Shown piece by piece: positions 1-64,000 of a DNA stretch of 64,000 nucleotides. The notes under the pieces were generated by a model that did no database searches, was not told where the DNA came from, and saw only the letters and a list, made by a program, of their open reading frames with translations. Origin of the DNA: Bacteroidia bacterium (lineage in GTDB: Bacteria; Bacteroidota; Bacteroidia; B-17B0; Aurantibacillaceae); assembly GCA_016787785.1 (NCBI GenBank), contig JAEUTO010000002.1, positions 1 to 64,000 on the forward strand, given 5' to 3'. How positions within the stretch are numbered: position 1 is the stretch's first letter; each line of letters opens with the position of its first letter. A program made the translations under genes and the position numbers.

Positions 1-141
1 TAAGAAAAACATGATAAAACAGTATGATCAATTCACAAATACAGGGGGTCAATTTGGTCCGGAAAAGGGGGTCAATTTACACCGATCTCATGGGGGTCAA
101 TTTGCTCCGAAGAAGTGGGGTCAGTTTCACCGGAATTTCCA
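1..141. mobile_element. Terminal repeats of an IS21-family-like insertion sequence (one end only)
   Basis: Four copies of a GGGGGTCAATTT-type unit start at about 44, 67, 92 and 116 (period 23-25 bp), and the block ends at 141 with an outer TGGAAATTCCGGTG (read on the minus strand). Arrays of short repeats ending in TG..CA are what IS21-family ends look like, and this repeat wording is familiar from Bacteroidota IS21 elements; that family assignment is from memory. The transposase genes (istA/istB) would lie beyond the left edge of the window. Bases 1-43 hold nothing I recognise. Confidence 0.7.
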
Positions 142-821
142 TACTTATTACAAAGTCCACTAAATAAATGAGAGAAAATAAGTTTTGGTAATGCTATAAT
201 AAAGTCAAGCCCTGCGTCCCAACCAGTTCGTTTGAAAATTTTGTATTCAACTGAAATGTTTGGTAATGGTAACATTGACCATTTTTGTTTTAATGGTTTT
301 TTAGTTATTTTAAATTCTTGTATGGCATTTTGTAATGTTTTTGAGTTGTTCCATTCGTCTTTAAAAATCACTTGTCGATTTGTATCGATAAGAAAAACCA
401 TATTGGGCAAAGCTCCCAATGTTTTATGAACTGTTCCTTCAATGTCATCAATAATTATCTTTCGGTTTTCTATTTTATCTTCAGTGTTTAGTCGATTTGC
501 TAATTCAAATTTTTGTTCAATGCTATTATGAGCATTTATCAATTTGCCAGGGTGTGCCTCTCTTACATACAACAATAAAAAATTAAATTCTTTATTTTCA
601 ATTGCTAACTGATTCATTGCCTTGCTTTGTCCAGCAAACATACCACAACTTATACTTCCTGTTTCTAAAATAATTGGTTTGTTGTTAAAGTCTGATAAAG
701 TTTTAGTTTGCCCATCTAATGTTAAGAAAGAAAAATTCGGAATTATTTCTCCGCTTTTAATGCCTGATGAATGTATAAGGTCATATTCCTTGTTTGCGAA
801 TTTTGTATAGTTGTATTTCAT
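72..821 (-). CDS. Redoxin/deiodinase-like thioredoxin-fold protein, 3' end replaced by IS sequence
   Basis: The 249-residue reading frame has a thioredoxin-like fold signature: a PNFSFLTLDGQ strand region, then GSISCGMF (about residues 55-62) where peroxiredoxins and deiodinases carry the catalytic Cys/Sec, then LYVREAHPG (about 85-93), which resembles the deiodinase-like redoxin family. The last ~22 residues, from about residue 228, are translated from the IS repeats, and the stop (TGA, minus strand) lies inside a repeat, so the native C-terminus is lost. The core fold seems intact. The start overlaps the stop of the upstream NmrA-like gene (TAATG), so the two are probably co-transcribed. 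A redox role is inferred; the substrate is unknown. Confidence 0.7.
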   Translation of the reverse strand: MKYNYTKFANKEYDLIHSSGIKSGEIIPNFSFLTLDGQTKTLSDFNNKPIILETGSISCGMFAGQSKAMNQLAIENKEFNFLLLYVREAHPGKLINAHNSIEQKFELANRLNTEDKIENRKIIIDDIEGTVHKTLGALPNMVFLIDTNRQVIFKDEWNNSKTLQNAIQEFKITKKPLKQKWSMLPLPNISVEYKIFKRTGWDAGLDFIIALPKLIFSHLFSGLCNKYGNSGETDPTSSEQIDPHEIGVN

Positions 822-1816
822 TATTGATTGTATTTTTCTAATTCTTTAATACTTGGAACTGATTGCATTGGTAAAGCCATAAATTTTTTTAATGCAGAAA
901 ACCAATTTGAAAAATTACGTTTTTTGTATGGGGATTTATTTACATAACTTCTTACAATAGTTTCAAAGTTATCAGGTTCTTTTCCAGTTACTTCCTTCAC
1001 AACATTTGTCACACCACCAATGTCAAATTTATTGTTTTGATATTCTTTCATATAATAACGAACTTGGGAAATACTAAATCTATCAAGTCCAAAATCCTTA
1101 GCAAACATAAATGCTGCTTTTAAAAAAAGCCATTCAGGTATATTAACGTAGCGTACTTTACGACTCACAACTTTTGAAAATATTTCTGCCATTTCTTTAC
1201 TAGATAACGATTTTGGGCCGGTAGGCCTTAATTTCTTTCCAAAATATGATTCAGGACTCTTTAATAGTGTAGCTATAACTAGCCCTAAATCTTCGTTTGA
1301 AATTGCAGGGTTTTTTCCGCTACCAAATGGTAATGGCATTAACCCTAAATGAATCGCAAACTCCGTTACAAAAAAAGTATTATCTGCAAAAAAGCCTGGT
1401 ATTAATTGAATAACTCTTAGCCCTGATTGTTCATATAAATGATATGCTTTTTTTGTCTCGAGTGTATGAATACTTTTTTGATTATCGAATTCCGCCAACC
1501 ATTGCCCCATATTTACAATTGCTTCAATGTTATTTTCCTTAGCACATTGTATAAATAATTTTGTATTTTCAAGTAAATGTTCGATAAATGGATGACAATA
1601 ATAAACTCGATTTATATCCTTTAAAGCATTACTTAAATCATTATAACTAGTTAAAGTACCTAAACAAATTTCTGCACCCGATTTTTCAAGTTCTAATGCC
1701 TTTTCATTTTTCGAACGCACCAATACTCTGACCGAATAACCGTCTTTTAGTAATTGTTTTGTTGCAAGGAAACCCGTTTTGCCGGTGGCTGATGTAATTA
1801 AAATTTTTGGTTTCAT
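821..1816 (-). CDS. NmrA-like NAD(P)-binding protein
   Basis: This 331-residue protein opens with the Rossmann signature ILITSATGKTGFLATKQLL, where a TGxTG-type glycine loop binds NAD(P), followed by VRVLVRS, typical of NmrA/HSCARG-like atypical short-chain dehydrogenases. The catalytic YxxxK of classical SDRs is not obvious. Members act as NADP(H)-sensing regulators or as NAD(P)H:quinone or isomer-type reductases; which applies cannot be told here. It overlaps the redoxin-like gene by one base downstream and follows the membrane protein gene with a 2-base gap, so the three look like one operon. Confidence 0.8.
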   Translation of the reverse strand: MKPKILITSATGKTGFLATKQLLKDGYSVRVLVRSKNEKALELEKSGAEICLGTLTSYNDLSNALKDINRVYYCHPFIEHLLENTKLFIQCAKENNIEAIVNMGQWLAEFDNQKSIHTLETKKAYHLYEQSGLRVIQLIPGFFADNTFFVTEFAIHLGLMPLPFGSGKNPAISNEDLGLVIATLLKSPESYFGKKLRPTGPKSLSSKEMAEIFSKVVSRKVRYVNIPEWLFLKAAFMFAKDFGLDRFSISQVRYYMKEYQNNKFDIGGVTNVVKEVTGKEPDNFETIVRSYVNKSPYKKRNFSNWFSALKKFMALPMQSVPSIKELEKYNQ

Positions 1817-1818
1817 TT

Positions 1819-2499
1819 TTAGACTTTTTTATTGATTAATAATTGTCGAATAGATGCTAAATGCGAAAACAAAACCATTGGCACTAAAACCGATGGAAGT
1901 AAAACAAATGGAAATTGCAGAATCGCAATATTAGGTTGGTCGAAAGCAAATTGCTGAAACGCACTTGGCAATGAAAGTATAGCGTTGAAAGCTATATTGA
2001 GAAGTAACCCTAAACAAATAAAATTCCAAAGAAGTAAAACCGATCTATTCAATGATTTCTTTACAAAACCAAAATAGTAAATAAATGGCGCAGAAATACC
2101 AGAAAAAACATCAAAATTTCTACCTTCAAATGTCATTAACTCGGGAACAGCTTTATGAATAAACAACCAATACAAAACTATTTCTACAGGGAAGCGAATG
2201 ATGTGAAATACGGTTAGTGTTTTTATATTTAAGCCATCAATATACCGTTTCCCTTTTTTGTTATTGAATCTTATTATAGTAAGTATTAATGGTGGAATAA
2301 TTAACAAACCAAAGCGTGGAGGGATGGTATTAGCTTCTTTATAGAACCCTAGTAAAGAAATTACAGTTTGAAATATGATCCATATCAAAATTAGAAACAG
2401 GGTTGATTTTGATTGGTTAGAGGCTTTGTAAAATAGAAGTATTGCTAAAAATATAGTTAAGCTAAAAACTAAATAGACATAAAGAGGTAAATTTTCCAT
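1819..2499 (-). CDS. Polytopic membrane protein of unknown function
   Basis: A roughly 226-residue hydrophobic protein with about six to seven membrane segments (for example LPLYVYLVFSLTIFLAILLF, then LFLILIWIIFQTVISLLGF). I chose the ATG at 2499 over an upstream in-frame start at 2556: the longer version adds a polar 19-residue leader and would start inside the palindrome at 2549-2564. I recognise no family. It is the first gene after the palindrome and is probably co-transcribed with the NmrA-like and redoxin-like genes downstream. Confidence 0.65.
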   Translation of the reverse strand: MENLPLYVYLVFSLTIFLAILLFYKASNQSKSTLFLILIWIIFQTVISLLGFYKEANTIPPRFGLLIIPPLILTIIRFNNKKGKRYIDGLNIKTLTVFHIIRFPVEIVLYWLFIHKAVPELMTFEGRNFDVFSGISAPFIYYFGFVKKSLNRSVLLLWNFICLGLLLNIAFNAILSLPSAFQQFAFDQPNIAILQFPFVLLPSVLVPMVLFSHLASIRQLLINKKV

Positions 2500-2548
2500 T
2501 GTAGTAAATTTTTGTACTACAAAGGTGCGAGACAAATTATAAAAAGTA

Positions 2549-2564
2549 CTTGCCAATTGGCAAG
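2549..2564. promoter_or_regulatory. 16-bp perfect palindrome upstream of the membrane-protein operon
   Basis: CTTGCCAATTGGCAAG is a perfect dyad with its centre about 57 bp before the ATG at 2499. On the minus strand the TTGGCAAG half is followed after about 11 bases by TATAATTTG, close to a Bacteroidota -7 box. That arrangement fits an operator overlapping a promoter. The binding protein is unknown; the AraC regulator encoded immediately upstream is one candidate, although AraC proteins usually prefer direct repeats. Confidence 0.5.
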
Positions 2565-2583
2565 AAATGGAAGATTAATAAAA

Positions 2584-3465
2584 TCAATTAACTTCTGCCT
2601 TCCCAAATCCTACTGTATCTCTGTACATTTGAGGTGAAACATCTGCATTATTTTTAAACAGCCTACTAAAATAAAATTCATCGTTATACCCTAAATAATA
2701 AGCAATTTCCTTTATTGGTTTAGTTGTCATATATAACTCACGCTTTGCCTCAATAATAATTCGTTCGGTAATTAAATCAGTTAGCGTTTTATTAAAATGT
2801 GTTTTGGTGAGTTTTGCTAATGCATTGGAAGATATGTTTAGTATTTCTGCATAATCACTGGCCGAGTGTTTTTGTTTGAAATTTTCTTCGATAGCGCTCT
2901 TTAAATTTACTAGCAGATAAGGCGTTTTAGTATCGGCTACTTTAGGCTCAGAAACTTTTGATTGAGCCTTTAAACGAGATGCTGTTACTAAAAACATTTT
3001 TAATGCCGGGATAAGCAATTCGTAATTTTCAGATTCACTACTTTTAAATTCTGCCTTTAATTGCTCTAATAATAAATTAAATTTTGTTTTATTGCTTTCC
3101 TCGATGATTATAGAAGGTGGTTGATAGATATTATTAAACAAAACAGCATCGCAGTTTGTTTCCTTTGGGTTTCGGTGTATACAATAAAAATCGGAGTGAA
3201 ATTGCATAGCCACTCCACTTATTTTTTTATCGGTTGAGAACATAAATGGCTGATAGGGCGCAAAAGCAAACATTGAATCCTTATGAAACAAATACTCCGA
3301 AAAATCAACTTTTAAAAGACCACTACCATTTTTTATCCAAATTATTGAATAAAAATTATTTCGTTGCAAATGGTCGAAGTGGCTATTATCATTAAACTCA
3401 AATAACTTAAATGCTAAGTTACCATCTTGCTGATTAATTAATGTAAATACGCTTTGATTATTCAT
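2584..3465 (-). CDS. AraC-family transcriptional regulator
   Basis: A 293-residue protein with an N-terminal cupin-like sensing half (about residues 15-120, containing SGLLKVDFSEYLFHKDSMFAF in two parts) and a C-terminal AraC/XylS double helix-turn-helix (about 190-285). The second HTH reads IAYYLGYNDEFYFSRLFKN, a close match to the family's conserved region. It lies 9 bp after the DUF2798-like gene and precedes the palindrome and the membrane/NmrA/redoxin genes, so it may control those or its own operon. The effector is unknown. Confidence 0.9.
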   Translation of the reverse strand: MNNQSVFTLINQQDGNLAFKLFEFNDNSHFDHLQRNNFYSIIWIKNGSGLLKVDFSEYLFHKDSMFAFAPYQPFMFSTDKKISGVAMQFHSDFYCIHRNPKETNCDAVLFNNIYQPPSIIIEESNKTKFNLLLEQLKAEFKSSESENYELLIPALKMFLVTASRLKAQSKVSEPKVADTKTPYLLVNLKSAIEENFKQKHSASDYAEILNISSNALAKLTKTHFNKTLTDLITERIIIEAKRELYMTTKPIKEIAYYLGYNDEFYFSRLFKNNADVSPQMYRDTVGFGKAEVN

Positions 3466-3474
3466 ACAGTAAAG

Positions 3475-3681
3475 TTACACATTAAGTTTTTTTCTAATGA
3501 ATGGCGCAAAAAATAATAATGATGGAATAACTAACATATAGGCAATAAGCCAACTACGTAACCAAATGAAAACAAATTTATTTGTGAAACCAGCGTTAAC
3601 TGCGACTAAAGTAAAGCTTATATAACTTGTTACAATTAAACCTGTTATTAATGCAAATTTTATGGTTGATTTATTTATCAT
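3475..3681 (-). CDS. DUF2798-like small membrane protein
   Basis: A 68-residue protein with two predicted membrane helices (IKFALITGLIVTSYISFTLV and WLIAYMLVIPSLLFFAPFI) ending in a positively charged RKKLNV. Length and two-helix layout match the DUF2798 family, for which I know no biochemical function. Its ATG overlaps the stop of the SnoaL-like gene by 4 bp (ATGA), so the two are translationally coupled. Confidence 0.7.
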   Translation of the reverse strand: MINKSTIKFALITGLIVTSYISFTLVAVNAGFTNKFVFIWLRSWLIAYMLVIPSLLFFAPFIRKKLNV

Positions 3682-4139
3682 TTTAGTATTGCTTCTTGAT
3701 AGGTTTTCAATAATTCAGGATTATCTATTGAGCCGTGATGATGTATTTGTTTCCATTCATTATTTAGTTTAATGAAAATTCTTGACGTACGAATTGCTAA
3801 TGGAATTTCTGTACCTTCCGTTTTAAAATATCCTCGCTCTTTCCCTGTTACAAAAAACATGTTCTCTGTTTTATGAATAGAAAAGTCATAAAATTCAACA
3901 TAAACTTGTGCTTGCCCATTAAATATTTTATGATAACCATTGCCAATTTCATCCCAACCTCTGCGGATGCCACCAATTGGGTTATCCATAGATATTTCAT
4001 TTGTATTTAACCAAGAATCTTGCGTAAGTATCATATTCCTTGAATTAAAAGCTTTATAGAAAGAAGATAGAGCTGATAGCTCACTATCATTAACGTCAAT
4101 GGTTTCTGTACCGTTTATTATTTGTGTATTAAGTATCAT
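3678..4139 (-). CDS. SnoaL/NTF2-like protein
   Basis: A 153-residue cytosolic protein with the pattern of DUF4440/SnoaL-like NTF2-fold proteins: an N-terminal helix ELSALSSFYKAFNSRN, then TQDSWLNTNEISMDNPIGG, a central strand region, and a final strand WKQIHHHGSIDNPELL. These proteins form a cone-shaped pocket that binds or modifies small hydrophobic molecules; the ligand is unknown. It sits between the MBL hydrolase (13 bp gap) and the DUF2798-like gene (4 bp overlap) in the same operon. Confidence 0.75.
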   Translation of the reverse strand: MILNTQIINGTETIDVNDSELSALSSFYKAFNSRNMILTQDSWLNTNEISMDNPIGGIRRGWDEIGNGYHKIFNGQAQVYVEFYDFSIHKTENMFFVTGKERGYFKTEGTEIPLAIRTSRIFIKLNNEWKQIHHHGSIDNPELLKTYQEAILK

Positions 4140-4152
4140 CTTTTTTATATTT

Positions 4153-4881
4153 TTAATTTGTATTTGCTAACGCAATATCTACAGCATCATTCATATTCCC
4201 TACCCAAGGCGTGCCATGTCCTGACAACATTGTTACATCACCAAGCTCACGAAGTAAATCGAGTGAATGCATGGCTTGTTTGTAATTATGATTTAAAATA
4301 GGATTAGTTAATTGAGGTTGACCCAACTCTCCCGTTAATAAATTACGAGTTACTATTGTATCACCTGAAATAAGAACTTTTCTATCTTCTAATAACAAAA
4401 CAATTTCTCCATCTGTATGTCCCGGAGTGTGAAGCACTCTTGGTTTTCCTGGAATATCTAACACTTCATTGTTATTTACTGTTTGAACTTTTGTTAAATG
4501 AGGGAATGTAAACACACCGTTAATGATTGCAACGCCAAGCATTTTTGCTGTATATGCTCTCCAAGCATTTGATAATAACCCAAACCAAGGTAGTTGCAAA
4601 GGTTTACATGCCATTTTTGCATCACCTGAATGCACATATACTCGTACCCCTGTTTCTTTTCTCACTCTTTCAGCGAAACCAATATGGTCTGCGTGAGCAT
4701 GAGTAAGAACAATGGCTTCAATATCTTTATTTGTTTTACCTAATGACTCCAAACCTTTTTGGTATACACTATAATGTCCGGGAAATCCCGCATCCACCAA
4801 TGTAAATCTTTCGTTTTCTTCTATTAAATACCAATTAAATGGACCACTATCAAAGTGGTGTATTCCCTTTGCAATTTCCAT
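4153..4881 (-). CDS. MBL-fold metallo-hydrolase
   Basis: A 242-residue metallo-beta-lactamase-fold enzyme with the metal motif VLTHAHADHIGF (about residues 59-70), a downstream His in HTPGHTDGEIVLL (about 151-163) and the bridging Asp in VLISGDTIV. The length is that of the glyoxalase II/lactonase-like branch. It probably hydrolyses an ester, lactone or thioester in the cytosol; the substrate is not deducible. It is the second gene of an operon (3 bp after the membrane protein gene). Confidence 0.9.
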   Translation of the reverse strand: MEIAKGIHHFDSGPFNWYLIEENERFTLVDAGFPGHYSVYQKGLESLGKTNKDIEAIVLTHAHADHIGFAERVRKETGVRVYVHSGDAKMACKPLQLPWFGLLSNAWRAYTAKMLGVAIINGVFTFPHLTKVQTVNNNEVLDIPGKPRVLHTPGHTDGEIVLLLEDRKVLISGDTIVTRNLLTGELGQPQLTNPILNHNYKQAMHSLDLLRELGDVTMLSGHGTPWVGNMNDAVDIALANTN

Positions 4882-4884
4882 AAT

Positions 4885-5547
4885 TTACTTTTTTAATAGT
4901 TTTAAAATTGAAATTAAATGGAACCAAAGAAGTAATACTCCTGTGTAAAACACAACAGTTTGCATATTATGGAATGGGCCTATTTCTTTCCACACCACAA
5001 AATTTATGCTTGTGACGATAATTACTATATCGATTAACCCTATTAAATTGGCAAGCCATAACAAGGTGTTTTTTATTGGTGAGTTTTTTAAAACTGCAAT
5101 AGCTGCAATTAATGCGAAAAAGCCTGATGTAACATGTAAATAACCATCCATAACAGAAAACCAAGCCGGAATAACACCAACAGCCCCTTCCATTAAAAAG
5201 CCCGCTGCTACAAATACTCTAATACCTTGCACCCATTGTATGTCTTCTTGCTTGATATTATCAAAAACCTTTTTTAAAGGAGATTTAAAGAAAAGCAACA
5301 AAACAGCTGAAGCTGATATTAATGTGATTGCATAAAAAATGCCTCCAGAAATATCAGGTGATATAATTAGTTTGTTATTAATTACAGTGTAGATAAATGC
5401 TATCCAAATAATAGAAAAAATAGTAAAGATTGTTTTTAAGGTAGATGAAGCATTTCCTTTTTTTAATAACCATAATGCCCCAAACATAAACGCCATGTTA
5501 ACTGACATAGTCCACAATGTGGTGTTTGAATAATAAATTGAATTCAT
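4885..5547 (-). CDS. Membrane protein of unknown function
   Basis: About 220 residues with roughly six membrane helices (for example MAFMFGALWLLK, AITLISASAVLLLFF, VVFYTGVLLLWFHLISIL). Three in-frame starts exist (5595, 5568, 5547). I prefer 5547 because it follows an A-rich stretch typical of Bacteroidota leaders and gives MNSIYYSN directly before the first helix. I recognise no family. It is the first gene of the operon with the MBL hydrolase, SnoaL-like, DUF2798-like and AraC genes, and lies downstream of paired direct repeats at 5615-5646. Confidence 0.6.
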   Translation of the reverse strand: MNSIYYSNTTLWTMSVNMAFMFGALWLLKKGNASSTLKTIFTIFSIIWIAFIYTVINNKLIISPDISGGIFYAITLISASAVLLLFFKSPLKKVFDNIKQEDIQWVQGIRVFVAAGFLMEGAVGVIPAWFSVMDGYLHVTSGFFALIAAIAVLKNSPIKNTLLWLANLIGLIDIVIIVTSINFVVWKEIGPFHNMQTVVFYTGVLLLWFHLISILKLLKK

Positions 5548-5614
5548 TTTTTGTGTTTTAAGTTTCATGTCACTATTGACGTTACAAAACTGCAAACACT
5601 ACTGAAAAATAAAA

Positions 5615-5646
5615 ATGGATAATTTATGCTTTGAGATGGATAATTT
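5615..5646. promoter_or_regulatory. Two direct repeats spaced 21 bp, AraC-type operator candidate
   Basis: ATGGATAATTT occurs at 5615-5625 and again at 5636-5646, exactly 21 bp (two helical turns) apart in the same orientation. AraC/XylS regulators typically bind two direct half-sites at such spacing. The pair is about 70-100 bp before the start at 5547, a position suited to an activator. AraC genes flank it on both sides (2584-3465 and 6291-7133), and a Crp-like gene lies directly upstream. Confidence 0.5.
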
Positions 5647-5686
5647 TATTTTAATACGTAAAGATTGAAAAGAGGAGAAATAGAAA

Positions 5687-6268
5687 TTATTTCTTAGCAA
5701 ACTCTTTTCTTATTCTACTCAATGATGTGTCTGTCATCCCAAGGAATGAAGCAATATGTTTAAGTTGAGCGTACTGAAATATTTCCTTATTGGTAGTCAT
5801 CAAATTTGTATAACGTTCCTCCGCACTTTTATTAATCATAGCTAATGTCCTTTGTTTGTAAGCTGAAAATTCTTTAACTAACATGGCTCTGCCAAATTCT
5901 CTAAATTCAGGAATAGAATGAAATAGTGTATTTAATTTTTCAAAGGTAATAGTGAAGCCTTTACAGTCTGTTACCGCTTGTATGTTTTCAGCAGAAATAG
6001 TTCGCATAAAAAAAGAAGATGCATCGAAAACTACTCTGTTTTTTGGATAAAAATAAGTGGTTACTTCATTCCTGTCTGTATCAAAAGTGAATGCTCGCAT
6101 AAAGCCCTCTGCCAAAAATAAATACTCATTACTAATTTGCCCTTCTCTTAGAAAAAAATCATTTTTCAGAAAAACTTTTTCTTCAAAGTGTTCAGCAATT
6201 TCGTTAAGTGTTTTGTTTTCTATTGGCAAATTATTTTGAATAAATTTAGTGAGCGGCTCTTTGTGCAT
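5687..6268 (-). CDS. Crp/Fnr-family transcriptional regulator
   Basis: A 193-residue regulator with an N-terminal cyclic-nucleotide-binding-like beta-barrel (VFLKNDFFLREGQISNEYLF, about residues 31-50, then FDTDRNEVTTYF) and a C-terminal winged-helix region, YAQLKHIASFLGMTDTSLSR. This is the common Bacteroidota Crp/Fnr type that lacks a clear cAMP-binding Arg-Ser motif, so its ligand is unknown. It follows the AraC gene by 22 bp and is probably co-transcribed with it. Confidence 0.85.
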   Translation of the reverse strand: MHKEPLTKFIQNNLPIENKTLNEIAEHFEEKVFLKNDFFLREGQISNEYLFLAEGFMRAFTFDTDRNEVTTYFYPKNRVVFDASSFFMRTISAENIQAVTDCKGFTITFEKLNTLFHSIPEFREFGRAMLVKEFSAYKQRTLAMINKSAEERYTNLMTTNKEIFQYAQLKHIASFLGMTDTSLSRIRKEFAKK

Positions 6269-6290
6269 AGCATTATATATTTAAAAGGAA

Positions 6291-7133
6291 TTAACCTAAT
6301 TTGTATTCGGTTGGAGATTTACCAAAATGCTTTTTAAAGGCTTTATTAAAGTTTGGGATAGTTTCAAAACCACAATCATAAGCTATATCAGCAATAGATT
6401 TATTTTTAAATTGTAATAATTGAGTAGCTTTTTCTAACTTTTTTATTGCGATATATTTTGCAGGACTTTCTTGATACAACTCAGTGAATTTCCTTTTAAA
6501 TGTGGCAGTGCTACAATTACAAAGTTTAGCAAAATCATCTATAGATAAATCAGAATACAAGTTGTTTTGAATGATTTCATTAAAATTATATTGGTGTGGA
6601 ATAAACAAAGATTCTACAAACTCATAAATAGAAGCTGCGTTTTCACTTTTACTAAGGATCAATAATAATTCTTTGAGTTTGGTAGTAATTATGTTTTCAT
6701 CAACTATAGATTGATTATCTAACAAAAAATCAATACTATCAATAAATGATTTCATTAAGGGTTCTACATTAACTTTTATTACATCAAATTTATTTTGAAA
6801 ATGTTTTATTGATAAATCTTTCTCAAAAAACCCTTTCACCATTTCTGGATAGAAGAAAGCACCAATTACAGATATGGTATTATCTACTTTGTTTTGATTC
6901 TCACGGGTATTTTCGATAAAATAATTACCACACTTAGCTAACATAGCTTCGTTTTTGCTATAGGTTACTACATTGTTAGGAGTACGAAACTGAAATGAGC
7001 CATTAGTTAAGAACAAAAAACAGGCCTCATTCTCAGCAAAATATTTAGGAGCGCGTTTAAAATCAGTTGTCATTACCAATTTTTCAAATACACGCTTATT
7101 ATGATGTGTTATTGTTTTTTGTTCGATAACCAT
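6291..7133 (-). CDS. AraC-family transcriptional regulator
   Basis: A 280-residue protein. The C-terminal double HTH occupies about residues 185-280, with FAKLCNCSTATFKRKFTELY (first HTH) and IADIAYDCGFETIPNFNKAF (second HTH), followed by KKHFGKSPTEYK. The N-terminal half is a divergent cupin-like sensor. It heads a two-gene unit with the Crp-like regulator. The direct repeats at 5615-5646 are a plausible target; this is inference from repeat geometry only. Confidence 0.9.
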   Translation of the reverse strand: MVIEQKTITHHNKRVFEKLVMTTDFKRAPKYFAENEACFLFLTNGSFQFRTPNNVVTYSKNEAMLAKCGNYFIENTRENQNKVDNTISVIGAFFYPEMVKGFFEKDLSIKHFQNKFDVIKVNVEPLMKSFIDSIDFLLDNQSIVDENIITTKLKELLLILSKSENAASIYEFVESLFIPHQYNFNEIIQNNLYSDLSIDDFAKLCNCSTATFKRKFTELYQESPAKYIAIKKLEKATQLLQFKNKSIADIAYDCGFETIPNFNKAFKKHFGKSPTEYKLG

Positions 7134-7220
7134 TGGCTAATTCAAATTAATCTCTAAAATACGTTTTATTTTGTTTATTTATTAAATGATAGCCCAACAT
7201 TGCTTAATAGATACATGTGT

Positions 7221-7850
7221 TTAGTCTGGACTACAACAAGATTTTCCTGTTTCTTGAATAGGTGGACAAGGAACCGATCCATAGCTGCAATACACACAAC
7301 AATCACCTTGCTTTGGCTTTAACTGAGTTTTACAATTTTCACATTCATAAAAATACCGACAGGCATCTGTAGGCATTGTTTCTTCCTTTTTATGCCCACA
7401 GTTGGGGCAAGTAATGGTTGATTGGAGAATTACACTTTTGTTTTTCATAAGATTAAATATTTTTGTTTCATAATAATTCATCACTCCGGAAATCATTAAT
7501 CCAATCATTCCAATGTTAGTAAATTCATTCCCCTCGTAAGAACTAAAATAATTGTAAAACACCATACCTACAGATATAGCAGCAATCATAAGCGAAGCTA
7601 TCTTTCTGTGATGTAGAAAAGAGAACACGCTTCCAATAAATGCAAGCAGTGAAAAGCCAAGGAAAACATACATGGTTGAATTTCCGAGTAACTCGAATGA
7701 ACTATACCCAAGACTTGAGACTACCACTCCAAAGAGGGGAAAACAACAAGGTGAGGTGATTGCAGTTAATACAATTCCTATCAATCCAATTTTTTCTATT
7801 GCTGCCTTATTGTTCACTATTGTTTTTCTTTTTCCGTTCACGAATTTCAC
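7221..7850 (-). CDS. MerC-domain membrane protein fused to a Cys-rich C-terminal domain
   Basis: The first ~140 residues form a MerC-like four-helix membrane domain with the paired-Cys motif TSPCCFPLFG (about 34-43), used by mercury carriers to pass metal across the membrane. The C-terminal ~70 residues are Cys-rich: CPNCGHKKEE, CRYFYECENC, then GDCCVYCSYGSVPCPP and a terminal SCCSPD. The C-terminal block occurs as a separate small protein near metal genes in Bacteroidota, as far as I recall. It overlaps the following small membrane gene by 44 bp, which is long, so this start may be slightly too far upstream. No merR or merA is visible, so the substrate may be another soft metal. Confidence 0.75.
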   Translation of the reverse strand: MKFVNGKRKTIVNNKAAIEKIGLIGIVLTAITSPCCFPLFGVVVSSLGYSSFELLGNSTMYVFLGFSLLAFIGSVFSFLHHRKIASLMIAAISVGMVFYNYFSSYEGNEFTNIGMIGLMISGVMNYYETKIFNLMKNKSVILQSTITCPNCGHKKEETMPTDACRYFYECENCKTQLKPKQGDCCVYCSYGSVPCPPIQETGKSCCSPD

Positions 7851-8016
7851 AATTACCCAAAAGTAAGCATTTGTTCATTAAGCCAAATATTAGTACAATT
7901 AAACCAACAACCCCCATTCCCAAAATTCCATTAATAATTGCAGATATAATAATCACCGCTCCTAATGGCATTAAGGTTAACCTAAAGAACCCAAACCTTT
8001 CAATTAATTTATCCAT
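7807..8016 (-). CDS. Small membrane protein, DUF2892-like
   Basis: A 69-residue protein with one or two hydrophobic stretches (LTLMPLGAVIIISAIINGIL and GVVGLIVLIFGLMNKCLL) followed by a charged tail RERKKKNN. Size and the GNC motif near the end resemble the YgaP-type DUF2892 membrane proteins common beside sulfur or metal genes. It lies 11 bp after the AhpD-like gene and overlaps the MerC-fusion gene by 44 bp, so the three are probably one operon. Confidence 0.65.
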   Translation of the reverse strand: MDKLIERFGFFRLTLMPLGAVIIISAIINGILGMGVVGLIVLIFGLMNKCLLLGNCEIRERKKKNNSEQ

Positions 8017-8027
8017 AATATGTATTT

Positions 8028-8585
8028 TTAATATTTGTATCCTGTGCCTTTGTCATTCTCAAGTTCAACTCCAAGTCCAAGTACCATTCTATTAACAAAA
8101 TTAAAGTAGGCTATAACCAAGTTCGCATCCAAGATAGCTCTGTCTTCTAATCCAAGTTCCTTTAGTTTTTTAATAAATGTTTCAGTTGGTAAACTCGGAA
8201 TTCTTGTTAATTGCCATGCCATCTCACACAATTGTATCTCAACTGAGGAAATATCTAATTTGCTAAAATCCCTTTTTAATTGGTCTATCTTCTTTTGATC
8301 CTTCCAATAATGATTTAATGCCTCAGCATGATGAATTTGACAGTATCTACAGTTGTTTGCTGCACTTACCACCACAGCAATCATTTCACGCTGAGCCCTG
8401 CTTAAGGGTGATTTTGAATACATGATGGACATATAAAGATCCATGTGTTTAACAATTGACTCTGGGTTTAGGCTTTGTATTTTATGTACTTCAGCTAACT
8501 TTCCACGTTTGGCAACTAAGTCATCATAAATGACTTTTAAATCGCCTTCCGCTTCATTATGCTCTATTACTTTAATATGTGGCAT
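8028..8585 (-). CDS. AhpD-like peroxidase-related protein (carboxymuconolactone decarboxylase fold)
   Basis: A 185-residue all-helical protein with the CMD/AhpD redox motif NNCRYCQIHHAEAL (about residues 92-105): a CxxC followed by the conserved His. Family members reduce peroxides or recycle reductants through this Cys pair. It heads the short operon with the DUF2892-like and MerC-fusion genes, and its stop side is one base from the next gene, suggesting redox or metal stress as a shared theme. Confidence 0.85.
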   Translation of the reverse strand: MPHIKVIEHNEAEGDLKVIYDDLVAKRGKLAEVHKIQSLNPESIVKHMDLYMSIMYSKSPLSRAQREMIAVVVSAANNCRYCQIHHAEALNHYWKDQKKIDQLKRDFSKLDISSVEIQLCEMAWQLTRIPSLPTETFIKKLKELGLEDRAILDANLVIAYFNFVNRMVLGLGVELENDKGTGYKY

Positions 8586-8586
8586 A

Positions 8587-9198
8587 CTACTTCGTAATAA
8601 TTAATTTTTCTTTTAAAACATTACCTGAATCGTCAGTAAGTGTAATGTAATATGATCCGTTATTCCAACTTGTTGTGTCTAAAAATATTTCACTCGCAAT
8701 TATGCTTTCCTTTTTATAAATGACATTTCCAATGCTATTTGTTACAGATAAGGAAAATTGTTTATTACGATCGTTGTTAAATTCAATCTTTGTTTGATTA
8801 ATGGATGGATTAGGATATACATAAAGTTTACCCGGCTCGGTATATTTAATTGTAATAGTTTTAACTTCAGTAAACTGCGCGTATCCAAGTCTTAACTTGT
8901 AATAATTAACTGAATTTAAAAGAGGGCTTTTATCTGTGAAATTATAGGGTGTTGATGAGCTGCTGCTCCCGCAAACTCCACCAATATTTCCAATTTCTTC
9001 ATAATTTATACTATCGGAAGAATGCCAAACGGTTATGCCATTGCAAGTTGGGCCACTATCTATTGTCCAGTAAAGCAAAACTTCTTTGTTGTTTGGGATC
9101 AAATAAAAATTTGACAAATTCACATGCTGTGCTTTAACAGAAATAAAACCGAAAAGCAGAAACATAATTATAAATAGTATCCAAACACGTTTTCTCAT
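8587..9198 (-). CDS. Secreted protein with T9SS type A sorting domain
   Basis: About 203 residues from the ATG at 9198 (chosen over an upstream start at 9258 because MRKRVWILFIIMFLLFGFI begins a clear signal peptide ending near SVKAQ). The middle is a beta-rich domain with CNGITVWHSSDSINYEEIGN. The last ~75 residues form a Por/type IX sorting domain: KLYVYPNPSINQTKIEF, then LSVTNSIGNVIYKKE and ending LKEKLIITK. It is probably exported across the outer membrane by the type IX system. The function of the middle domain is unknown. Confidence 0.8.
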   Translation of the reverse strand: MRKRVWILFIIMFLLFGFISVKAQHVNLSNFYLIPNNKEVLLYWTIDSGPTCNGITVWHSSDSINYEEIGNIGGVCGSSSSSTPYNFTDKSPLLNSVNYYKLRLGYAQFTEVKTITIKYTEPGKLYVYPNPSINQTKIEFNNDRNKQFSLSVTNSIGNVIYKKESIIASEIFLDTTSWNNGSYYITLTDDSGNVLKEKLIITK

Positions 9199-9208
9199 TT
9201 TTTGCTTT

Positions 9209-9397
9209 TTATTTAATTGCTTTCCATGATGAATAAAGTGATACTCCAAATGGCACACAGTAAGTCAATACAATCTTAAACAATAATTTTATTGACCATT
9301 CGCCATTGAAAATAGCATCATAACTATTAATCAAGTTTAAAACTGTACCAATTAGCAATGCCACTTTTATGGCTGTAAAATAGTTTTCCTTTCGCAT
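9209..9397 (-). CDS. nrtS: NrtS-like small membrane protein
   Basis: A 62-residue protein with two membrane helices: AIKVALLIGTVLNLINSYDA, then a GEW loop, then LLFKIVLTYCVPFGVSLYSS. This layout (GTxLNLIN, GE, LTYxVPFxVS) is that of the NrtS family, reported as nitrate/nitrite transporters; I identify it by pattern only. It overlaps the upstream thioredoxin gene by 31 bp. No nitrate-assimilation genes are nearby, so its role here is uncertain. Confidence 0.65.
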   Translation of the reverse strand: MRKENYFTAIKVALLIGTVLNLINSYDAIFNGEWSIKLLFKIVLTYCVPFGVSLYSSWKAIK

Positions 9398-9990
9398 TTT
9401 GCCATTAACTGGGTAAACTCATTTATTATTGTTTGTCCTTTATCTCGTGCATACCATAAATGCAATGCTTTTTCAAAATCTTCCCAAGTGATAGTATTCT
9501 TATTCTTTTTCCAGTTTAACATTATTTCTTGTGCCGGAGTTGGTCGTGGCCCCCACGTACATAACAATTCTCCTGTTTCATTACATAGTACTAAAAGCTT
9601 GGGAATAGCTTTCGCTCCATTTGAATGATATTTATCAATCAATCCGGGATAAGTATCTCTTGATATTATTTTAAAGTTATACTTACCCTCTGAACTCTCG
9701 GCAATTTTATTAATCACGGGGATTATTTGTGCGCAATCACCACACCACGCATCGCCAATTAAAAGCATATTCACGGGGTGAGATTGCGACTTAAATTTAT
9801 TGATAGCATCTGAACTCAATTGAACTGTTTTATCAAGTCGATTCATTCGCTGAACATTCAACTTGGTAAACTCAAGCAACTTATCGCTTTGAGTGTTACC
9901 TGTTGTTTTACCGCCTCCAATCAGGTTGTCTACTAATTCTCTGTACTCTGCGTAACTCAAGGCAGATTTAAATATTTTATCTAATTCCAT
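9367..9990 (-). CDS. Thioredoxin-family protein, cytosolic
   Basis: About 207 residues from the ATG at 9990 (MELDKIFK); a longer frame to 10011 would overlap the preceding gene. The thioredoxin motif is LLIGDAWCGDCAQIIPVINK (about residues 78-97), with a WCGDC active site, followed by the cis-Pro region AIPKLLVL. There is no signal peptide. This WCGDC type is annotated as a thioredoxin-family protein without known partner. It is 1 base from the end of a second thioredoxin gene, so the two form a pair. Confidence 0.8.
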   Translation of the reverse strand: MELDKIFKSALSYAEYRELVDNLIGGGKTTGNTQSDKLLEFTKLNVQRMNRLDKTVQLSSDAINKFKSQSHPVNMLLIGDAWCGDCAQIIPVINKIAESSEGKYNFKIISRDTYPGLIDKYHSNGAKAIPKLLVLCNETGELLCTWGPRPTPAQEIMLNWKKNKNTITWEDFEKALHLWYARDKGQTIINEFTQLMAKCERKTILQP

Positions 9991-9991
9991 A

Positions 9992-10441
9992 TTATTTAGC
10001 TTTTGATACAACTTGTTCGCCCATTTCTAAAAACTCCTTTGATTTACGAAAGCCCATTGCTTTTCCTACGAATTTACCGTCAGGTTGTAAGTAGATTAAA
10101 GTAGGATAAGCTTCTACGGAGTATTTTTCTGCTAATGCAGATCCATCTCCGGATTTTTCCATATCGATTGCAATGCAAACAAAATGCTTATTGTAAAAAC
10201 CTCCCACAGCTTTATCTGCAAAGGTTTTATTTTTCATCATTTTGCATGGCCCACACCAACTAGCATAGGCATCAAGAAAAATGTATTTATTTTCTTTTTT
10301 AGCTTTATCCAAAGCTTGTTGCCATGTTCCGGTAAAAAATTGGATTCCTCCTTCAACTTTTACTTCATTTTTTCTGTATTTAAATCCGGAAACAAAAAGA
10401 AGTATGGCAAGTGAAATTGTTGTAAATGCTATTGTCTTCAT
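9992..10441 (-). CDS. Exported thioredoxin-family protein
   Basis: A 149-residue protein with an N-terminal hydrophobic segment (MKTIAFTTISLAILLFVSGF) and a thioredoxin fold carrying AYASWCGPCKMMKNKTF (about residues 58-74) with a standard WCGPC site and cis-Pro in VEAYPTLIYL. It probably acts in the periplasm as a disulfide reductase. It overlaps the next gene upstream by 4 bp and directly precedes the cytosolic thioredoxin, which might supply electrons, though the membrane-spanning carrier would have to be encoded elsewhere. Confidence 0.85.
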   Translation of the reverse strand: MKTIAFTTISLAILLFVSGFKYRKNEVKVEGGIQFFTGTWQQALDKAKKENKYIFLDAYASWCGPCKMMKNKTFADKAVGGFYNKHFVCIAIDMEKSGDGSALAEKYSVEAYPTLIYLQPDGKFVGKAMGFRKSKEFLEMGEQVVSKAK

Positions 10442-10755
10442 ATATTCTTTGATATTAGTTTAAATTTTATTTTTCGTTCATTCTGAATAATATTCACTTC
10501 TGCACAATGACTCAGGTAGGTATATTCATAATCAATATTAAGATTGATGGTTTCTCCTGAAACTTGCTGAAATATTCCTGAACATTCCAATTTCCCTTCA
10601 GGACTATATCTTGCTATTAAAAAGTCATTCCCATTACTTTCTATATTAAACCACGATCCGCAACCTTCACCGCTCAGCCATTTAATACTTTCCGGCAAAT
10701 AAATTGGTTTACTTGGACTTGGTACGGTTTTATGATATACTTCTGCTTGCTTCAT
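10438..10755 (-). CDS. Hypothetical protein, small beta-rich
   Basis: A 105-residue protein without signal peptide. It has a WLSGEGCGSWFNI motif near the centre (about 26-38) and alternating short strands after it (DFLIARYSPEGKLECSGIF). I do not recognise the family with certainty. It overlaps the DUF6695-like gene by 26 bp and the thioredoxin gene by 4 bp, so it is part of a tightly packed operon from 12631 to about 9209. The overlap suggests translational coupling. Confidence 0.65.
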   Translation of the reverse strand: MKQAEVYHKTVPSPSKPIYLPESIKWLSGEGCGSWFNIESNGNDFLIARYSPEGKLECSGIFQQVSGETINLNIDYEYTYLSHCAEVNIIQNERKIKFKLISKNI

Positions 10756-11407
10756 TTGAGAATGGGATATGAGTATATTTTGGTTTCAGAACAGGTGAAT
10801 TACATGTAACACCAATGATTGCATAATTCGATAATGTCTTTACATTTCCAATGGGTGTTGGACTTAATGTTTTTGGATAATTCAACACTAATTTATGATA
10901 CCACTTTGGAGAACCACTTACAATTACTGTATTTACAAATCTTGAGCAGTTAGTTCCATTTGGTAAAAATGGCCCGTAAGGAATTGGTGATGCTAATTGC
11001 ATTTGATTAGCTTTATTAAATGCTTTATTGAAATCAACATCGCAATACGAAGCATGCAAGCTTCCATTGCCATGACAAGATTCGTTTTTGTAAAGTTCCC
11101 ATAATATCTCATTGTAATTTGTTAGTCTTCCATTCTTATCAAAAAACGCTTTGCTTTTCATTTCGAGATCATGGTCAGTATAAGCACTTCTAACTCGTCC
11201 ATGTTGATATGGTGCATGGTAGCGACCAAAATCGAAATAGTGGCAGTTTCCGGATTCCTTTTCAATTAGAACAACTGCTGCATGTCCAACTTTGTAATAG
11301 TTAGATTTATTAATGCCGAACCATTTTAAAGGTTTGTCGTACCAAGCCCCGGCTTGTTTACATAAAGTTTCAGGCCATGCCAGTGCTATTGCTATTCCGC
11401 TATACAT
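10730..11407 (-). CDS. DUF6695-like protein, possible cysteine-hydrolase fold
   Basis: A 225-residue cytosolic protein starting MYSGIAIALAWPETLCKQAG, a hallmark I associate with DUF6695 (from memory). It contains YYKVGHAAVVLIEKESG (about 37-53), a candidate His position, and GPFLPNGTNCSRFVNTVI (about 145-162), a candidate Cys, which together recall NlpC/papain-like hydrolases in permuted order. That catalytic idea is inference. It overlaps the NRDE gene by 8 bp, so the pairing is deliberate. Confidence 0.65.
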   Translation of the reverse strand: MYSGIAIALAWPETLCKQAGAWYDKPLKWFGINKSNYYKVGHAAVVLIEKESGNCHYFDFGRYHAPYQHGRVRSAYTDHDLEMKSKAFFDKNGRLTNYNEILWELYKNESCHGNGSLHASYCDVDFNKAFNKANQMQLASPIPYGPFLPNGTNCSRFVNTVIVSGSPKWYHKLVLNYPKTLSPTPIGNVKTLSNYAIIGVTCNSPVLKPKYTHIPFSNEASRSIS

Positions 11408-12137
11408 GCACTACCTCCTTTTGATTGAGTTTAACAGTGTGCAACTTGTTTTGAATGATATCATGATAGTTAAATAGAGCTTCGCCTTCATTAAAATGTA
11501 TTTGCGAAATACTCAACGTCATTAGATCACCTTCTCCTTTCATTAACAAATCTTCCGAATTTGCTAAACCATGTTTTCTATTATGGAAATCCAATATCAT
11601 TGCGTCAACAAAATCAGCATGTTTGTTAATCCATTGATTAAATAATCCCTCTCTTTTTAGTTGTACTGAAGGATTATACAAAGTGGCTGAAGACCATATT
11701 TGAGGAGTTTTTGTATCTAATTTTTTTAAATGCTTATGTACTCCATCCCAACGAAACTCATCAAATGCTGTAAGATGTCCGGAAGTGTAGTTTAATAACA
11801 GTAGCGTAAATGGTTCAACATTTTCTATATCAATCGTATTATACAACTCATTTGCATCACTGTATTTAAAACTTTCTAAAAGTATCAATCCTCTGCTTCG
11901 AGCATAATTCTCCTTCTTTACATGATTTACAAAAGCACCATTTAACAAACACGCAGTCTTTCCATTTAATGATGAGGCAATCCAGGTTCCTCCTGCCAAT
12001 GCATCTTTAGGATAAACAAGTTGGATTCCACCATTCTCATATAAAGCCGGACACAATGTATCACGACTCGCTTTCTCATCTCTGCTTGAGGTGAAATAAA
12101 ATCCGGTGGAAGTTGGTATGTATGTTACTGTGCACAT
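11400..12137 (-). CDS. NRDE/TANGO2-family protein
   Basis: A 245-residue protein starting MCTVTYIPTSTGFYFTSSRD, with the Cys2 and the N-R-D-E-like SSRDE stretch that names the family, followed by AGGTWIASSLNGKTACLLN. TANGO2-like proteins resemble Ntn hydrolases, where Cys2 becomes the nucleophile after Met removal; bacterial roles are not settled. It overlaps DinB upstream by 13 bp and the DUF6695-like gene downstream by 8 bp. Confidence 0.85.
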   Translation of the reverse strand: MCTVTYIPTSTGFYFTSSRDEKASRDTLCPALYENGGIQLVYPKDALAGGTWIASSLNGKTACLLNGAFVNHVKKENYARSRGLILLESFKYSDANELYNTIDIENVEPFTLLLLNYTSGHLTAFDEFRWDGVHKHLKKLDTKTPQIWSSATLYNPSVQLKREGLFNQWINKHADFVDAMILDFHNRKHGLANSEDLLMKGEGDLMTLSISQIHFNEGEALFNYHDIIQNKLHTVKLNQKEVVHV

Positions 12138-12631
12138 ATTTTTATATGTCTGATTGTTGATGGTGCGTAGCCGAATGTGTTTTTTACCAGCGATGTCAAC
12201 TGCATTTCAGTGATAGCCACTTTAATTAATGCCTGATGGTGGATGCTATGCTCAAGATTATAGGCAAGCTCTCTGTAAAAAGATGATTGAATTAAAGTTG
12301 GTTTCTGATCTTCTACAGTTGAATAATCAGCAACAAAGGTTACCGCAAAATCTGCTTTTATATCAAGTAAGGAATTGATGATATCATCTATTGTCTTTGA
12401 TGCAAAATGTACATCTGATTCCAGTTTTAAATCACGCTGACGGGCATCGTAGTTTACTTCTTTATTTTGCTCACCTTTGAATAAGCATTGATAGAACTCT
12501 AAAATATGACGCACATGCTGACCAATTGAAGCATTGCTTAAAATTTCGAGTTGTCGGTTGTACTGTTCTTGTGATAAACCCTTTAAAAGATCATTTATCT
12601 CCACAAGGTTGTTGATGATGTGTCCGGTCAT
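12125..12631 (-). CDS. DinB-family protein
   Basis: A 168-residue helical protein with the DinB/YfiT four-helix bundle pattern. Candidate metal-binding His residues lie in SIGQHVRHILEFYQ (about 35-48) and LAYNLEHSIHHQALIKV (about 126-142). DinB-fold proteins include thiol-dependent transferases and metal-binding proteins of unknown role. It is the first gene of the DinB-NRDE-DUF6695-like set; those names recur together in Bacteroidota to my recollection, suggesting shared function. Confidence 0.8.
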   Translation of the reverse strand: MTGHIINNLVEINDLLKGLSQEQYNRQLEILSNASIGQHVRHILEFYQCLFKGEQNKEVNYDARQRDLKLESDVHFASKTIDDIINSLLDIKADFAVTFVADYSTVEDQKPTLIQSSFYRELAYNLEHSIHHQALIKVAITEMQLTSLVKNTFGYAPSTIRHIKICAQ

Positions 12632-12649
12632 AATTTTATGTTTAATGGG

Positions 12650-13207
12650 TTATGGCTTGATGATTTCAGTTACTTCTGCTGAAGCAGAAGGGTCAAAGGC
12701 TTTTACTTCAACGTATTTTACATTCGGAACCCAAAAAGTTCCACCTTCAATTTTTACAAGAATATTATTTAGAATAGTCAGTTTGTTATTGATATAGCCA
12801 TATACATGGTATTTTTTATCCGTAGCGGATTTCAATAGATAGAATTGTTTTTTATGATAAGAAACAAATTCAAATGAGAATGACTTTTTCTCTGCATCAA
12901 TCATTTTAGACTGAACTCCATAAGCGTAATTTCTTTGAATGTATGTTAAAGGATCAATCTTTCCACCTTGTGCATACTTTACCCAATAAACTTTAATAGG
13001 TTCTTTTTCATTCAGATTACCAGCCTTATCTTCATTTAGCGTATAAACAATTGTATTGGCATTGATAGTACGCTGAACATAAAAGAGAAGATTATCTACT
13101 CCTTCCGGTTTAGGGTATGTATTTATCTCATTAACGTTTGCTTTGGGTGTAAACGAAGCAGTGATGATTAATACTCCCAATAAAATAAATATGTTTTTCA
13201 TTTGCAT
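12650..13207 (-). CDS. DUF4833-like exported protein
   Basis: A 185-residue protein with a signal peptide (MKNIFILLGVLIITASF) and a beta-rich body containing NLLFYVQRTINANTIVYTLN and KEPIKVYWVKYAQGGK, the features of DUF4833. The ATG at 13201 is an equally possible start. The function is unknown; periplasmic location is inferred from the signal. It lies 18 bp before dinB and may lead that operon. Confidence 0.75.
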   Translation of the reverse strand: MQMKNIFILLGVLIITASFTPKANVNEINTYPKPEGVDNLLFYVQRTINANTIVYTLNEDKAGNLNEKEPIKVYWVKYAQGGKIDPLTYIQRNYAYGVQSKMIDAEKKSFSFEFVSYHKKQFYLLKSATDKKYHVYGYINNKLTILNNILVKIEGGTFWVPNVKYVEVKAFDPSASAEVTEIIKP

Positions 13208-13500
13208 GAGTGTTTAGAAAATGATAATTGCTTTACTTCTAAGGGGATAGTAGTAGATGAATTGAATTCCTTACAGTAAAAACAGAAAATCTGCACTCCA
13301 ATATTTAACATGCTGATATTAAGTGATTTATATTTCGGTTTGCGATATATTAAAGAAGCAATGCGGAGTCGTTCAGTATGGCTATATCATTCAAATCGAT
13401 AGAAAATAATTGTTTTGACAATCAGCAAGTGTTCTTGAATGTTAGTTACGTCTTTTAATAAAACGAGATTAGTCTCAATAAATAATAATAATATTTCTTT
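13208..13500. other. Intergenic stretch with no recognised gene
   Basis: Between the DUF4833-like gene (minus) and the SnoaL-like gene (plus) lie about 370 bases. The first ~290 are AT-rich with scattered stops in all frames, and I see no gene, tRNA or strong hairpin. A promoter for the minus-strand DUF4833 operon is expected near 13210-13260. The right end holds the promoter and hairpin listed separately at 13501-13562. Confidence 0.6.
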
Positions 13501-13562
13501 AAAAATTCACACTCTCAATCTTTACCTGTCTAATATAATGTAGCCAAACTTCATTGGCTACA
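13501..13562 (+). promoter_or_regulatory. Sigma-factor-type promoter plus 5' hairpin (copy 1)
   Basis: An ATTCACAC box (13505-13512) and CTGTCTAATATAATG (13526-13540) are followed by the hairpin GTAGCCAA/TTGGCTAC (arms 13540-13547 and 13554-13561, loop ACTTCA). The stem can extend by T-A and A-T pairs to 10 bp. The same block recurs at 15003-15063 before another gene with no gaps. The two boxes look like an ECF-sigma -35/-10 pair rather than a TAnnTTTG promoter, so transcription would begin at or just before the hairpin. The ATG at 13577 follows 15 bases after it. Confidence 0.7.
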
Positions 13563-13576
13563 TAAAATAAAATAAT

Positions 13577-14086
13577 ATGCGAAAAACAAGTATTTATCTA
13601 TTAACCGTATTGTCTTTAGGAATAGCTTCTATTGGCAGTGCACAAACAAACAAAAGTCAAACAAATAAAAAAATGGAAAAAATGGAAACAAATTTTAAGG
13701 AGGAACAAAAGAAAGTCTATGGTACAATTGAAAAAATGGTTAACGCTTTTCACAAGAAAGATATACCTGGTGTCTTAGCTACTTATGAAGATAATGCAAT
13801 TGTCATGTTCGAACCCCAAAAACCAGTTTCAGGTAAAGAAAATTTAAAAATGGCATTTACGCAATTTTGTGGTATGAATCCCATTTTCATATTTAGTGGG
13901 CATGAGGTTTATATTTCTGGTGATATTGCAACTCATATAGCACCATGGACAATGACAGGACAAATGCCAGACGGCACCAAAATTGAACAAAGTGGCTTAT
14001 CAATTGCAGTTTTAAGAAAACAGGCTGATGGTACTTGGTTAATGATTCAAGACAATCCAAACGGTCAGTTTTTGATGAATAAGTAG
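13577..14086 (+). CDS. Exported SnoaL/DUF4440-like protein
   Basis: A 169-residue protein with a signal peptide (MRKTSIYLLTVLSLGIASIG, cut near SAQ) and an NTF2-like domain from about residue 45: TIEKMVNAFHKKDIPGVLA, then EDNAIVMFEPQKPVSGKENL and a closing GTWLMIQDNPNGQF. It probably binds or converts a small hydrophobic compound in the periplasm. The ATG follows a shared promoter/hairpin block. The sigma gene begins 62 bp downstream, past a hairpin at 14104-14128, so it may be expressed by readthrough. Confidence 0.8.
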   Translation: MRKTSIYLLTVLSLGIASIGSAQTNKSQTNKKMEKMETNFKEEQKKVYGTIEKMVNAFHKKDIPGVLATYEDNAIVMFEPQKPVSGKENLKMAFTQFCGMNPIFIFSGHEVYISGDIATHIAPWTMTGQMPDGTKIEQSGLSIAVLRKQADGTWLMIQDNPNGQFLMNK

Positions 14087-14103
14087 TATTTTATAATTTT
14101 ATT

Positions 14104-14128
14104 AAGGGATTGCTTTTGGCAATCCCTT
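14104..14128 (+). terminator. Hairpin between the SnoaL-like gene and the sigma gene
   Basis: AAGGGATTGC (14104-14113) pairs with GCAATCCCTT (14119-14128) around a TTTTG loop, a perfect 10-bp stem 18 bp after the SnoaL-like stop. The following bases (TACTTCG) give no real T-tract, so it may be a weak terminator that lets some transcripts run into the sigma gene, or a processing hairpin. Confidence 0.55.
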
Positions 14129-14148
14129 TACTTCGTAAATTTATTTTC

Positions 14149-14949
14149 ATGGAAGAACAAGAACTAATTAAGAATTGCTTAGCTGGTGATAAGAAAAGTT
14201 TAGAAAAATTGATTCTATCTATTCAACCGCTTGTCTTTAACCTTTCATTAAGATTTTTATGGAATAGAATGGATGCTGAAGACGCCACTCAAGAAATCCT
14301 TATAAAAATCGTTACTAATTTAAGTAAATTCAGCGGTCATAGTAAATTTAAAACATGGACTTATCGGGTAGCTTCTAATTATTTAATTAACCAGAAACAG
14401 ACTAAAGTTGAAGCTGTTCTTACTTCTTTTGACATATACTCTGAGGATCTTAGAAATTTTAAGGCTCCATTGGAATACAATCTGCCTGATAAAATGCTAC
14501 TTGAAAAAGAAATGAAGATTAGTTGTACACTTGCTATGCTTCAATGTTTGAATAGGGAATTAAGAGTAACATTTATTTTAGGAAGTATAATTAAATTGAA
14601 TAGCAAAGTTGGTGCTGAAGTTACTGAGACTACACCTGAAAATTTCAGAAAAAGGCTTGAACAATCTAGAAAAATTTTAAGCTCGTTTTTAAATGGTAAT
14701 TGCGGAGTGTACAATCCTGCAAATAGTTGTAGATGCAATAAAAGGATAAATACAGCGCTATCTTGTGGTCGCATGGAAAAGAACAATCTTAGTTTCGCCA
14801 ATAAAATAGAATCTTACAACACTGAAATGGAGGAGCTGTGTTCTTTATCAGGTATATATAACAATCACGGCAAATTTAAAAGCGAAAGGGATTTTATAGC
14901 CCAATTAAATAAATTACTTTCTACAAAAAATATCATAAGTGCAAATTGA
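14149..14949 (+). CDS. Sigma-70 family RNA polymerase sigma factor with Cys-rich C-terminal extension
   Basis: A 266-residue sigma factor from the ATG at 14149; upstream in-frame codons lie in the hairpin and only begin at a TTG. Region 2 covers about residues 5-85 (LILSIQPLVFNLSLRFL, then AEDATQEILIKIVTNL), region 4 about 125-185. Unlike ordinary ECF factors (~190 residues) it has a ~75-residue tail containing NCGVYNPANSCRCNKRI and a further Cys in ALSCGR. Such a C-x7-C-x-C cluster could bind zinc or sense redox state; that is inference. It is flanked by two genes with identical promoter blocks, which are its likely targets. No anti-sigma gene is adjacent. Confidence 0.8.
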   Translation: MEEQELIKNCLAGDKKSLEKLILSIQPLVFNLSLRFLWNRMDAEDATQEILIKIVTNLSKFSGHSKFKTWTYRVASNYLINQKQTKVEAVLTSFDIYSEDLRNFKAPLEYNLPDKMLLEKEMKISCTLAMLQCLNRELRVTFILGSIIKLNSKVGAEVTETTPENFRKRLEQSRKILSSFLNGNCGVYNPANSCRCNKRINTALSCGRMEKNNLSFANKIESYNTEMEELCSLSGIYNNHGKFKSERDFIAQLNKLLSTKNIISAN

Positions 14950-15002
14950 TAAGTCTTAGTTTTAATTAGTGATTAGATAAATTTCGTTGTATAAATTATT
15001 TT

Positions 15003-15063
15003 TAAAATTCACACAAAGCAATTTTAACTGTCTAATATAATGTGAGCGAAATTCATCGTTCAC
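15003..15063 (+). promoter_or_regulatory. Sigma-factor-type promoter plus 5' hairpin (copy 2)
   Basis: ATTCACAC (15007-15014) and CTGTCTAATATAATG (15028-15042) match copy 1 with the same spacing. The hairpin GTGAGCGA/TCGTTCAC (15042-15049 and 15056-15063, loop AATTCA) sits at the same position but differs in sequence. Several stem pairs changed on both sides and one is G-T, so pairing is kept. The ATG of the SRPBCC-like gene follows 18 bases later. Confidence 0.7.
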
Positions 15064-15081
15064 TTAAATATTAACAGTAAT

Positions 15082-15492
15082 ATGAAAAAAATTAAAAATC
15101 ATGATGTTCAAAGTGTGAACATTCAAACAACAACAGAAAAGGCTTTTAAATTTATTGCTGACCCAAAAAATTTAGCCAAATGGACAGAGGCATTTAGTTA
15201 CGCTGATGAAAATTCAGCACTTATGATTACCCCAAATGGCGAGTTAAAAATTGGATTGAAAACTTTTGCAAATCCAGAATTAGGCACAATTGATTGGGAA
15301 ATGACTATGCCAGACGGAACTAAAGGTTCTGCTTTCTCAAGAGTAGTTTCAGGTCCGGATGGGAAAGCTATTTATAGCTTTGTGCTTTTGGCACCGCCAG
15401 TACCATTAGAGCAATTAGAGGGAGCATTGTCCTCTCAAATTAATACCTTGAGCACAGAGCTACGCAAGCTTGCAATTATTTTAGAAAAGTAA
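15082..15492 (+). CDS. SRPBCC (START/polyketide-cyclase-like) protein
   Basis: A 136-residue cytosolic protein with an SRPBCC pattern: VNIQTTTEKAFKFIADPKNL (about 13-32) followed by KWTEAFSYAD, a central strand region GTIDWEMTMPDGT, and a C-terminal helix QLEGALSSQINTLSTELRKL. The fold binds hydrophobic ligands in a deep pocket. It is transcribed from the second copy of the shared promoter block, so it is probably co-regulated with the SnoaL-like gene by the sigma factor between them. Both products could handle the same kind of lipid or oxidised compound on either side of the membrane (inference). Confidence 0.8.
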   Translation: MKKIKNHDVQSVNIQTTTEKAFKFIADPKNLAKWTEAFSYADENSALMITPNGELKIGLKTFANPELGTIDWEMTMPDGTKGSAFSRVVSGPDGKAIYSFVLLAPPVPLEQLEGALSSQINTLSTELRKLAIILEK

Positions 15493-15536
15493 TACGGCTA
15501 AATTATTTACATACAGCCCTTAATACTAAAAGGTAA

Positions 15537-15606
15537 GGCCTCGTTGCTATTTATGGATAGCTTGTGCGTGGTTCACCACGAATACGGTTCGAATCCGTTC
15601 GGGGCC
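15537..15606 (+). pseudogene. tRNA-like structure, probably degenerate
   Basis: GGCCTCG (15537-15543) pairs with CGGGGCC (15600-15606) as a 7-bp acceptor stem with one G-T. GCTA/TAGC can form a D arm, and ACGG-TTCGAAT-CCGT is a good T arm. The anticodon region is wrong: CGTGG-TTCA-CCACG closes a 4-base loop with extra bases before it, and the whole is about 70 bases without a usable 7-base anticodon loop. No CCA is encoded. I read it as a decayed tRNA or a tRNA fragment left by an integration event; a real but unusual tRNA is possible. Confidence 0.4.
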
Positions 15607-15781
15607 TCAAACCAATATATCTTAATGTCTATTTGGCTTCTCATTTAATAAAACATTTCAGATTCTGGTCAAGTTTATCCACTCATTTGAAAAACAAAAT
15701 TCATAAAATTGAAAACAATATAAATTACCGATTAATTCTATGGCCATCAGTTTAGAATTTACAAGTATTTCAGAAACCCAA

Positions 15782-16447
15782 TTATTCTGTAAATAATAAC
15801 AACAATTGCTTTTCTATTGAAGCAATTATATCACTTGCAACGTGTTTTTTAGATTTCAAAGGAAAGTGTTCTATTGAGTTATCTCTATAAAGAAGGCTGA
15901 TTTTATTGGTATCAAATCCGAATCCTTCTCCGTTTTCGTTAGTTGTGTTCAGTACAATAAAATCCAAATTCTTTTTTTGCATCTTTCCTGTACCATACTC
16001 AACAATATTATCCGTTTCCAAAGCAAATCCAACCGAAAATTGGTCTTCTCGTTTCACCTTGCCGAATTCAAATGCAATATCCGGATTCTTTGTTAACTGA
16101 ATGGTCATGGTGTCATCACTCTTTTTAATTTTTGAGGACTCCATTATCATAGGTCTATAATCGGCTACAGCAGCCGTAAAAATAGCAATGTCAACACTAT
16201 CGAAATAGTGCTGACACGCTTGTAGCATTTCTAATGCAGTTGTAACCTGAACAATTTTAATTTGCGGTGAGATACATTTCAAGTTTGTTGGGCCGGAAAC
16301 AAGTATTACATCCGCTCCTTTGCTACTTAACTCCTCAGCAACGGCATAACCCATTTTTCCGGACGATGCATTTGAGATGAATCTTACAGGATCAATAAAC
16401 TCTTTGGTTGGCCCTGCTGTAATTAATATCCGTTTCCCTCTTAACAT
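15782..16447 (-). CDS. coaB: Phosphopantothenate-cysteine ligase, stand-alone CoaB
   Basis: 221 residues from the ATG at 16447 (a longer frame begins with TTG inside the YceI gene). It matches the C-terminal half of CoaBC: ILITAGPTKEFIDPVRFISN (about 7-26), SSGKMGYA, FTAAVADYRP (about 90-99), KNPDIAFEFG and the KMQKKNLDFIVLN lysine motif. It joins 4'-phosphopantothenate to cysteine in CoA synthesis. The N-terminal CoaC flavoprotein half, usually fused, is absent and not adjacent. It lies 1 base after the yceI stop, an odd neighbour for a core gene. Confidence 0.85.
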   Translation of the reverse strand: MLRGKRILITAGPTKEFIDPVRFISNASSGKMGYAVAEELSSKGADVILVSGPTNLKCISPQIKIVQVTTALEMLQACQHYFDSVDIAIFTAAVADYRPMIMESSKIKKSDDTMTIQLTKNPDIAFEFGKVKREDQFSVGFALETDNIVEYGTGKMQKKNLDFIVLNTTNENGEGFGFDTNKISLLYRDNSIEHFPLKSKKHVASDIIASIEKQLLLLFTE

Positions 16448-16448
16448 T

Positions 16449-17006
16449 TTAGTATTCAATTTTCATTGTTACATCAATGGTCTTTGCAATGTTTTTTGAA
16501 GGCTTGCCTTTTTCAAATGCAATTTTATAATCTGCCAATACAATTTTAAGTTTTGTATCAACTGTAACTTGACCGCCTTTAACGGTTACTGTTCCTTTTT
16601 CATTAACAGGATTTGTCGTCTCTTTAATAGTCATCTCACCTGAAACGGTAGCATTATAAACTCCATCTTTAGTGAAGTTGATGTCTTTTAAATTGGTGAT
16701 CTTTCCCTTGAATTTTGCCTTTGGAAATGCTTTTGTATCAAGGAATTTTTCGCTGTTAAAGTGTTTTTGCATTAAGGCTTTTTTGAATTCAAAGCTTTGC
16801 ATTGGTACAGATACAACCACATCACCTGATTCCTTGCTTAAGGTGGCGGTTGATGAAAAGTTTACTGCGTTAATATCTTCCGCATCTGTGTGTGAGAAAA
16901 TATCAATTTGACTTTTCTTACTGATTAATTTATCATCGGTTTGTTTAAAACTAAATAAAGTAATTGTTCCAATTACTAAAGCGATAACTGCTGCTACTTT
17001 TTTCAT
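16449..17006 (-). CDS. YceI-family exported protein
   Basis: A 185-residue protein with a signal peptide (MKKVAAVIALVIGTITLFSF) and a YceI lipocalin-like barrel. Its hallmarks are SFEFKKALMQKHFNSEKFLD (about 87-106), followed by KAFPKAKFKGKIT and GEMTIKETTNPV. YceI proteins bind isoprenoid or polar lipid chains in the periplasm. It lies between the OB-fold protein (29 bp) and coaB, with the Cys-rich protein and the sigma/anti-sigma pair upstream on the same strand, so it may belong to that stress regulon. Confidence 0.9.
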   Translation of the reverse strand: MKKVAAVIALVIGTITLFSFKQTDDKLISKKSQIDIFSHTDAEDINAVNFSSTATLSKESGDVVVSVPMQSFEFKKALMQKHFNSEKFLDTKAFPKAKFKGKITNLKDINFTKDGVYNATVSGEMTIKETTNPVNEKGTVTVKGGQVTVDTKLKIVLADYKIAFEKGKPSKNIAKTIDVTMKIEY

Positions 17007-17035
17007 ACTAATTGTTTTTTATATTAATTGATTTG

Positions 17036-17521
17036 TTATTCTGTTACTACATCACATTTTTCGAGTAATACGTCTTCGTATAACTCCAAATCTTCGTCAT
17101 ACTTTGCTCCTGATCGAATGATTCCTTTTATCTTGGTTTGCTGGCCTATTTGTAAGGTATTGGCATTGTTGTTTGTTTCTGCCATAAACACACATTTAAC
17201 ACCGGCTTTATCATTGGCTTCCTGCAACAAAATGGTAACTTGATTATTCATGTCTGTATCCTTTGATTTAACCGTTCCTTTTATAACAAATATTTTTGAA
17301 TCACCCTCATCACCCAAGTATTTAGCATTTGCAGCCTTTTCATCTTTGAGGTATTCATTAACGATACTTGTTGAACTAACAGAGAAATCCGCTTTTTGGG
17401 CCTGCACATCTATGTGGGGCATATTCCATAAGTAAAAAACAATTGCTCCGCCTACCAATGCCCCGAACAGGATGGTAAGTAAAACGATTTTTCTGATTTT
17501 CTTTTTTTTATCTTTTGTCAT
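17036..17521 (-). CDS. Membrane-anchored OB-fold (tRNA_anti-like) protein
   Basis: 161 residues from the ATG at 17521 (MTKDKKKKIRKIVLLTILFG), chosen because a positively charged stretch and one membrane helix follow at once; a frame from 17569 adds 16 residues. The outer part has an OB-fold pattern: SIVNEYLKDEKAANAKYLGD (about 55-74), IFVIKGTVKSKD, TILLQEANDKAGVKCVF and GQQTKIKGIIRSG. Similar proteins sit next to YceI in other Bacteroidota (recollection). Function unknown; the fold suggests a periplasmic ligand-binding role. Confidence 0.75.
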   Translation of the reverse strand: MTKDKKKKIRKIVLLTILFGALVGGAIVFYLWNMPHIDVQAQKADFSVSSTSIVNEYLKDEKAANAKYLGDEGDSKIFVIKGTVKSKDTDMNNQVTILLQEANDKAGVKCVFMAETNNNANTLQIGQQTKIKGIIRSGAKYDEDLELYEDVLLEKCDVVTE

Positions 17522-17608
17522 AAGAGATTTGTTTTGGTTAATGAAGAATATCATGAGGCAATTATTCAATTGCCCTCATGATACAGGGAGATGCTAAAAC
17601 ATTTCTGA

Positions 17609-17914
17609 TTACTTCTTTTTCTTGCATTCAGCTGTGCAAGTATGACCTTTCTCACCGCATGCATAAACATGCCCACTTGATGTGCAAGCGCTTGTACAAA
17701 CATGATCTTTCATTGCTGTAGCTTTGTTCTCTGCCTTTTTGCAGTCAGCAATGCAAACATGTCCTTTTTCTCCACAGGTTGAATGACTGCTTGTAGCAGT
17801 ACTCTTGTTTGTTTCCGTTTTGGTAGTTGATTTAGTTTTGCTTGGAGCCGTTTGAGCACTGGCTGCAAAAGAAATTCCTGCTACGATAGCAAGAGTGAAG
17901 ATGATTTTTTTCAT
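17609..17914 (-). CDS. Exported Cys/His-rich repeat protein
   Basis: A 101-residue protein with a signal peptide (MKKIIFTLAIVAGISFAASA), a Ser/Thr/Lys-rich linker, and three related Cys/His units: CGEKGHVCIADCKK (about 47-60), KDHVCTSACTSSGH and CGEKGHTCTAECKK. Each carries an H-x-C-x3-C-like core, suggesting metal binding (zinc or copper) or a disulfide-rich fold. I do not recognise a named family. Its position after the sigma/anti-sigma pair fits a metal or envelope stress output. Confidence 0.7.
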   Translation of the reverse strand: MKKIIFTLAIVAGISFAASAQTAPSKTKSTTKTETNKSTATSSHSTCGEKGHVCIADCKKAENKATAMKDHVCTSACTSSGHVYACGEKGHTCTAECKKKK

Positions 17915-17981
17915 TTTTAGATTTTTAATGGTTTATACCTGTTAGTAGTAAGCCATTTTAAAACCTTACACAAAAAATGAA

Positions 17982-18260
17982 TTATTTTTTAAGGTTATCG
18001 TCTATCGCCTTCTGAATGCGTGTTTTAGAAGTATCAGCCAGCTTTAAATTTGAAGGGTTGGTGAATGATTGACGATTCGATTTTAAGGCATTCTCAATTA
18101 TAAGGCTTTGTTTTTGGTAACCCGCACATTTGTCGCACATGGCAAGATGCATTTTCAACTTCACACGATCCATAAAAGATAATGGTGCTGCATGACTTTT
18201 CTCTATTAAAAGAGTAGCTTTATTGCAGGATAACATAATTATGTTCATTAACTTTTTCAT
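17982..18260 (-). CDS. Putative zinc-finger anti-sigma factor
   Basis: A 92-residue protein with the ZAS-like pattern: a Cys in IIMLSCNKATLLIEK (about residue 12), then HLAMCDKCAGYQKQS (about 38-52) with His and two Cys spaced H-x3-C-x2-C. It is 4 bp downstream of a sigma factor gene, the usual position for a cognate anti-sigma. No membrane helix follows, so it would act as a soluble regulator, perhaps released by oxidation or metal loss. The partner assignment is by context. Confidence 0.8.
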   Translation of the reverse strand: MKKLMNIIMLSCNKATLLIEKSHAAPLSFMDRVKLKMHLAMCDKCAGYQKQSLIIENALKSNRQSFTNPSNLKLADTSKTRIQKAIDDNLKK

Positions 18261-18264
18261 TTTT

Positions 18265-18849
18265 CTATGCTTTAAACCAGTTTTTTTCGAGGCAAGCTCT
18301 TAATTGTAATTTAGCCCGATGAATGATCACCCAATAGTTAGTCGCAGTAATATTTAATTCCTTACAAACTTTTTCTGTTTCTTCTTCCTCCACAAGTTTT
18401 AACAGGATGAGTTGTTTCTGATTATCAGGAAGTTTGTCGATGCAAAGATTTAAGGCGTTTGCTAATTCCTTATTCTCAATGCCATTTAAGTTTTCCACTC
18501 CCCATGAGTGTGGAGCGGCATTTTCTTTCCAATCTCCATCTTCGGTAAAATAATTATCGATGTAGGAATTATCATCAAACGATAAAGTTTGATTGGTTAC
18601 TTCATATTTAGTTGAAGCTTTACGATAATGATCTGCAATTTTAAATTTCAATATTGAAAACAACCATGTGCGCTCACTACTTTGTCCTTTAAAATTTTCC
18701 ATTGCCTTTAATCCGGCAAGGAATGTTTCCTGTACTAAATCCTCCGCCAACTCCGTCTTTCCAGTCTTACTTATAGCATAGCCAAACAACTCATCAGCAT
18801 ATGTTGATGTCCAGTGATGAGGGTTGAGTATGTTTTGAGGTTGTTGCAA
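18265..18849 (-). CDS. ECF-type RNA polymerase sigma factor
   Basis: A 194-residue sigma factor. Region 2 lies at about 13-80 (TYADELFGYAISKTG, ELAEDLVQETFLAGLKAMEN), region 4 at about 125-190 (KLPDNQKQLILLKLVEEEET, then ITATNYWVIIHRAKLQLRAC). This length and sequence style is that of a Bacteroidota ECF group annotated as TIGR02943-like (from memory). With the anti-sigma and Cys-rich genes it forms a likely stress-response operon. The upstream region at 18850-18990 carries direct repeats and could hold its promoter. Confidence 0.9.
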   Translation of the reverse strand: MQQPQNILNPHHWTSTYADELFGYAISKTGKTELAEDLVQETFLAGLKAMENFKGQSSERTWLFSILKFKIADHYRKASTKYEVTNQTLSFDDNSYIDNYFTEDGDWKENAAPHSWGVENLNGIENKELANALNLCIDKLPDNQKQLILLKLVEEEETEKVCKELNITATNYWVIIHRAKLQLRACLEKNWFKA

Positions 18850-19407
18850 CTTATAAAATAAATGACAAAGGTAAAAAAGATAACAGATGATAAAAGATTT
18901 ATTTTATACACAACCTGCGCCATCACATACACATGGTTTCACATGACTGCGCCATCACATACACATGGAGTACATCATGGTTACACCATGAACTCTGCAT
19001 TGCATCTCTATCCTTTTTATTAACAACAAGATTCAATAAGATTAAATAATCATTCATCATAAAGCATAGCACTTAACGAAATGAAATATAAGTTAACGAT
19101 TCAACATAATGAATTAAATATATTAATAATAAGTAACGGCTTCTAAACTTTCGGAAAGCTTCTAAAACTCCCGTCATACTTTCGCTCCCGATGATGAGGA
19201 AAAATTCACTAAGTAATAAATCTGCCTGTTTAAGGCAATATCCGCCAATTAACGACTCATAACGGCCCCATAATTTGGGCTTATAACAGTATGCACTATT
19301 TGTTTGAAACATCCAAATCTATTGGGCTTTATCTGCCTGAGCGGATAACTATTGCCCAATTCAGGAGGTGTTTCAAAACACTGTACGTAATTTTCAATTG
19401 ATTTAAA
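18850..19407. other. Noncoding stretch with direct and inverted repeats
   Basis: About 560 bases lie between the sigma gene (minus) and the recombinase leader gene (plus). A 22-bp direct repeat (CTGCGCCATCACATACACAT plus two bases) occurs at 18915-18936 and 18947-18968, 32 bp apart, followed by the dyad CATGGT-TAC-ACCATG at 18976-18990. At about 19321-19360, ATTGGGC and GCCCAAT form a distant inverted pair. An open frame at 19073-19312 (minus) has no recognisable motif, signal or leader, and I do not call it. The left boundary of the recombinase element should be in this stretch, but I cannot place it. Confidence 0.5.
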
Positions 19408-19659
19408 ATGCTTGATATAAACAACGGAAATATAGACTGGACAAGGGATTCAGATATAACAATAAAAGAAGTGAAAAGTACTGAGGGCTTAACTCATTTA
19501 ACTGATGAACAAGCATCCGAGGTAGTAGAATTTATAAAAACCTATTCGATGCTAATCCACAGCCTCTATAAAAAACAAATAGAGGATGAACAAAAAGAAA
19601 ATGAAAATCAAAAAATCATTTCAATGAATAATTATGAACCAATAAAAAATGCAGCATGA
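19408..19659 (+). CDS. Small protein upstream of the serine recombinase
   Basis: An 83-residue acidic protein, with a helical middle (LTDEQASEVVEFIKTYSMLI, then HSLYKKQIEDEQKENE). I recognise no family. Its stop overlaps the recombinase start by 4 bp (ATGA), so they are translationally coupled and it is probably an accessory factor of the element. A directionality or regulatory role is a guess from position only. Confidence 0.6.
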   Translation: MLDINNGNIDWTRDSDITIKEVKSTEGLTHLTDEQASEVVEFIKTYSMLIHSLYKKQIEDEQKENENQKIISMNNYEPIKNAA

Positions 19660-21257
19660 AAGAACTGGGAGTATTTAATCAATTTGCAAAAGGGCAAGCA
19701 AAAGCTTTAAAACGAACAAACAATTGTGTTATTTACACAAGGGTATCAAGTAAGGAACAAGAACAGGGCTACAGTTTAGAAACTCAAAGAAAAGCTTGTG
19801 AAGAATACGCACGAAAAAATAATTACACCATAATGGGACAATTTGGTGGAACTTATGAAAGTGCAAAAACAGATGAACGAAAAGAATTTAACCGAATGCT
19901 ATCTTTCGTAAAGCGATGCAAAGAAAAAGTTACCTATATTATAGTTTATAGTGTTGATAGATTTTCTCGATCAGGTGCAAATGCAATTTATATAAAAGAC
20001 CAGTTAAGAAACGAAGGGATTTTTCTTGTGGCAGTTACTCAACCCGGAGACGCATCAACTTCGAGTGGAGACTTTCAACAAAATATTCAAATTATTTTTT
20101 CGCAATACGATAACCAACTCCGAAAAGAAAAATGTATGGCAGGAGTTAAGGAAGCTTTATCGAGAGGAGAATGGTGCCACAAAGCTCCATACGGTTATGA
20201 TGAAATAGTTGTGAATGGGAAGCGTAAAATTGTAATCAATGAAAAGGGGAAGCTTTTACAAAAAGCATTTTATTGGAAGGCGAACGAACGGATAACACAC
20301 ACATTAATTTCAGAACGGCTTGCTGAAAGAGGGTTGATTTTAGATGAGAAACGATTATCGGGCTATTTTAGAAACCCTTTTTATTGTGGATTAATGGCAC
20401 ATTCTGCTTTAGGGGGAAGTGTTGTAGAAGGCAACCACGAAAAAATGATTCCTAGGGAAATTTTCTTGAAAGTAAACGATATCCTAAGTACCAATAAGCA
20501 CGGTTACTCTTGCCATGAGGAGAATGAAATTATTCCATTAAAGGGCTTCTTAAAGTGTGGGCATTGTGGTGAACCAATGAGGGGATATATTGTAAAAGCC
20601 AAGGACATCCCTTATTATAAATGCAATACCAAGGGGTGCTGTAATAACAAAAGCGCAAGGGAATTACATAGTATTTTCGAGTCGGGCTTGGAATACCTTA
20701 CCGTAGCGGGAAACGAGGGCATAAAAACACTTATGGTAAAACAAGTGGCATCAACCTACAACAATGCCAATAAAGAGAAAGAAGACGGCAAAGAGGCTGT
20801 AAAGCGCCAAATAACCGAAATAAACAAGAAACTTGAAAGGTTAGAAGAACGACTAATCCTTGAGGAGATAAACTTCGAACTTTATACCAAATATTCCGAG
20901 AAGTTCAAGCTAGAAAAGTTAGAAATGGAGAAGGGTTTGCTAAAAATCCCAAAAAGGGTGTCGAACCTACAAGAATGTATAAAAAGAGCTTTAGACTTTG
21001 CCTCAAAACTCCCGACAGTGTGGCGATTGCTGCCATATAAGGATAAGCAAATCTTCCAAAATTTGCTATTTCCGGAAGGAATTAGCTTTAATAAGAAAAA
21101 GGGGGAGTGTCGAACCACAAAAATAAATTCGGTGTTTCTCTATATCGCCCATTTGGTGCGGAATGTAGAGGAAATAAAAAGGGGGATGTCAAAATTAATT
21201 TTTGACATCCCCCACTTGGTGGCTCCGGCAGGAATCGAACCTGCATCTAAAGTTTAG
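19656..21257 (+). CDS. Large serine recombinase
   Basis: A 533-residue protein of the large serine recombinase class. The N-terminal resolvase domain starts at about 25: NCVIYTRVSSKEQEQGYSLE, with Ser34-type nucleophile in RVSS, and VYSVDRFSRSGANA further on. The recombinase domain follows (about 165-270), then a zinc ribbon with CGHCGEPMRG and CNTKGCC (about 305-335) and a coiled coil (about 370-420). The last ~26 residues are read from the tRNA terminator and the antisense strand of tRNA-Arg (ending in PAGIEPASKV), so the gene's own 3' end was joined to, or runs into, the tRNA region. Element boundaries were not found. Confidence 0.9.
   Translation: MKELGVFNQFAKGQAKALKRTNNCVIYTRVSSKEQEQGYSLETQRKACEEYARKNNYTIMGQFGGTYESAKTDERKEFNRMLSFVKRCKEKVTYIIVYSVDRFSRSGANAIYIKDQLRNEGIFLVAVTQPGDASTSSGDFQQNIQIIFSQYDNQLRKEKCMAGVKEALSRGEWCHKAPYGYDEIVVNGKRKIVINEKGKLLQKAFYWKANERITHTLISERLAERGLILDEKRLSGYFRNPFYCGLMAHSALGGSVVEGNHEKMIPREIFLKVNDILSTNKHGYSCHEENEIIPLKGFLKCGHCGEPMRGYIVKAKDIPYYKCNTKGCCNNKSARELHSIFESGLEYLTVAGNEGIKTLMVKQVASTYNNANKEKEDGKEAVKRQITEINKKLERLEERLILEEINFELYTKYSEKFKLEKLEMEKGLLKIPKRVSNLQECIKRALDFASKLPTVWRLLPYKDKQIFQNLLFPEGISFNKKKGECRTTKINSVFLYIAHLVRNVEEIKRGMSKLIFDIPHLVAPAGIEPASKV
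21181..21213 (-). terminator. Rho-independent terminator of tRNA-Arg
   Basis: GGGGGATGTCAAAA (21181-21194) pairs with TTTTGACATCCCCC (21200-21213), a 14-bp perfect stem with loop TTAAT. On the minus strand it is followed by CTTTTTATTT, a proper T-tract, and it lies 3 bases after the tRNA's CCA. It therefore serves the tRNA. It is also inside the recombinase reading frame on the plus strand. Confidence 0.8.
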
Positions 21258-21291
21258 GAAACTTCTATTCTATCCATTGAACTACGGTGCC
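21217..21291 (-). tRNA. tRNA-Arg (anticodon CCT)
   Basis: Folded on the minus strand: acceptor GGCACCG with CGGAGCC, D stem GTTC/GAAT with loop AATGGATA, anticodon arm GAAGT-TTCCTAA-ACTTT giving CCT, T arm GCAGG-TTCGATT-CCTGC, discriminator A and an encoded CCA. The acceptor pair 4-69 is A-A, a mismatch. This is the complete copy; a second broken copy of its 5' part lies at 21614-21681. A strong terminator follows directly. The mismatch may reflect replacement of one half of the gene by recombination. Confidence 0.85.
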
Positions 21292-21343
21292 TGTGTGGTT
21301 TTTATTTAAAAACCAGCATGTAAAAATACTAAAATTGCTTGGA

Positions 21344-21586
21344 TTAAGGCAATATCTTTGATTTTAAAAATTTCCTACCTGCTGCAGATTTAAAATATTT
21401 TTCTCTCTTTATTGCTTCGGTTCTTAATGCAAATTCTTCAAAATAGGCTATTTCATATGGGATCTTGTTTCTTATCGAATAAGTAGCGCCTGAATTATGT
21501 TGTTGAATTCTTTTTTTTAAATCCTCACAATGACCTTTATAAAAAGAACCATCTACTTTGCTTCGTAAAACATAGGTAAAAAACAT
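21344..21586 (-). CDS. GIY-YIG nuclease family protein
   Basis: An 80-residue protein with the GIY-YIG/UvrC-like nuclease module: FFTYVLRSKVDGSFYKGHC (residues 2-20; the two strand motifs read TYV and FYKG), then LKKRIQQHNSG with the conserved Arg/His region and a YFEEFALRTEAIKREKYFKS helix with the catalytic-type Glu. Such short GIY-YIG proteins sit beside tRNA genes in many Bacteroidota, to my recollection. It lies upstream of tRNA-Arg on the same strand, and a second, truncated copy follows at 21734-21943. Confidence 0.85.
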   Translation of the reverse strand: MFFTYVLRSKVDGSFYKGHCEDLKKRIQQHNSGATYSIRNKIPYEIAYFEEFALRTEAIKREKYFKSAAGRKFLKSKILP

Positions 21587-21613
21587 TTTAGCTACAAAAA
21601 ATTTAAATTATAC

Positions 21614-21681
21614 TTTAGGAAACTTCTATTCTATCCCCGCCCGAACGACGTTCAGTCGGGCGGGCATTGAACTACGGTGCC
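21614..21681 (-). pseudogene. Broken copy of the tRNA-Arg 5' part
   Basis: On the minus strand, GGCACCGTAGTTCAATG matches the 5' end of tRNA-Arg(CCT), is interrupted by a 29-bp palindromic insert (21637-21665), then resumes with GATAGAATAGAAGTTTCC and stops after CCTAAA. The T arm and 3' acceptor half are missing, so it cannot give a tRNA. Offsets to the intact copy are 361 bp before and 390 bp after the insert. Confidence 0.85.
21636..21664. repeat. GC-rich REP-like palindrome inserted in the tRNA copy
   Basis: CCCGCCCGA (21636-21644) pairs perfectly with TCGGGCGGG (21656-21664) around ACGACGTTCAG. Compared with the intact copy, exactly 29 bases have been inserted. The composition is far richer in GC than the surroundings, as expected of a REP-type mobile palindrome. 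I see no other copy in the window and no RAYT transposase. Confidence 0.75.
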
Positions 21682-21733
21682 GATGTGGTTTTTATTCAAA
21701 AACCAGCATGTAAAAATACTAAAATTGCTTGGA

Positions 21734-21943
21734 TTAAGGCAATATCTTTGATTTTAAAAATTTCCTGCCCGCTGCAGATTTAAAATATTTTTCTCTCTTT
21801 ATTGCTTCGGTTCTTAATGCAAATTCTTCAAAATAGGCTATTTCATATGGGATCTTGTTTTTTATCGAAAGAGTAGTGCCTGAATTATGTTGTTGAATTC
21901 TTTTTTTTAAATCCTCACAATGACCTTTATAAAAAGAACCCTC
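21734..21943 (-). pseudogene. Truncated duplicate of the GIY-YIG gene
   Basis: This is the same sequence as 21344-21586 shifted by 390 bp, with a handful of base changes. It matches up to about codon 20 from the N-terminus, then breaks off next to the stop of the 21952 gene, so it lacks the start and the first strand of the nuclease fold. The stop is retained. Together with the tRNA fragment it forms the second unit of a tandem duplication. Confidence 0.8.
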
Positions 21944-21951
21944 ATAATTAC

Positions 21952-22920
21952 TTATATCGGCAACATTTTGGTCTTAAGCCCAATGCTCATTCCAAAGCCT
22001 ACAGTCATAAAAAAAGACTCATTGGCCGGGCCGGGTTGTTGTCCAATTTCCATTTTAGCATTAAAACCACAAGGCTGATTTAATGTATAATGCCATCCAA
22101 ATCGCCAGCCCATCAATTTACGTTTGTTTTCCGGAATATTTATATCCACGCCTGACATATAAGCTTGACCTGAATTTGGCTTAAGCTCAAATTTTACAGC
22201 AGGTGTAAACAGCACATCTAAATAAAAATTATTTACCGTTTTACTCGCTCTATTGCCATAACCTTCAGCACTCACAATTAACTGCCTCACTGTTTTAAAA
22301 TCTATTCCTCCATAGAAACCTGCACTTCGCGCTGTATAATTAATGGTCTCAAAATTTATGCTATCGCGTAAATACTTTACTTGTCCGTCTGCCGTTTTAC
22401 CCTGCATGCCATCCGCATTTTTTGTAAAATCATTATCTACTTTATGGTTGCTATAAAAAGTAAGAAAACCCCCTCTTAAAGCAAAGATCTTTCTGGCCTC
22501 GCCCATTACAAAAATTGAAGAAGTGTATGTATAGCGACCAGAAGTGGAGGATCTAAGAACCACTTTATGGCCTGCCGTTTTTAATCTATTTGTCAAATTA
22601 AATGCGCCTCCAATTTCCAGTTGACTCGACTTTTTAAGCCCTTTTGGAGAAAAAACGCCGGTGGCATTCATATCAAGATATGCTTTTCTGTAATCCAACT
22701 GTATTTGAAGATGCTTTGCGGCAAGCCAGGTGGCCTGTACATTATAGCCAATTGTAATATCTGCCATATAAGCTTGCGTGTTAAAAGGATTAAGATGAAT
22801 GAATAGATTCCTTTTGTCAGGATCATTCTCTACGATCTTATATGAAACGGTTTGCGCTTTTGTAATTATTGCGTTTGCCGTAATTAATAATGCTACCAAG
22901 CCTTTAAGTGATGTTTTCAT
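21952..22920 (-). CDS. Exported protein, probable outer-membrane beta-barrel
   Basis: A 322-residue protein with a signal peptide (MKTSLKGLVALLITANAIIT, cut near AQ). Many alternating hydrophobic strands suggest a barrel, for example YMADITIGYNVQATWLAAKH and FFMTVGFGMSIGLKTK at the C-terminus. I recognise no family. It is divergent from the lipoprotein gene at 23058; the shared 137-bp gap holds a hairpin at 22968-22989. The pair may be co-regulated with the OmpA-like gene that follows. Confidence 0.6.
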   Translation of the reverse strand: MKTSLKGLVALLITANAIITKAQTVSYKIVENDPDKRNLFIHLNPFNTQAYMADITIGYNVQATWLAAKHLQIQLDYRKAYLDMNATGVFSPKGLKKSSQLEIGGAFNLTNRLKTAGHKVVLRSSTSGRYTYTSSIFVMGEARKIFALRGGFLTFYSNHKVDNDFTKNADGMQGKTADGQVKYLRDSINFETINYTARSAGFYGGIDFKTVRQLIVSAEGYGNRASKTVNNFYLDVLFTPAVKFELKPNSGQAYMSGVDINIPENKRKLMGWRFGWHYTLNQPCGFNAKMEIGQQPGPANESFFMTVGFGMSIGLKTKMLPI

Positions 22921-22967
22921 GTAATTGATTTTATAAAAGCAAAATTACATCTGCTATAAAGGAATAT

Positions 22968-22989
22968 AAATACCCTCGGTTGGGTATTT
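22968..22989. promoter_or_regulatory. Inverted repeat between divergent genes
   Basis: AAATACCC (22968-22975) and GGGTATTT (22982-22989) form a perfect 8-bp dyad around TCGGTT. It is 48 bp before the minus-strand start at 22920 and 69 bp before the plus-strand start at 23058, a fitting place for an operator serving both genes. No regulator gene is adjacent. Confidence 0.45.
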
Positions 22990-23057
22990 CAGAATTTTGA
23001 CGATTGCCACAACTTTGTGATGTATTAATCACAATAATCAACTTAAAACAAAAACAA

Positions 23058-24080
23058 ATGAAAAATTTATTATCCTTAACAGCAGCGGCAGTATTATTAA
23101 CCGCAGCATGCAGCGCCCCAAAGCTCTCGAGCTATGCGGCAAAGACCGATCTTAAAAGTAAAGCCAAGTACGATTTTAACCAAGGCAAAATTCGCGAAAA
23201 CGGAAAAGGTTTCGCTATAGACATGGCCGCTTTAGGAAAAATGCCAAAACGAATTGCCCTTGTATCTTTTTATATTACCGATCCGGGAATCACCAAAATA
23301 AGTGGAACCAATCAAACCGGAAAGTCATTTAATACTACTAACACCGGTAGCGCCAACGGAAAAATCTTCGCAAACGATTTTTCATCAAAAAGTATTGAAA
23401 CTATTAAAGCGTCATTTAAGACTTATGGCATAGACATATTAACACCAAGTGAGTTTTTAACTGATGATGACAAAAAACAAGCTTACAACGATTTTGTTGT
23501 AAAGCACACCAACTTAAATAAGCTTGGAGAAAAGTTAAGTAAATGGGGGAAAAAACTTGGCAATGCCGGAACAACTCTTGAAATGGATGAGGCCGCAGAC
23601 GGCTACAATCTAATCAAAATAAATAAAAAAGAATCGAGCGATGATAAAAAGAAAAGTGTTCCGCCTCAAAACTTAAGCGGAAGCCTGGACGGACAAATGA
23701 TAGAATCGATTGGCTACGATCTCTGCAAAAGTCTTGAAGTAGACGCTGTGTTAATTATCTTCAATACACAATTGGCAGATACAAAATGGTCTAAAACTCG
23801 TTTTTGGTTGAGCGCTGTAAATATGCATATACTTGGGCCGAACCCAACTCCCCTTAAAGAAGGTAAAAAAGATAATAATTTTTACAGCAAAGGTTTATTC
23901 TATTGCGGTGTGCGCATGCCATTTAAAAAAGGACTTTGCATAAACCCAAAAATAAAAGATGAAGTTAAGAAAACCGAAAACGACAAATTAAATTATGTTG
24001 CTTACAACAATATGATGGCAGGTTGCGCTAATAAAATTGGAAGTTACTTGCAAAAAGAACTTGATAAAGGAAAAAAATAA
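23058..24080 (+). CDS. Exported lipoprotein of unknown function
   Basis: 340 residues from the ATG at 23058, chosen because MKNLLSLTAAAVLLTAACSA is a lipoprotein signal with lipobox LTAAC; a frame from 23004 adds 18 residues that would hide it. The body is mixed alpha/beta and includes KRIALVSFYITDPGITKISG and GQMIESIGYDLCKSLEVDAV, the latter recalling a nucleotide-independent LpoB-like or CsgG-like fold, but I cannot assign a family. It lies 67 bp upstream of the OmpA-like gene on the same strand. Confidence 0.6.
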   Translation: MKNLLSLTAAAVLLTAACSAPKLSSYAAKTDLKSKAKYDFNQGKIRENGKGFAIDMAALGKMPKRIALVSFYITDPGITKISGTNQTGKSFNTTNTGSANGKIFANDFSSKSIETIKASFKTYGIDILTPSEFLTDDDKKQAYNDFVVKHTNLNKLGEKLSKWGKKLGNAGTTLEMDEAADGYNLIKINKKESSDDKKKSVPPQNLSGSLDGQMIESIGYDLCKSLEVDAVLIIFNTQLADTKWSKTRFWLSAVNMHILGPNPTPLKEGKKDNNFYSKGLFYCGVRMPFKKGLCINPKIKDEVKKTENDKLNYVAYNNMMAGCANKIGSYLQKELDKGKK

Positions 24081-24147
24081 TTTTATCAATCAATTTAAGC
24101 CTCATTAAGCATTATTGCGAGGTGAGGCTTTCTTTAAAAATTATCCC

Positions 24148-26271
24148 ATGACAACTTTTATACGATCGCTTAGTGCGACATTATTTTTGCTTTTTATAAT
24201 TCCTGTTAACTTAAATGCTCAGGAAATTCAATGGGCATTTTCTATAAATTACGATAACGAAATAACCAATAAAGATCAATTCAACGCCCGCATGGCAACG
24301 GGCGCGCCTGATGCCAAAAATTATGGCGAAGCAAGTAAACGTTGTGCAACCGCCAACAAACAAAAAAATGCGCAACTATGGCTCGATCTTAAAACACCGC
24401 AAGAAGCCAAACAAATACTAATAGTTGAAAATAATTCCTGCGGCAATATTGTAAAAGTAGAATTATTGGACGAAGAAGGAACAGGAACGCCGGTGTATGA
24501 AAAACCTGCCGATCCAGTGAATACAGGCTATCGTTTATTTACAATTAACATTCCTGAACGCACAAAAAAAATTAAAACCATTAAAATAAAAATAAGTGGT
24601 GTGGCTGCAAAAGCCGAACCGCAAATAGATGCAGTAGGTGTTTTGGATGCCGACACAAAATACACCTTTGACGAGATCATAAAAAAATACAACATCAATA
24701 AACCGGAATTTACAAAAACAGAAGACGCAAGCGCCGCAAATTTTGTATATGGTTTTGACAAAAAAAATATTAATGTATTAAATGTGAAAAAAGACATCAA
24801 CACATTGCTCAAAGGTTTAAGGCCAGGCGAATCGGGAAATCTTGGTGGCAGAGTAAATTCAGAATACGATGAAATTGCGCCAATTATTTCGCCGGATGAA
24901 AAAACACTATTCTTTATTCGCTCAATTACAAACGAAGATATTTGGTATAGCGAATGGAGTAAAAACGACACTGCCTGGGGTAATGCGCAACGTATGGGCA
25001 AACCGTTTAACGACCACACTGTAAATAAAGTAGTAGGTATTACACCTGATGGAAATACCATGCTGGTTAAAGGTGCCTACAAAAACGGCGCTGTAATAAG
25101 TAGTTTTGGGTTTTCTTTCAGCAAACGCATTATGGGCGGATGGTCGGTACCTGAAAAAATAAAATTAAAAGGTTATGACGATATGGTGAAAGGAGCATAC
25201 GTAGGTTCATACTATGCTAATGATGGTAAAACATTACTAACCAGTTTTTCTGAAACAAAAGAAAGTGAATTCAACGACATCTATGTAAGCTTTTTTAATG
25301 AAAAAGATAACTCCTGGAGTAAACCGATGAATCTTGGAAAAAATTTTAATACACCATACAAAGAAGATACGCCCTTTTTAGCCTCTGATGGCGTAACCTT
25401 ATACTTTAGCAGTGATAGGCCGGGTGGCCTTGGCAAACGAGATATTTTTTTCGCAAAACGGTTGGATGACACCTGGTTAAACTGGAGTGCAGCTGTTAAC
25501 CTAGGTTCAACCATTAATACAGTAGGTGATGATGCCAACTACAGCATTGCCGCATCTGGCTATTATGCTTACATGGTAAGCACACGTAACGCCATTGGTG
25601 GAAGTGATATAGTTAGAATTAAATTAAAGGACGAAATAAAACCAAACCCCGTAGTTTTAGTAAGCGGTAAAGTTATTAACGCAAAAACAAAAGAAAATAT
25701 TGACGCAACTATTCTTTACCAATTTTTACCAGACGGTGCCGAAGCCGGCATTGCGCGAAGTAATCCAAACAACGGCGATTATAAAATAGTTTTGCCTTAC
25801 GGCAAAAATTATTCTTTTAACGCTAACGCTCCAGGGTTCATCGCGGTATCAGATAATTTAGATCTTTCAGACATCTCAGAGTACAAAGAAATTACACGCG
25901 ATCTTTATTTAGTTCCTGTAGAAATAGGAGAAACTATTCGTTTGAATAATATCTTTTTTGAAACGGCTAAATGGGATCTGCTTCCAACTTCTTTTCTTGA
26001 ATTAGATAAATTAGTGAAGATACTTTCTGACAATCCCGTTATGGAGATTACAATATCGGGACATACAGATAATGTGGGCAATGATGATGCTAACCAAACT
26101 TTATCTGCTAACAGAGCAAGATCTGTTGTTGATTACCTCGTATCCAAAGGTATTGCAGCCGGAAGATTTCAGCAAGCAGGTTTTGGTGAGACCAAACCAA
26201 TTGCTACAAACGACACTGACGAAGGAAAAGCGTTAAATCGCAGGGTTGAATTTACAATTAATAAAAAATGA
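24148..26271 (+). CDS. OmpA-family protein with PD40-type propeller repeats
   Basis: 707 residues from the ATG at 24148 (MTTFIRSLSATLFLLFIIPV signal; the longer frame from 24115 is discarded). Order: a discoidin-like beta-sandwich (about 30-180), WD40-like PD40 repeats (about 235-500) with IAPIISPDEKTLFFIRS and LASDGVTLYFSSDRPGG, a carboxypeptidase regulatory-like domain (about 505-590), then the OmpA peptidoglycan-binding domain (about 600-707), ISGHTDNVGNDDANQTLSAN. It should anchor the outer membrane to peptidoglycan. PorE of the type IX system has a related PD40-CRD-OmpA layout with TPRs, which are not seen here. Confidence 0.85.
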   Translation: MTTFIRSLSATLFLLFIIPVNLNAQEIQWAFSINYDNEITNKDQFNARMATGAPDAKNYGEASKRCATANKQKNAQLWLDLKTPQEAKQILIVENNSCGNIVKVELLDEEGTGTPVYEKPADPVNTGYRLFTINIPERTKKIKTIKIKISGVAAKAEPQIDAVGVLDADTKYTFDEIIKKYNINKPEFTKTEDASAANFVYGFDKKNINVLNVKKDINTLLKGLRPGESGNLGGRVNSEYDEIAPIISPDEKTLFFIRSITNEDIWYSEWSKNDTAWGNAQRMGKPFNDHTVNKVVGITPDGNTMLVKGAYKNGAVISSFGFSFSKRIMGGWSVPEKIKLKGYDDMVKGAYVGSYYANDGKTLLTSFSETKESEFNDIYVSFFNEKDNSWSKPMNLGKNFNTPYKEDTPFLASDGVTLYFSSDRPGGLGKRDIFFAKRLDDTWLNWSAAVNLGSTINTVGDDANYSIAASGYYAYMVSTRNAIGGSDIVRIKLKDEIKPNPVVLVSGKVINAKTKENIDATILYQFLPDGAEAGIARSNPNNGDYKIVLPYGKNYSFNANAPGFIAVSDNLDLSDISEYKEITRDLYLVPVEIGETIRLNNIFFETAKWDLLPTSFLELDKLVKILSDNPVMEITISGHTDNVGNDDANQTLSANRARSVVDYLVSKGIAAGRFQQAGFGETKPIATNDTDEGKALNRRVEFTINKK

Positions 26272-26402
26272 TCTGTTGATGCGTGCGGTTGATCTATTGT
26301 GGGAGAGCAACTCTTTAGTTAGGGTTGCTCTTTTTTGCTTCATACCTAAAGTAATTCATTTATTCCACAAACGTAATTTTATGTGCATATTTGTGGTAGC
26401 GC

Positions 26403-27455
26403 ATGGCTATCACAAAACTAAACATACAGGAGTTTCTTCAGCTAACACAAAAGCAAATCGTAGTAGATGTAAGAAGTCCGGGTGAGTATGAACATGCTCA
26501 TATTCCGGGCGCCATTTCACTACCGCTTTTTACAAATGAAGAACGGAAAGTTGTTGGTACTGCTTATAAAAAAGAGAGCAGAGAAAGAGCCATAAAAATT
26601 GGTCTCGATTATTTTGGAACCAAAACAGTAAAACTCATTGAAGAAGTTGAAAAATTAGTTGCCGAGAAAAAAGCAAAAGAAATTGGCGTTCACTGTTGGC
26701 GTGGAGGCATGCGTAGTGCAGCTATTGCGTGGTTGTTAGATCTTTATGGTTTTAAAGTGTATTTACTCCATGGAGGCTATAAAGCTTATCGTAATTACGC
26801 CATTCAACAATTTACTAAAAATTACGATTTACGAATTATAGGTGGTTATACAGGTAGTAATAAAACCGGCGTGTTAAACGAATTAAAAAAAGCTAAGGAA
26901 AAAATTATCGACCTTGAAGCATTGGCTTTACATAAAGGTTCGGCCTTTGGAAATTTAGATCTTCATGCTCAACCTTCGCAGGAAATGTTTGAGAATTTAT
27001 TGGCTGCAGAATTAGATAAACATAACGCTAATAATTCTTCGGGTATTATTTGGCTCGAAGATGAAAGCCAGCGCCTGGGAAATGTAAATGTGCCGCTACC
27101 ATTCTTTAAAAGTATGCGTGAATGTCCGGTAATATTTTTAAATATTCCGTTTGAAGAAAGATTAAAGCATATTATTGTTGATTATGGAAAGTTTAGTAAA
27201 GAAAAGATCATTAACGCCATCGTGCGTATTAAGAAAAAATTAGGTGGTCTGGAAACAAAAAATGCAGTCAACTTTATTTTAGAGGATGATATGGCAAATT
27301 GTTTTTCCGTGCTTTTAAAATATTACGATAAGCTTTACTTACGAAATACATATAAAAGAGAAGAGGCTGAGAAAAAAATAACCACACTTGAAATAAGTTC
27401 GGTTGATGCAAAAATAAATTCAGAAAAAATAATTAAGCATGTCTACAACAGATAA
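26403..27455 (+). CDS. mnmH: tRNA 2-selenouridine synthase
   Basis: A 350-residue protein with an N-terminal rhodanese domain (DVRSPGEYEHAHIPGA at 22-37, active-site Cys98 in HCWRGGMRS) and a C-terminal P-loop domain (IIGGYTGSNKTGVL at about 140). MnmH/SelU replaces the sulfur of 2-thiouridine at the wobble base with selenium using selenophosphate. The next gene is selD, which makes that selenophosphate, with an overlap of 17 bp, so the two are coupled. The pair supports a selenouridine trait; selenocysteine genes are not seen. Confidence 0.93.
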   Translation: MAITKLNIQEFLQLTQKQIVVDVRSPGEYEHAHIPGAISLPLFTNEERKVVGTAYKKESRERAIKIGLDYFGTKTVKLIEEVEKLVAEKKAKEIGVHCWRGGMRSAAIAWLLDLYGFKVYLLHGGYKAYRNYAIQQFTKNYDLRIIGGYTGSNKTGVLNELKKAKEKIIDLEALALHKGSAFGNLDLHAQPSQEMFENLLAAELDKHNANNSSGIIWLEDESQRLGNVNVPLPFFKSMRECPVIFLNIPFEERLKHIIVDYGKFSKEKIINAIVRIKKKLGGLETKNAVNFILEDDMANCFSVLLKYYDKLYLRNTYKREEAEKKITTLEISSVDAKINSEKIIKHVYNR

Positions 27456-28512
27456 TACATTTTCCCTTACTCAATATGCGCACGGCGCGGGCTGCGGTTG
27501 TAAAATTGCGCCACAGGTTTTAAAAGAGATATTGCAGGGTTCTGTTTCACAGCCCGGAAAAAATTTATTGGTTGGCAACAGCAGCAATGATGATGCCGCC
27601 GTATATGATCTTGAAAACGGCACTGCATTGATTTCTACTACCGATTTTTTTATGCCCATTGTTGATGATGCTTTTGATTTTGGAAGAATTGCTGCAGCAA
27701 ATGCAATTAGCGATGTATATGCAATGGGTGGTAAACCCATTATGGCATTAGCAATTTTAGGGTGGCCCATTCAAAAAATTCCAACATCGGTTGCGCAAAA
27801 AGTAATTGAGGGCGCAAGAACCGTTTGTGCACAAGCAGGAATTGCATTGGCAGGTGGACACAGTATTGATACGTTAGAACCTATGTTTGGTTTATCGGTA
27901 AATGGATTGATCGATATAAAAGACCTTAAAAAAAATGATACAGCACAAGAAGGCGATATTCTCTTTTTAACTAAGGCAATTGGCGTTGGCGTATTATCCA
28001 CAGCGCAAAAAAGAGGCTTGTTAAAAGAGGAAGACAAACTTATTTTAATAGAGCAATTAACACAATTAAATACTATTGGAGAAAAATTGGGAAAGTTAAG
28101 CGGCGTGACAGCAATGACAGATGTTACAGGTTTTGGTCTTTTAGGTCATTTGATAGAAATGGCAAAGGGCAGTAATTTATCTGCAGTTATTGATTATTCT
28201 GCAGTACCAAAAATTTCTTCTGTATCTTTTTACTTAAAACAAAACACCATACCTGACGCAACTTTTAGAAATTGGAATGCTTATAGTGCCGATACAGAAA
28301 TAAAACCCAATGTAGATGTAATGGAAGCATTTAATTTATTGCCCGATCCGCAAACGAACGGCGGCCTGTTATTTTCTGCAACACCCACGGCTGTAGAAGA
28401 AATAAAAGACTTGTTAAAAAAGAATGGGCTCGAAAATTTTATCACACCAATAGGTAAAATGATAAAAAAAGAAGAAAAAGTGATAAGAATTGAGAAATCC
28501 TTATCTTCGTAG
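27439..28512 (+). CDS. selD: Selenide, water dikinase
   Basis: A 357-residue enzyme making selenophosphate from selenide and ATP. The N-terminal catalytic motif is GAGCGCKIAP, with Cys19 and Lys22 in the place of the family's catalytic Cys/Sec and Lys, so this SelD uses cysteine. AIRS-like features follow: DDAAVYDL, AISDVYAMGGKPIMALAILG, GGHSID and TDVTGFGLLGH. It overlaps mnmH by 17 bp and ends 43 bp before nadK. Confidence 0.95.
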   Translation: MSTTDNTFSLTQYAHGAGCGCKIAPQVLKEILQGSVSQPGKNLLVGNSSNDDAAVYDLENGTALISTTDFFMPIVDDAFDFGRIAAANAISDVYAMGGKPIMALAILGWPIQKIPTSVAQKVIEGARTVCAQAGIALAGGHSIDTLEPMFGLSVNGLIDIKDLKKNDTAQEGDILFLTKAIGVGVLSTAQKRGLLKEEDKLILIEQLTQLNTIGEKLGKLSGVTAMTDVTGFGLLGHLIEMAKGSNLSAVIDYSAVPKISSVSFYLKQNTIPDATFRNWNAYSADTEIKPNVDVMEAFNLLPDPQTNGGLLFSATPTAVEEIKDLLKKNGLENFITPIGKMIKKEEKVIRIEKSLSS

Positions 28513-28555
28513 TGCCTGAAACAAATTACCGTCTAAATTTAAACCAGCCTTACAC

Positions 28556-29434
28556 ATGACAATTGCAGTTTACGCTCGTTCAACAAAAGATAATCATTCA
28601 GCTTACATCGAACAAATTTACACAATACTCAAAGCAGAGAAGGTGGATTTGATCATATATGAACCGTATTATAAATTCCTAAAAGAAACTTATAAGTTAG
28701 ATCTGCCAATTGAAACTTTTTCAAATTCTGAAGAGTTGATATCTAAAGGATCTTACTTAATTTGTTTAGGCGGCGATGGTACCATGCTTGAAACGGTTGC
28801 TTTCGTAAAAAATTCCGGCATTCCCGTTCTTGGCGTAAACACTGGTCGTTTGGGTTTCCTTGCTTCTGTAAATAAAGATGATCTTACCAAGGCATTATTA
28901 CAATTATTAAAAGAACAATTTACTTTAGATAAACGTGAATTAATTGAGATCACCGGCTGCGCTAATTGCTTTGAAGATGTAAATTATGCTTTAAATGAAT
29001 TTACTATCCACAAAAAAGATAGTAGCGCCATGATAAATATTGATACTTATATCGACGGCGTTTTTCTTAACTCTTATTTTGCTGATGGGCTGATTGTTTC
29101 TACACCTACTGGTTCTACAGCATATTCGTTAAGTTGCGGCGGGCCAATCATGATGCCCGACTCAGATAATTTTATCATCACCCCAATTGCGCCACATAAT
29201 TTAACTGTACGTCCAATTGTTGTTTCAAACAATAAACAAATTAGTTTTAAAGTAAGCGGCCGAAGCGATAGCTTTAATATAGCTCTCGATTCGCGCAGCG
29301 CCCAAATACCTTCCAACTCCGAAATAATTATTAAAAAAGCCAATTTCAGGATCAATCTTATTAATCTCGAAGGGCAGCATTTCTTCACCACCTTACGCAA
29401 TAAAATGATGTGGGGGCTTGATAGACGGCAATAA
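28556..29434 (+). CDS. nadK: NAD kinase
   Basis: A 292-residue NAD kinase. The diphosphate-binding motif GGDGT is at 72-76 (LGGDGTMLETVAFVKNSGIP), followed by VLGVNTGRLGFLAS, then NEFTIHKKD and DGLIVSTPTGSTAYSLSCGG around residue 180. It phosphorylates NAD to NADP in the cytosol. It lies downstream of selD with a short gap, so it may share that transcript. The next gene has its own promoter. Confidence 0.95.
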   Translation: MTIAVYARSTKDNHSAYIEQIYTILKAEKVDLIIYEPYYKFLKETYKLDLPIETFSNSEELISKGSYLICLGGDGTMLETVAFVKNSGIPVLGVNTGRLGFLASVNKDDLTKALLQLLKEQFTLDKRELIEITGCANCFEDVNYALNEFTIHKKDSSAMINIDTYIDGVFLNSYFADGLIVSTPTGSTAYSLSCGGPIMMPDSDNFIITPIAPHNLTVRPIVVSNNKQISFKVSGRSDSFNIALDSRSAQIPSNSEIIIKKANFRINLINLEGQHFFTTLRNKMMWGLDRRQ

Positions 29435-29453
29435 GTATATCTAAACGGTTTAG

Positions 29454-29484
29454 TTGTTTCTTTGATTTTATTTTTTTAGATTTG
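29454..29484 (+). promoter_or_regulatory. Bacteroidota-type promoter of the metalloprotease gene
   Basis: A TTG at 29454-29456 is followed 20 bases later by TAGATTTG (29477-29484), an exact TAnnTTTG -7 box. This matches the sigma-ABfr promoter layout. The ATG at 29506 lies 22 bases downstream, giving a leader of about 17 bases. Confidence 0.65.
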
Positions 29485-29505
29485 GGTATATATATCAATA
29501 TCCAC

Positions 29506-31812
29506 ATGAAAAAAACTACACTATTATTATCCCTGGGTTTACTATTTTCTTTTGGCATTAGTGCACAAAGTAATAACGATAAATTCTGGTCGCCAATTAG
29601 CGAATCGGCAATTAACCAAACAGGCAAAAGACAAATAGTTCCTAATAAATATTTGGCTTTTCAATTGAACGGTAACGATCTTCAAACACAATTGCTTACC
29701 GCGCCTCACGAAAACAATGTGAGAATAAACCAAAGCACTTGTATAATTACATTACCGTTGCCAAACGGAACTCTTCAAAAATTTAAAGTTGTTGAAAGTC
29801 CTATTATGGAAGATGGGTTGGCTGCGCAGTTTCCCAACATTAAAACATATAGCATAAAAGGTATTGACGATGCTTATGCAAATGGAAAATTAGACTGGAC
29901 GCCTGAATTTGGTTTTCACGGAATGGTGCGCTCTATAAATGGTGATTATTTTATTGATCCATATTGCTTACAAAATGTAAAAGATTACATTACTTATTAT
30001 ACAGCAGATTTTGTAAAAGACCCGTCACAAACTCTTCCTGAAGTTGGCGTTCTTCCAAACAAAGATGAGAAAGCACAATCATCAACTTCACCTAAAAAAA
30101 AAGGCGAAAACGAAACAACAATAAGTAGTGTGCCTCCTGCAGTTTGTGTTGGTGCTCAATTAAGAAAATACCGTTTAGCAGTTGCTTGTACAGGCGAGTA
30201 TGCTGTGGCAGCTACAGGATCTACTACACCAACCGTAGCGCAAACATTAGCAAAAATTGTTACAAGTGTTAACCGCGTTGACGGTGTTTATGAAACTGAA
30301 GTAGCAGTGCGTTTAGTGCTTGTTGCAACAGAAACAAATGTTGTTTATACATCTGCAGCTACAGATCCTTTTAATGGAAATAACAATGCAAATACTTTGA
30401 TTGGCGAAAGTCAAAGTGTAATTACAGCTAGCATTGGAACAGCAAATTTTGATATCGGTCACACATTTAGTACCGGTGGCGGCGGATTGGCCGGCCTTGG
30501 CGTTGTTTGTAACAACGGGCAAAAAGCAAGCGGTATTACAGGAAGTCCTAGTCCTGTTGGCGACCCATATGACATTGATTATGTAGCTCACGAAATGGGT
30601 CATCAGTTTGCAGGTAATCATACATTTAATTCAACAGTTGGTAGCTGCGGTGGCGGAAACAGAAATGCATCAACAGCTGTTGAGCCCGGCAGCGGTATTA
30701 CAATTATGGCGTATGCAGGTATTTGTGGTTCTCAAGATCTTGCGCCTAATAGCATTGCTTATTTTCACGCGATCAGTTACGACGAGATCGTAAATTTTAC
30801 AAACGGTGGTAGCGGTAACTCTTGTCCGGTAACAACCACAACCGGTAATCAACCTCCAGTTGTTACAGGTTCAGGCAATTATGTTGTACCTAAATCTACT
30901 CCCTTTATTTTAACAGGTAGCGCTTTAGATCCGGATGGAGACGTTTTAACGTATTCTTGGGAAGAAACAGATCTTGGTGTTTCGGGTAACTGGAATTCTG
31001 GTAACAAGAATTTTTTTATGTCTTACACGCCTACTCCAACACCTTCGCGTATGTTCCCCAAACAAAGTGTTGTATTAAGTGGAAATTATACAGGAACAAA
31101 AGGCGAATACGTTCCTGCAACGCAACAAACTTTACAATTTAGATTAACCGCCCGCGATAACAAAATGGGCGGCGGCGGCGTTTGTTATGCTATTAATAAC
31201 GTAACTGTTTCCGGTACTGCTGGCCCTTTAGCCGTAACTTATCCTGATGCTGCTGCAATTGTATGGGGCGTTGGCACACCTCAAACAATCACATGGGCTG
31301 TAAACGGAACTAATGCTGCCCCGGTTTCTTGTGATTCTGTGAGAGTTTTAATTTCATATAATGGCGGAACAACTTATAGTACTTTAATAGGCTCAACTCC
31401 AAATGATGGTACAGAATTAATTACTGCACCAACATTAACTGCAACAATAGCTACTTGTAGAATTAAAGTTGAATCAAAAGGAAATATCTTTTATGATGTA
31501 AGTAATAATAATTTTACTATTTCAATTAACGTTGGTTTAAGTTCGTTATCAAAATCTAATCCAATTGGTTTATCGGTTTGGCCTAACCCATTTAGTAATC
31601 AGGTAAATTTTGCTGTTGGAAATTTACAAGCAGAAAGTTTAACCGAAGTTAAAGTTATAGATGTTTTAGGAAAAGTAATTTTACAAAAAAACTATACTAA
31701 TAAAACCGAGCTTAACGAAACGCTTGATCTTTCAGGTGTAAGTACTGGTGTTTATTTTATTAATGTAACAAATAACAACAAAACTGCTTTTTACAGAGTT
31801 GTAAAAAACTAG
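29506..31812 (+). CDS. Secreted reprolysin-like metalloprotease with T9SS domain
   Basis: 768 residues from the ATG at 29506 (MKKTTLLLSLGLLFSFGIS signal). The catalytic zinc site is YVAHEMGHQFAGNHTFN near residue 361, an extended HExxHxxGxxH of the reprolysin/metzincin type, with a Met-turn candidate in IMAYAGICG. A propeptide probably spans about 25-200. Fibronectin/PKD-like domains follow, and the last ~80 residues are a type IX sorting domain (LSVWPNPFSNQVNFAV, then VIDVLGKVILQKNY). It is a secreted protease. Transcription ends at the hairpin at 31831-31861. Confidence 0.9.
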   Translation: MKKTTLLLSLGLLFSFGISAQSNNDKFWSPISESAINQTGKRQIVPNKYLAFQLNGNDLQTQLLTAPHENNVRINQSTCIITLPLPNGTLQKFKVVESPIMEDGLAAQFPNIKTYSIKGIDDAYANGKLDWTPEFGFHGMVRSINGDYFIDPYCLQNVKDYITYYTADFVKDPSQTLPEVGVLPNKDEKAQSSTSPKKKGENETTISSVPPAVCVGAQLRKYRLAVACTGEYAVAATGSTTPTVAQTLAKIVTSVNRVDGVYETEVAVRLVLVATETNVVYTSAATDPFNGNNNANTLIGESQSVITASIGTANFDIGHTFSTGGGGLAGLGVVCNNGQKASGITGSPSPVGDPYDIDYVAHEMGHQFAGNHTFNSTVGSCGGGNRNASTAVEPGSGITIMAYAGICGSQDLAPNSIAYFHAISYDEIVNFTNGGSGNSCPVTTTTGNQPPVVTGSGNYVVPKSTPFILTGSALDPDGDVLTYSWEETDLGVSGNWNSGNKNFFMSYTPTPTPSRMFPKQSVVLSGNYTGTKGEYVPATQQTLQFRLTARDNKMGGGGVCYAINNVTVSGTAGPLAVTYPDAAAIVWGVGTPQTITWAVNGTNAAPVSCDSVRVLISYNGGTTYSTLIGSTPNDGTELITAPTLTATIATCRIKVESKGNIFYDVSNNNFTISINVGLSSLSKSNPIGLSVWPNPFSNQVNFAVGNLQAESLTEVKVIDVLGKVILQKNYTNKTELNETLDLSGVSTGVYFINVTNNNKTAFYRVVKN

Positions 31813-31830
31813 GTTAAGATTGACGAATAA

Positions 31831-31861
31831 AAAAAGGCTGCTTATTACAAGCAGCCTTTTT
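31831..31861. terminator. Bidirectional terminator between the metalloprotease and folE
   Basis: AAAAAGGCTGCTT (31831-31843) pairs with AAGCAGCCTTTTT (31849-31861) around ATTAC, with T-tracts on both strands. It sits between two convergent genes and can end both transcripts. Confidence 0.85.
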
Positions 31862-31882
31862 TTATTTTTTATAATTACTTTA

Positions 31883-32602
31883 TTAATATTGCGTTTTCAT
31901 TTCAATATATTTTAAAAATTCCTGCTTGGTAATTTCGTTTGCAAATTTTCCACCGTAAAAAGAAGTTACAGTTGCTGAATTTGCATCCTGCACACCTCTT
32001 GATGAAACGCAAAGATGTTTAGCATCAATTAAAATGGCCACATCTTCTGTTTTTAAAACGCTTTGTAATTCTTTTGCTATTTGAATGGTTAAACGCTCTT
32101 GTACTTGTGGGCGTTTAGCAAAATATTGAACAATGCGATTTAGTTTTGATAAACCTATTACCTTTCCATTTGAAATATACGCTACATGCGCTTTTCCAAA
32201 AATAGGCACAAAATGGTGTTCGCAATTGCTGTAAAAAGTAATATCCTTTTCAACCAACATTTGATTGTATTGGTATTTATTATCAAACAGTTTTGCAACC
32301 GGTTTATTTGCAGGATCCAATCCACTAAAAATTTCTGTTACATACATTTTTGCAACCCGATTCGGCGTGCCTTTTAAACTATCGTCATTTAGATCCAAAC
32401 CAAGTGTTTCCATAATTTCTTTAAAATGGAACTCGATCTTTTTTATTTTTTCATCGTTGCTCATATCAAATGCATTTTTTTTCATAGGTGTTTCACTGCC
32501 TGAGCTCATATGCTCGTTCCCGATCTCATCAGCACTTAATTCGCTTAACAATACTGTATCGTCTTTATGCAGGGTACTCAACATAATTTCTTTCTGTTTC
32601 AT
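31883..32602 (-). CDS. folE: GTP cyclohydrolase I
   Basis: A 239-residue FolE. Zinc ligands are in FYSNCEHHFVPIFGKAHVAY (about 123-142) and KHLCVSSRGVQD (about 194-205). It converts GTP to 7,8-dihydroneopterin triphosphate, the first step of folate and of queuosine precursors. The N-terminal ~40 residues are low-complexity and longer than needed, so the ATG at 32584 is a possible alternative. It overlaps the queD gene upstream by 38 bp, so the two are co-expressed, matching substrate and next enzyme. Confidence 0.95.
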   Translation of the reverse strand: MKQKEIMLSTLHKDDTVLLSELSADEIGNEHMSSGSETPMKKNAFDMSNDEKIKKIEFHFKEIMETLGLDLNDDSLKGTPNRVAKMYVTEIFSGLDPANKPVAKLFDNKYQYNQMLVEKDITFYSNCEHHFVPIFGKAHVAYISNGKVIGLSKLNRIVQYFAKRPQVQERLTIQIAKELQSVLKTEDVAILIDAKHLCVSSRGVQDANSATVTSFYGGKFANEITKQEFLKYIEMKTQY

Positions 32603-32978
32603 ATAACACTATTTTTAGTTCGTATTTTTTTTCAAGCTTTGGGCGTAAAATATTGTAAATAACTACTGCAATATTTTCCGCCGTTGGATTTAGATCTTTA
32701 AATTCTACCGTATCTAAATTTAAATTCTTGTGGTCAAATTTTTCTATAACATGCTCTTTAATAAGATCGCTTAAAACTTTTAGATCAATAACATATCCTG
32801 TTATTGGATCAACCTCGCCAATTACTTTTACAATCAATTCGTAATTATGTCCGTGATAGTTCGCATAATTGCATTTACCAAAAAGCAAAGCATTTTCTGC
32901 ATCCGTTAGTGCGGGACTATGAAGTCTGTGCGCAGCATTAAAATGCTCTTTTCTATAAACAGCAATTTTCTGTTCCAT
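32565..32978 (-). CDS. queD: 6-carboxytetrahydropterin synthase (QueD/PTPS family), paralogue 1
   Basis: A 137-residue T-fold enzyme with HFNAAHRL (zinc His and the conserved start), FGKCNYANYHGHNYELI (catalytic Cys followed by the two zinc His in HGH) and a late Glu in LYETERNYVEY. It uses the FolE product to give 6-carboxy-tetrahydropterin for queuosine, or 6-pyruvoyl-tetrahydropterin in the PTPS branch. A second paralogue lies 159 bp upstream; which makes which product cannot be told. Confidence 0.88.
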   Translation of the reverse strand: MEQKIAVYRKEHFNAAHRLHSPALTDAENALLFGKCNYANYHGHNYELIVKVIGEVDPITGYVIDLKVLSDLIKEHVIEKFDHKNLNLDTVEFKDLNPTAENIAVVIYNILRPKLEKKYELKIVLYETERNYVEYPA

Positions 32979-33137
32979 GTTTCTTTTTTAAATCAGAAAT
33001 AGGTGGTTAGGCTATACTAATTAATTTTTATAAACGGTGTGTAAGAAGTTTGCTTACAAAGAGTTTATAAATTTGATATACAATTTTACAAAATTGTTTC
33101 CGAGAATAAAGTTAAGAATTACTTTTAGAAAAAAAAG

Positions 33138-33548
33138 CTATGCGCCGAAGTATTCTACGCCAATACGGGGCGTTTCGTATAATTTAACACAGTGTAAATC
33201 AACACCTTTGGGTAAATGTGGCACTATCTGCTTCCAAATACCAATAGCCAGGTTTTCGGTGCTGGCAAGCACGCCTGACATAAAATCCACATCTAAATTA
33301 AGATTTCTGTGGTCGAGTTTTTCGCAAACCTGCTCCTGCAAAATTTTACTTAAAACCTTGGCATCCATTAAAAAACCGGTATCAGGGTCAATATTCCCTT
33401 TAATTGTAACTATTAATTCGTAGTTATGGCCATGCCAGTTAGCGTTGGCGCATTTTCCAAAAACCTCAACGTTTTTTTCCTCACTCCATGAAGGATTATA
33501 CAATTTATGAGCGGCGTTAAAATGTTCGTGGCGGGTAAGATAAATCAT
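33138..33548 (-). CDS. 6-carboxytetrahydropterin synthase (QueD/PTPS family), paralogue 2
   Basis: A 136-residue paralogue with the same ligands: HFNAAHKL, FGKCANANWHGHNYELIV and LYETPRIGVEYFG. The two proteins are clearly similar but distinct, so this is an old duplication. The start at 33548 comes 4 bases after TAGATTTG on the minus strand, so its mRNA may be leaderless. It is divergent from mqnB. Confidence 0.85.
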   Translation of the reverse strand: MIYLTRHEHFNAAHKLYNPSWSEEKNVEVFGKCANANWHGHNYELIVTIKGNIDPDTGFLMDAKVLSKILQEQVCEKLDHRNLNLDVDFMSGVLASTENLAIGIWKQIVPHLPKGVDLHCVKLYETPRIGVEYFGA

Positions 33549-33552
33549 AGCA

Positions 33553-33560
33553 CAAATCTA
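33553..33560 (-). promoter_or_regulatory. -7 box 4 bases before the queD paralogue 2 start
   Basis: TAGATTTG on the minus strand (33560 to 33553) is an exact TAnnTTTG box and is followed by TGCT and then the ATG at 33548. The start point of transcription would fall on or next to the start codon. No -33 TTG at the expected distance was found. Confidence 0.5.
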
Positions 33561-33650
33561 CATATTTAAATTATTTTAATAAGTCATTAACATGCAAAAA
33601 CTGAGAAAAATCATTTTGTTATTGTAGTTCCGATTAGTGTAATTAATCCT

Positions 33651-33658
33651 TAATTTTG
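33651..33658 (+). promoter_or_regulatory. -7 box 3 bases before the mqnB start
   Basis: TAATTTTG (33651-33658) is followed by AGT and then the ATG at 33662. The geometry is that of a leaderless transcript. A -33 TTG at standard spacing is not visible. Confidence 0.5.
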
Positions 33659-33661
33659 AGT

Positions 33662-34324
33662 ATGCCCAAGTTTTTAATAGTTGCTGCGACAAAACAAGAG
33701 ATCCAACCACTTTTAACTCATTTTAATGTCACCGTAACTTCCGACGAAGGGTTATTTACAAGTAATAGCGAGCCTAATATTTCCATTTTAATAACTGGCG
33801 TTGGCATGGTTAATACGGCTTATCAAATGGGCAGATATTCGCATACTGTATTTGATCATATTATTAACGTTGGTGTTTGTGGTGCTTTTGATCGCGATCT
33901 AAAACCTGGTGAAGTTGTAGTTGTGGTGGAAGATACGATAAGCGAAATGGGTGCCGAAGACGATAACCTGTTTATTAAATATACCGACATGAATTTAGGG
34001 GGAACAAATGTTTACACGCACCAAATCCGTTTCCAAAACCCTTCGCTGGATCTTCTAAAAAAAGTTAAAGCAATTACCGTTAATAAAGTTCATGGTAATG
34101 AAGCCAGTATTAAAAACGTATCGTCGCTTTTTGAGGCCCATGTTGAAAGCATGGAAGGAGCCGCTTTTTTCAGGGGTTGTGTTGGTTTATCAGAAAATTA
34201 TTACCAACTAAGAGCTGTTTCAAATTACGTAGAAAAGCGTGATAAAAGTAAATGGAATATGCCGTTAGCCATAAACAATTTGAATAGCTTTGTTGTTACT
34301 TTAATTACAGACCTCAACAAATGA
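33662..34324 (+). CDS. mqnB: Futalosine hydrolase
   Basis: 220 residues from the ATG at 33662 (an in-frame TTG at 33656 is disregarded). The nucleoside-phosphorylase-like fold shows LIVAATKQEIQPLL, ITGVGMVNTAY, NVGVCGAFDRDLKPGEVV and VESMEGAAFFRGC, the purine-binding Glu-Met-Glu motif. It cleaves futalosine to give dehypoxanthine futalosine in menaquinone synthesis. It overlaps mqnD by 4 bp (ATGA). The pair means that this organism makes menaquinone by the futalosine route. Confidence 0.93.
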   Translation: MPKFLIVAATKQEIQPLLTHFNVTVTSDEGLFTSNSEPNISILITGVGMVNTAYQMGRYSHTVFDHIINVGVCGAFDRDLKPGEVVVVVEDTISEMGAEDDNLFIKYTDMNLGGTNVYTHQIRFQNPSLDLLKKVKAITVNKVHGNEASIKNVSSLFEAHVESMEGAAFFRGCVGLSENYYQLRAVSNYVEKRDKSKWNMPLAINNLNSFVVTLITDLNK

Positions 34325-35148
34325 AATTAACCATAGGATATTCGCCCTGCCCAAATGATTGTTTTATTTTTGACGCACTCATTCATAATAAAATTGATAC
34401 GGAAGGCCTGCAGTTTGAAGTGCGTTTGGAAGATGTTGAATCTCTAAATCAAAAAGCGCTACATGGCTATTTAGATATCACAAAATTAAGCTACCATGCT
34501 TATGCTTACGCATTGAACCATTATATTTTACTGCGGTCGGGCAGCGCTTTGGGCTTTAATTGCGGTCCGCTCTTAGTTCATTCTACAAAATTTAAACTCG
34601 ATCTTGAGAATATGAAAGTGGCAATTCCTGGTAAATTAACCACTGCTAATTTATTATTGTCGATTGCCTTTCCGGATCTTAAAGATAAAAAAGAATATGT
34701 TTTTAACGAGATAGAAAATGCGGTTTTAAGTGGTGAAGTAGATGCGGGTTTGATCATTCACGAAAACAGATTTACTTACAAAGAAAAAGGACTTGAAAAA
34801 ATATTGGACCTTGGAGAATATTGGGACGCTATGATCCACGCCCCTATTCCACTTGGCGGCATTGTTATAAAAAGAAATTTAGATACCGAGCTTCAACAAA
34901 AAGTAAATCGCTTAATTAAAAAAAGTGTAGAGTTTGCTTTTGCGAATCCGGAAAGTTGTATGGACTATGTAAGAGCACACGCACAGGAAATGAGCGAAGA
35001 AGTAATGAAAAAACACATTGCGCTTTACGTGAACGATTTTTCTATCGATCTTGGTGAAACAGGAATTAATGCCGTTAAATTATTATTTGACAAAGCCAAA
35101 GAGCTTCATTTATTTAAATACAATGATGAAAAATTGGTCATTGATTGA
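34321..35148 (+). CDS. mqnD: 1,4-dihydroxy-6-naphthoate synthase
   Basis: A 275-residue periplasmic-binding-like fold enzyme. It opens TIGYSPCPNDCFIFDALIHN, the MqnD signature, followed by DVESLNQKALHGYLDITKLS and GEVDAGLIIHENRFTY with the catalytic His. It converts cyclic de-hypoxanthine futalosine to 1,4-dihydroxy-6-naphthoate. It is coupled to mqnB by a 4-bp overlap. Confidence 0.93.
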   Translation: MKLTIGYSPCPNDCFIFDALIHNKIDTEGLQFEVRLEDVESLNQKALHGYLDITKLSYHAYAYALNHYILLRSGSALGFNCGPLLVHSTKFKLDLENMKVAIPGKLTTANLLLSIAFPDLKDKKEYVFNEIENAVLSGEVDAGLIIHENRFTYKEKGLEKILDLGEYWDAMIHAPIPLGGIVIKRNLDTELQQKVNRLIKKSVEFAFANPESCMDYVRAHAQEMSEEVMKKHIALYVNDFSIDLGETGINAVKLLFDKAKELHLFKYNDEKLVID

Positions 35149-35149
35149 C

Positions 35150-35242
35150 TTAACCACAAAGCTAACGAAGCTGTTTTTCGCATAGAACGATAAGAAAAAT
35201 GCTTTGCGAGCTTAGTGCTTTCTTTGTACTCTTAGTGGTTAA
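35150..35242. repeat. Inverted-repeat intergenic element
   Basis: A 93-bp stretch between convergent mqnD and folA begins TTAACCAC-AAAG (35150-35161) and ends CTTAGTGGTTAA (35231-35242), so the outer arms form a perfect 8-bp inverted repeat. Inside are short repeated ACTAAG/AAAG words, read on the minus strand. The wording matches a class of short repeats I recall from other Bacteroidota intergenic regions. A similar fragment is at 46795-46823. Confidence 0.5.
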
Positions 35243-35246
35243 ATAT

Positions 35247-35732
35247 TTACTTGATTCGCTCCCACTTCTGAAATCTAAAATCATATTTGTTCTTTTCGTC
35301 AGACCTGTGTGGTTCTTCCCAAACTAACTTAAATTCGTTTTTATTTATTTCCGGAAAAAAAGTATCTGCCTCAAATTTATGATCAATAACTGTTCTGTAA
35401 ATTTCATTAACATAGTCCATCGAAACTTTAAATATTTCGGCGCCACCGGTTATAAAAACTTTATCCTCCGTCAAATATTTTAATGCACCTTCTACCGAAT
35501 GAAAGATCTCTGCGCCGTCTACTTTATAATCGCCGCTGCGGGTAATAATCACATTCTTTCTTCCGGGCAGCAAACGTCCAATGCTTTCATAGGTCTTACG
35601 GCCCATAATAACAGGACAGCCCATGGTAGTGGCCTTAAAAAACTTAAGATCGGCTGGTAAATGGCAAAGCAATTGGTTGTCTTTGCCAATGCCATTATTT
35701 AAATCTGTTACAACTATAGCGGCAATTATCAT
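35247..35732 (-). CDS. folA: Dihydrofolate reductase
   Basis: A 161-residue DHFR with the family's hallmarks: AAIVVTDLNNGIGKDNQLLC (residues 4-23), HLPADLKFFKATTMG with the substrate-binding Asp, PVIMGRKTYESIGRLLPGRK and VFITGGAEIFK. It reduces dihydrofolate with NADPH. It is divergent from the glycosyltransferase with only 22 bp between the starts, so their promoters overlap. Confidence 0.95.
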   Translation of the reverse strand: MIIAAIVVTDLNNGIGKDNQLLCHLPADLKFFKATTMGCPVIMGRKTYESIGRLLPGRKNVIITRSGDYKVDGAEIFHSVEGALKYLTEDKVFITGGAEIFKVSMDYVNEIYRTVIDHKFEADTFFPEINKNEFKLVWEEPHRSDEKNKYDFRFQKWERIK

Positions 35733-35740
35733 ATTAAGGT

Positions 35741-35748
35741 TATTTTTG
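35741..35748 (+). promoter_or_regulatory. -7 box 6 bases before the glycosyltransferase start
   Basis: TATTTTTG (35741-35748) is an exact TAnnTTTG box followed by 6 bases and the GTG at 35755, so the mRNA would have almost no leader. It also lies within 9-16 bases of the folA start on the other strand. Confidence 0.45.
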
Positions 35749-35754
35749 TGAAAC

Positions 35755-37005
35755 GTGAGTAACTTTAATTCTATAACACAAACCTATCTAAATAAGTTTA
35801 GCAACACAACAAAACTTATTAATGAAACAATTAACAAGGCCTGTAAACAGATCATTATTATTCCATCTTATTGCGAACCGGAGCTTGAAAAAACGCTTAA
35901 TTCATTACTGGATTGTACGCCGCCTACCTTTAGTACAGAAATAATTATTGTTTTAAATTGTTCCGCAGAAGATAAAGAAACCGCTATCTTCCATCAAAAA
36001 CAAAAATCAAAACTTGAAAAATCATTTACAGTTAACGGGAATTTGGCCTTTCGTTTTATTTATGCAGATGACCTGCCACCAAAACACGCCGGCGTTGGTT
36101 TAGCCAGGAAAATTGGCATGGATGAAGCGATTCGCCGGTTTGAAGAAATTGAATATGATGGGTTGCTGGTTTGTTTGGATGGCGATTGCACCGTGAATAA
36201 AAATTACTTAGTGGAACTTGAAAAATTTGCCATCACACCTGAAAGCTATAATACTATTTGCCTGCATTTTGAACATGATCTTGAAAACGAAAAGGATGAA
36301 ATACTTAAAAAAGGCATTATTTATTACGAACTGTTTTTGCGTTATTATAAAGAGGCTTTAGCTTATTGTAAATTTCTATATGCTTATCATACCATCGGCA
36401 GCAGCATGGCAGTTAAAGCCAGCATTTATTGCAAAGCCGGTGGCATGAATAAACGAAAAGCCGGTGAGGATTTTTATTTTTTAAACAAGGTCTTTCATTA
36501 TGGTAAAGTTGTTGAATTAAACACTGCCATAGTTTATCCAAGTGCGCGCATAAGTACACGTGTGCCTTTTGGCACAGGCAGGGCGCAACAAAATTTTATT
36601 GAAAAAAAAGATGCGTCTTTTGAAACATACGCTTTTCTAAGTTTTGAAGACCTGAAAACTCTTTTTGCTTTTAATTTTTATGAGGAAGATGTCGATCTGA
36701 ATTCTTTTTCGCAGCCTGTTAAGCAATTTTTGTTAGAGAATAATGTTGAAGATAAAGTGATTGAAATAAAAAAGAATACAACATCAAAACAACAATTTCA
36801 AAAACGTTTTTTTGATTGGTTCGACGCCTTTATGCTTTTAAAATTTGTACATTTTGCGAGAGATAATTATTATGCAAATAAAGCTGTTGGCTCAGAAATA
36901 ATGGCTTTATTAAAAAGACAACAAAATTCAACGCAATTTGTAATTGAAAAAGACCTACTTATTTATTTGCGCAAAATTCAAATAAAATTATCTAACTTTA
37001 ATTAA
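35755..37005 (+). CDS. Family 2 glycosyltransferase
   Basis: A 416-residue GT-A fold protein. The nucleotide-sugar region starts KQIIIIPSYCEPELEKTLNS (about 31-50), with EIIIVLNCSAEDK and the metal site in LLVCLDGDCTVNKNYL (about 139-154). Lys/Arg-rich VKASIYCKAGGMNKRKAGED follows. The acceptor is unknown. The start is GTG; no ATG precedes the conserved region. The stop overlaps the next ATG by 1 base (TAATG). No polysaccharide cluster is adjacent. Confidence 0.8.
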   Translation: MSNFNSITQTYLNKFSNTTKLINETINKACKQIIIIPSYCEPELEKTLNSLLDCTPPTFSTEIIIVLNCSAEDKETAIFHQKQKSKLEKSFTVNGNLAFRFIYADDLPPKHAGVGLARKIGMDEAIRRFEEIEYDGLLVCLDGDCTVNKNYLVELEKFAITPESYNTICLHFEHDLENEKDEILKKGIIYYELFLRYYKEALAYCKFLYAYHTIGSSMAVKASIYCKAGGMNKRKAGEDFYFLNKVFHYGKVVELNTAIVYPSARISTRVPFGTGRAQQNFIEKKDASFETYAFLSFEDLKTLFAFNFYEEDVDLNSFSQPVKQFLLENNVEDKVIEIKKNTTSKQQFQKRFFDWFDAFMLLKFVHFARDNYYANKAVGSEIMALLKRQQNSTQFVIEKDLLIYLRKIQIKLSNFN

Positions 37006-37544
37006 TGGAAGGAGACATTCTTATAGCTCACCCTTTATTACAGGATGGTTTTTTTAACCGCTCGGTGGTTTATATTACCAATCATGGTTCGGTTGAATCT
37101 CTTGGTTTTGTTTTAAATTTTAAAACAGATTTTAGATTGCGCGATGTGAAGCCGGAAATAAAGAACGGCAATTTTCCAATATACGAAGGCGGCCCAGTGG
37201 CCAAAGATCAATTGTTTTATATTCACAGGCTAGGTAATAACCTAAGCGATTCGGTTAAAATAAAAGATGATATTTATTTTGGTGGCGATTTTTACGAGCT
37301 AATGCATTTAATAGAACATGGCAAAGTAAGATCATATGATGTGCGTTTTTTTGCAGGATATAGTGGCTGGGCCGAAGGTCAGTTAGAAGCGGAGATCAAG
37401 AAAAAGCACTGGCTGATCAATAAAAATGTTGAATCTGGATTTTTTGGTAATGAGGCAGAAGATCTTTGGCGTTTACAACTGAGCGAAATAAAAAATACTT
37501 ATAGCATCTTCGCCGATTTTGGAAATGACCCTTCAGTAAATTAA
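37005..37544 (+). CDS. YqgE/AlgH-family protein
   Basis: A 179-residue protein with the family's start GDILIAHPLLQDGFFNRSVV (about 3-22), then YEGGPVAKDQLFYIHRL and RFFAGYSGWAEGQLEAEI (about 118-135), which is the most conserved part. The function is not established. Its start overlaps the glycosyltransferase stop by one base. Its end overlaps the convergent LEA-like gene by 4 bp. Confidence 0.9.
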   Translation: MEGDILIAHPLLQDGFFNRSVVYITNHGSVESLGFVLNFKTDFRLRDVKPEIKNGNFPIYEGGPVAKDQLFYIHRLGNNLSDSVKIKDDIYFGGDFYELMHLIEHGKVRSYDVRFFAGYSGWAEGQLEAEIKKKHWLINKNVESGFFGNEAEDLWRLQLSEIKNTYSIFADFGNDPSVN

Positions 37545-38008
37545 TCCTTACTCATCATATCCACTCTTTCTTTTACCTTAACAGGAAAGCGTTTTTTTAA
37601 ATAGAATTTTCCGGCTTTTAGATCGCCAATTACTTCTACCATTCCTTTACCACCTCCGCCAATTAATTTCATCACATCCATTGGGTTGGCATCTTTAAAA
37701 TTACTTTTTAAATTAAAGCTGTACGTTTTCTCCGTATCACCATCAATATGTACCCGCTTCGAAAGTTTGGCTTTCCCTAAATTTATTCCACTGTAAATAA
37801 CATCAAATTCACTTCTGTAAATTGAAAAGCCCATGTGATTTGGATTTTTAATTCCCAACATAATATCGGCATCCATTCCTTGCGGACCAATTTTATTGAT
37901 CTTAAAGCCTTTTACGCCTGTAACCTGTGCTTCCTTAAAATCTTTACAATTTGTAAAGCAAACAACACAAAATAGAATAAGTGGAAATAAAAATTTATAC
38001 TGTTTCAT
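37541..38008 (-). CDS. LEA-type 2 lipoprotein
   Basis: A 155-residue protein with a lipoprotein signal (MKQYKFLFPLILFCVVCFTN, lipobox ending FTNC) and a LEA14-like beta-sandwich: MDADIMLGIKNPNHMGFSIY (about 45-64) followed by RSEFDVIYSGINLGKAKLS, the WHy-domain pattern seen in desiccation-related proteins. Periplasmic role unknown. It overlaps the CBU_0592-like gene by 14 bp. Confidence 0.75.
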   Translation of the reverse strand: MKQYKFLFPLILFCVVCFTNCKDFKEAQVTGVKGFKINKIGPQGMDADIMLGIKNPNHMGFSIYRSEFDVIYSGINLGKAKLSKRVHIDGDTEKTYSFNLKSNFKDANPMDVMKLIGGGGKGMVEVIGDLKAGKFYLKKRFPVKVKERVDMMSKD

Positions 38009-38240
38009 TCTTTAAAGTTTTAAGTAATGCGGCAAGGCTTGCTAACGTCCAAACACTTTCTAAAATAACAAAGGGCCAAAAATGGATCATATAACTGGAG
38101 ATCCCTGCCAGTAATGCGCCCAGAACATTCATAATAAGATAGCTTTTTGATTCGGGAGTTATCTTTTTTAAAATATTCAGCGCAAAAGCAATTAAAAGAA
38201 TTGTAACACCGCTGGTTCCTATCCAATCGCTTAAATTCAT
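37995..38240 (-). CDS. CBU_0592-like small membrane protein
   Basis: An 81-residue protein with three short membrane segments: WIGTSGVTILLIAFALNILK, SYLIMNVLGALLAGISSYMI and WPFVILESVWTLASLAALLK. The WPFxxLExxW pattern fits the CBU_0592 membrane family, identified by eye only. Function unknown. It lies 12 bp after the dipeptidase gene and overlaps the LEA-like gene by 14 bp. Confidence 0.65.
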   Translation of the reverse strand: MNLSDWIGTSGVTILLIAFALNILKKITPESKSYLIMNVLGALLAGISSYMIHFWPFVILESVWTLASLAALLKTLKNETV

Positions 38241-38252
38241 AATTCGGTTTAA

Positions 38253-39650
38253 TTACTTTGCCGAAAGTTGCGTGTAGTGTTTATAAAATAAAGGAATAGT
38301 TTCTATGCCTTTATAAAAATTAAACAAACCATAGTGCTCGTTTGGTGAGTGCAACGCATCCGAATCTAAACCAAAACCTAATAAGATACTATCTAATCCT
38401 AACTCTTGTCTAAATAACGCTACAATTGGAATACTGCCACCACCACGTGTTGGCACAGGTTTTTTACCGTAGGTTTCCTGCATAGCCATGCTTGCGGCTT
38501 TGTAACCATTATTATCCGAACTTAAAAAATACGGCTCGCCACCATGATGCGGCTTAACTGTAACCTTAACCGATTTTGGCGCAATGCTCTCAAAATACTT
38601 TTGAAAAATTGCGCTTATCTTATCTGAGTTTTGATTAGGCACCAAACGCATACTTATTTTAGCAGATGCTTTTCCGGGTAAAACTGTTTTTGCACCCTCA
38701 CCCGTGTAACCGCCCCAAATACCATTCACATCCAGCGTTGGACGAATACCCGTGCGCTCAATAGTTGTATAACCTTTCTCGCCCCAAACATCGTCTACCT
38801 TAAGATCTTTTTTAAAATCGTTCAGATCAAATGGTGCCTTTGCCATTTCAGCACGCTCTTCAGCGCTCAACTCCATTACATCAGCATAAAAATCAGGAAT
38901 GGTAATGTGGTTATTCTCGTCATGACAGCTTGCTATCATTTTACATAAAATATTTATAGGGTTAGCAACACCACCACCATACACACCACTGTGCAAATCG
39001 CGGTTTGGCCCAACAACCTCAACCTCCATATAGGCTAAGCCTCTTAAACCGGTGTCAATACTCGGTGTATCGTTAGCAATTATCGAAGTATCAGAAATTA
39101 AAATAATATCTCCTTTTAGCTTTTCTTTATTCTTAATTATCCATGGGCCAAGGCTCGGCGAACCAACTTCTTCTTCCCCTTCGATCATGAACTTAACATT
39201 ACAGGGTAATGTGTTTGTTTTCATCATCAATTCAAAAGCTTTAATGTGCATATACATCTGGCCTTTATCATCACAGGCTCCGCGGGCAAAGATTGCACCT
39301 TCGGGGTGAATATCTGTTTTCTTTATAACCGGTTCAAAGGGCGGTGAATTCCATAATTCTAATGGATCTGCCGGCTGCACATCATAGTGACCATAAACTA
39401 CAACAGTAGGTTTTTTAGGATCGATCATTTTCTCACCATATACTACCGGAAAGCCGTTGGTTTGGCATAACTCCACTTTATCGGCACCCGCTTCAATTAG
39501 ACGTTGTTTAACAGCTTCCGCGGTTTTAATTACGTCTGCATTATACGCGCTATCGGCACTTACAGATGGTATTCTTAAAAGATCTAAAAGTTCGTTCAAA
39601 ACACGTTCTTTGTTTTGATCTAAATAAGTATTGATCGTAGATTTTTCCAT
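38253..39650 (-). CDS. M20-family dipeptidase
   Basis: 465 residues from the ATG at 39650 (MEKSTINTYLDQNKERVLNE); an upstream start at 39689 is rejected because it adds a hydrophobic leader inconsistent with the family. The metal site is VVVYGHYDVQPADPLELW (about 76-93), the catalytic Glu pair is in IEGEEEVGSPSLG (about 147-159) and IILISDTSIIAND follows. A dimerisation lid and the C-terminal His in LGFGLDSDALHSPNEHYG complete the fold. It hydrolyses dipeptides with two zinc ions. Confidence 0.93.
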   Translation of the reverse strand: MEKSTINTYLDQNKERVLNELLDLLRIPSVSADSAYNADVIKTAEAVKQRLIEAGADKVELCQTNGFPVVYGEKMIDPKKPTVVVYGHYDVQPADPLELWNSPPFEPVIKKTDIHPEGAIFARGACDDKGQMYMHIKAFELMMKTNTLPCNVKFMIEGEEEVGSPSLGPWIIKNKEKLKGDIILISDTSIIANDTPSIDTGLRGLAYMEVEVVGPNRDLHSGVYGGGVANPINILCKMIASCHDENNHITIPDFYADVMELSAEERAEMAKAPFDLNDFKKDLKVDDVWGEKGYTTIERTGIRPTLDVNGIWGGYTGEGAKTVLPGKASAKISMRLVPNQNSDKISAIFQKYFESIAPKSVKVTVKPHHGGEPYFLSSDNNGYKAASMAMQETYGKKPVPTRGGGSIPIVALFRQELGLDSILLGFGLDSDALHSPNEHYGLFNFYKGIETIPLFYKHYTQLSAK

Positions 39651-39769
39651 AAAAAAATTAAAGGCCAAAGGTAAGATTTTGACCGACATATAAAAAGAAA
39701 AAATATGGCTCTTTTAGGGTGATTTTGAGGCCTTGACAGCCTATAACTACAAGAACAAACAATTTGTAT

Positions 39770-39777
39770 TACTTTTG
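39770..39777 (+). promoter_or_regulatory. -7 box 8 bases before the sialidase-like gene start
   Basis: TACTTTTG (39770-39777) fits TAnnTTTG; the ATG at 39786 follows 8 bases later, so the leader would be about 3-4 bases. No -33 TTG is at the right distance. Confidence 0.45.
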
Positions 39778-39785
39778 CAGGTATA

Positions 39786-41366
39786 ATGAATTTAGCTAAA
39801 ACAGCCTTTATTTTTTTTATCGTTTTATGTTGCAATACGCTTTTTGCACAAATTCAAAATATTAAGATCAGTAGTCAGTTTGAGCCGGAAGAAGTTAGCA
39901 TTGCTATAAACCCAAAGAATACACAACAAGTTATTGCAGGTGCTAATCTTGCAAGCTATTATTATAGTATTGATGCCGGTTTAACGTGGCAGCGCAATAG
40001 TTTAACCTGTAACGAATTTAACGTGTACGGTGACCCTATGGTATTTTGGGATACTGCGCAAACTGCTTTTTACATGCATCTTTCAATTCCAAATCCAAAA
40101 ATAACACCGGGAGGAAGTTGGGTTGATAGAATAGTGTTAAACAGATCTACCGACTTTGGAAAAACATATCCAAATTGTTCGGCCGTTGGAAAAAATGCAA
40201 AAAAAGTACAGGATAAACATTGGGCCTGCGTTGACGAAAGAACAAACACCATTCATGTATCCTGGACACAATTTGATATGTATGAAAGCCCAAACCCGAA
40301 CGACACTTCCATTATCCGTTACTCAAAATCAAAAGACGGCGGCATTACATGGGCAGAGCCAAAAAAAATAAGTGCATTTACCGGTGATTGTTTGGATAGT
40401 GATAATACTGTTGAGGGCGCAACACCTTGCGTTGGACCAAACGGTGAATTATACATTGCCTGGGCCGGTCCAAAAGGACTTGTGTTTCAACGATCGGTAG
40501 ATAACGGAAATACCTTTTTAAAAGAAGAAAAAATAATTGCGCCAATAAAAAATGGTTGGGATTACAAAATAAATGGTGTGCAAAGAGCTAACGGCTTACC
40601 CTTTACCGTATGTGACAATAGCACTGGGCCAAATCGCGGACGAATTTATATTTGCTGGGGTGATGAAAAAAATGGTGAAAAAAATAAAGATGTTTTTTTA
40701 GTGTATAGCGATGATAAAGGCGAAACATGGACAGAACCAATTCTTATAACCTACAGACCAAACCATAAAGAACAGTTTATGCCATTTATGACCCTTGACC
40801 AAACAACCGGTTACGTGTATGTTTTATATTACGACAGGCAGAATTATGCAGATGATTTAAGCACCGATCTTTATTTAGCGGTTAGTAAAAATGGCGGCTT
40901 AAAGTTCGACTATTACAAAGTAAACGAAGCTTCATTTAAACCTGACAAAGAAGTTTTTTTTGGAGATTATATTGGATTAAGTGTTGTTAAAAATAACGTC
41001 AGGCCAATTTGGATGCAAATGGACGAAAAAAAACAACTCAGTATTTATACAGCAGTAATTAACGATAGTGTTTTGGCGAATTACAAAAAAAATTATGTAA
41101 ATGAAATTACGCTCGAGAAAACTTTCAGATATGCGCCTAAGCTTAAAATAAATTATACAGCAAAAAACAATTTTGCTTTAACTGCAGCAATAACGAAACC
41201 CCTTGATGCAAGTTTTGAAAAAATTGTTGTAAAAGATCTTAAAGTTAAAAAGGGGAAAAATGTGTTAACCATTGATTCTAAAAAATTGGGCCTAACAAAG
41301 GGAAATTACGTATTGACCTTTTATTATAATGGTACTAACGAATTTATTTGGATAACCGAAGAATAA
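39786..41366 (+). CDS. Exported sialidase/BNR-repeat protein
   Basis: A 526-residue protein with a signal peptide (MNLAKTAFIFFIVLCCNTLF) and a sialidase-like propeller carrying BNR (Asp-box) repeats: YSIDAGLTWQRN, SKSKDGGITWAEP and SDDKGETWTEP. The propeller covers about residues 30-430. Arg-triad residues of true sialidases are not obvious, so it may bind or cleave another glycan. A ~90-residue beta domain closes the protein, ending without a clear type IX signature. Confidence 0.75.
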   Translation: MNLAKTAFIFFIVLCCNTLFAQIQNIKISSQFEPEEVSIAINPKNTQQVIAGANLASYYYSIDAGLTWQRNSLTCNEFNVYGDPMVFWDTAQTAFYMHLSIPNPKITPGGSWVDRIVLNRSTDFGKTYPNCSAVGKNAKKVQDKHWACVDERTNTIHVSWTQFDMYESPNPNDTSIIRYSKSKDGGITWAEPKKISAFTGDCLDSDNTVEGATPCVGPNGELYIAWAGPKGLVFQRSVDNGNTFLKEEKIIAPIKNGWDYKINGVQRANGLPFTVCDNSTGPNRGRIYICWGDEKNGEKNKDVFLVYSDDKGETWTEPILITYRPNHKEQFMPFMTLDQTTGYVYVLYYDRQNYADDLSTDLYLAVSKNGGLKFDYYKVNEASFKPDKEVFFGDYIGLSVVKNNVRPIWMQMDEKKQLSIYTAVINDSVLANYKKNYVNEITLEKTFRYAPKLKINYTAKNNFALTAAITKPLDASFEKIVVKDLKVKKGKNVLTIDSKKLGLTKGNYVLTFYYNGTNEFIWITEE

Positions 41367-41367
41367 A

Positions 41368-41742
41368 ATGGAAGTAAGAGCAGATACTTATTTATGGGCC
41401 ATTCGGATGTACAAGTCGCGCACCTTAGCTTCTGAAGCTATTAAAGGCGGGAAAGTAAAACTGGGCGGCGATAATTTTAAACCTTCGCACATTGTAAAAG
41501 TAGGCGAACATTATACCCTTACTGTTGGTGATACAAAAAAAATAGTTGAAGTAACGGCATTACTAGAAAAGCGCGGCAATTTTGAACTTGCCCAAAAACA
41601 TTATAAAGATCATTCGCCACCGCAAACCAAACAGGAGAAATTAGATTCTGTTTTTTTTAGTACAAATATAAAAAGAGTAAAAGGTTCGGGTAGGCCAACA
41701 AAAAAAGACCGGCGTGATATGAACGATTTTGGTTCTCTTTAA
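41368..41742 (+). CDS. S4-domain RNA-binding protein (Hsp15-like)
   Basis: A 124-residue protein with an S4 fold at the N-terminus: MEVRADTYLWAIRMYKSRTL (residues 1-20), then ASEAIKGGKVKLGGDNFKPS and VKVGEHYTLT. The basic C-terminal tail is rich in Lys and Arg (GSGRPTKKDRRDMNDFGS). Hsp15-like proteins bind stalled 50S subunits carrying tRNA. It starts 1 base after the sialidase-like gene. Confidence 0.85.
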   Translation: MEVRADTYLWAIRMYKSRTLASEAIKGGKVKLGGDNFKPSHIVKVGEHYTLTVGDTKKIVEVTALLEKRGNFELAQKHYKDHSPPQTKQEKLDSVFFSTNIKRVKGSGRPTKKDRRDMNDFGSL

Positions 41743-41762
41743 TAAATTCACTAGCTTTAATA

Positions 41763-43538
41763 ATGCTTAAGCTGCTAATTTTATTTTTCGGTTTTTTATT
41801 TTCACTTGAAGTTTCAGCCCAAAACGCGCAGTTAGTGTATGGTCCCTATTTACAGATGGCCGGTCAAACATCTATCCGGGTTAACTGGCGAACGGATACA
41901 ACATGCAATTCGATTGTAAAATTCGGTATCGCAAAAACCAATTTAAATCAAACCGCCGGTTTACTTGCACTAACAAAACAGCACTCTGTTCTTTTAGGAG
42001 GATTAACACCAAACACTAAATATTTTTATTCGGCAACAAACAGCACAAATACATTTAAAACCGATACTTTTTATTTTTTTACTGCGCCTAATACAAATCA
42101 AAAAATAAGAATTGTTGCTACAGGAGATTGTGGTACAGGCATGCAAACACAAGCAAATATAAAAGGTGCCCTAACTAATTTTATAAAAAACAATTACGTT
42201 AACTGTTGGTTAATACTTGGCGATAACGCTTATAATTCGGGTTTTGATGCAGAGTACACAAACTTGTTCTTTGCGCCGTATCAAAATAATTTTATTATGC
42301 ACAACACAGCTTTATTCCCATGCATTGGCAATCACGATTATGCTAATGATCTGAATTTGGCCGAGAATAAGAATGTTGCCTATTATTCTGTTTTTAATGT
42401 GCCAACGGCCGGTGAGCTTGGAGGTGTTAGCTCAGGAACCGAATCGTATTATTCATACAACTACGGCAATGTACATTTTATTAGTATAGATTCTTATGGA
42501 ACCGAACAATCATTACACGCATACGATACGCTATCCCCACAGTATGTTTGGTTAAAACAAGACCTGTTACAAAACAATTTAATGTGGACAATCATTTATT
42601 TTCATCATCCGCCTTACACAATGGGCAGCCACAATTCAGATACAGAAACCGACCTGGTTAGTATACGTACATATTTAATACCTTTGTTTGAAAGAAATAA
42701 AGTTGATCTTGTTATTAACGGGCACAGTCATGTTTTTGAACGCTCCTGGTTAATGAAAGGACATAACGGTTTAGAAACCTCCTTTAGCAAAGCACTTCAC
42801 GCAAAAGATAGTTCATCTGCGCGGTATAATGGTACATTCAATTCTTGTCCTTACATAAAAGACACCATTAATAACAAAGGCGTGGTTTATTCCGTGTGCG
42901 GATCCTCAGGAAAAGTTACCGGCATTCAAACTGCTTATCCACATAATGCGATGTATTACTCTAATGCCACAAAAGGCATGGCCACTGTTATTGAAGTAGA
43001 TGCCAATCGTATGGATGCCTTTTTTATTGGCGAAGACAGTGTTGTGTATGATAAATTTACCGTCTTTAAAAATATTCAAAAAGTAAAACTGGTTAATTCC
43101 AATTCACCGCAAACCGTTACACTTACTGCTTCATGGAACGGCAATTATAGCTGGTCGCATAACACCAATATTGCGCAACAAAATACGGTTCCTGCATATT
43201 CAAACACAGTTATTATTGTACGCGATAGTTTAAATTGTTTTGCAGATACCTTTAAGATCAGTGTAACAAACGGTATAAAGGCTTACGCAAATAATAAAAT
43301 AAAAGTATTTCCAAATCCAAGTGCCAACCGTAAACTTACTTTTGAGTTTGAAGAAAAGACAAGCGTAAAAAAAGTTGTTATTATTTCTCTTAGCGGAGAA
43401 GAAACCGAGATAAAAGATCTTGAATTAACAGACAGTAGTATGGAGCTTTTTCTTCCAAAATTAACAGCAGGACAATACACTGTAAAAGTAATTACCGCTA
43501 AAAACGTTATTCATCACAAAATTATTTTGAATGAATAA
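41763..43538 (+). CDS. Secreted purple acid phosphatase-like protein with T9SS domain
   Basis: A 591-residue protein with a signal peptide (MLKLLILFFGFLFSLEVSA), a purple-acid-phosphatase N-terminal fibronectin-like domain (about 20-110), and the metallophosphoesterase core: IVATGDCGTG, LGDNAYNSG, CIGNHDYAND, IYFHHPPY and INGHSHVFERSW, giving the binuclear metal site. The final ~75 residues are a type IX sorting domain (IKVFPNPSANRKLTFEF, ending HKIILNE). It probably cleaves phosphate esters outside the cell. Confidence 0.9.
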   Translation: MLKLLILFFGFLFSLEVSAQNAQLVYGPYLQMAGQTSIRVNWRTDTTCNSIVKFGIAKTNLNQTAGLLALTKQHSVLLGGLTPNTKYFYSATNSTNTFKTDTFYFFTAPNTNQKIRIVATGDCGTGMQTQANIKGALTNFIKNNYVNCWLILGDNAYNSGFDAEYTNLFFAPYQNNFIMHNTALFPCIGNHDYANDLNLAENKNVAYYSVFNVPTAGELGGVSSGTESYYSYNYGNVHFISIDSYGTEQSLHAYDTLSPQYVWLKQDLLQNNLMWTIIYFHHPPYTMGSHNSDTETDLVSIRTYLIPLFERNKVDLVINGHSHVFERSWLMKGHNGLETSFSKALHAKDSSSARYNGTFNSCPYIKDTINNKGVVYSVCGSSGKVTGIQTAYPHNAMYYSNATKGMATVIEVDANRMDAFFIGEDSVVYDKFTVFKNIQKVKLVNSNSPQTVTLTASWNGNYSWSHNTNIAQQNTVPAYSNTVIIVRDSLNCFADTFKISVTNGIKAYANNKIKVFPNPSANRKLTFEFEEKTSVKKVVIISLSGEETEIKDLELTDSSMELFLPKLTAGQYTVKVITAKNVIHHKIILNE

Positions 43539-43649
43539 CTACGATGCTAAATAAGCAATAAGTAAAATTGCCCCTATAATAATTACTTTAGACAATCTTC
43601 CCGATAAAAATCTCGAAACCGGATCTGGTTTAATTTCCTTTGAATACAT
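43539..43649 (-). CDS. 36-residue single-helix membrane protein
   Basis: A short minus-strand frame reads MYSKEIKPDPVSRFLSGRLS, then KVIIIGAILLIAYLAS with one membrane helix and a charged N-terminus. It is flush against the stop of the phosphatase gene on the other strand. Coding evidence is only the shape of the product and the neat open frame. I recognise no family, but small single-helix proteins of this type are common and often missed. Confidence 0.4.
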   Translation of the reverse strand: MYSKEIKPDPVSRFLSGRLSKVIIIGAILLIAYLAS

Positions 43650-43826
43650 GGCTTTATATTTAAAAGTTATTGTATAAATAGGCATCAAATCTTATTCCTG
43701 TTTTTAAGGGGTTTATACTGTTAAATAATGAGGATTTTGACAAAAGATACAGGGTAATGCGGAAATAATTACACAGCAAACGTTTTGCCGCTCACAATAC
43801 GCTAAACATATAATTAAAAGATAAAA

Positions 43827-45032
43827 TTAAACTGAAGTAGTTGTATTCTTTATTACTCCCAGTTCTTTTCCAACTTTAGCAAAAGCCGCAATAGCTTTAT
43901 CTAAATGTTCTTTTTCGTGCGCAGCACTCAATTGCACGCGAATACGGGCTTTATCTTTTGGTACAACCGGGAAGAAAAATCCGATCACATAAATTCCCTC
44001 TGCCAATAATTTCTCAGCAAAGGTTTGCGCTAATTTTGCATCGTATAACATAACAGGAACTATGGCACTATCACCGTCTTTAATTTCGAGACCTGCAGCT
44101 TTAATTCCCTTTTTAAAATAATTTACATTCCACTCTAATTTATCACGCAGTGTTGTGGTCTCAGTTAAAAGATCAAACACTGCAATACTTGCACCTACAA
44201 TACTTGGCGCTAAAGAGTTACTAAATAAATACGGACGAGAACGCTGACGCAACAATTCAATAATTTCTTTTCTGCCGGATGTAAAACCTCCCATGGCTCC
44301 GCCTAACGCTTTTCCAAGGGTTCCTGTAATAATATCAACACGACCAATTACGTTTTTTGCTTCGATCGTTCCTCTTCCTGTTTTACCAATAAATCCGCTT
44401 GCGTGACATTCGTCCACCATTACCAGCGCATTATATTTATCTGCCAGATCACAAATTTTATCTAATGGTGCTACAAAACCATCCATGCTAAATACACCAT
44501 CGGTAACAATAATTCTGTTGCGCTGTGCCTGTGCTGCTTTTAATTGCTCTTCGAGATCGGCCATATCGCAATTCTTGTAACGGTAACGTTGCGCTTTGCA
44601 TAAACGCACACCATCAATAATACTGGCGTGATTTAATTCGTCGCTGATGATTGCATCCTGCTCATCAAACAATGGCTCAAATACACCGCCATTAGCGTCA
44701 AATGCTGCTGCATATAATATGGTATCTTCTGTGCCTAAAAAATCGGCTATCTTCTTTTCTAAAGTTTTATGAATATCCTGTGTACCGCAAATAAAACGCA
44801 CAGAGCTCATACCAAAACCATGACTGTCCAAAGCTTTTTTAGCGCCTTCTATCACTTTAGGGTGTGATGAAAGGCCTAAATAATTATTGGCACAAAAAAT
44901 AATAACATCTTTACCATTTACCTTTACCACAGCGTCCATTGGCGTTGTAATAACGCGTTCGCGCTTAAATAATCCGTTGCTTTCAATTTCAGCTAAAGTT
45001 TTTTGCAGTTGTTCTTTTAATTTGCCGTACAT
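43827..45032 (-). CDS. kbl: 2-amino-3-ketobutyrate CoA ligase
   Basis: A 401-residue PLP-dependent enzyme of the alpha-oxoamine synthase family. Signatures: [20 protein letters not shown] (about 46-65), [35 protein letters not shown] (PLP Asp), and [16 protein letters not shown] with the Schiff-base Lys (about 235-250). Kbl converts 2-amino-3-ketobutyrate and CoA to glycine and acetyl-CoA in threonine breakdown. Its usual partner, threonine dehydrogenase, is not adjacent. Confidence 0.92.
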
Positions 45033-45083
45033 AATTTTAGTATTTTTGCTGCTATAAATTTACAAAAGTTTTATCACACCACT

Positions 45084-46142
45084 ATGACTTATATAATTTC
45101 AGGGATACAACAGGTTGGAATTGGCGTTGCCAACGTTAATGAGGGTTTTAACTGGTATAACAGGCATTTTGGCATGGATGTTCCGGTTTTTGAAGAGGCT
45201 GCTGAAGCTAATTTAATGTTGCCTTACACAGGTGGCAAACCGCATAAACGCCATGCTATTTTAGCAATAAACATGAAAGGCGGCGGCGGTTTCGAGATCT
45301 GGCAATATACAAGTCGTACGCCACAGGCGGCGGCATTTAAGGCACAATTGGGAGATCTTGGTTTGTTTTGTGCCAAAATGAAGACCGAAAATGTAAAAGC
45401 CTCTTATGCTTTTTTAAAATCGAAGAATGTGAAACTGCTGGGCGATGTTACAAAGAACCCGGTTGGCAAAGACCACTTTTTTATGGAAGATGCCTTTGGT
45501 AATTTATTTGAAATTATTGAAGACGACCGTTGGTTCGGAAAAGGTTTAAGAGAGACCGGCGGACCAATAGGAATGATCATTGGCGTAAGTGATATTGAAA
45601 GGTCGATCAAATTTTATTCTACTGTTTTAGGTTACGATAAAGTTTTGTTTAAAGGCGAAAATAGTTTTGCCGATCTTGCAGTTTTACCCGGTGGCGCTGT
45701 AACTGCCAAGCGCGCCATTTTAACGCACAGTAAAGAACGCGTTGGGCCTTTTTCAAAATTATTTGGCAATAGTTATATTGAATTAGTAGAAGCCAAAAAT
45801 TACACGCCCCGCAAAATTTTTGAGAACCGTTTTTGGGGCGATCTTGGTTTTATACATTTATGTTTTGATATTAAAAACATGCCGGCTTTAAAAACTGCTT
45901 GCGAAGCGGAAGGCCATCCATTTACCGTAGATGGCGGTGCCGGCTTTGAAATGGGCGAAGCGGCTGGCCATTTTACCTATATTGAAGATCCGGATGGTGC
46001 GTTGATAGAATTTGTAGAAACTAAAAAAATACCGATCATGAAAAAATGGGGCTGGTATTTAGACCTTAAAAAACGCGCGCCCGAAAAGCCATTACCCAAT
46101 TGGATGTTAAAGGCTTTGGGTATGAATAGAAAGAAGGTTTGA
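45084..46142 (+). CDS. VOC-family protein with two glyoxalase-like domains
   Basis: A 352-residue protein with two vicinal-oxygen-chelate modules: residues about 1-155 (IQQVGIGVANVNEGFNWYNR, FEIWQYTSRTP) and about 160-320 (GVSDIERSIKFYSTVLGYDK, YIEDPDGALIEFVET). It resembles extradiol dioxygenase or 4-hydroxyphenylpyruvate dioxygenase-like two-domain VOC proteins, but I cannot assign a substrate. It is divergent from kbl. A TATTTTTG box at 45041-45048 is a candidate promoter. Confidence 0.75.
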   Translation: MTYIISGIQQVGIGVANVNEGFNWYNRHFGMDVPVFEEAAEANLMLPYTGGKPHKRHAILAINMKGGGGFEIWQYTSRTPQAAAFKAQLGDLGLFCAKMKTENVKASYAFLKSKNVKLLGDVTKNPVGKDHFFMEDAFGNLFEIIEDDRWFGKGLRETGGPIGMIIGVSDIERSIKFYSTVLGYDKVLFKGENSFADLAVLPGGAVTAKRAILTHSKERVGPFSKLFGNSYIELVEAKNYTPRKIFENRFWGDLGFIHLCFDIKNMPALKTACEAEGHPFTVDGGAGFEMGEAAGHFTYIEDPDGALIEFVETKKIPIMKKWGWYLDLKKRAPEKPLPNWMLKALGMNRKKV

Positions 46143-46179
46143 TGTTTTACAGGCATGCTTTTTGCGTATCTTTATACAC

Positions 46180-46791
46180 ATGAAGTTAAACCTTATACTT
46201 TTTCTTTTTTTTGTTGGCTTTAAATTTTCGGCGCAGGAAATTGTTTCCTCTTCTACTTCTATTGAATCATGTTTGGATTCTGTTGATTGTTATACCATCA
46301 AAGGCCCTGCCTATTTATTTTATGATGAAAGTAAAAATATTTTTTTTCTGAAAGTTATATTTGCCGATTTTAAAAAAGACGGCGATACCAGCGACACTTG
46401 GCTAAATAATCCTTCTGATAGCACATTATATTTTAAAGCCGATCTGCAAAAAGAACAATTTCCGGCATTAAGCAACCAAAACACAAAAAGTTTTAAACTG
46501 CCCGGGCAAATATATTTTAATGGCAAGTGGCGCGATCAAAGTATTGTTGTAAATATTTATAGTTCAGAAAATGGCCTCGTTAATACGAGCAATACAAACT
46601 CTAATTTTAAATACGATAACTACAAGGTAAATTTTAGTTTGCCCTTTGTACCCAAACAATTTAAGACCTATGCAAAGTCGCACTACAATAAACAAACCAT
46701 TACCATTAATGTTACCCTTGGCCGTATTAACCTTCTGAAACCAGGGATGGAGAACCTTTTGGACGATATTTATTATCTGCCATCACGATAA
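46180..46791 (+). CDS. Exported protein of unknown function
   Basis: 203 residues from the ATG at 46180 (MKLNLILFLFFVGFKFSAQE signal); a frame from 46162 adds six residues. The body is beta-rich with KGPAYLFYDESKNIFFLKVI and YFKADLQKEQFPAL. I see no domain with confidence, although the pattern faintly recalls YceI-like barrels. No lipobox. Confidence 0.6.
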   Translation: MKLNLILFLFFVGFKFSAQEIVSSSTSIESCLDSVDCYTIKGPAYLFYDESKNIFFLKVIFADFKKDGDTSDTWLNNPSDSTLYFKADLQKEQFPALSNQNTKSFKLPGQIYFNGKWRDQSIVVNIYSSENGLVNTSNTNSNFKYDNYKVNFSLPFVPKQFKTYAKSHYNKQTITINVTLGRINLLKPGMENLLDDIYYLPSR

Positions 46792-46794
46792 TTA

Positions 46795-46823
46795 TTTAAC
46801 CAAAAAGACGCCAAGAGCAAAAG
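46795..46823 (+). repeat. Fragment of the AACCA-type intergenic repeat
   Basis: TTTAACCAAAAAGACGCCAA and the following nine bases resemble one arm of the 35150-35242 element (TTAACCACAAAG..). Only one arm is present, so it is probably a decayed copy. Confidence 0.35.
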
Positions 46824-46842
46824 TAATACCGTCTAAATTCAC

Positions 46843-46850
46843 TATCTTTG
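46843..46850 (+). promoter_or_regulatory. -7 box 4 bases before the dusB start
   Basis: TATCTTTG (46843-46850) is an exact TAnnTTTG box. The GTG at 46855 follows 4 bases later, so the mRNA would be leaderless or nearly so. No -33 TTG is seen at the standard spacing. Confidence 0.5.
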
Positions 46851-46854
46851 CGGC

Positions 46855-47847
46855 GTGATAAAGATCGGCCCTAAAATAGAACTTCCTGATTTTCCTTTAT
46901 TACTTGCGCCTATGGAGGATGTGAGTGATCCGCCCTTTCGTTTGGTTTGCAAACAATATGGCGCTGATCTTATGTACACTGAATTCATCAGCAGCGAAGG
47001 TTTAATTCGTGACGCCATCAAAAGTCGCAAGAAACTAGACATTTTTGACTATGAACGTCCTATTGGTATACAGATATTTGGTGGCGATGAAGAAGCTATG
47101 GCCTTATCAGGAAAAATTGTAGATGCTGCAAATCCCGATATTGTAGATATTAATTTTGGATGCCCGGTAAAAAAAGTAGTTTGCAAAGGCGCGGGCGCGG
47201 GCGTTTTAAAAGATGTTGATCTAATGGTGCGCTTAACCAAAGCTGTAATAAAAAGCACTTCTTTACCGGTTACCGTTAAAACACGTTTAGGTTGGGATGA
47301 TGCTACTATTAATATTATGGAAGTGGCAGAACGCTTACAGGACATAGGAATTCAGGCATTATCTATACACGGCCGCACACGCCAGCAAATGTACAAAGGC
47401 TCTGCCAATTGGGAACCCATTGCAGCGGTAAAAAATAATCCGCGTATTAAAATTCCAATATTTGGCAATGGCGATATTGATAGTCCCGAAAAAGCATTAG
47501 AGTATAAGAACAGGTATGGTATTGATGGCATTATGATAGGTCGGGCTGCCATTGGCTATCCCTGGATCTTTAACGAGATAAAACATTTTTTTAAAACAGG
47601 CGAGCATTTAGCAAAACCTACCATTGCAAACCGCGTAGAAGTTTGTAAACTGCATTTACAAAAATCGGTAGAGTGGAAAGGTGAAAAATTAGGTTTGCTA
47701 GAAATGCGCAATCACTATTCAAACTATTTCAGAGGCATTCCAAATTTTAAAGACACGCGTACAAAACTAGTAACGCTTAACTCTTCTGCAGAGTTATTTG
47801 ATCTTTTAGACAGCGTAACGCAAATGCCCGAATTACAATCCATTTAA
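46855..47847 (+). CDS. dusB: tRNA-dihydrouridine synthase B
   Basis: A 330-residue FMN enzyme reducing uridines in tRNA. Signatures: LLLAPMEDVSDPPFRLVCKQ (about 16-35), INFGCPVKKVVCKGAGAGVL with the catalytic Cys (about 98-117), VKTRLGWDD, IHGRTRQQMYKGSANW and GNGDIDSPEKA. The start is GTG; the next Met lies in the conserved APM and cannot be the start. DusB in many bacteria heads an operon with fis, not seen here. Confidence 0.95.
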   Translation: MIKIGPKIELPDFPLLLAPMEDVSDPPFRLVCKQYGADLMYTEFISSEGLIRDAIKSRKKLDIFDYERPIGIQIFGGDEEAMALSGKIVDAANPDIVDINFGCPVKKVVCKGAGAGVLKDVDLMVRLTKAVIKSTSLPVTVKTRLGWDDATINIMEVAERLQDIGIQALSIHGRTRQQMYKGSANWEPIAAVKNNPRIKIPIFGNGDIDSPEKALEYKNRYGIDGIMIGRAAIGYPWIFNEIKHFFKTGEHLAKPTIANRVEVCKLHLQKSVEWKGEKLGLLEMRNHYSNYFRGIPNFKDTRTKLVTLNSSAELFDLLDSVTQMPELQSI

Positions 47848-47969
47848 GTTTTTGTTTAAAAACAACTCCTTATTTTTTATTTCATCTGTTATAAACAGTT
47901 CGTAAATTGTTTAGTAACTTTTTATTCTGGCATGGCTTTTACATGTTCCTGTAAAGAAATATAATTACC

Positions 47970-48266
47970 ATGTCAGATCTAAAAAAGAAGGTTGAGAAAA
48001 ATTCTCAAACTAAAAAAGCGGAAACACCTGCTTCTAAAAAAGAAGAAGGTAGTGCCTTGAGAAATCAAGGTGAAAATAAAAACAATGTAAAAAATAATGA
48101 TGAGGAACATAATAAAGGCGGTCATTTAAAAAACAACAAGGGTATGGGCAAAGGTTTCGATGGCCCAAACTATTACGAGAATGAGCAGCCCTCTAAAGAA
48201 GAAACTGATCCTGAAGAGCCAAAAAAAAGATCTAAAAGGCCCAGGCGAAAAATAAATAGCAACTAA
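47970..48266 (+). CDS. Small charged disordered protein
   Basis: A 98-residue protein made almost only of Lys, Glu, Asn, Gly and Pro, for example KKVEKNSQTKKAETPASKKE. It looks fully disordered, with a glycine-rich centre (GGHLKNNKGMGKGFDGP) and a basic tail. I do not recognise it; stress-protective small hydrophilic proteins in Bacteroidota look similar. A TTTACA/TGTAAA dyad lies about 20 bp before the start. Confidence 0.6.
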   Translation: MSDLKKKVEKNSQTKKAETPASKKEEGSALRNQGENKNNVKNNDEEHNKGGHLKNNKGMGKGFDGPNYYENEQPSKEETDPEEPKKRSKRPRRKINSN

Positions 48267-48420
48267 TTTTGTACTTATTAGGTTACGCCTATTTTGGGAA
48301 AGTTATTTCCCGCTCTGCTTTTTTCAGAGGAATTTAAGCTTCTATTTAGTATAAAACGACAAAAACCTAACTGGCATCATTATATCATATAACCAATAAA
48401 TAAATCTAAAAAAAACGAAA

Positions 48421-48993
48421 ATGATCACTATAAAAAAAATTACTACCGCTATTGCTGTTTTAGGCTTTGCTATAACGCTTACAACTTCTTGTTCAGATAA
48501 CAAAGATGCTAAGGAAGTTGCTGAGGAGACAAATGAAGAAAATCTCGGTCGCAAAGAAGAAAAGGATGCTGACCATTTAGTAGAAGCCTATTCTGCCAAC
48601 ATGTATGAAATTAAAGCTTCAGAAAATGCAGCGCTAAATGCATCAACCACTGAGGTAAAAAAGATTGCAACATTGATGATAGAAGCGCATGGGAAAATGA
48701 ATGTAGATATTGAAAAACTTGCTGCTACAAAATCTATTACCCTTCCTAATGATCTTACATTTGAGCAGAGAAACGACCTTGAAAAAATTACTGAAAAAAC
48801 GGGAGTAGATTATGACAAAGTTTATATTTCTAAAATGAAGGATAAACACGAAGACGCGCTTGAGATGCTTAACAAAATATCGGAAAAAAGTAACGATGCT
48901 GAAATTAAAAGCTGGGCACAACAAACGGCACCGGAAGTTAGCGCCCATTTAGAAATGGTGAAAGCAGCCGATGAAAATTTAAAGAACAGATAA
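48421..48993 (+). CDS. DUF4142 lipoprotein
   Basis: A 190-residue protein with a lipoprotein signal (MITIKKITTAIAVLGFAITL, then TTSC) and a ferritin-like helical DUF4142 domain: AYSANMYEIKASENAALNAS (about 58-77), TEVKKIATLMIEAHGKMNVD (about 78-97) and KMKDKHEDALEMLNKISEKS. Metal ligands are not obvious. DUF4142 proteins are envelope-located with unknown function. Transcription ends at the hairpin at 49008-49037. Confidence 0.85.
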   Translation: MITIKKITTAIAVLGFAITLTTSCSDNKDAKEVAEETNEENLGRKEEKDADHLVEAYSANMYEIKASENAALNASTTEVKKIATLMIEAHGKMNVDIEKLAATKSITLPNDLTFEQRNDLEKITEKTGVDYDKVYISKMKDKHEDALEMLNKISEKSNDAEIKSWAQQTAPEVSAHLEMVKAADENLKNR

Positions 48994-49007
48994 AAAGAAA
49001 ATAAATT

Positions 49008-49037
49008 AAAAAGGGCTTCAAAATTTGAAGCCCTTTT
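49008..49037. terminator. Bidirectional terminator between the DUF4142 gene and purL
   Basis: AAAAAGGGCTTCAAA is mirrored by TTTGAAGCCCTTTTT with a single base at the centre, giving a long stem with T-tracts on both strands between two convergent genes. Confidence 0.85.
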
Positions 49038-49071
49038 TTATGGATACTATTTTCGTGTGCTTGTAGAACTT

Positions 49072-51303
49072 TTAATTCATATATCCTTCTATACTTGTAT
49101 CAAAAGAGTGCTTGTAATCACTAACGGTTCCGTAATTTACAGAATCAATAATTACTGATTTGCCTTTTACCACTCCTAACTTAATGAATGGCACGTTTAA
49201 TTGTTTTAATTCTGTTTCCAGCTTAAGTTTATTGCTTTCCGAAGCGCTTACTACTACTCTGCTTTGAGCCTCGCCAAAAAGAAAAGCATCTTTACGGATA
49301 GAAATTTCGGTATTGATCTCGAAACCCAAATTATTAACCATGGCGCTTTCCAACATGGTCATAAATAAACCCCCATCGCTAATGTCGTGAGCAGAATTAA
49401 TTAATTTGTATTTGATAACAGATTTAATTGCATTTTGCACATTATACTCCGTATCTAAATTAAAATAAGGCGCAGGACTGTTTTTTACCTTACAAAAACT
49501 GTATAAATATTCCGACGAAGAAATATCATTTTTGCTTTCACCAATTAAATAAATAGAGTCGCCTTCATTTTTAAAGTCTAACGTTGTTTGCAGCGCTTTG
49601 TCTTCTAAAATACCTATCATTCCAATAGTAGGCGTTGGAAAAACCGGCCCTTCATAACTCGATTGATTATAAAAACTAACATTACCCCCTGTTACCGGTG
49701 TTTGGAATTTTAAGCAGGCACTGCTCATTCCTTTTATTGCGCCAACAAATTGCCAGTACACTTCAGGATTGTAAGGATTACCAAAATTTAAACAATTGGT
49801 AACCGCACTTGGTATACCGCCGCTACAAACAATATTACGGGCCGCTTCGCTCACGGCAATAGCACAGCCTATTTCAGGGTCAGCATTTACGTAGCGTGCG
49901 TTGCAATCTACCGTCATTGCTAAACCTTTCTTGCTGCCCTTAATATTTACAATAGCCGCATCGCTTGGTTTATTAGTGCTCATGTTGATTGTTCCAACCA
50001 TGCTATCGTATTGATTGTAGATCCAGCGCTTGCTTGCTAAATTTGGGTGTTTAGCCAAATGCTGCATAATAGGTTTAAGATCGGTTGGTTCAAATACAGA
50101 GTTAATGTCAAATTTTTTAGACTCCGCATAATACGCGGGCTCTTTATAATCGCGCTTGTAAATTGGGGCACCGCCACCTAATACCAATACGCCTGCAGGC
50201 ACATCAGCCACCAGCTCATCGTTCATATAATATTTTAAACGGTCGCCGGTTGTTACTTCTCCTATTTGTTCGCAGTTTAGGTCCCATTTATCAAACACCG
50301 CTTTTACAAGATCTTCTTTTCCTTTTTCAACAACAACCAACATGCGTTCCTGCGATTCAGACAATAGGATCTCGAAAGGATGCATGCCTGCCTGGCGTGT
50401 AGGCACTTTATGCAACCAAATGTTCATGCCGTGCTCACCTTTAGCACTCATTTCTGATGTTGAACAGGTAATACCTGCTGCTCCCATATCCTGCATGCCA
50501 ATAACGGCGCCGGTTTTAATAACTTCTAAAGTGGCCTCTAATAATAATTTTTCCTGGAAAGGATCGCCAACTTGCACAGATGGTAGGTCTTTCGCCGAAT
50601 CTTCGGTAAGATCTTTACTGGCAAATGCAGCTCCCGCAATACCATCTTTACCGGTTGAAGAACCAACAATAAACACCGGATTGCCCGCTCCATAAGAGGT
50701 TGCGCTAACCGTTTCGCCTTGTTTTACAATGCCCACGCTCATGGCATTTACCAAAGGATTAACATTATAACACTCATCAAAAAATACTTCTCCGCCAACG
50801 GTTGGTATACCAAAAGCATTGCCGTAATCGCCAATACCCTTAACTACGCCCTTAAGCAACCATTGTGTTTTTGCAGAACTAAGATCGCCAAAACGTAATG
50901 AGTTTAATTGCGCTATTGGGCGTGCACCCATCGTAAATATATCGCGGTTAATACCGCCAACCCCTGTTGCAGCGCCCTGATAGGGCTCTATAGCACTAGG
51001 GTGATTATGCGATTCTATTTTAAAGCAACAGGCCAGGCCATCACCAATATCAACTAAACCGGCGTTTTCTTCACCTGCTTTTGCGAGCATGTGCGGTCCG
51101 TCTTTTGGTAACGTTTTTAACCAGGTAATTGAATTCTTGTAAGAACAGTGTTCGCTCCACATAACAGAAAAGATTGAAACCTCAGTAAAATTAGGGGTTC
51201 TGCCAAGTATTTCTTTTATTCTGTCAAATTCTTCGGGTAAAAGGCCAAGGTTTTTTGCTGCTTCCACATCAGCTAACTGCTCTGAATATTTTAGTGTTGC
51301 CAT
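49072..51303 (-). CDS. purL: Phosphoribosylformylglycinamidine synthase, small-type PurL
   Basis: A 743-residue ATP-grasp-like AIRS-fold enzyme. Motifs: [20 protein letters not shown] (about 48-67), [20 protein letters not shown] with [18 protein letters not shown] following, [20 protein letters not shown] (about 275-294) and [10 protein letters not shown] near the end. Length about 740 identifies the small PurL, which works with separate PurS and PurQ. Neither is in the window. It makes FGAM in purine synthesis. Confidence 0.95.
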
Positions 51304-51461
51304 AATTAAAATTAAGCATTAAAGATATTGATTTTAAAGGCTTCCCAAACGATTTTTTAATGAACAAATTGCAAGGAAATGAGGTAATAACTGTTAAAAA
51401 ATATTTTTGCTCCTTGTAAATTTATGCTAATTTTAGTTTTCCTTCGCTCTATAATTACTTA

Positions 51462-53663
51462 GTGAAATTTATTCAAAAAAATATACTTTGCCTTTTTTTT
51501 CTTTTTTTCTTTTTTGAAAAAGAGAATTTAACTGCGCAAGGTCAAACGATAGATTCACTACAATTAGTTATAAAAACATTAAATGCCGAATCTTCCTCGG
51601 CAAGTTTAGATGATACCATAAGAATAAACGCCTTAATTAGCTTAAGCAAAGAATATGTTGGCCTGAGAGATTACGGTAAAGCCATTAAATACGCCAGTAT
51701 TGCTAAAATAATTTCCGAAAAACTAGTGGCAGCAGTAGAAATTTCTGTTTCAAAAAGTTGGTTAGCCAACGCTTACCAAAGTATTGCTTACGCCTTTGAA
51801 AATCAGGAAAATTACGCCAACGCACTATCACAATACAAAAAAGAACTAACGTTAAGGGAAGAAGTTGGTAACAATTACAGGACGGCTTTATGCCTCAATA
51901 AAATTGGAGAGCTGTACAATTACCAGGATAATTTTGCCGCCTCTATGGATTATTATTACCGTGCGCTAAAATTAATTGACGAGGTTAATTACAAAGATGA
52001 GATACTTACCATTTATAACAACCTGGGAATTACTTACGACCGACAAAGAAATTATGATAAATCGTTGGAATATTACAACAAAGTTTTAAAATTAAGTACA
52101 GAGATCGGCGACCAAGCTACCCTTGGTATTTCCTACTCTAATATTGGAACCGTTTATGCCGAGCAAGGTAAATTTGATAAATCATTGGTTTATTTTTTTA
52201 AATTTTTAAAGATCGCTGAAGTATCTAAAAATATAAGAAATGTAGCCATTGCATATTTGAACATCTCAAACGTGTACGAAATGCAAGGCGATTTTGACAG
52301 GTCCTTCGCTACACAATTTAAAGCCTTAAAGATCTTAGAAGAAATTGGCAATCAGGGAGAGCTGGCCTTAATAAATTCAAATATTGGCGTTTCGTTCATG
52401 TCTAAAGCAAAAAGAACTTCCGTTGGAAAAAGTGGAAATTTACGGGAGGCGAAAAAATATTTCAATATTGGTTTACAATTGTATCAAAAGATCGGACAGA
52501 TAGAGGGCATAAGCCAATCGTATGATTACTTATCTGAATTAGAAGAGTTAATGGGCAACCATCAGGCTTCTTTACAAAATTATAAAATGCATATACAATA
52601 CAGGGATAGTTTAACTAAACTCATTGATAATGAAAAAAGCATACGTGCTGAAATGAATTATGAATTTGAACAAAAAGAAAATATAACAAGATTAGAACAA
52701 GAGCGGAAAGAAGATGCTGCCAAGCAAATAAGCAACAAGCAAAAACAATTGTTGAATTTATTTATTGTTGCATTTATTTTTATGGTAATACTTGCCGTTT
52801 TAATTTTTAGAAGCAATCGCCACAAACAAAAAGCAAATAAAATTATAACCCTGCAAAAAATAGAAGTTGAACGTCAAAAAAGCCTGGTAGAAGAAAAACA
52901 AAGCCAGATCCTTTCAAGCATTAGTTATGCTAAACGTATTCAGGAATCTATTTTAATTTCAGAAGACGAAATTACGGCGCACATTCCAAATTTATTTATT
53001 ACCTACCTTCCAAAAGATATTGTAAGTGGCGATTTTTACTGGTACTCAAAACAAGGCCACGAATCATTTATTGTTGTTGCAGATTGTACAGGCCATGGTG
53101 TGCCTGGCGCTTTTTTAAGCATGGTAGGCAGCACGTTATTGAATGAGATCATCATTCACAAAAAAATTCACGATCCTGCACTGATCATCAATTCACTGGC
53201 AACTGGCCTTTCAGGCACATTGGCGAATAAAGAAAAGGATGAATTAAATACGGATGGTATGGATATTTCCATCTGCAAGATCGATCATATTACCAGAAAA
53301 TTATATTTTGCCGGAGCTAACCAATCTATTTTTATTGTAGATAATTATAATACAAAAGAAATTAAACCGCAGATCAGTTCTATTAATGGCATTTTTGCGA
53401 TAGATAAAACTGAAAAGATAACCTCTGTTGAAATAGACCTGAGAGATGGCATAATGGTTTATATGTCTACCGATGGCTATGTAGACCAAATTGGCGAAGA
53501 AACACAAAAGAAATATCTAACATCGCGTTACGAAAAATTATTGGGGCAAATACATACACTATCCGTTGAAAAACAAAAGTACATGCTTGAAGAGACATTT
53601 GACGAATGGAAAGGCGATTCCAAACAAATTGATGATGTATTGATAATTGGTTTTAAGATCTAG
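51462..53663 (+). CDS. TPR protein with PP2C/SpoIIE-type phosphatase domain (SiaA/RsbU-like)
   Basis: A 733-residue protein with a signal-like N-terminus (ILCLFFLFFFFEKENLTAQ), six or more tetratricopeptide units from about 75 to 380 (for example YANALSQYKKELTLREEVGN, DKSLEYYNKVLKLSTEIGDQ), one membrane helix near 425-445 (LLNLFIVAFIFMVILAVLIF), then a coiled coil and a PPM/SpoIIE phosphatase (about 490-733) with GDFYWYSKQG, VVADCTGHGVPGAFLSMVGS and IDDVLIIGFK. The start is GTG. The TPRs would face the periplasm and the phosphatase the cytosol. It faces the siaC/siaB-like genes and should remove phosphate from SiaC. Confidence 0.85.
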   Translation: MKFIQKNILCLFFLFFFFEKENLTAQGQTIDSLQLVIKTLNAESSSASLDDTIRINALISLSKEYVGLRDYGKAIKYASIAKIISEKLVAAVEISVSKSWLANAYQSIAYAFENQENYANALSQYKKELTLREEVGNNYRTALCLNKIGELYNYQDNFAASMDYYYRALKLIDEVNYKDEILTIYNNLGITYDRQRNYDKSLEYYNKVLKLSTEIGDQATLGISYSNIGTVYAEQGKFDKSLVYFFKFLKIAEVSKNIRNVAIAYLNISNVYEMQGDFDRSFATQFKALKILEEIGNQGELALINSNIGVSFMSKAKRTSVGKSGNLREAKKYFNIGLQLYQKIGQIEGISQSYDYLSELEELMGNHQASLQNYKMHIQYRDSLTKLIDNEKSIRAEMNYEFEQKENITRLEQERKEDAAKQISNKQKQLLNLFIVAFIFMVILAVLIFRSNRHKQKANKIITLQKIEVERQKSLVEEKQSQILSSISYAKRIQESILISEDEITAHIPNLFITYLPKDIVSGDFYWYSKQGHESFIVVADCTGHGVPGAFLSMVGSTLLNEIIIHKKIHDPALIINSLATGLSGTLANKEKDELNTDGMDISICKIDHITRKLYFAGANQSIFIVDNYNTKEIKPQISSINGIFAIDKTEKITSVEIDLRDGIMVYMSTDGYVDQIGEETQKKYLTSRYEKLLGQIHTLSVEKQKYMLEETFDEWKGDSKQIDDVLIIGFKI

Positions 53664-53665
53664 AT

Positions 53666-54037
53666 CTAAACTTCGTTGAAAATAAATTTCATGCTGGTTA
53701 ATTGCTCCAGCCTCTTACCTGTTTGAAGCATATCAACATCTCCCTTGTCGTAATTCCAGTTTAAATTCACCTTTTTATTTTGTTTTAGCTGGTCAAATAA
53801 AAGGATCATTTTCATTATTTGTTTTGTAGAGGAAGTGCTGATGTAATCAAAATGAAAAACAACATTCGTTTCCTCCTTTGGAGATCTTAGATATTCATTT
53901 ACGTATTCGATCAGCGGCTCGTAAAACAGAATTGCATTTTCCGGCAGAGAACGTTTTGAGATCTCAAAAATACCTTTATCATTATCAAACAATACACAAG
54001 GTAAATCTTCGGTTGCTTGTAAATCTAATATTGCCAT
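53666..54037 (-). CDS. siaC: SiaC-family regulatory phosphoprotein
   Basis: A 123-residue protein with the SiaC/DUF1987 pattern: FEISKRSLPENAILFYEPLI (about 24-43), followed by VVFHFDYISTSSTKQIMKMI (about 59-78), where the Ser/Thr cluster is the region phosphorylated by SiaB in Pseudomonas. It lies 3 bp downstream of the SiaB-like gene. In Pseudomonas SiaC switches the diguanylate cyclase SiaD; no such enzyme is visible here, so its partner is unknown. Confidence 0.85.
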   Translation of the reverse strand: MAILDLQATEDLPCVLFDNDKGIFEISKRSLPENAILFYEPLIEYVNEYLRSPKEETNVVFHFDYISTSSTKQIMKMILLFDQLKQNKKVNLNWNYDKGDVDMLQTGKRLEQLTSMKFIFNEV

Positions 54038-54040
54038 GCT

Positions 54041-55165
54041 TTAATAACTAATATTTGCTTTTATGATAATAAAGGTCTTGTCATCGGTATAAGGCACCAT
54101 TTCAACTTCTATTTTATTTTTGCTTTTTATTCTTATGTCAATAAATCCTAGTCCCGCGCCTTGTTTTACTTCATTGTGATCTAACATAATGGTTTCAAGA
54201 TACAATTTTTCAATAGCTGCATCATCTAACGAATTTACAAAATCGATCTTTTTTATTAAAGCATCTATTTTAAAGTTCTCAATATAGTTACCTGTAATAA
54301 GCGAACACACGTTATTATTATCGGCAACCATAAATAAACCCGGTCGTTCATCGCTACTATTAATACCGGCCGCATGGTAGCTTATGTTTTGAAGTAACTC
54401 TATCATAATAGCCACCGATGTTTTTTTGAATTCAAATTTTTCGGTTAGGTAAATACTACCCTCAGCCATTGATAACAAACTTCTCACGTTTTCGTGTTTG
54501 AACTGGCCCTGGAAAAAGATCTTTAAATTATTTTCAGTTACAGCTTTATGAACACTTTTAACTATTTCGTGGTTGTGCTTTTCAATTTCAGAATTCTCAT
54601 GCGGTTGTGCATCTGTAATTTTTGATTGGAAATAAAAATAGGAGTTCTTATCATCAATTTTATCAAAATCATATTGCAGTTTGTTACCACTCTTCCTCAC
54701 CATCTCGATAAGACCAAGACCCGCGCCGCCTTTCTCAGAAAAACCCCCTGCACTTAAAACTTCCTTTTGGTAGTCTTTTAATTCATCGGCACTCATAGAA
54801 TTTACTTTATCTAATTTTTCGGAAAGCGGTTTAATATGATTGTTTTCTATTGCATTTCCAGAGCCTACCAGGTATCCGCCCAAAAATTTATGAATAGAAA
54901 AGAAGCCATCCATTAAACGCGCGTCTTTACTGCTTCCCTGGTGCCTGGTAATATTTTGAAGCGACTCAACAATAATAAAATATACCTTTTTTTTGATCTT
55001 TAAGCTCTCACTCTCAACATCCATATTGGTTTCGGCAAGGGCCAATATACGTTCAGTTAGGTCGTTGGTGAAGTCGCCATTATATGCATAGTTTAATTGA
55101 TAATGATTTAGTACTCTAAATAATTCGGCTATAGACGAATATTTTCCGCTATTAGTTATCTGCAT
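54041..55165 (-). CDS. Two fused SiaB-type protein kinase domains
   Basis: 374 residues from the ATG at 55165. Two GHKL-type kinase modules follow each other: about 1-185 with VESLQNITRH (N box) and KGGAGLGLIEMVRKSG (G box), and about 190-374 with IELLQNISYHAAG and QGAGLGFIDIRIKSKNK. SiaB proteins are normally about 180 residues with one domain, so this is a fused duplication. Both halves keep Asn and Gly boxes, so both could be active. It should phosphorylate SiaC. A TATGTTTG box (minus strand, 55180-55173) lies 7 bases before the start. Confidence 0.85.
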   Translation of the reverse strand: MQITNSGKYSSIAELFRVLNHYQLNYAYNGDFTNDLTERILALAETNMDVESESLKIKKKVYFIIVESLQNITRHQGSSKDARLMDGFFSIHKFLGGYLVGSGNAIENNHIKPLSEKLDKVNSMSADELKDYQKEVLSAGGFSEKGGAGLGLIEMVRKSGNKLQYDFDKIDDKNSYFYFQSKITDAQPHENSEIEKHNHEIVKSVHKAVTENNLKIFFQGQFKHENVRSLLSMAEGSIYLTEKFEFKKTSVAIMIELLQNISYHAAGINSSDERPGLFMVADNNNVCSLITGNYIENFKIDALIKKIDFVNSLDDAAIEKLYLETIMLDHNEVKQGAGLGFIDIRIKSKNKIEVEMVPYTDDKTFIIIKANISY

Positions 55166-55346
55166 AATCAATCAAACATACAATAATATTGCAAATTATA
55201 AAAATTAAGTTGTAAAAAGAGGCTTTTTTGAGCTCAGCTTGGTTTCTATGCTTCGTAAGCCCAAAATCGCCTAAATCCATCTAAAAAAATTAAATTTATT
55301 ATTAATTACCTAATTGATTAATTATATTTGGTTAAATAATTTACTT

Positions 55347-58300
55347 ATGCTTTTCGGGTTCAAAAAACAATTGCTGCTTATAGCTTTCTTCCTTCTATCT
55401 TTTTCTGGCTATTCTCAAAAGGGCAGTCAATTATCAAACGATACTGTAAAATTTATAAATGACTTAAACAATTATTTTATTGAAAACACTTCCAACAGAC
55501 TGGAGGCTGAAACCTACATGCGAACCTTTGCCAGGTATTGGGAAGAGAATTATATAGCCGGTTATTACAAAGAAGCAACAATTAAGATCTGTAATTTAAT
55601 GGCTGGTAAGCGGCTTAAACCGGTACCTTTTATTACCGGTTACTTTACCGCTCTTTACACTGCACTTGAAAAAAAATTACCTGCCGAAACTTTCCAAAAC
55701 TGGCATTTATGCTTAACCAAGATCCTTACAAAAAAGTCAACAGTAGGCGTTCAGGATCTTATTGTTTTGGGCGAGAATATGTTTAGGTACAATGCATTTT
55801 ACAAAACACCTTCTTACATTTATTACTCATATCAGCCAAACTATAAATTTGATTACGATACCATACCAAAAATTATTTTTAAGGATATAACGCTAATAGG
55901 TGTAAATCCGCGCGGGGATAGCATTGCTGTTGAAGAAACAAGCGGAATTTTTTATCCTAGCGTTGGCAATTTTGTTGGAAAAAGTGGTAAAATAAGTTGG
56001 GAGCGCTGCGGTCTTGATAAAGAAGTTTATGCTACCATAAAACGTTACACCATTGATTGTAAAACCGGCAATTATGCCAGTGATACAGCTACGTTTATAG
56101 GTAAACAGTTTTTTGATAAAGCACAGATTGGTCGTTTCTCAGACAGGATAATAACAGAAAATGGCGAATTAACCTACCCGCGTTTTGACTCCTACAGTAA
56201 ACGTTTGGTTGTAAAAAATATTTATCCCGATGTAGATTATGATGGCGGCTTTGGTATGCGCGGACCAAAATTTGTAGGTTCGGGAACTAATAGCAATCCT
56301 GCCCGTATTATTTTTAAAAGGAACAGCGTAAAATTTTTAGAGATAAGCGCGCGCTCTTTTGGTATGAGCAAAGACCGGATAGTTGCCAACCCGGGAACCG
56401 TAAAATTTTTCCTTAATAAAGACACTATTTACCATCCCGGCTTAAGTTTTACTTATCAGGTAGATAAACGATTAGTAACTATTTTAAGAGGCGAAGACGG
56501 TTTACAAAAAACCCCTTTCTCAAATTCATTTCACAAATACGATATGTATTTTGAACAAATACTTTGGAAAGTAGATGAACCTTTAATGGCCTTTAATTTT
56601 TTACCAAATAATTTCCAGGGCGAAGCTTATTTTGAATCGACTGATTTTTACACAAGATCTAAAGCAGAAAGTATAAGGGGTAATGAAACAGTTAGCCCTA
56701 TTACAAAAATGATAGAATACTACAATTCGAATGACAAACCTGCTCAATTTACTACTGTTGACTTTGCTAAGCATATTAAATTTTTAGCAGTAGATCTACG
56801 ACCGATCATTTTTAAGATGGCCATTTACGGTTTAATATATTATGATCCGGAAACAGATATGATAAAAGTAAGGCAGCGTTTATTTGATTACGCCGATAAC
56901 TTAAAACACAAACATGATTATGATATTATCACATTACACTCCGTTACTCAAACAAAAAATTCTTCAACAAAAGGTTACGACACAGCCACAATAGTTAAAG
57001 ATAATGCTACTTTAAACTTACTTAATTATGATCTAACCGTTCGCGGTGTTAAGCAGGTTTTATTAAGTGATACCCAAAAAGTTTTTATGTTCCCAAAAAA
57101 CGGAGAGGTTGTATTAAAAAAGAACAGGCAAATAGATTTTAACGGAACACTCTCTTCCGGAAAGTTTGAATTTATTGGAAAAGATTTTGTGTTCGATTAC
57201 GACGAGTTTAAAGTAAAAATGAAAACCATCGACTCAATTAAAATTTATGTTGAAGCGTTTGAACCTGACATTAATGGAAATATTCCTTTCAAAAAAGTAC
57301 AAACCTTAATTGAAAATGTAAATGGCGAGTTGCGTATTGACGCGCCTAAAAATAAAAGCGGCTGGGGCCGTGCTCCTACCTTCCCGTCGTTTCAAAGCTT
57401 TAAAGAGAGCTATGCCTTCTACGATAAGCGTTCTATTTTTAAAGGCGTTTATGGTAAAGATAAATTCTATTTTAAGCTCGATCCTTTTGCTATTGATAGT
57501 TTGGATAACTTTAGGAATGAAGGGCTGCGCTTTGACGGAACATTTTCGTCTGCAGGAATTTTTCCATCGTTTAGGGAAGTGTTAACCTTACAAAAAGATT
57601 ACTCTCTCGGATTTATTCGCCAAACACCTGAAGGTGGATTTCCTGTTTATGGTGGTAAAGGTAATTTCAACGCAGAAATCAGGTTAAGTAATAAAGGCTT
57701 ACGTGGCGGCGGAGATCTTAATTTTAGTTCAAGCATGTCCAAGGTGCCGGATATCATATTTTTTCCGGATAGTGCAAATGGTAATGCCAATACCTTTGAT
57801 GTGAAAGAAGGCGATTCACCTGAATTTCCAACAGCGCATGGCGATACAGTACGCTTACACTTTATGCCCTATTCAAATCTGCTGCAGGCATTTGACATTA
57901 GAAAACCGTTTATTGCTTATAAAGAAAAAGCAGAGTTTAGAGGTAGGTTTGATCTAACATATAAAGAACTTACCGGCAATGGAAAAGTAGATTTTGAAAA
58001 AGCAGATCTTAGTTCGGGTAAAATATTATTTGTGAAGCGACGGTTCTTTAGTGATACCGCAAATTTCCACTTAAAAGCATTTAATGAGGATGGATTTACG
58101 TTTAGTACCGTTAACGTAAATGCAAAAATAGATTTCGACCAGCGGATAGGTGATTTTATTACAAATGGAGAAGGTTCTTACGTGAAGTTTGATAAGAATA
58201 AATACATCGCTTTTATGGACCGTTTTAAATGGTACATGGATTCCGAGGAAATGGAATTGGGCGATACTCAGAAAAAAATTGACACTGAAGCCGCCGAAAA

Positions 58301-59882
58301 AGGTCTAGATCTAGAAGGTCCGGAATTTATTAGTGTACATCCTAATCAGGATTCGTTACGCTTTTTTGCTCCGGGCGCCAAATACAATCTAAAAAAATAC
58401 ATCATCAAATGTAAGAATGTGCCTTATATTAATGTTGCCGATGCAAGAATGTTCCCCAATAATGGAGACGTAACTATTTTTAAGAACGCTGTGATGGATA
58501 CACTTAGAAACTCGTCTATCCTTGCGAATACGGTTACAAAATTCCACACGATCAGAAATACAACTACCAATATTTTTGGAAGAAGAAGTTATCTGGCTTC
58601 GGGTGAATATCAATATTTAGATGAGAACGAAAAACCGTACCTCATCAAATTCAACACTATCCGCCCCGATACAACAGGCCAAACTATCTCCGAAGGTTTG
58701 ATCGATGAAAAAGAAAAATTTCAGTTCAATGATCATTTTAGCTTTGCAGGTAAGGTTTATTTATTTGCCACCAACGAATTTTTATTCTACGAAGGGGGAA
58801 CTAAAATTGTAAACAATTGTAAAAAGATCGGTAAATCTTATTTGCAATTTACCGGTGAGATCAATCCAAAAGATATCCAGATCCCTATTCCGAAAAAAGC
58901 ATTGGATGTTAAAGGCGCTGCTGTTGGTACCGGTTTATTTTATAATCAGGATACGAACATGGTTTACGCTGCCTTCTTATCGTTACAAGGTGCAAGAAGC
59001 GCTAAAGATGTAATTGAGGCCGACGGTATTTTAACTTACGATAAAGAAAATGAGATGTACGAGATCTCAAACAAAGAAAAATTATTAGAAATGAGTCTGC
59101 CGGGTAATTACGTAAGTTTAAATACAGGCAACTGCGAAATTTATACCGAGGGAAGTTATAACATTAGCAATGATCTTGGCCAGGTAAAATTAAAAAGTGT
59201 TGGTAATGCAAAATACAATACAGTAAAAGATAGTATTAATTTTAATTTAATGCTTGTAGTAGATTTCTTTTTTGAGGGAAGCGCTATTCGTAAAATGGCA
59301 AAAGATTTTGAGTTGTATTTAGGAAGTTTAAATCCAACACCGTTCGAAGGCGATCTTTTTAATCACGGTTTGATCGAGATCTTAGGAAAAGATAAAGGTG
59401 ACAGGGCACTTTCTGAATTGAATTTATACGGTAACTATAAAAAATTTCCGGATGAGTTGGAAAAGAATATAGTATTTAACGATGTAAAAATGAGTTATAA
59501 CCGCGAAGCAAAAGCATATTTATCTGAAGGCAAAATGCTGGGCGTAGGTAATATTCAAAAAACGGAGATCTTCCGTTACATGACCGGAAAAATTCAAATT
59601 AAAAAACAAAGAGGTAAAGATCTTTTAGATATTTATATTGAAGCTGATCCAAATACCTGGTATTATTTTACTTACTATAACGGAACAATGTTGGCCGTTA
59701 GCAGCAACGAGCAGTTTAACAAGGATGTGAAAGAGTTAAAAAGTAAAAGTAAAAAAATGGATGTGGATAAAGGCCCGTCCTACCGTTTTGATGCTACCTC
59801 GGTTAAAAAGAAAGACGACTTTTTAAGAAAGATGAAGCAAATTGGCGCAATGAACGAGGAAGAAGAAAAGAAAGAAGATTAA
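55347..59882 (+). CDS. Giant exported protein of unknown function (1511 residues)
   Basis: 1511 residues from the ATG at 55347 (MLFGFKKQLLLIAFFLLSFS signal ending near GYSQ); the frame from 55314 adds 11 residues. Most of the chain is strand-rich with repeated features: FVGKSGKISWERCGLDKEVY, GEYQYLDENEKPYLIKFNTI and GNYVSLNTGNCEIYTEGSYN. The last ~70 residues are charged and helical. I recognise no family. The layout faintly recalls LPS-transport (OstA-like) jelly-roll repeats, but this is a weak impression. The next gene, an ABC transporter, lies 58 bp downstream on the same strand, so the two are probably linked. Confidence 0.7.
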   Translation: MLFGFKKQLLLIAFFLLSFSGYSQKGSQLSNDTVKFINDLNNYFIENTSNRLEAETYMRTFARYWEENYIAGYYKEATIKICNLMAGKRLKPVPFITGYFTALYTALEKKLPAETFQNWHLCLTKILTKKSTVGVQDLIVLGENMFRYNAFYKTPSYIYYSYQPNYKFDYDTIPKIIFKDITLIGVNPRGDSIAVEETSGIFYPSVGNFVGKSGKISWERCGLDKEVYATIKRYTIDCKTGNYASDTATFIGKQFFDKAQIGRFSDRIITENGELTYPRFDSYSKRLVVKNIYPDVDYDGGFGMRGPKFVGSGTNSNPARIIFKRNSVKFLEISARSFGMSKDRIVANPGTVKFFLNKDTIYHPGLSFTYQVDKRLVTILRGEDGLQKTPFSNSFHKYDMYFEQILWKVDEPLMAFNFLPNNFQGEAYFESTDFYTRSKAESIRGNETVSPITKMIEYYNSNDKPAQFTTVDFAKHIKFLAVDLRPIIFKMAIYGLIYYDPETDMIKVRQRLFDYADNLKHKHDYDIITLHSVTQTKNSSTKGYDTATIVKDNATLNLLNYDLTVRGVKQVLLSDTQKVFMFPKNGEVVLKKNRQIDFNGTLSSGKFEFIGKDFVFDYDEFKVKMKTIDSIKIYVEAFEPDINGNIPFKKVQTLIENVNGELRIDAPKNKSGWGRAPTFPSFQSFKESYAFYDKRSIFKGVYGKDKFYFKLDPFAIDSLDNFRNEGLRFDGTFSSAGIFPSFREVLTLQKDYSLGFIRQTPEGGFPVYGGKGNFNAEIRLSNKGLRGGGDLNFSSSMSKVPDIIFFPDSANGNANTFDVKEGDSPEFPTAHGDTVRLHFMPYSNLLQAFDIRKPFIAYKEKAEFRGRFDLTYKELTGNGKVDFEKADLSSGKILFVKRRFFSDTANFHLKAFNEDGFTFSTVNVNAKIDFDQRIGDFITNGEGSYVKFDKNKYIAFMDRFKWYMDSEEMELGDTQKKIDTEAAEKGLDLEGPEFISVHPNQDSLRFFAPGAKYNLKKYIIKCKNVPYINVADARMFPNNGDVTIFKNAVMDTLRNSSILANTVTKFHTIRNTTTNIFGRRSYLASGEYQYLDENEKPYLIKFNTIRPDTTGQTISEGLIDEKEKFQFNDHFSFAGKVYLFATNEFLFYEGGTKIVNNCKKIGKSYLQFTGEINPKDIQIPIPKKALDVKGAAVGTGLFYNQDTNMVYAAFLSLQGARSAKDVIEADGILTYDKENEMYEISNKEKLLEMSLPGNYVSLNTGNCEIYTEGSYNISNDLGQVKLKSVGNAKYNTVKDSINFNLMLVVDFFFEGSAIRKMAKDFELYLGSLNPTPFEGDLFNHGLIEILGKDKGDRALSELNLYGNYKKFPDELEKNIVFNDVKMSYNREAKAYLSEGKMLGVGNIQKTEIFRYMTGKIQIKKQRGKDLLDIYIEADPNTWYYFTYYNGTMLAVSSNEQFNKDVKELKSKSKKMDVDKGPSYRFDATSVKKKDDFLRKMKQIGAMNEEEEKKED

Positions 59883-59940
59883 TTTTTTAATACATTGAAT
59901 AAAAAATAAAAATTATTAATTTAATGCCCTGTTTTAATTT

Positions 59941-62900
59941 ATGAGTGAGGAAATACTAAGGGCTTTAATGCAGTTGTTTGCCATTATTGCAAAACAAGAT
60001 GACGGAAGTGGTGAGTCTGAGCGCAACTTCGTACGTTCATTTTTAGCCTTTCAATTAAACAAAACTAAAACAGAGGAGTACCTTGCTCTTTACGATAGTT
60101 ATTTAATTGGTAAAGAGGAGAAACCTGCTAAAGAAGGGGAAGAAAATCCTGCGCCAAGAAAGCGGAAACTTACCTCTGTTTCTGACTCTTTAAAAACACT
60201 TACCATTTGTCTTAAAATAAACAAAACTCTTGCGCAAAAACAAAAAGTAATTGTTTTGGTGCGGTTATATGAATTATTAAAGGCCAACAACTCATTTACC
60301 GAGCAACGCGTTGAGATCATTAATACAGCGGCGGAAACATTTAATATACCGGAAGAAGAACGACGCGCTGTTGAAACGTTCTTTACGCATGCAAACATTC
60401 CGGATGATATAGCCCAACACTTTGTAATTATTGATGATAACGCTGACAAAACAACAAAAGCAAATCACATACACTCCGAAGGATTAGATGGCGAAATTCT
60501 TACGATTCGTTTTCCGAGCGTCAACTTGTTATTTACCAGTTACACCGGTAATAACGAGCTAAATATTAATGGTATCCCTGTTAATCAATCCATTGTTTAT
60601 TTATTAGCACCGGGCAGTACTATCCGGGTTCCCAGAGGCACTATCTATTACTCCGACATCGTTGAGAATTTTCTTGATAAAACGCAAACCAATAAATTAA
60701 GTTTTGTTGTTGAGAATCTGGAATATAAATTTCCGGGCGGAAAAATTGGTTTAAGAGATATTAATATTTCCGAATCGCACAGCGCGTTGGTTGGAATTAT
60801 GGGCGCCAGCGGCGCCGGTAAAACAACTTTATTAAACGTACTTTCGGGCATTGAAACACCAAGCGCCGGAAGCATTCGCATTAACGGTTTAGATGTTACC
60901 AAAGATAAAACGCAAATTAAAGGTTTAATAGGCTACATTTCGCAAGACGATCTTTTAATTGAAGAGTTAACGGTATATCAAAATCTTTATATAAACGCGC
61001 AGCTTTGTTTTAAAGACAAAACTGCCGAAGAATTAAAAGAGGTTGTATTAAGAACTTTGGAGAATTTAGGCTTGCTGGAAACCAAAGATATTATTGTTGG
61101 GAACGCGCTTAATAAAAAAATAAGCGGTGGGCAGCGCAAGCGCCTGAACATTGCGTTAGATCTTATACGCGAGCCGGCTATTTTGTTTGTTGATGAACCA
61201 ACTTCAGGTTTGTCATCGCGCGATTCCGAAAACGTAATGGACCTTTTAAAAGAGCTTTCGTTAAAAGGCAATTTAATTTTTGTGGTTATACATCAACCTT
61301 CGTCCGACATTTTTAAAATGTTCGATAAGATCTGTGTATTGGATGTTGGTGGTTATAATATTTATTATGGAAATCCTGTTGAGGCGGTAATGTATTTTAA
61401 AGAAGCTGCCAACCATGTTAATTGTGATGTGGGTGAATGTGAGCTTTGTGGTAACGTAAATCCAGAATTGATCTTTAATATTTTAGAGAGCCAGGAGGTA
61501 GATGAGTACGGAAATTATACCGGCAATAGAAAAGTACAACCGGAAGAATGGCACAGCGCATTTAAAACAAATGTAAAGTTTCCTGACTTTAAAGAAGTAA
61601 AAGACAAGATCTTTAACTCGTTTAAGATTCCGGGTATATTAAAACAATTACTTGTATTTATTAAACGCGATCTTCTTTCTAAAATAGGTAACAAACAGTA
61701 TTTACTCATCAATTTTTTAGAAGCCCCGGTGCTTGCAGCCCTGCTGTCGTTTGTAATACGTTACACTTCGCGCGTAAAAGGCTCAGAGTATATTTTTAGA
61801 GAAAATGATAATGTACCGGCATATATTTTTATGTGCGTTATTGTTATGCTATTCATTGGCTTAACTGTTAGTGCCGAAGAAATATATAAAGATCGCAAGA
61901 TCTTAAAGCGTGAGCGTTTTTTAAATCTTAGTCCATTTGCCTATTATCTTTCCAAGGTTAAAATACTATTTGTTATTTCTGCCCTTCAAAGTTTGTTGTT
62001 TGTTTTAATTGGCAATTATATTATTGAATTAAAAGGCATGAATGTACAATGCTGGTTTATGCTGTTTACGGTAGCCTGCTCCGCTAATTTAATTGGTTTA
62101 AATATTTCAAGCGCTTTTAACTCCGCGGTAACAATTTACATTTTAATTCCCCTTTTAATTATTCCACAACTAATTTTAGGCGGCGCCATGTTTACATATG
62201 ATAAGTTAAATTCCGCTATTGGTGGTGGTTCCGGCGTTCCGTATATCGCAAGTATGATGCCTTCGCGCTGGGCCTATGAAGGTTTAATGGTGCAACAATT
62301 CAGATATAATAATTATGAAGAACCTTTCTTTGATTTTGACAAGAACATTAGTCAGATAAATAATAAAATGACCTATTATATTCCAGAGTTGGTGCAAATA
62401 AGTACGGATGCTTTAAGACTATCAAAAGAAAAAGATGCCAAGTCTCAGGCTGAACTAAAAGAAAAGATCAACATTATTCGTAATGAATTACAACGCGAAG
62501 CTAAAATAAACAAAGACGTTGTGTTTAATGATATGGCATTTTTAACGCCAAAAAAATACTCTAATATTACTTTCGAAAATCTTAATAATCATTTTTTACG
62601 CTTAAACCGTTATTATAATTTTCAGTTTATTCGTTACGATCTAAAAAGAAACCTAAAACTTTCAAGTTTGGTAGATAGTAAAGAAGGACAAGAAAGGTTT
62701 CAGCGAATAAAAAATAAATATGCCAACGAGTATTTAGAGGATGTGGTAAGGAAGGAATATGTGAAAAATAAATATATTGTTGAAAATGAACATCTAAACC
62801 AACAATTGGACCCCATTTATATAAACCCGCCAAATCAGTATATTTCCTATAATATTCACTTTTTTTCGCCCCATAAGTACCTTTTTGGCAAGGAAATAAG

Positions 62901-63009
62901 CACTTTTTGGTTCAATTCGGTAGTAATTTGGTGCATTTCCCTGGCGTTGTTTATTCTTTTATATTTTGAAGTTCTTAAAAAAGCATTAAATTTGTTTAGC
63001 AAACACTAG
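59941..63009 (+). CDS. TerB / FHA-like / ABCG-type transporter fusion
   Basis: A 1022-residue protein. Residues about 1-165 form a TerB-like helical domain (LMQLFAIIAKQDDGSGESER). About 170-245 looks like an FHA-type beta-sandwich. The ABC ATPase (about 260-500) has Walker A MGASGAGKTTLLNVLSG near 287, signature ISGGQRKRLNIALDL near 394 and Walker B ILFVDEPTSGL near 416. Membrane helices begin around 590 (LEAPVLAALLSFVIRYT) with about six in all, split by a large soluble insert (about 780-960). The order ATPase-then-membrane is that of ABCG/White exporters. The FHA-like part suggests control by phosphorylation, which fits the neighbouring kinase/phosphatase genes. Confidence 0.85.
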   Translation: MSEEILRALMQLFAIIAKQDDGSGESERNFVRSFLAFQLNKTKTEEYLALYDSYLIGKEEKPAKEGEENPAPRKRKLTSVSDSLKTLTICLKINKTLAQKQKVIVLVRLYELLKANNSFTEQRVEIINTAAETFNIPEEERRAVETFFTHANIPDDIAQHFVIIDDNADKTTKANHIHSEGLDGEILTIRFPSVNLLFTSYTGNNELNINGIPVNQSIVYLLAPGSTIRVPRGTIYYSDIVENFLDKTQTNKLSFVVENLEYKFPGGKIGLRDINISESHSALVGIMGASGAGKTTLLNVLSGIETPSAGSIRINGLDVTKDKTQIKGLIGYISQDDLLIEELTVYQNLYINAQLCFKDKTAEELKEVVLRTLENLGLLETKDIIVGNALNKKISGGQRKRLNIALDLIREPAILFVDEPTSGLSSRDSENVMDLLKELSLKGNLIFVVIHQPSSDIFKMFDKICVLDVGGYNIYYGNPVEAVMYFKEAANHVNCDVGECELCGNVNPELIFNILESQEVDEYGNYTGNRKVQPEEWHSAFKTNVKFPDFKEVKDKIFNSFKIPGILKQLLVFIKRDLLSKIGNKQYLLINFLEAPVLAALLSFVIRYTSRVKGSEYIFRENDNVPAYIFMCVIVMLFIGLTVSAEEIYKDRKILKRERFLNLSPFAYYLSKVKILFVISALQSLLFVLIGNYIIELKGMNVQCWFMLFTVACSANLIGLNISSAFNSAVTIYILIPLLIIPQLILGGAMFTYDKLNSAIGGGSGVPYIASMMPSRWAYEGLMVQQFRYNNYEEPFFDFDKNISQINNKMTYYIPELVQISTDALRLSKEKDAKSQAELKEKINIIRNELQREAKINKDVVFNDMAFLTPKKYSNITFENLNNHFLRLNRYYNFQFIRYDLKRNLKLSSLVDSKEGQERFQRIKNKYANEYLEDVVRKEYVKNKYIVENEHLNQQLDPIYINPPNQYISYNIHFFSPHKYLFGKEISTFWFNSVVIWCISLALFILLYFEVLKKALNLFSKH

Positions 63010-63044
63010 TTCCGGGTTACAAACATTAAAACAATTATTTTTTT

Positions 63045-63455
63045 ATGAAGACAAAATTATTCCTTGGATTTAGCTTAATTATTTTGAGCTGTTATGTAAA
63101 AGCGCAATGCGTTTCTGATAACTGCAACTCTAAACTGGGAACTTTTACCTATTTAAAAACAATTTATATTGATAATACAAAATTGCAGGATAAACCAAAT
63201 ATGGTTACCTATTTATTCAGCAAAGGCTCAACTTATATGGTGTTATGTTGCGATCAGGCAATAAAAGGCAGCCGTTTAATTGTAAATGTTTACGACAAAG
63301 ACAAAAATTTAATTGCTACAAACAAATTAAAAAAGAAAGTTTATCCTTCTATTCAATATCCTTGTAGTGCTACAGGAATTTATTATATAGAATCTTTTTA
63401 TGAAGACTCTAAAGATCCTTGTGGTGTTAATATATTAGGCTTCACAAAATCTTAA
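63045..63455 (+). CDS. Exported Cys-rich protein of unknown function
   Basis: A 136-residue protein with a signal peptide (MKTKLFLGFSLIILSCYVKA) and eight Cys residues in the mature part (QCVSDNCNSKLGTF, VLCCDQAIKG, YPCSATGIYY, DPCGVNILGF). It is probably a small disulfide-bonded beta domain. No family recognised. It starts 35 bp after the transporter gene on the same strand. Confidence 0.6.
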   Translation: MKTKLFLGFSLIILSCYVKAQCVSDNCNSKLGTFTYLKTIYIDNTKLQDKPNMVTYLFSKGSTYMVLCCDQAIKGSRLIVNVYDKDKNLIATNKLKKKVYPSIQYPCSATGIYYIESFYEDSKDPCGVNILGFTKS

Positions 63456-63481
63456 TCTTCTCTTATTTTACAAAAAACAGT

Positions 63482-64000
63482 ATGAAAAATTTTATCCAAT
63501 TTGGTATTTATTTACTTATGCCCCTTTTTGCACTAGTTAGCTGCGGCGGCGATGATGAAAAGTTTGTTGAGAAGAAGGAGCCTGTTGATACAATTCAAGC
63601 AAAAATTAAACCAGATATTTCTGCAGAGGTGATCAACAATATTATCATGTCTATCCCTTCTCCTTTAGAAATGGCAACCATGTTAAAAGATAACGGTCAG
63701 GGTTACGATGCTAACTTACTTAATCCGTCAACTAACCTAATTAAATACAACACTAATTATAAAGTTGCCTTTAATATTGGTGTTTATAGTGCCGACCTCG
63801 GATACATTAATATCTATGAAAAAACCTTCTCGGCCATGAGCTACCTGCAGAACATTAAAGAGTTGGGCGATGAGATACACATTGGCCAGTTCTTTGATTT
63901 TGAAACCTTAAAACGCTTGGCAACCAATACTAAAAATTACGACTCGTTGATCTTTATAAGTACCGATAATTTTAATAAAATGGATGCGCATTTAAGAACG
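63482..64000 (+). CDS. Lipoprotein, cut by the window edge
   Basis: A frame from the ATG at 63482 runs to the window end. It starts MKNFIQFGIYLLMPLFALVS then CGGDDEK, a lipoprotein signal with lipobox LVSC. The visible part (about 173 residues) is helical with PSPLEMATMLKDNGQGYDAN. It lies downstream of the transporter and Cys-rich genes with short gaps and may be part of their operon. Function unknown. Confidence 0.65.
   Translation, partial: MKNFIQFGIYLLMPLFALVSCGGDDEKFVEKKEPVDTIQAKIKPDISAEVINNIIMSIPSPLEMATMLKDNGQGYDANLLNPSTNLIKYNTNYKVAFNIGVYSADLGYINIYEKTFSAMSYLQNIKELGDEIHIGQFFDFETLKRLATNTKNYDSLIFISTDNFNKMDAHLRT

Follow-up and report, generated by a model that had tools for sequence, protein, structure and literature searches.

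The window analysed here, 64,000 nucleotides of contig JAEUTO010000002.1 from a Bacteroidia bacterium, contains an ECF sigma factor gene flanked by genes for an exported SnoaL-like protein and a cytosolic SRPBCC-like protein, each preceded by the same promoter-like block. Sigma factor homology, a linked and conserved motif, invariant cysteines, the families of the partner proteins and covariation in a hairpin support, at the level of sequence, a reading that we consider likely. The locus would encode an ECF sigma factor that regulates itself and carries its own cysteine sensor, with a tiny regulon and a build like that of ECF41.

Two promoter-like blocks and the genes beside them

The features of the locus are collected in Table 1. 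The two blocks are ungapped, share the layout ATTCACAC-N13-CTGTCTAATATAATG and lie 1502 bp apart, with start codons 36 nt (block 1) and 39 nt (block 2) downstream. They are identical at 28 of 36 positions over the core and at 43 of 61 over a longer block, versus 33 of 61 for the next-best match to block 1 on the plus strand of the window. The earlier note had described an ungapped block of about 60 bp common to both genes that flank the sigma gene, with equal spacing of its two elements; both statements hold, the spacer measuring 13 nt in each block. The spacer sequence differs between the blocks, whereas both elements and their spacing are kept. The pattern TCACA-N15-16-GTCTAAT has two matches in the whole genome (4,598,233 bases), both of them the window blocks, and the reversed pattern has one. 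The -35-like element of both copies reads TTCACAC, with TT where the family described below has TGT, and the window copies therefore miss the strict family pattern.

Table 1 Features of the sigma factor locus (positions in the window)
Feature	Position	Strand	Basis or remark
Promoter block 1	13505-13540	+	ATTCACAC 13505-13512, CTGTCTAATATAATG 13526-13540
-35-like element ATTCACAC, block 1	13505..13512	+	Family consensus TGT[CA]ACAC
-10-like element GTCTAA, block 1	13528..13533	+	Inside CTGTCTAATATAATG 13526-13540
Predicted 5'-end hairpin, transcript 1, 9-10 bp stem	13538..13563	+	-13.9 kcal/mol, z -5.8; covariation
Exported DUF4440/SnoaL_2 (NTF2-like) protein, 169 aa	13577..14086	+	Pfam; signal peptide by eye
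11-bp stem-loop between SnoaL and sigma genes	14104..14128	+	z -4.6; possible attenuator or terminator
ECF sigma factor, 266 aa, C-terminal extension with cysteines (C126, C133, C185, C194, C196)	14149..14949	+	
Promoter block 2	15007-15042	+	ATTCACAC 15007-15014, second element 15028-15042
-35-like element ATTCACAC, block 2	15007..15014	+	Block comparison
-10-like element GTCTAA, block 2	15030..15035	+	Inside 15028-15042
Predicted 5'-end hairpin, transcript 2	15040..15065	+	-12.7 kcal/mol, z -4.5; covariation
Cytosolic SRPBCC-like (polyketide-cyclase/START-type) protein, 136 aa	15082..15492	+	Family alignment, PDB 2qpv match

Pfam and profile matches bear out the description of the flanking genes as SnoaL-like and SRPBCC-like. 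The product of the first gene matches Pfam DUF4440 and SnoaL_2 (E 4e-10 and 1e-7), and its PDB profile matches are ketosteroid-isomerase-like and NTF2-like proteins. The product of the third gene has no Pfam match on its own. A profile of its family (nine members) matches PDB 2qpv (Atu1531), which we take to have the SRPBCC fold, at 3.5e-14, and its homologues match Polyketide_cyc2 below the Pfam cut-off; SRPBCC-like is thus the best label. Structure prediction for this protein alone was too poor for use (mean pLDDT 44.3). Homologues occur in 4 of 396 genomes of the class, including that of the window, and each adjoins a sigma gene. An apparent tRNA just 3' of the module (about 15536-15608) was discarded, as ARAGORN and Rfam find nothing there.

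The part of the block 3' of the -10-like element is an inverted repeat, an observation that goes beyond the plain shared sequence of the earlier account. Both window transcripts probably begin with a hairpin whose stem covaries. In the alignment of three hairpin copies, four of nine pairs carry a change in each arm, and the share of cells that pair is 88.9%, versus 19-50% when the copies are slid; the covariation score was reached by 5 of 500 shuffles, and three sequences are few for such a score. The loop AA[AC]UUCAU is kept. The arms differ between copies and yet remain complementary, which suits an RNA hairpin better than a palindrome bound by protein, and we rejected the window copies as a DNA operator palindrome on the same ground. 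The hairpin of Kordia is weak (-4.3, z -1.3), and folding revealed none after the -10-like element at locus L039. The stem-loop that separates the SnoaL and sigma genes was not listed by the terminator scan. It lacks a clear T tract, so it may attenuate transcription rather than end it; it could also block read-through into the sigma gene.

A promoter family that accompanies the sigma factor

Relatives of the sigma factor were gathered from 87 genomes of the family, 392 genomes of the phylum, 164 genomes of another class, and plasmids. At least 13 of the phylum genomes, including that of the window, have a sigma match (six candidates were scored per genome), as do three of the other class, one of them new. 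The resulting set of 25 loci comprises the window, L039, L040, L064-L082 and L104-L106; L041 (33% identity over residues 1-82 only) and L083 (genome G056; matches profile residues 17-181 only) were dropped before counting. The strict motif TGT[CA]ACA-N14-17-[GA]TCTAA has 19 matches, one in each of 19 loci; these are not independent, since the motif was refined on the first loci and the tree places several loci as close relatives. Its letters were learned partly from those first loci, so that the count is not blind. The same loci yield no match to the reversed motif and a mean of 0.15 to dinucleotide shuffles (maximum 2 in 20). At 24 loci of other ECF-type matches (81 kb, versus 267 kb for the sigma loci) the strict motif is absent. 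The link between block and sigma gene assumed in the earlier note thus stands, at 19 of 25 sigma loci against 0 of 24 for other ECF factors.

A degenerate motif that admits the window copies has 24 matches, with 2 for its reverse, 1.55 in shuffled sequence and none in the control loci. Loci that miss the strict form include the window (TTCACAC twice), L039 (TTCACAA), L040 (ATCACAC) and L079, which carries GGTCACAC at a site downstream of the sigma gene. L071 has TGTCACAC followed by ATCAAA and shows no clear motif, and no motif was seen at L076. Three loci were added later, two by way of the SRPBCC protein and one by way of the sigma protein. In each of them the motif lies 5' of an SRPBCC-sigma unit, in strict form at two loci and as GTCACAC, with the leading T missing, at the third. 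The usual position is 5' of the sigma operon or sigma gene. In Bacteroidetes bacterium 46-16 the motif precedes a DUF4440-sigma unit, in Kordia zhangzhouensis an SRPBCC-sigma unit, and in Enterococcus raffinosus TGTCACAC-N15-GTCTAAT lies directly 5' of the sigma gene; a site on a Leptospira plasmid, about 850 bp 5' of the sigma gene, is less certain. These patterns point to a promoter type that accompanies the sigma type across genomes and phyla.

Wide occurrence of the block in genomes lacking the sigma gene would speak against such a link. Some genomes of the family without the sigma gene do contain a looser form (15 sites in 14 genomes), but its overall number is below chance, 20 sites for TCACA-N15-16-GTCTAAT in the 87 family genomes versus 65 for the reversed pattern. 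Two of the 20 are the window blocks and three lie in the sigma-bearing genomes G021 and G024, away from the sigma genes; the other 15 belong to the 14 family genomes without a full-length sigma factor of the present type. We inspected 6 of the 18 sites outside the window. Each of the six overlaps an open reading frame, in the case of L096 just at its edge, which indicates that this pattern behaves as chance outside the window.

We also sought TGTMACAC-N13-16-RTCTAA in 19 genomes that carry the sigma gene, among them that of the window, and in 18 congeners that lack it, sets of unequal breadth in that the former span the phylum and the latter represent one genus. The sigma-bearing genomes contain 25 sites (reversed pattern 5), 14 at sigma loci and 11 distal; the sigma-less genomes contain 7 (reversed control 4), all of the form TGTAACAC, and 3 of the 7 overlap a frame of at least 80 aa. 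The TGTCACAC form occurs 14 times in the phylum-wide sigma-bearing set and not at all in the 18 sigma-less genomes of the one genus. Eight of these sites are at sigma loci, five precede DUF4440 or SRPBCC genes and one is in coding sequence. Four of the distal ones (G357, G392, G466 and G470) begin about 50 nt 5' of an exported DUF4440 gene; they represent one orthologous gene in one genus and hence one event. Three of the four proteins score above the Pfam cut-off and that of G466 falls just below it (24.0 versus 25.2 bits); the G357 and G466 genes are missing from the matches of a genome-wide search for DUF4440 at E 1e-5. The fifth, in G764, begins 140 nt 5' of a Polyketide_cyc2 (SRPBCC) gene. 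DUF4440 matches are few in the 19 sigma-bearing genomes, 0 to 14 per genome.

Several candidate regulon members were rejected. Of the six other distal sites, the five inspected (L181, L183, L185, L195 and L201) lie within open reading frames; the sixth is G047:C43. In the genome of the window (G000), the single TGTAACAC match and the three sites with two mismatches likewise overlap open reading frames. A degenerate scan of that genome with up to three mismatches returned fewer sites (47) than its reversed control (58) and gives no ground for claiming further regulon members there.

DUF4440 and SRPBCC genes occur together at or near sigma genes in two other genomes (L070, G764). The SRPBCC-sigma pair of G764 is followed by a DUF4440 gene whose product starts like a lipoprotein (DUF4440 match at 1917812); in G189, DUF4440-sigma and SRPBCC-sigma units are about 2 kb apart; and L070 has two tandem sigma units. 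Joint occurrence in G764 and G189 indicates that the pairing is recurrent. Many sigma loci have ABM/ydhR, SDR or membrane-protein partners instead, and the reading frame of the L039 homologue starts without a signal peptide. The proposal of a sigma-controlled pair of ligand-handling proteins split between periplasm and cytosol is supported within limits: the recurring partners and the motif favor control of such a pair by the sigma factor, the split is not universal, and ligand handling is suggested by the folds.

The sigma factor, its cysteines and known ECF groups

The sigma protein matches Pfam Sigma70_r2 (3.7e-12), with no separate Sigma70_r4 match, and TIGR02937 with 57 bits over residues 17-179 (cut-off 42.9). 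Its profile aligns to the chains of SigH (3-182), SigW (8-182) and SigE (5-182). Thus, it has the sigma2 and sigma4 regions without sigma3 that define ECF (group 4) sigma-70 factors. C126, C133, C185, C194 and C196 (window numbering) are kept in 23 of 23 aligned sigma proteins, in which any other column holds a cysteine in at most five; with six more proteins added, all five are kept in 29 of 29. Two lie at the start of region 4, as C-x6-C in 29 of 29 proteins, and three just after it, as CG-x6-9-C-x-C in 28 of 29. The Enterococcus protein has equivalent cysteines in a shorter loop (CGVAGGSCEC). This invariance argues for a probable metal or thiol centre, made up of the five cysteines, by which region 4 is tied to the tail, and perhaps the sigma factor senses its signal through them. 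A structure prediction from three sequences was too poor for use (mean pLDDT 36.9), which leaves spatial clustering of the cysteines unproven. Reading of the neighbouring genes, 20 of them scanned with Pfam, showed no conserved gene for an anti-sigma factor.

The sigma family resembles ECF41 (Ecf41Bli, SigJ) in build. According to the ECF41 reports (PMC3426412, PMC8999054), that group also lacks an anti-sigma gene, has a C-terminal extension and controls one or few neighbouring targets; the sole target detected in two species was a neighbouring carboxymuconolactone decarboxylase gene (PMC3426412). ECF41 promoters are given there as TGTCAC...GTC/GTT, that is, a TGTCACA-type -35 with a GTC or GTT -10, and the present family has a similar -35 and a GTC core. 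The likening of the ATTCACA/TGTC pair to ECF41 promoters in the earlier note agrees with these published sequences in the -35 element (PMC3426412). The window copies differ in reading TTCACAC, and the family in a -10 extended to [GA]TCTAA. The extension differs as well, with about 80 residues, three invariant cysteines and no SnoaL domain: Pfam finds no SnoaL match in the window sigma protein, and the SnoaL-type protein is here a separate, exported target. The WLPEP/PWLP linker motif ascribed to ECF41 in PMC7730460 occurs in 0 of 29 sigma proteins. Because the fused SnoaL domain and the linker motif are both missing, the sigma factor is not ECF41.

ECF238 (former ECF44; CorE, CorE2) shares a cysteine-bearing C-terminal extension and the absence of an anti-sigma factor, and the extension of CorE senses metal, according to PMC8999054 and PMC3107203. 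In the present family, however, two of the five cysteines are at the start of region 4 and three in the extension. The CXC in the sigma2-sigma4 linker, a CorE trait, is found in 0 of 29 sigma proteins, and the Pfam scan of 20 neighbours revealed no copper-handling family. The linker CXC is also missing from about 85% of the new ECF238 group (PMC8999054), so its absence excludes the CorE type but not all of ECF238. ECF42 likewise combines an extension with a conserved small partner beside the gene, which is YCII-related (PMC8999054); its extension is a 200-residue TPR domain as described there, compared with about 80 residues here, and the partners are of DUF4440, SRPBCC or ABM types. LIC_10225 of Leptospira interrogans (301 aa, ECF part 21-194) is listed as unclassified in PMC12655853. 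The present family includes a 296-aa homologue encoded on Leptospira plasmids, and LIC_10225, compared here by its description, may or may not be a member. The sigma family is thus built like ECF41 and is neither ECF41 nor CorE-type. In the open-licence literature, we found no paper on a sigma factor with SnoaL and SRPBCC proteins, and a search for ECF sigma, SnoaL and Bacteroidetes gave only a paper on hemicellulase regulation. In that literature the sensing system is apparently undescribed.

A proposed mechanism and its alternatives

The mechanism outlined next is inferred, in promoter recognition and read-through as well as in cysteine sensing, the nature of its signal, what the partners do and how the hairpin acts. 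The ECF sigma factor would recognise both blocks through the -35 element ATTCACAC, a 15-nt gap counted from CACAC and the -10 element GTCTAA; in most relatives the -35 element reads TGT[CA]ACAC. It would switch on the exported SnoaL-type protein and the SRPBCC-like protein, and read-through of the first transcript would activate its own gene. The cysteine centre would probably lock or unlock region 4 when a metal, an oxidant or an electrophile is present. Small ligands of hydrophobic or aromatic nature may then be bound or processed by the two induced proteins, of which one acts in the envelope and the other in the cytosol. The 5' hairpin shared by the transcripts probably makes them more stable or sets the timing of translation. 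It is tempting to speculate, and we do so tentatively, that the family constitutes an undescribed, cross-phylum ECF class. In such a class, a five-cysteine centre that joins region 4 to a short C-terminal tail would sense electrophilic or lipophilic compounds and control a ligand-handling regulon of one or two operons through TGTCACAC/GTCTAA promoters, with the 5' hairpin as a tag of the window clade.

It is possible, if rather unlikely, that the sigma factor drives the blocks but has its activity set by binding of the SRPBCC or SnoaL protein, which would act as a ligand-loaded partner or anti-sigma factor, and that the cysteines are structural zinc ligands only. Small proteins of ligand-binding families are indeed kept beside the sigma gene, and the fused SnoaL domain of ECF41 contacts the sigma core (PMC8999054, PMC7730460). 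The partners vary, however, among SRPBCC, DUF4440, ABM/ydhR, SDR and membrane proteins, whereas the cysteines do not, and a partner that is exported would be out of reach of a sigma factor in the cytosol. In a second account, which is improbable, the blocks would serve as operators for some unlinked transcription factor or a different ECF sigma factor, with the adjacent sigma gene as no more than a further target. The genome does encode other ECF factors (two further matches), and the inverted repeat after the -10 could be read as an operator; its arms, though, differ and stay complementary, unlike a sequence-specific operator. In addition, the motif tracks the present sigma type across genomes and phyla, was not found at the 24 loci of other ECF factors, and has a -35/-10 layout that resembles ECF41 promoters. 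That the blocks are alike only through duplication of an ancestral promoter-plus-gene segment, with no shared regulation today, is very improbable, for although their identity over 61 bp and the tandem units of L070 would fit, the downstream genes are from different families, the spacers have diverged around conserved elements, the stem changes are compensatory and unlinked DUF4440 and SRPBCC genes elsewhere carry the motif.

The proposed system makes an orphan sigma factor accessible to experiment, since promoter and targets are predicted for the family, the five cysteines can be mutated and the regulon is compact. Should the signal be sensed by the cysteines, CorE would be joined by another design that unites sensor and sigma factor in one protein. 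The promoter seems to be portable between phyla, which would also make it useful for orthogonal expression tools. The recurrent pairing of exported DUF4440/SnoaL-type and SRPBCC proteins offers a way into two large families of mostly unknown function.

Close relatives of the sigma factor are those of 46-16 (77%) and Kordia zhangzhouensis (70%). In the tree, the window groups with these and with Enterococcus, whose branch is long and whose placement is unsure. The sigma type is patchy, with matches in 5 of 87 family genomes at E 1e-25 (that of the window included, one match partial); a scan of viral contigs for relatives found none. The tree grouping together with this distribution suggests that the sigma type moved between lineages by transfer. 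In the congener G031, the corresponding stretch from a DinB-like gene (labelled by eye) to a CoaB-like gene contains neither the module nor the DUF4833 gene, a gap consistent with insertion of the module in the genome of the window or with its loss in G031.

Sigma-gene partners in other genomes

Genome G021 encodes three paralogues of the window sigma type, at loci L065, L067, and L068, each of which carries one strict promoter (TGT[CA]ACA-N14-17-[GA]TCTAA). The partners of these sigma genes are ABM-like and DUF6194 proteins at one of the three loci and YgaP-type membrane proteins at the other two. At L066, another locus with a sigma relative, one of the two tandem SRPBCC paralogues has a signal peptide and an apparently shortened C-terminus. 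In addition, 14 plasmid records of Leptospira, which include the locus L105, carry a homologue of the window sigma factor.

Neighbors of the module in the window

Only one of 39 congeners compared, G031, which has no module at this place, encodes a near orthologue of the window CoaB-like protein (66%); best matches in the other congeners are 43–53% identical. The near orthologue in G031 is a second copy in its genome, as is that of the window, whose own genome (G000) has another CoaB-like copy within a 399-amino acid frame at G000:C10:764793. The matching place in G031 (L146) lacks the DUF4833 gene and contains a different small gene instead.

The small exported proteins of the window and of L012, a sigma-gene locus outside it, are possibly metal-binding. 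The tRNA-like stretch was rejected as a tRNA, as it was recognized by neither ARAGORN nor Rfam.

Features at the module and at loci with related sigma genes
Feature	Location	Strand	Remarks
DUF4833 protein	window 12650-13207	-	between DinB-like gene and module
tRNA-like stretch	window about 15536-15608	+	T-arm and acceptor-like ends by eye; directly after module
Stand-alone CoaB-like protein	window 15782-16459	-	DFP domain, 225 aa; next to module
Small exported protein	window 17609-17914	-	rich in cysteine and histidine; near sigma gene
Small exported protein	L012 1132-1374	+	rich in cysteine; near sigma gene
Two SRPBCC paralogues	L066 6446-7299	-	tandem; ahead of sigma gene
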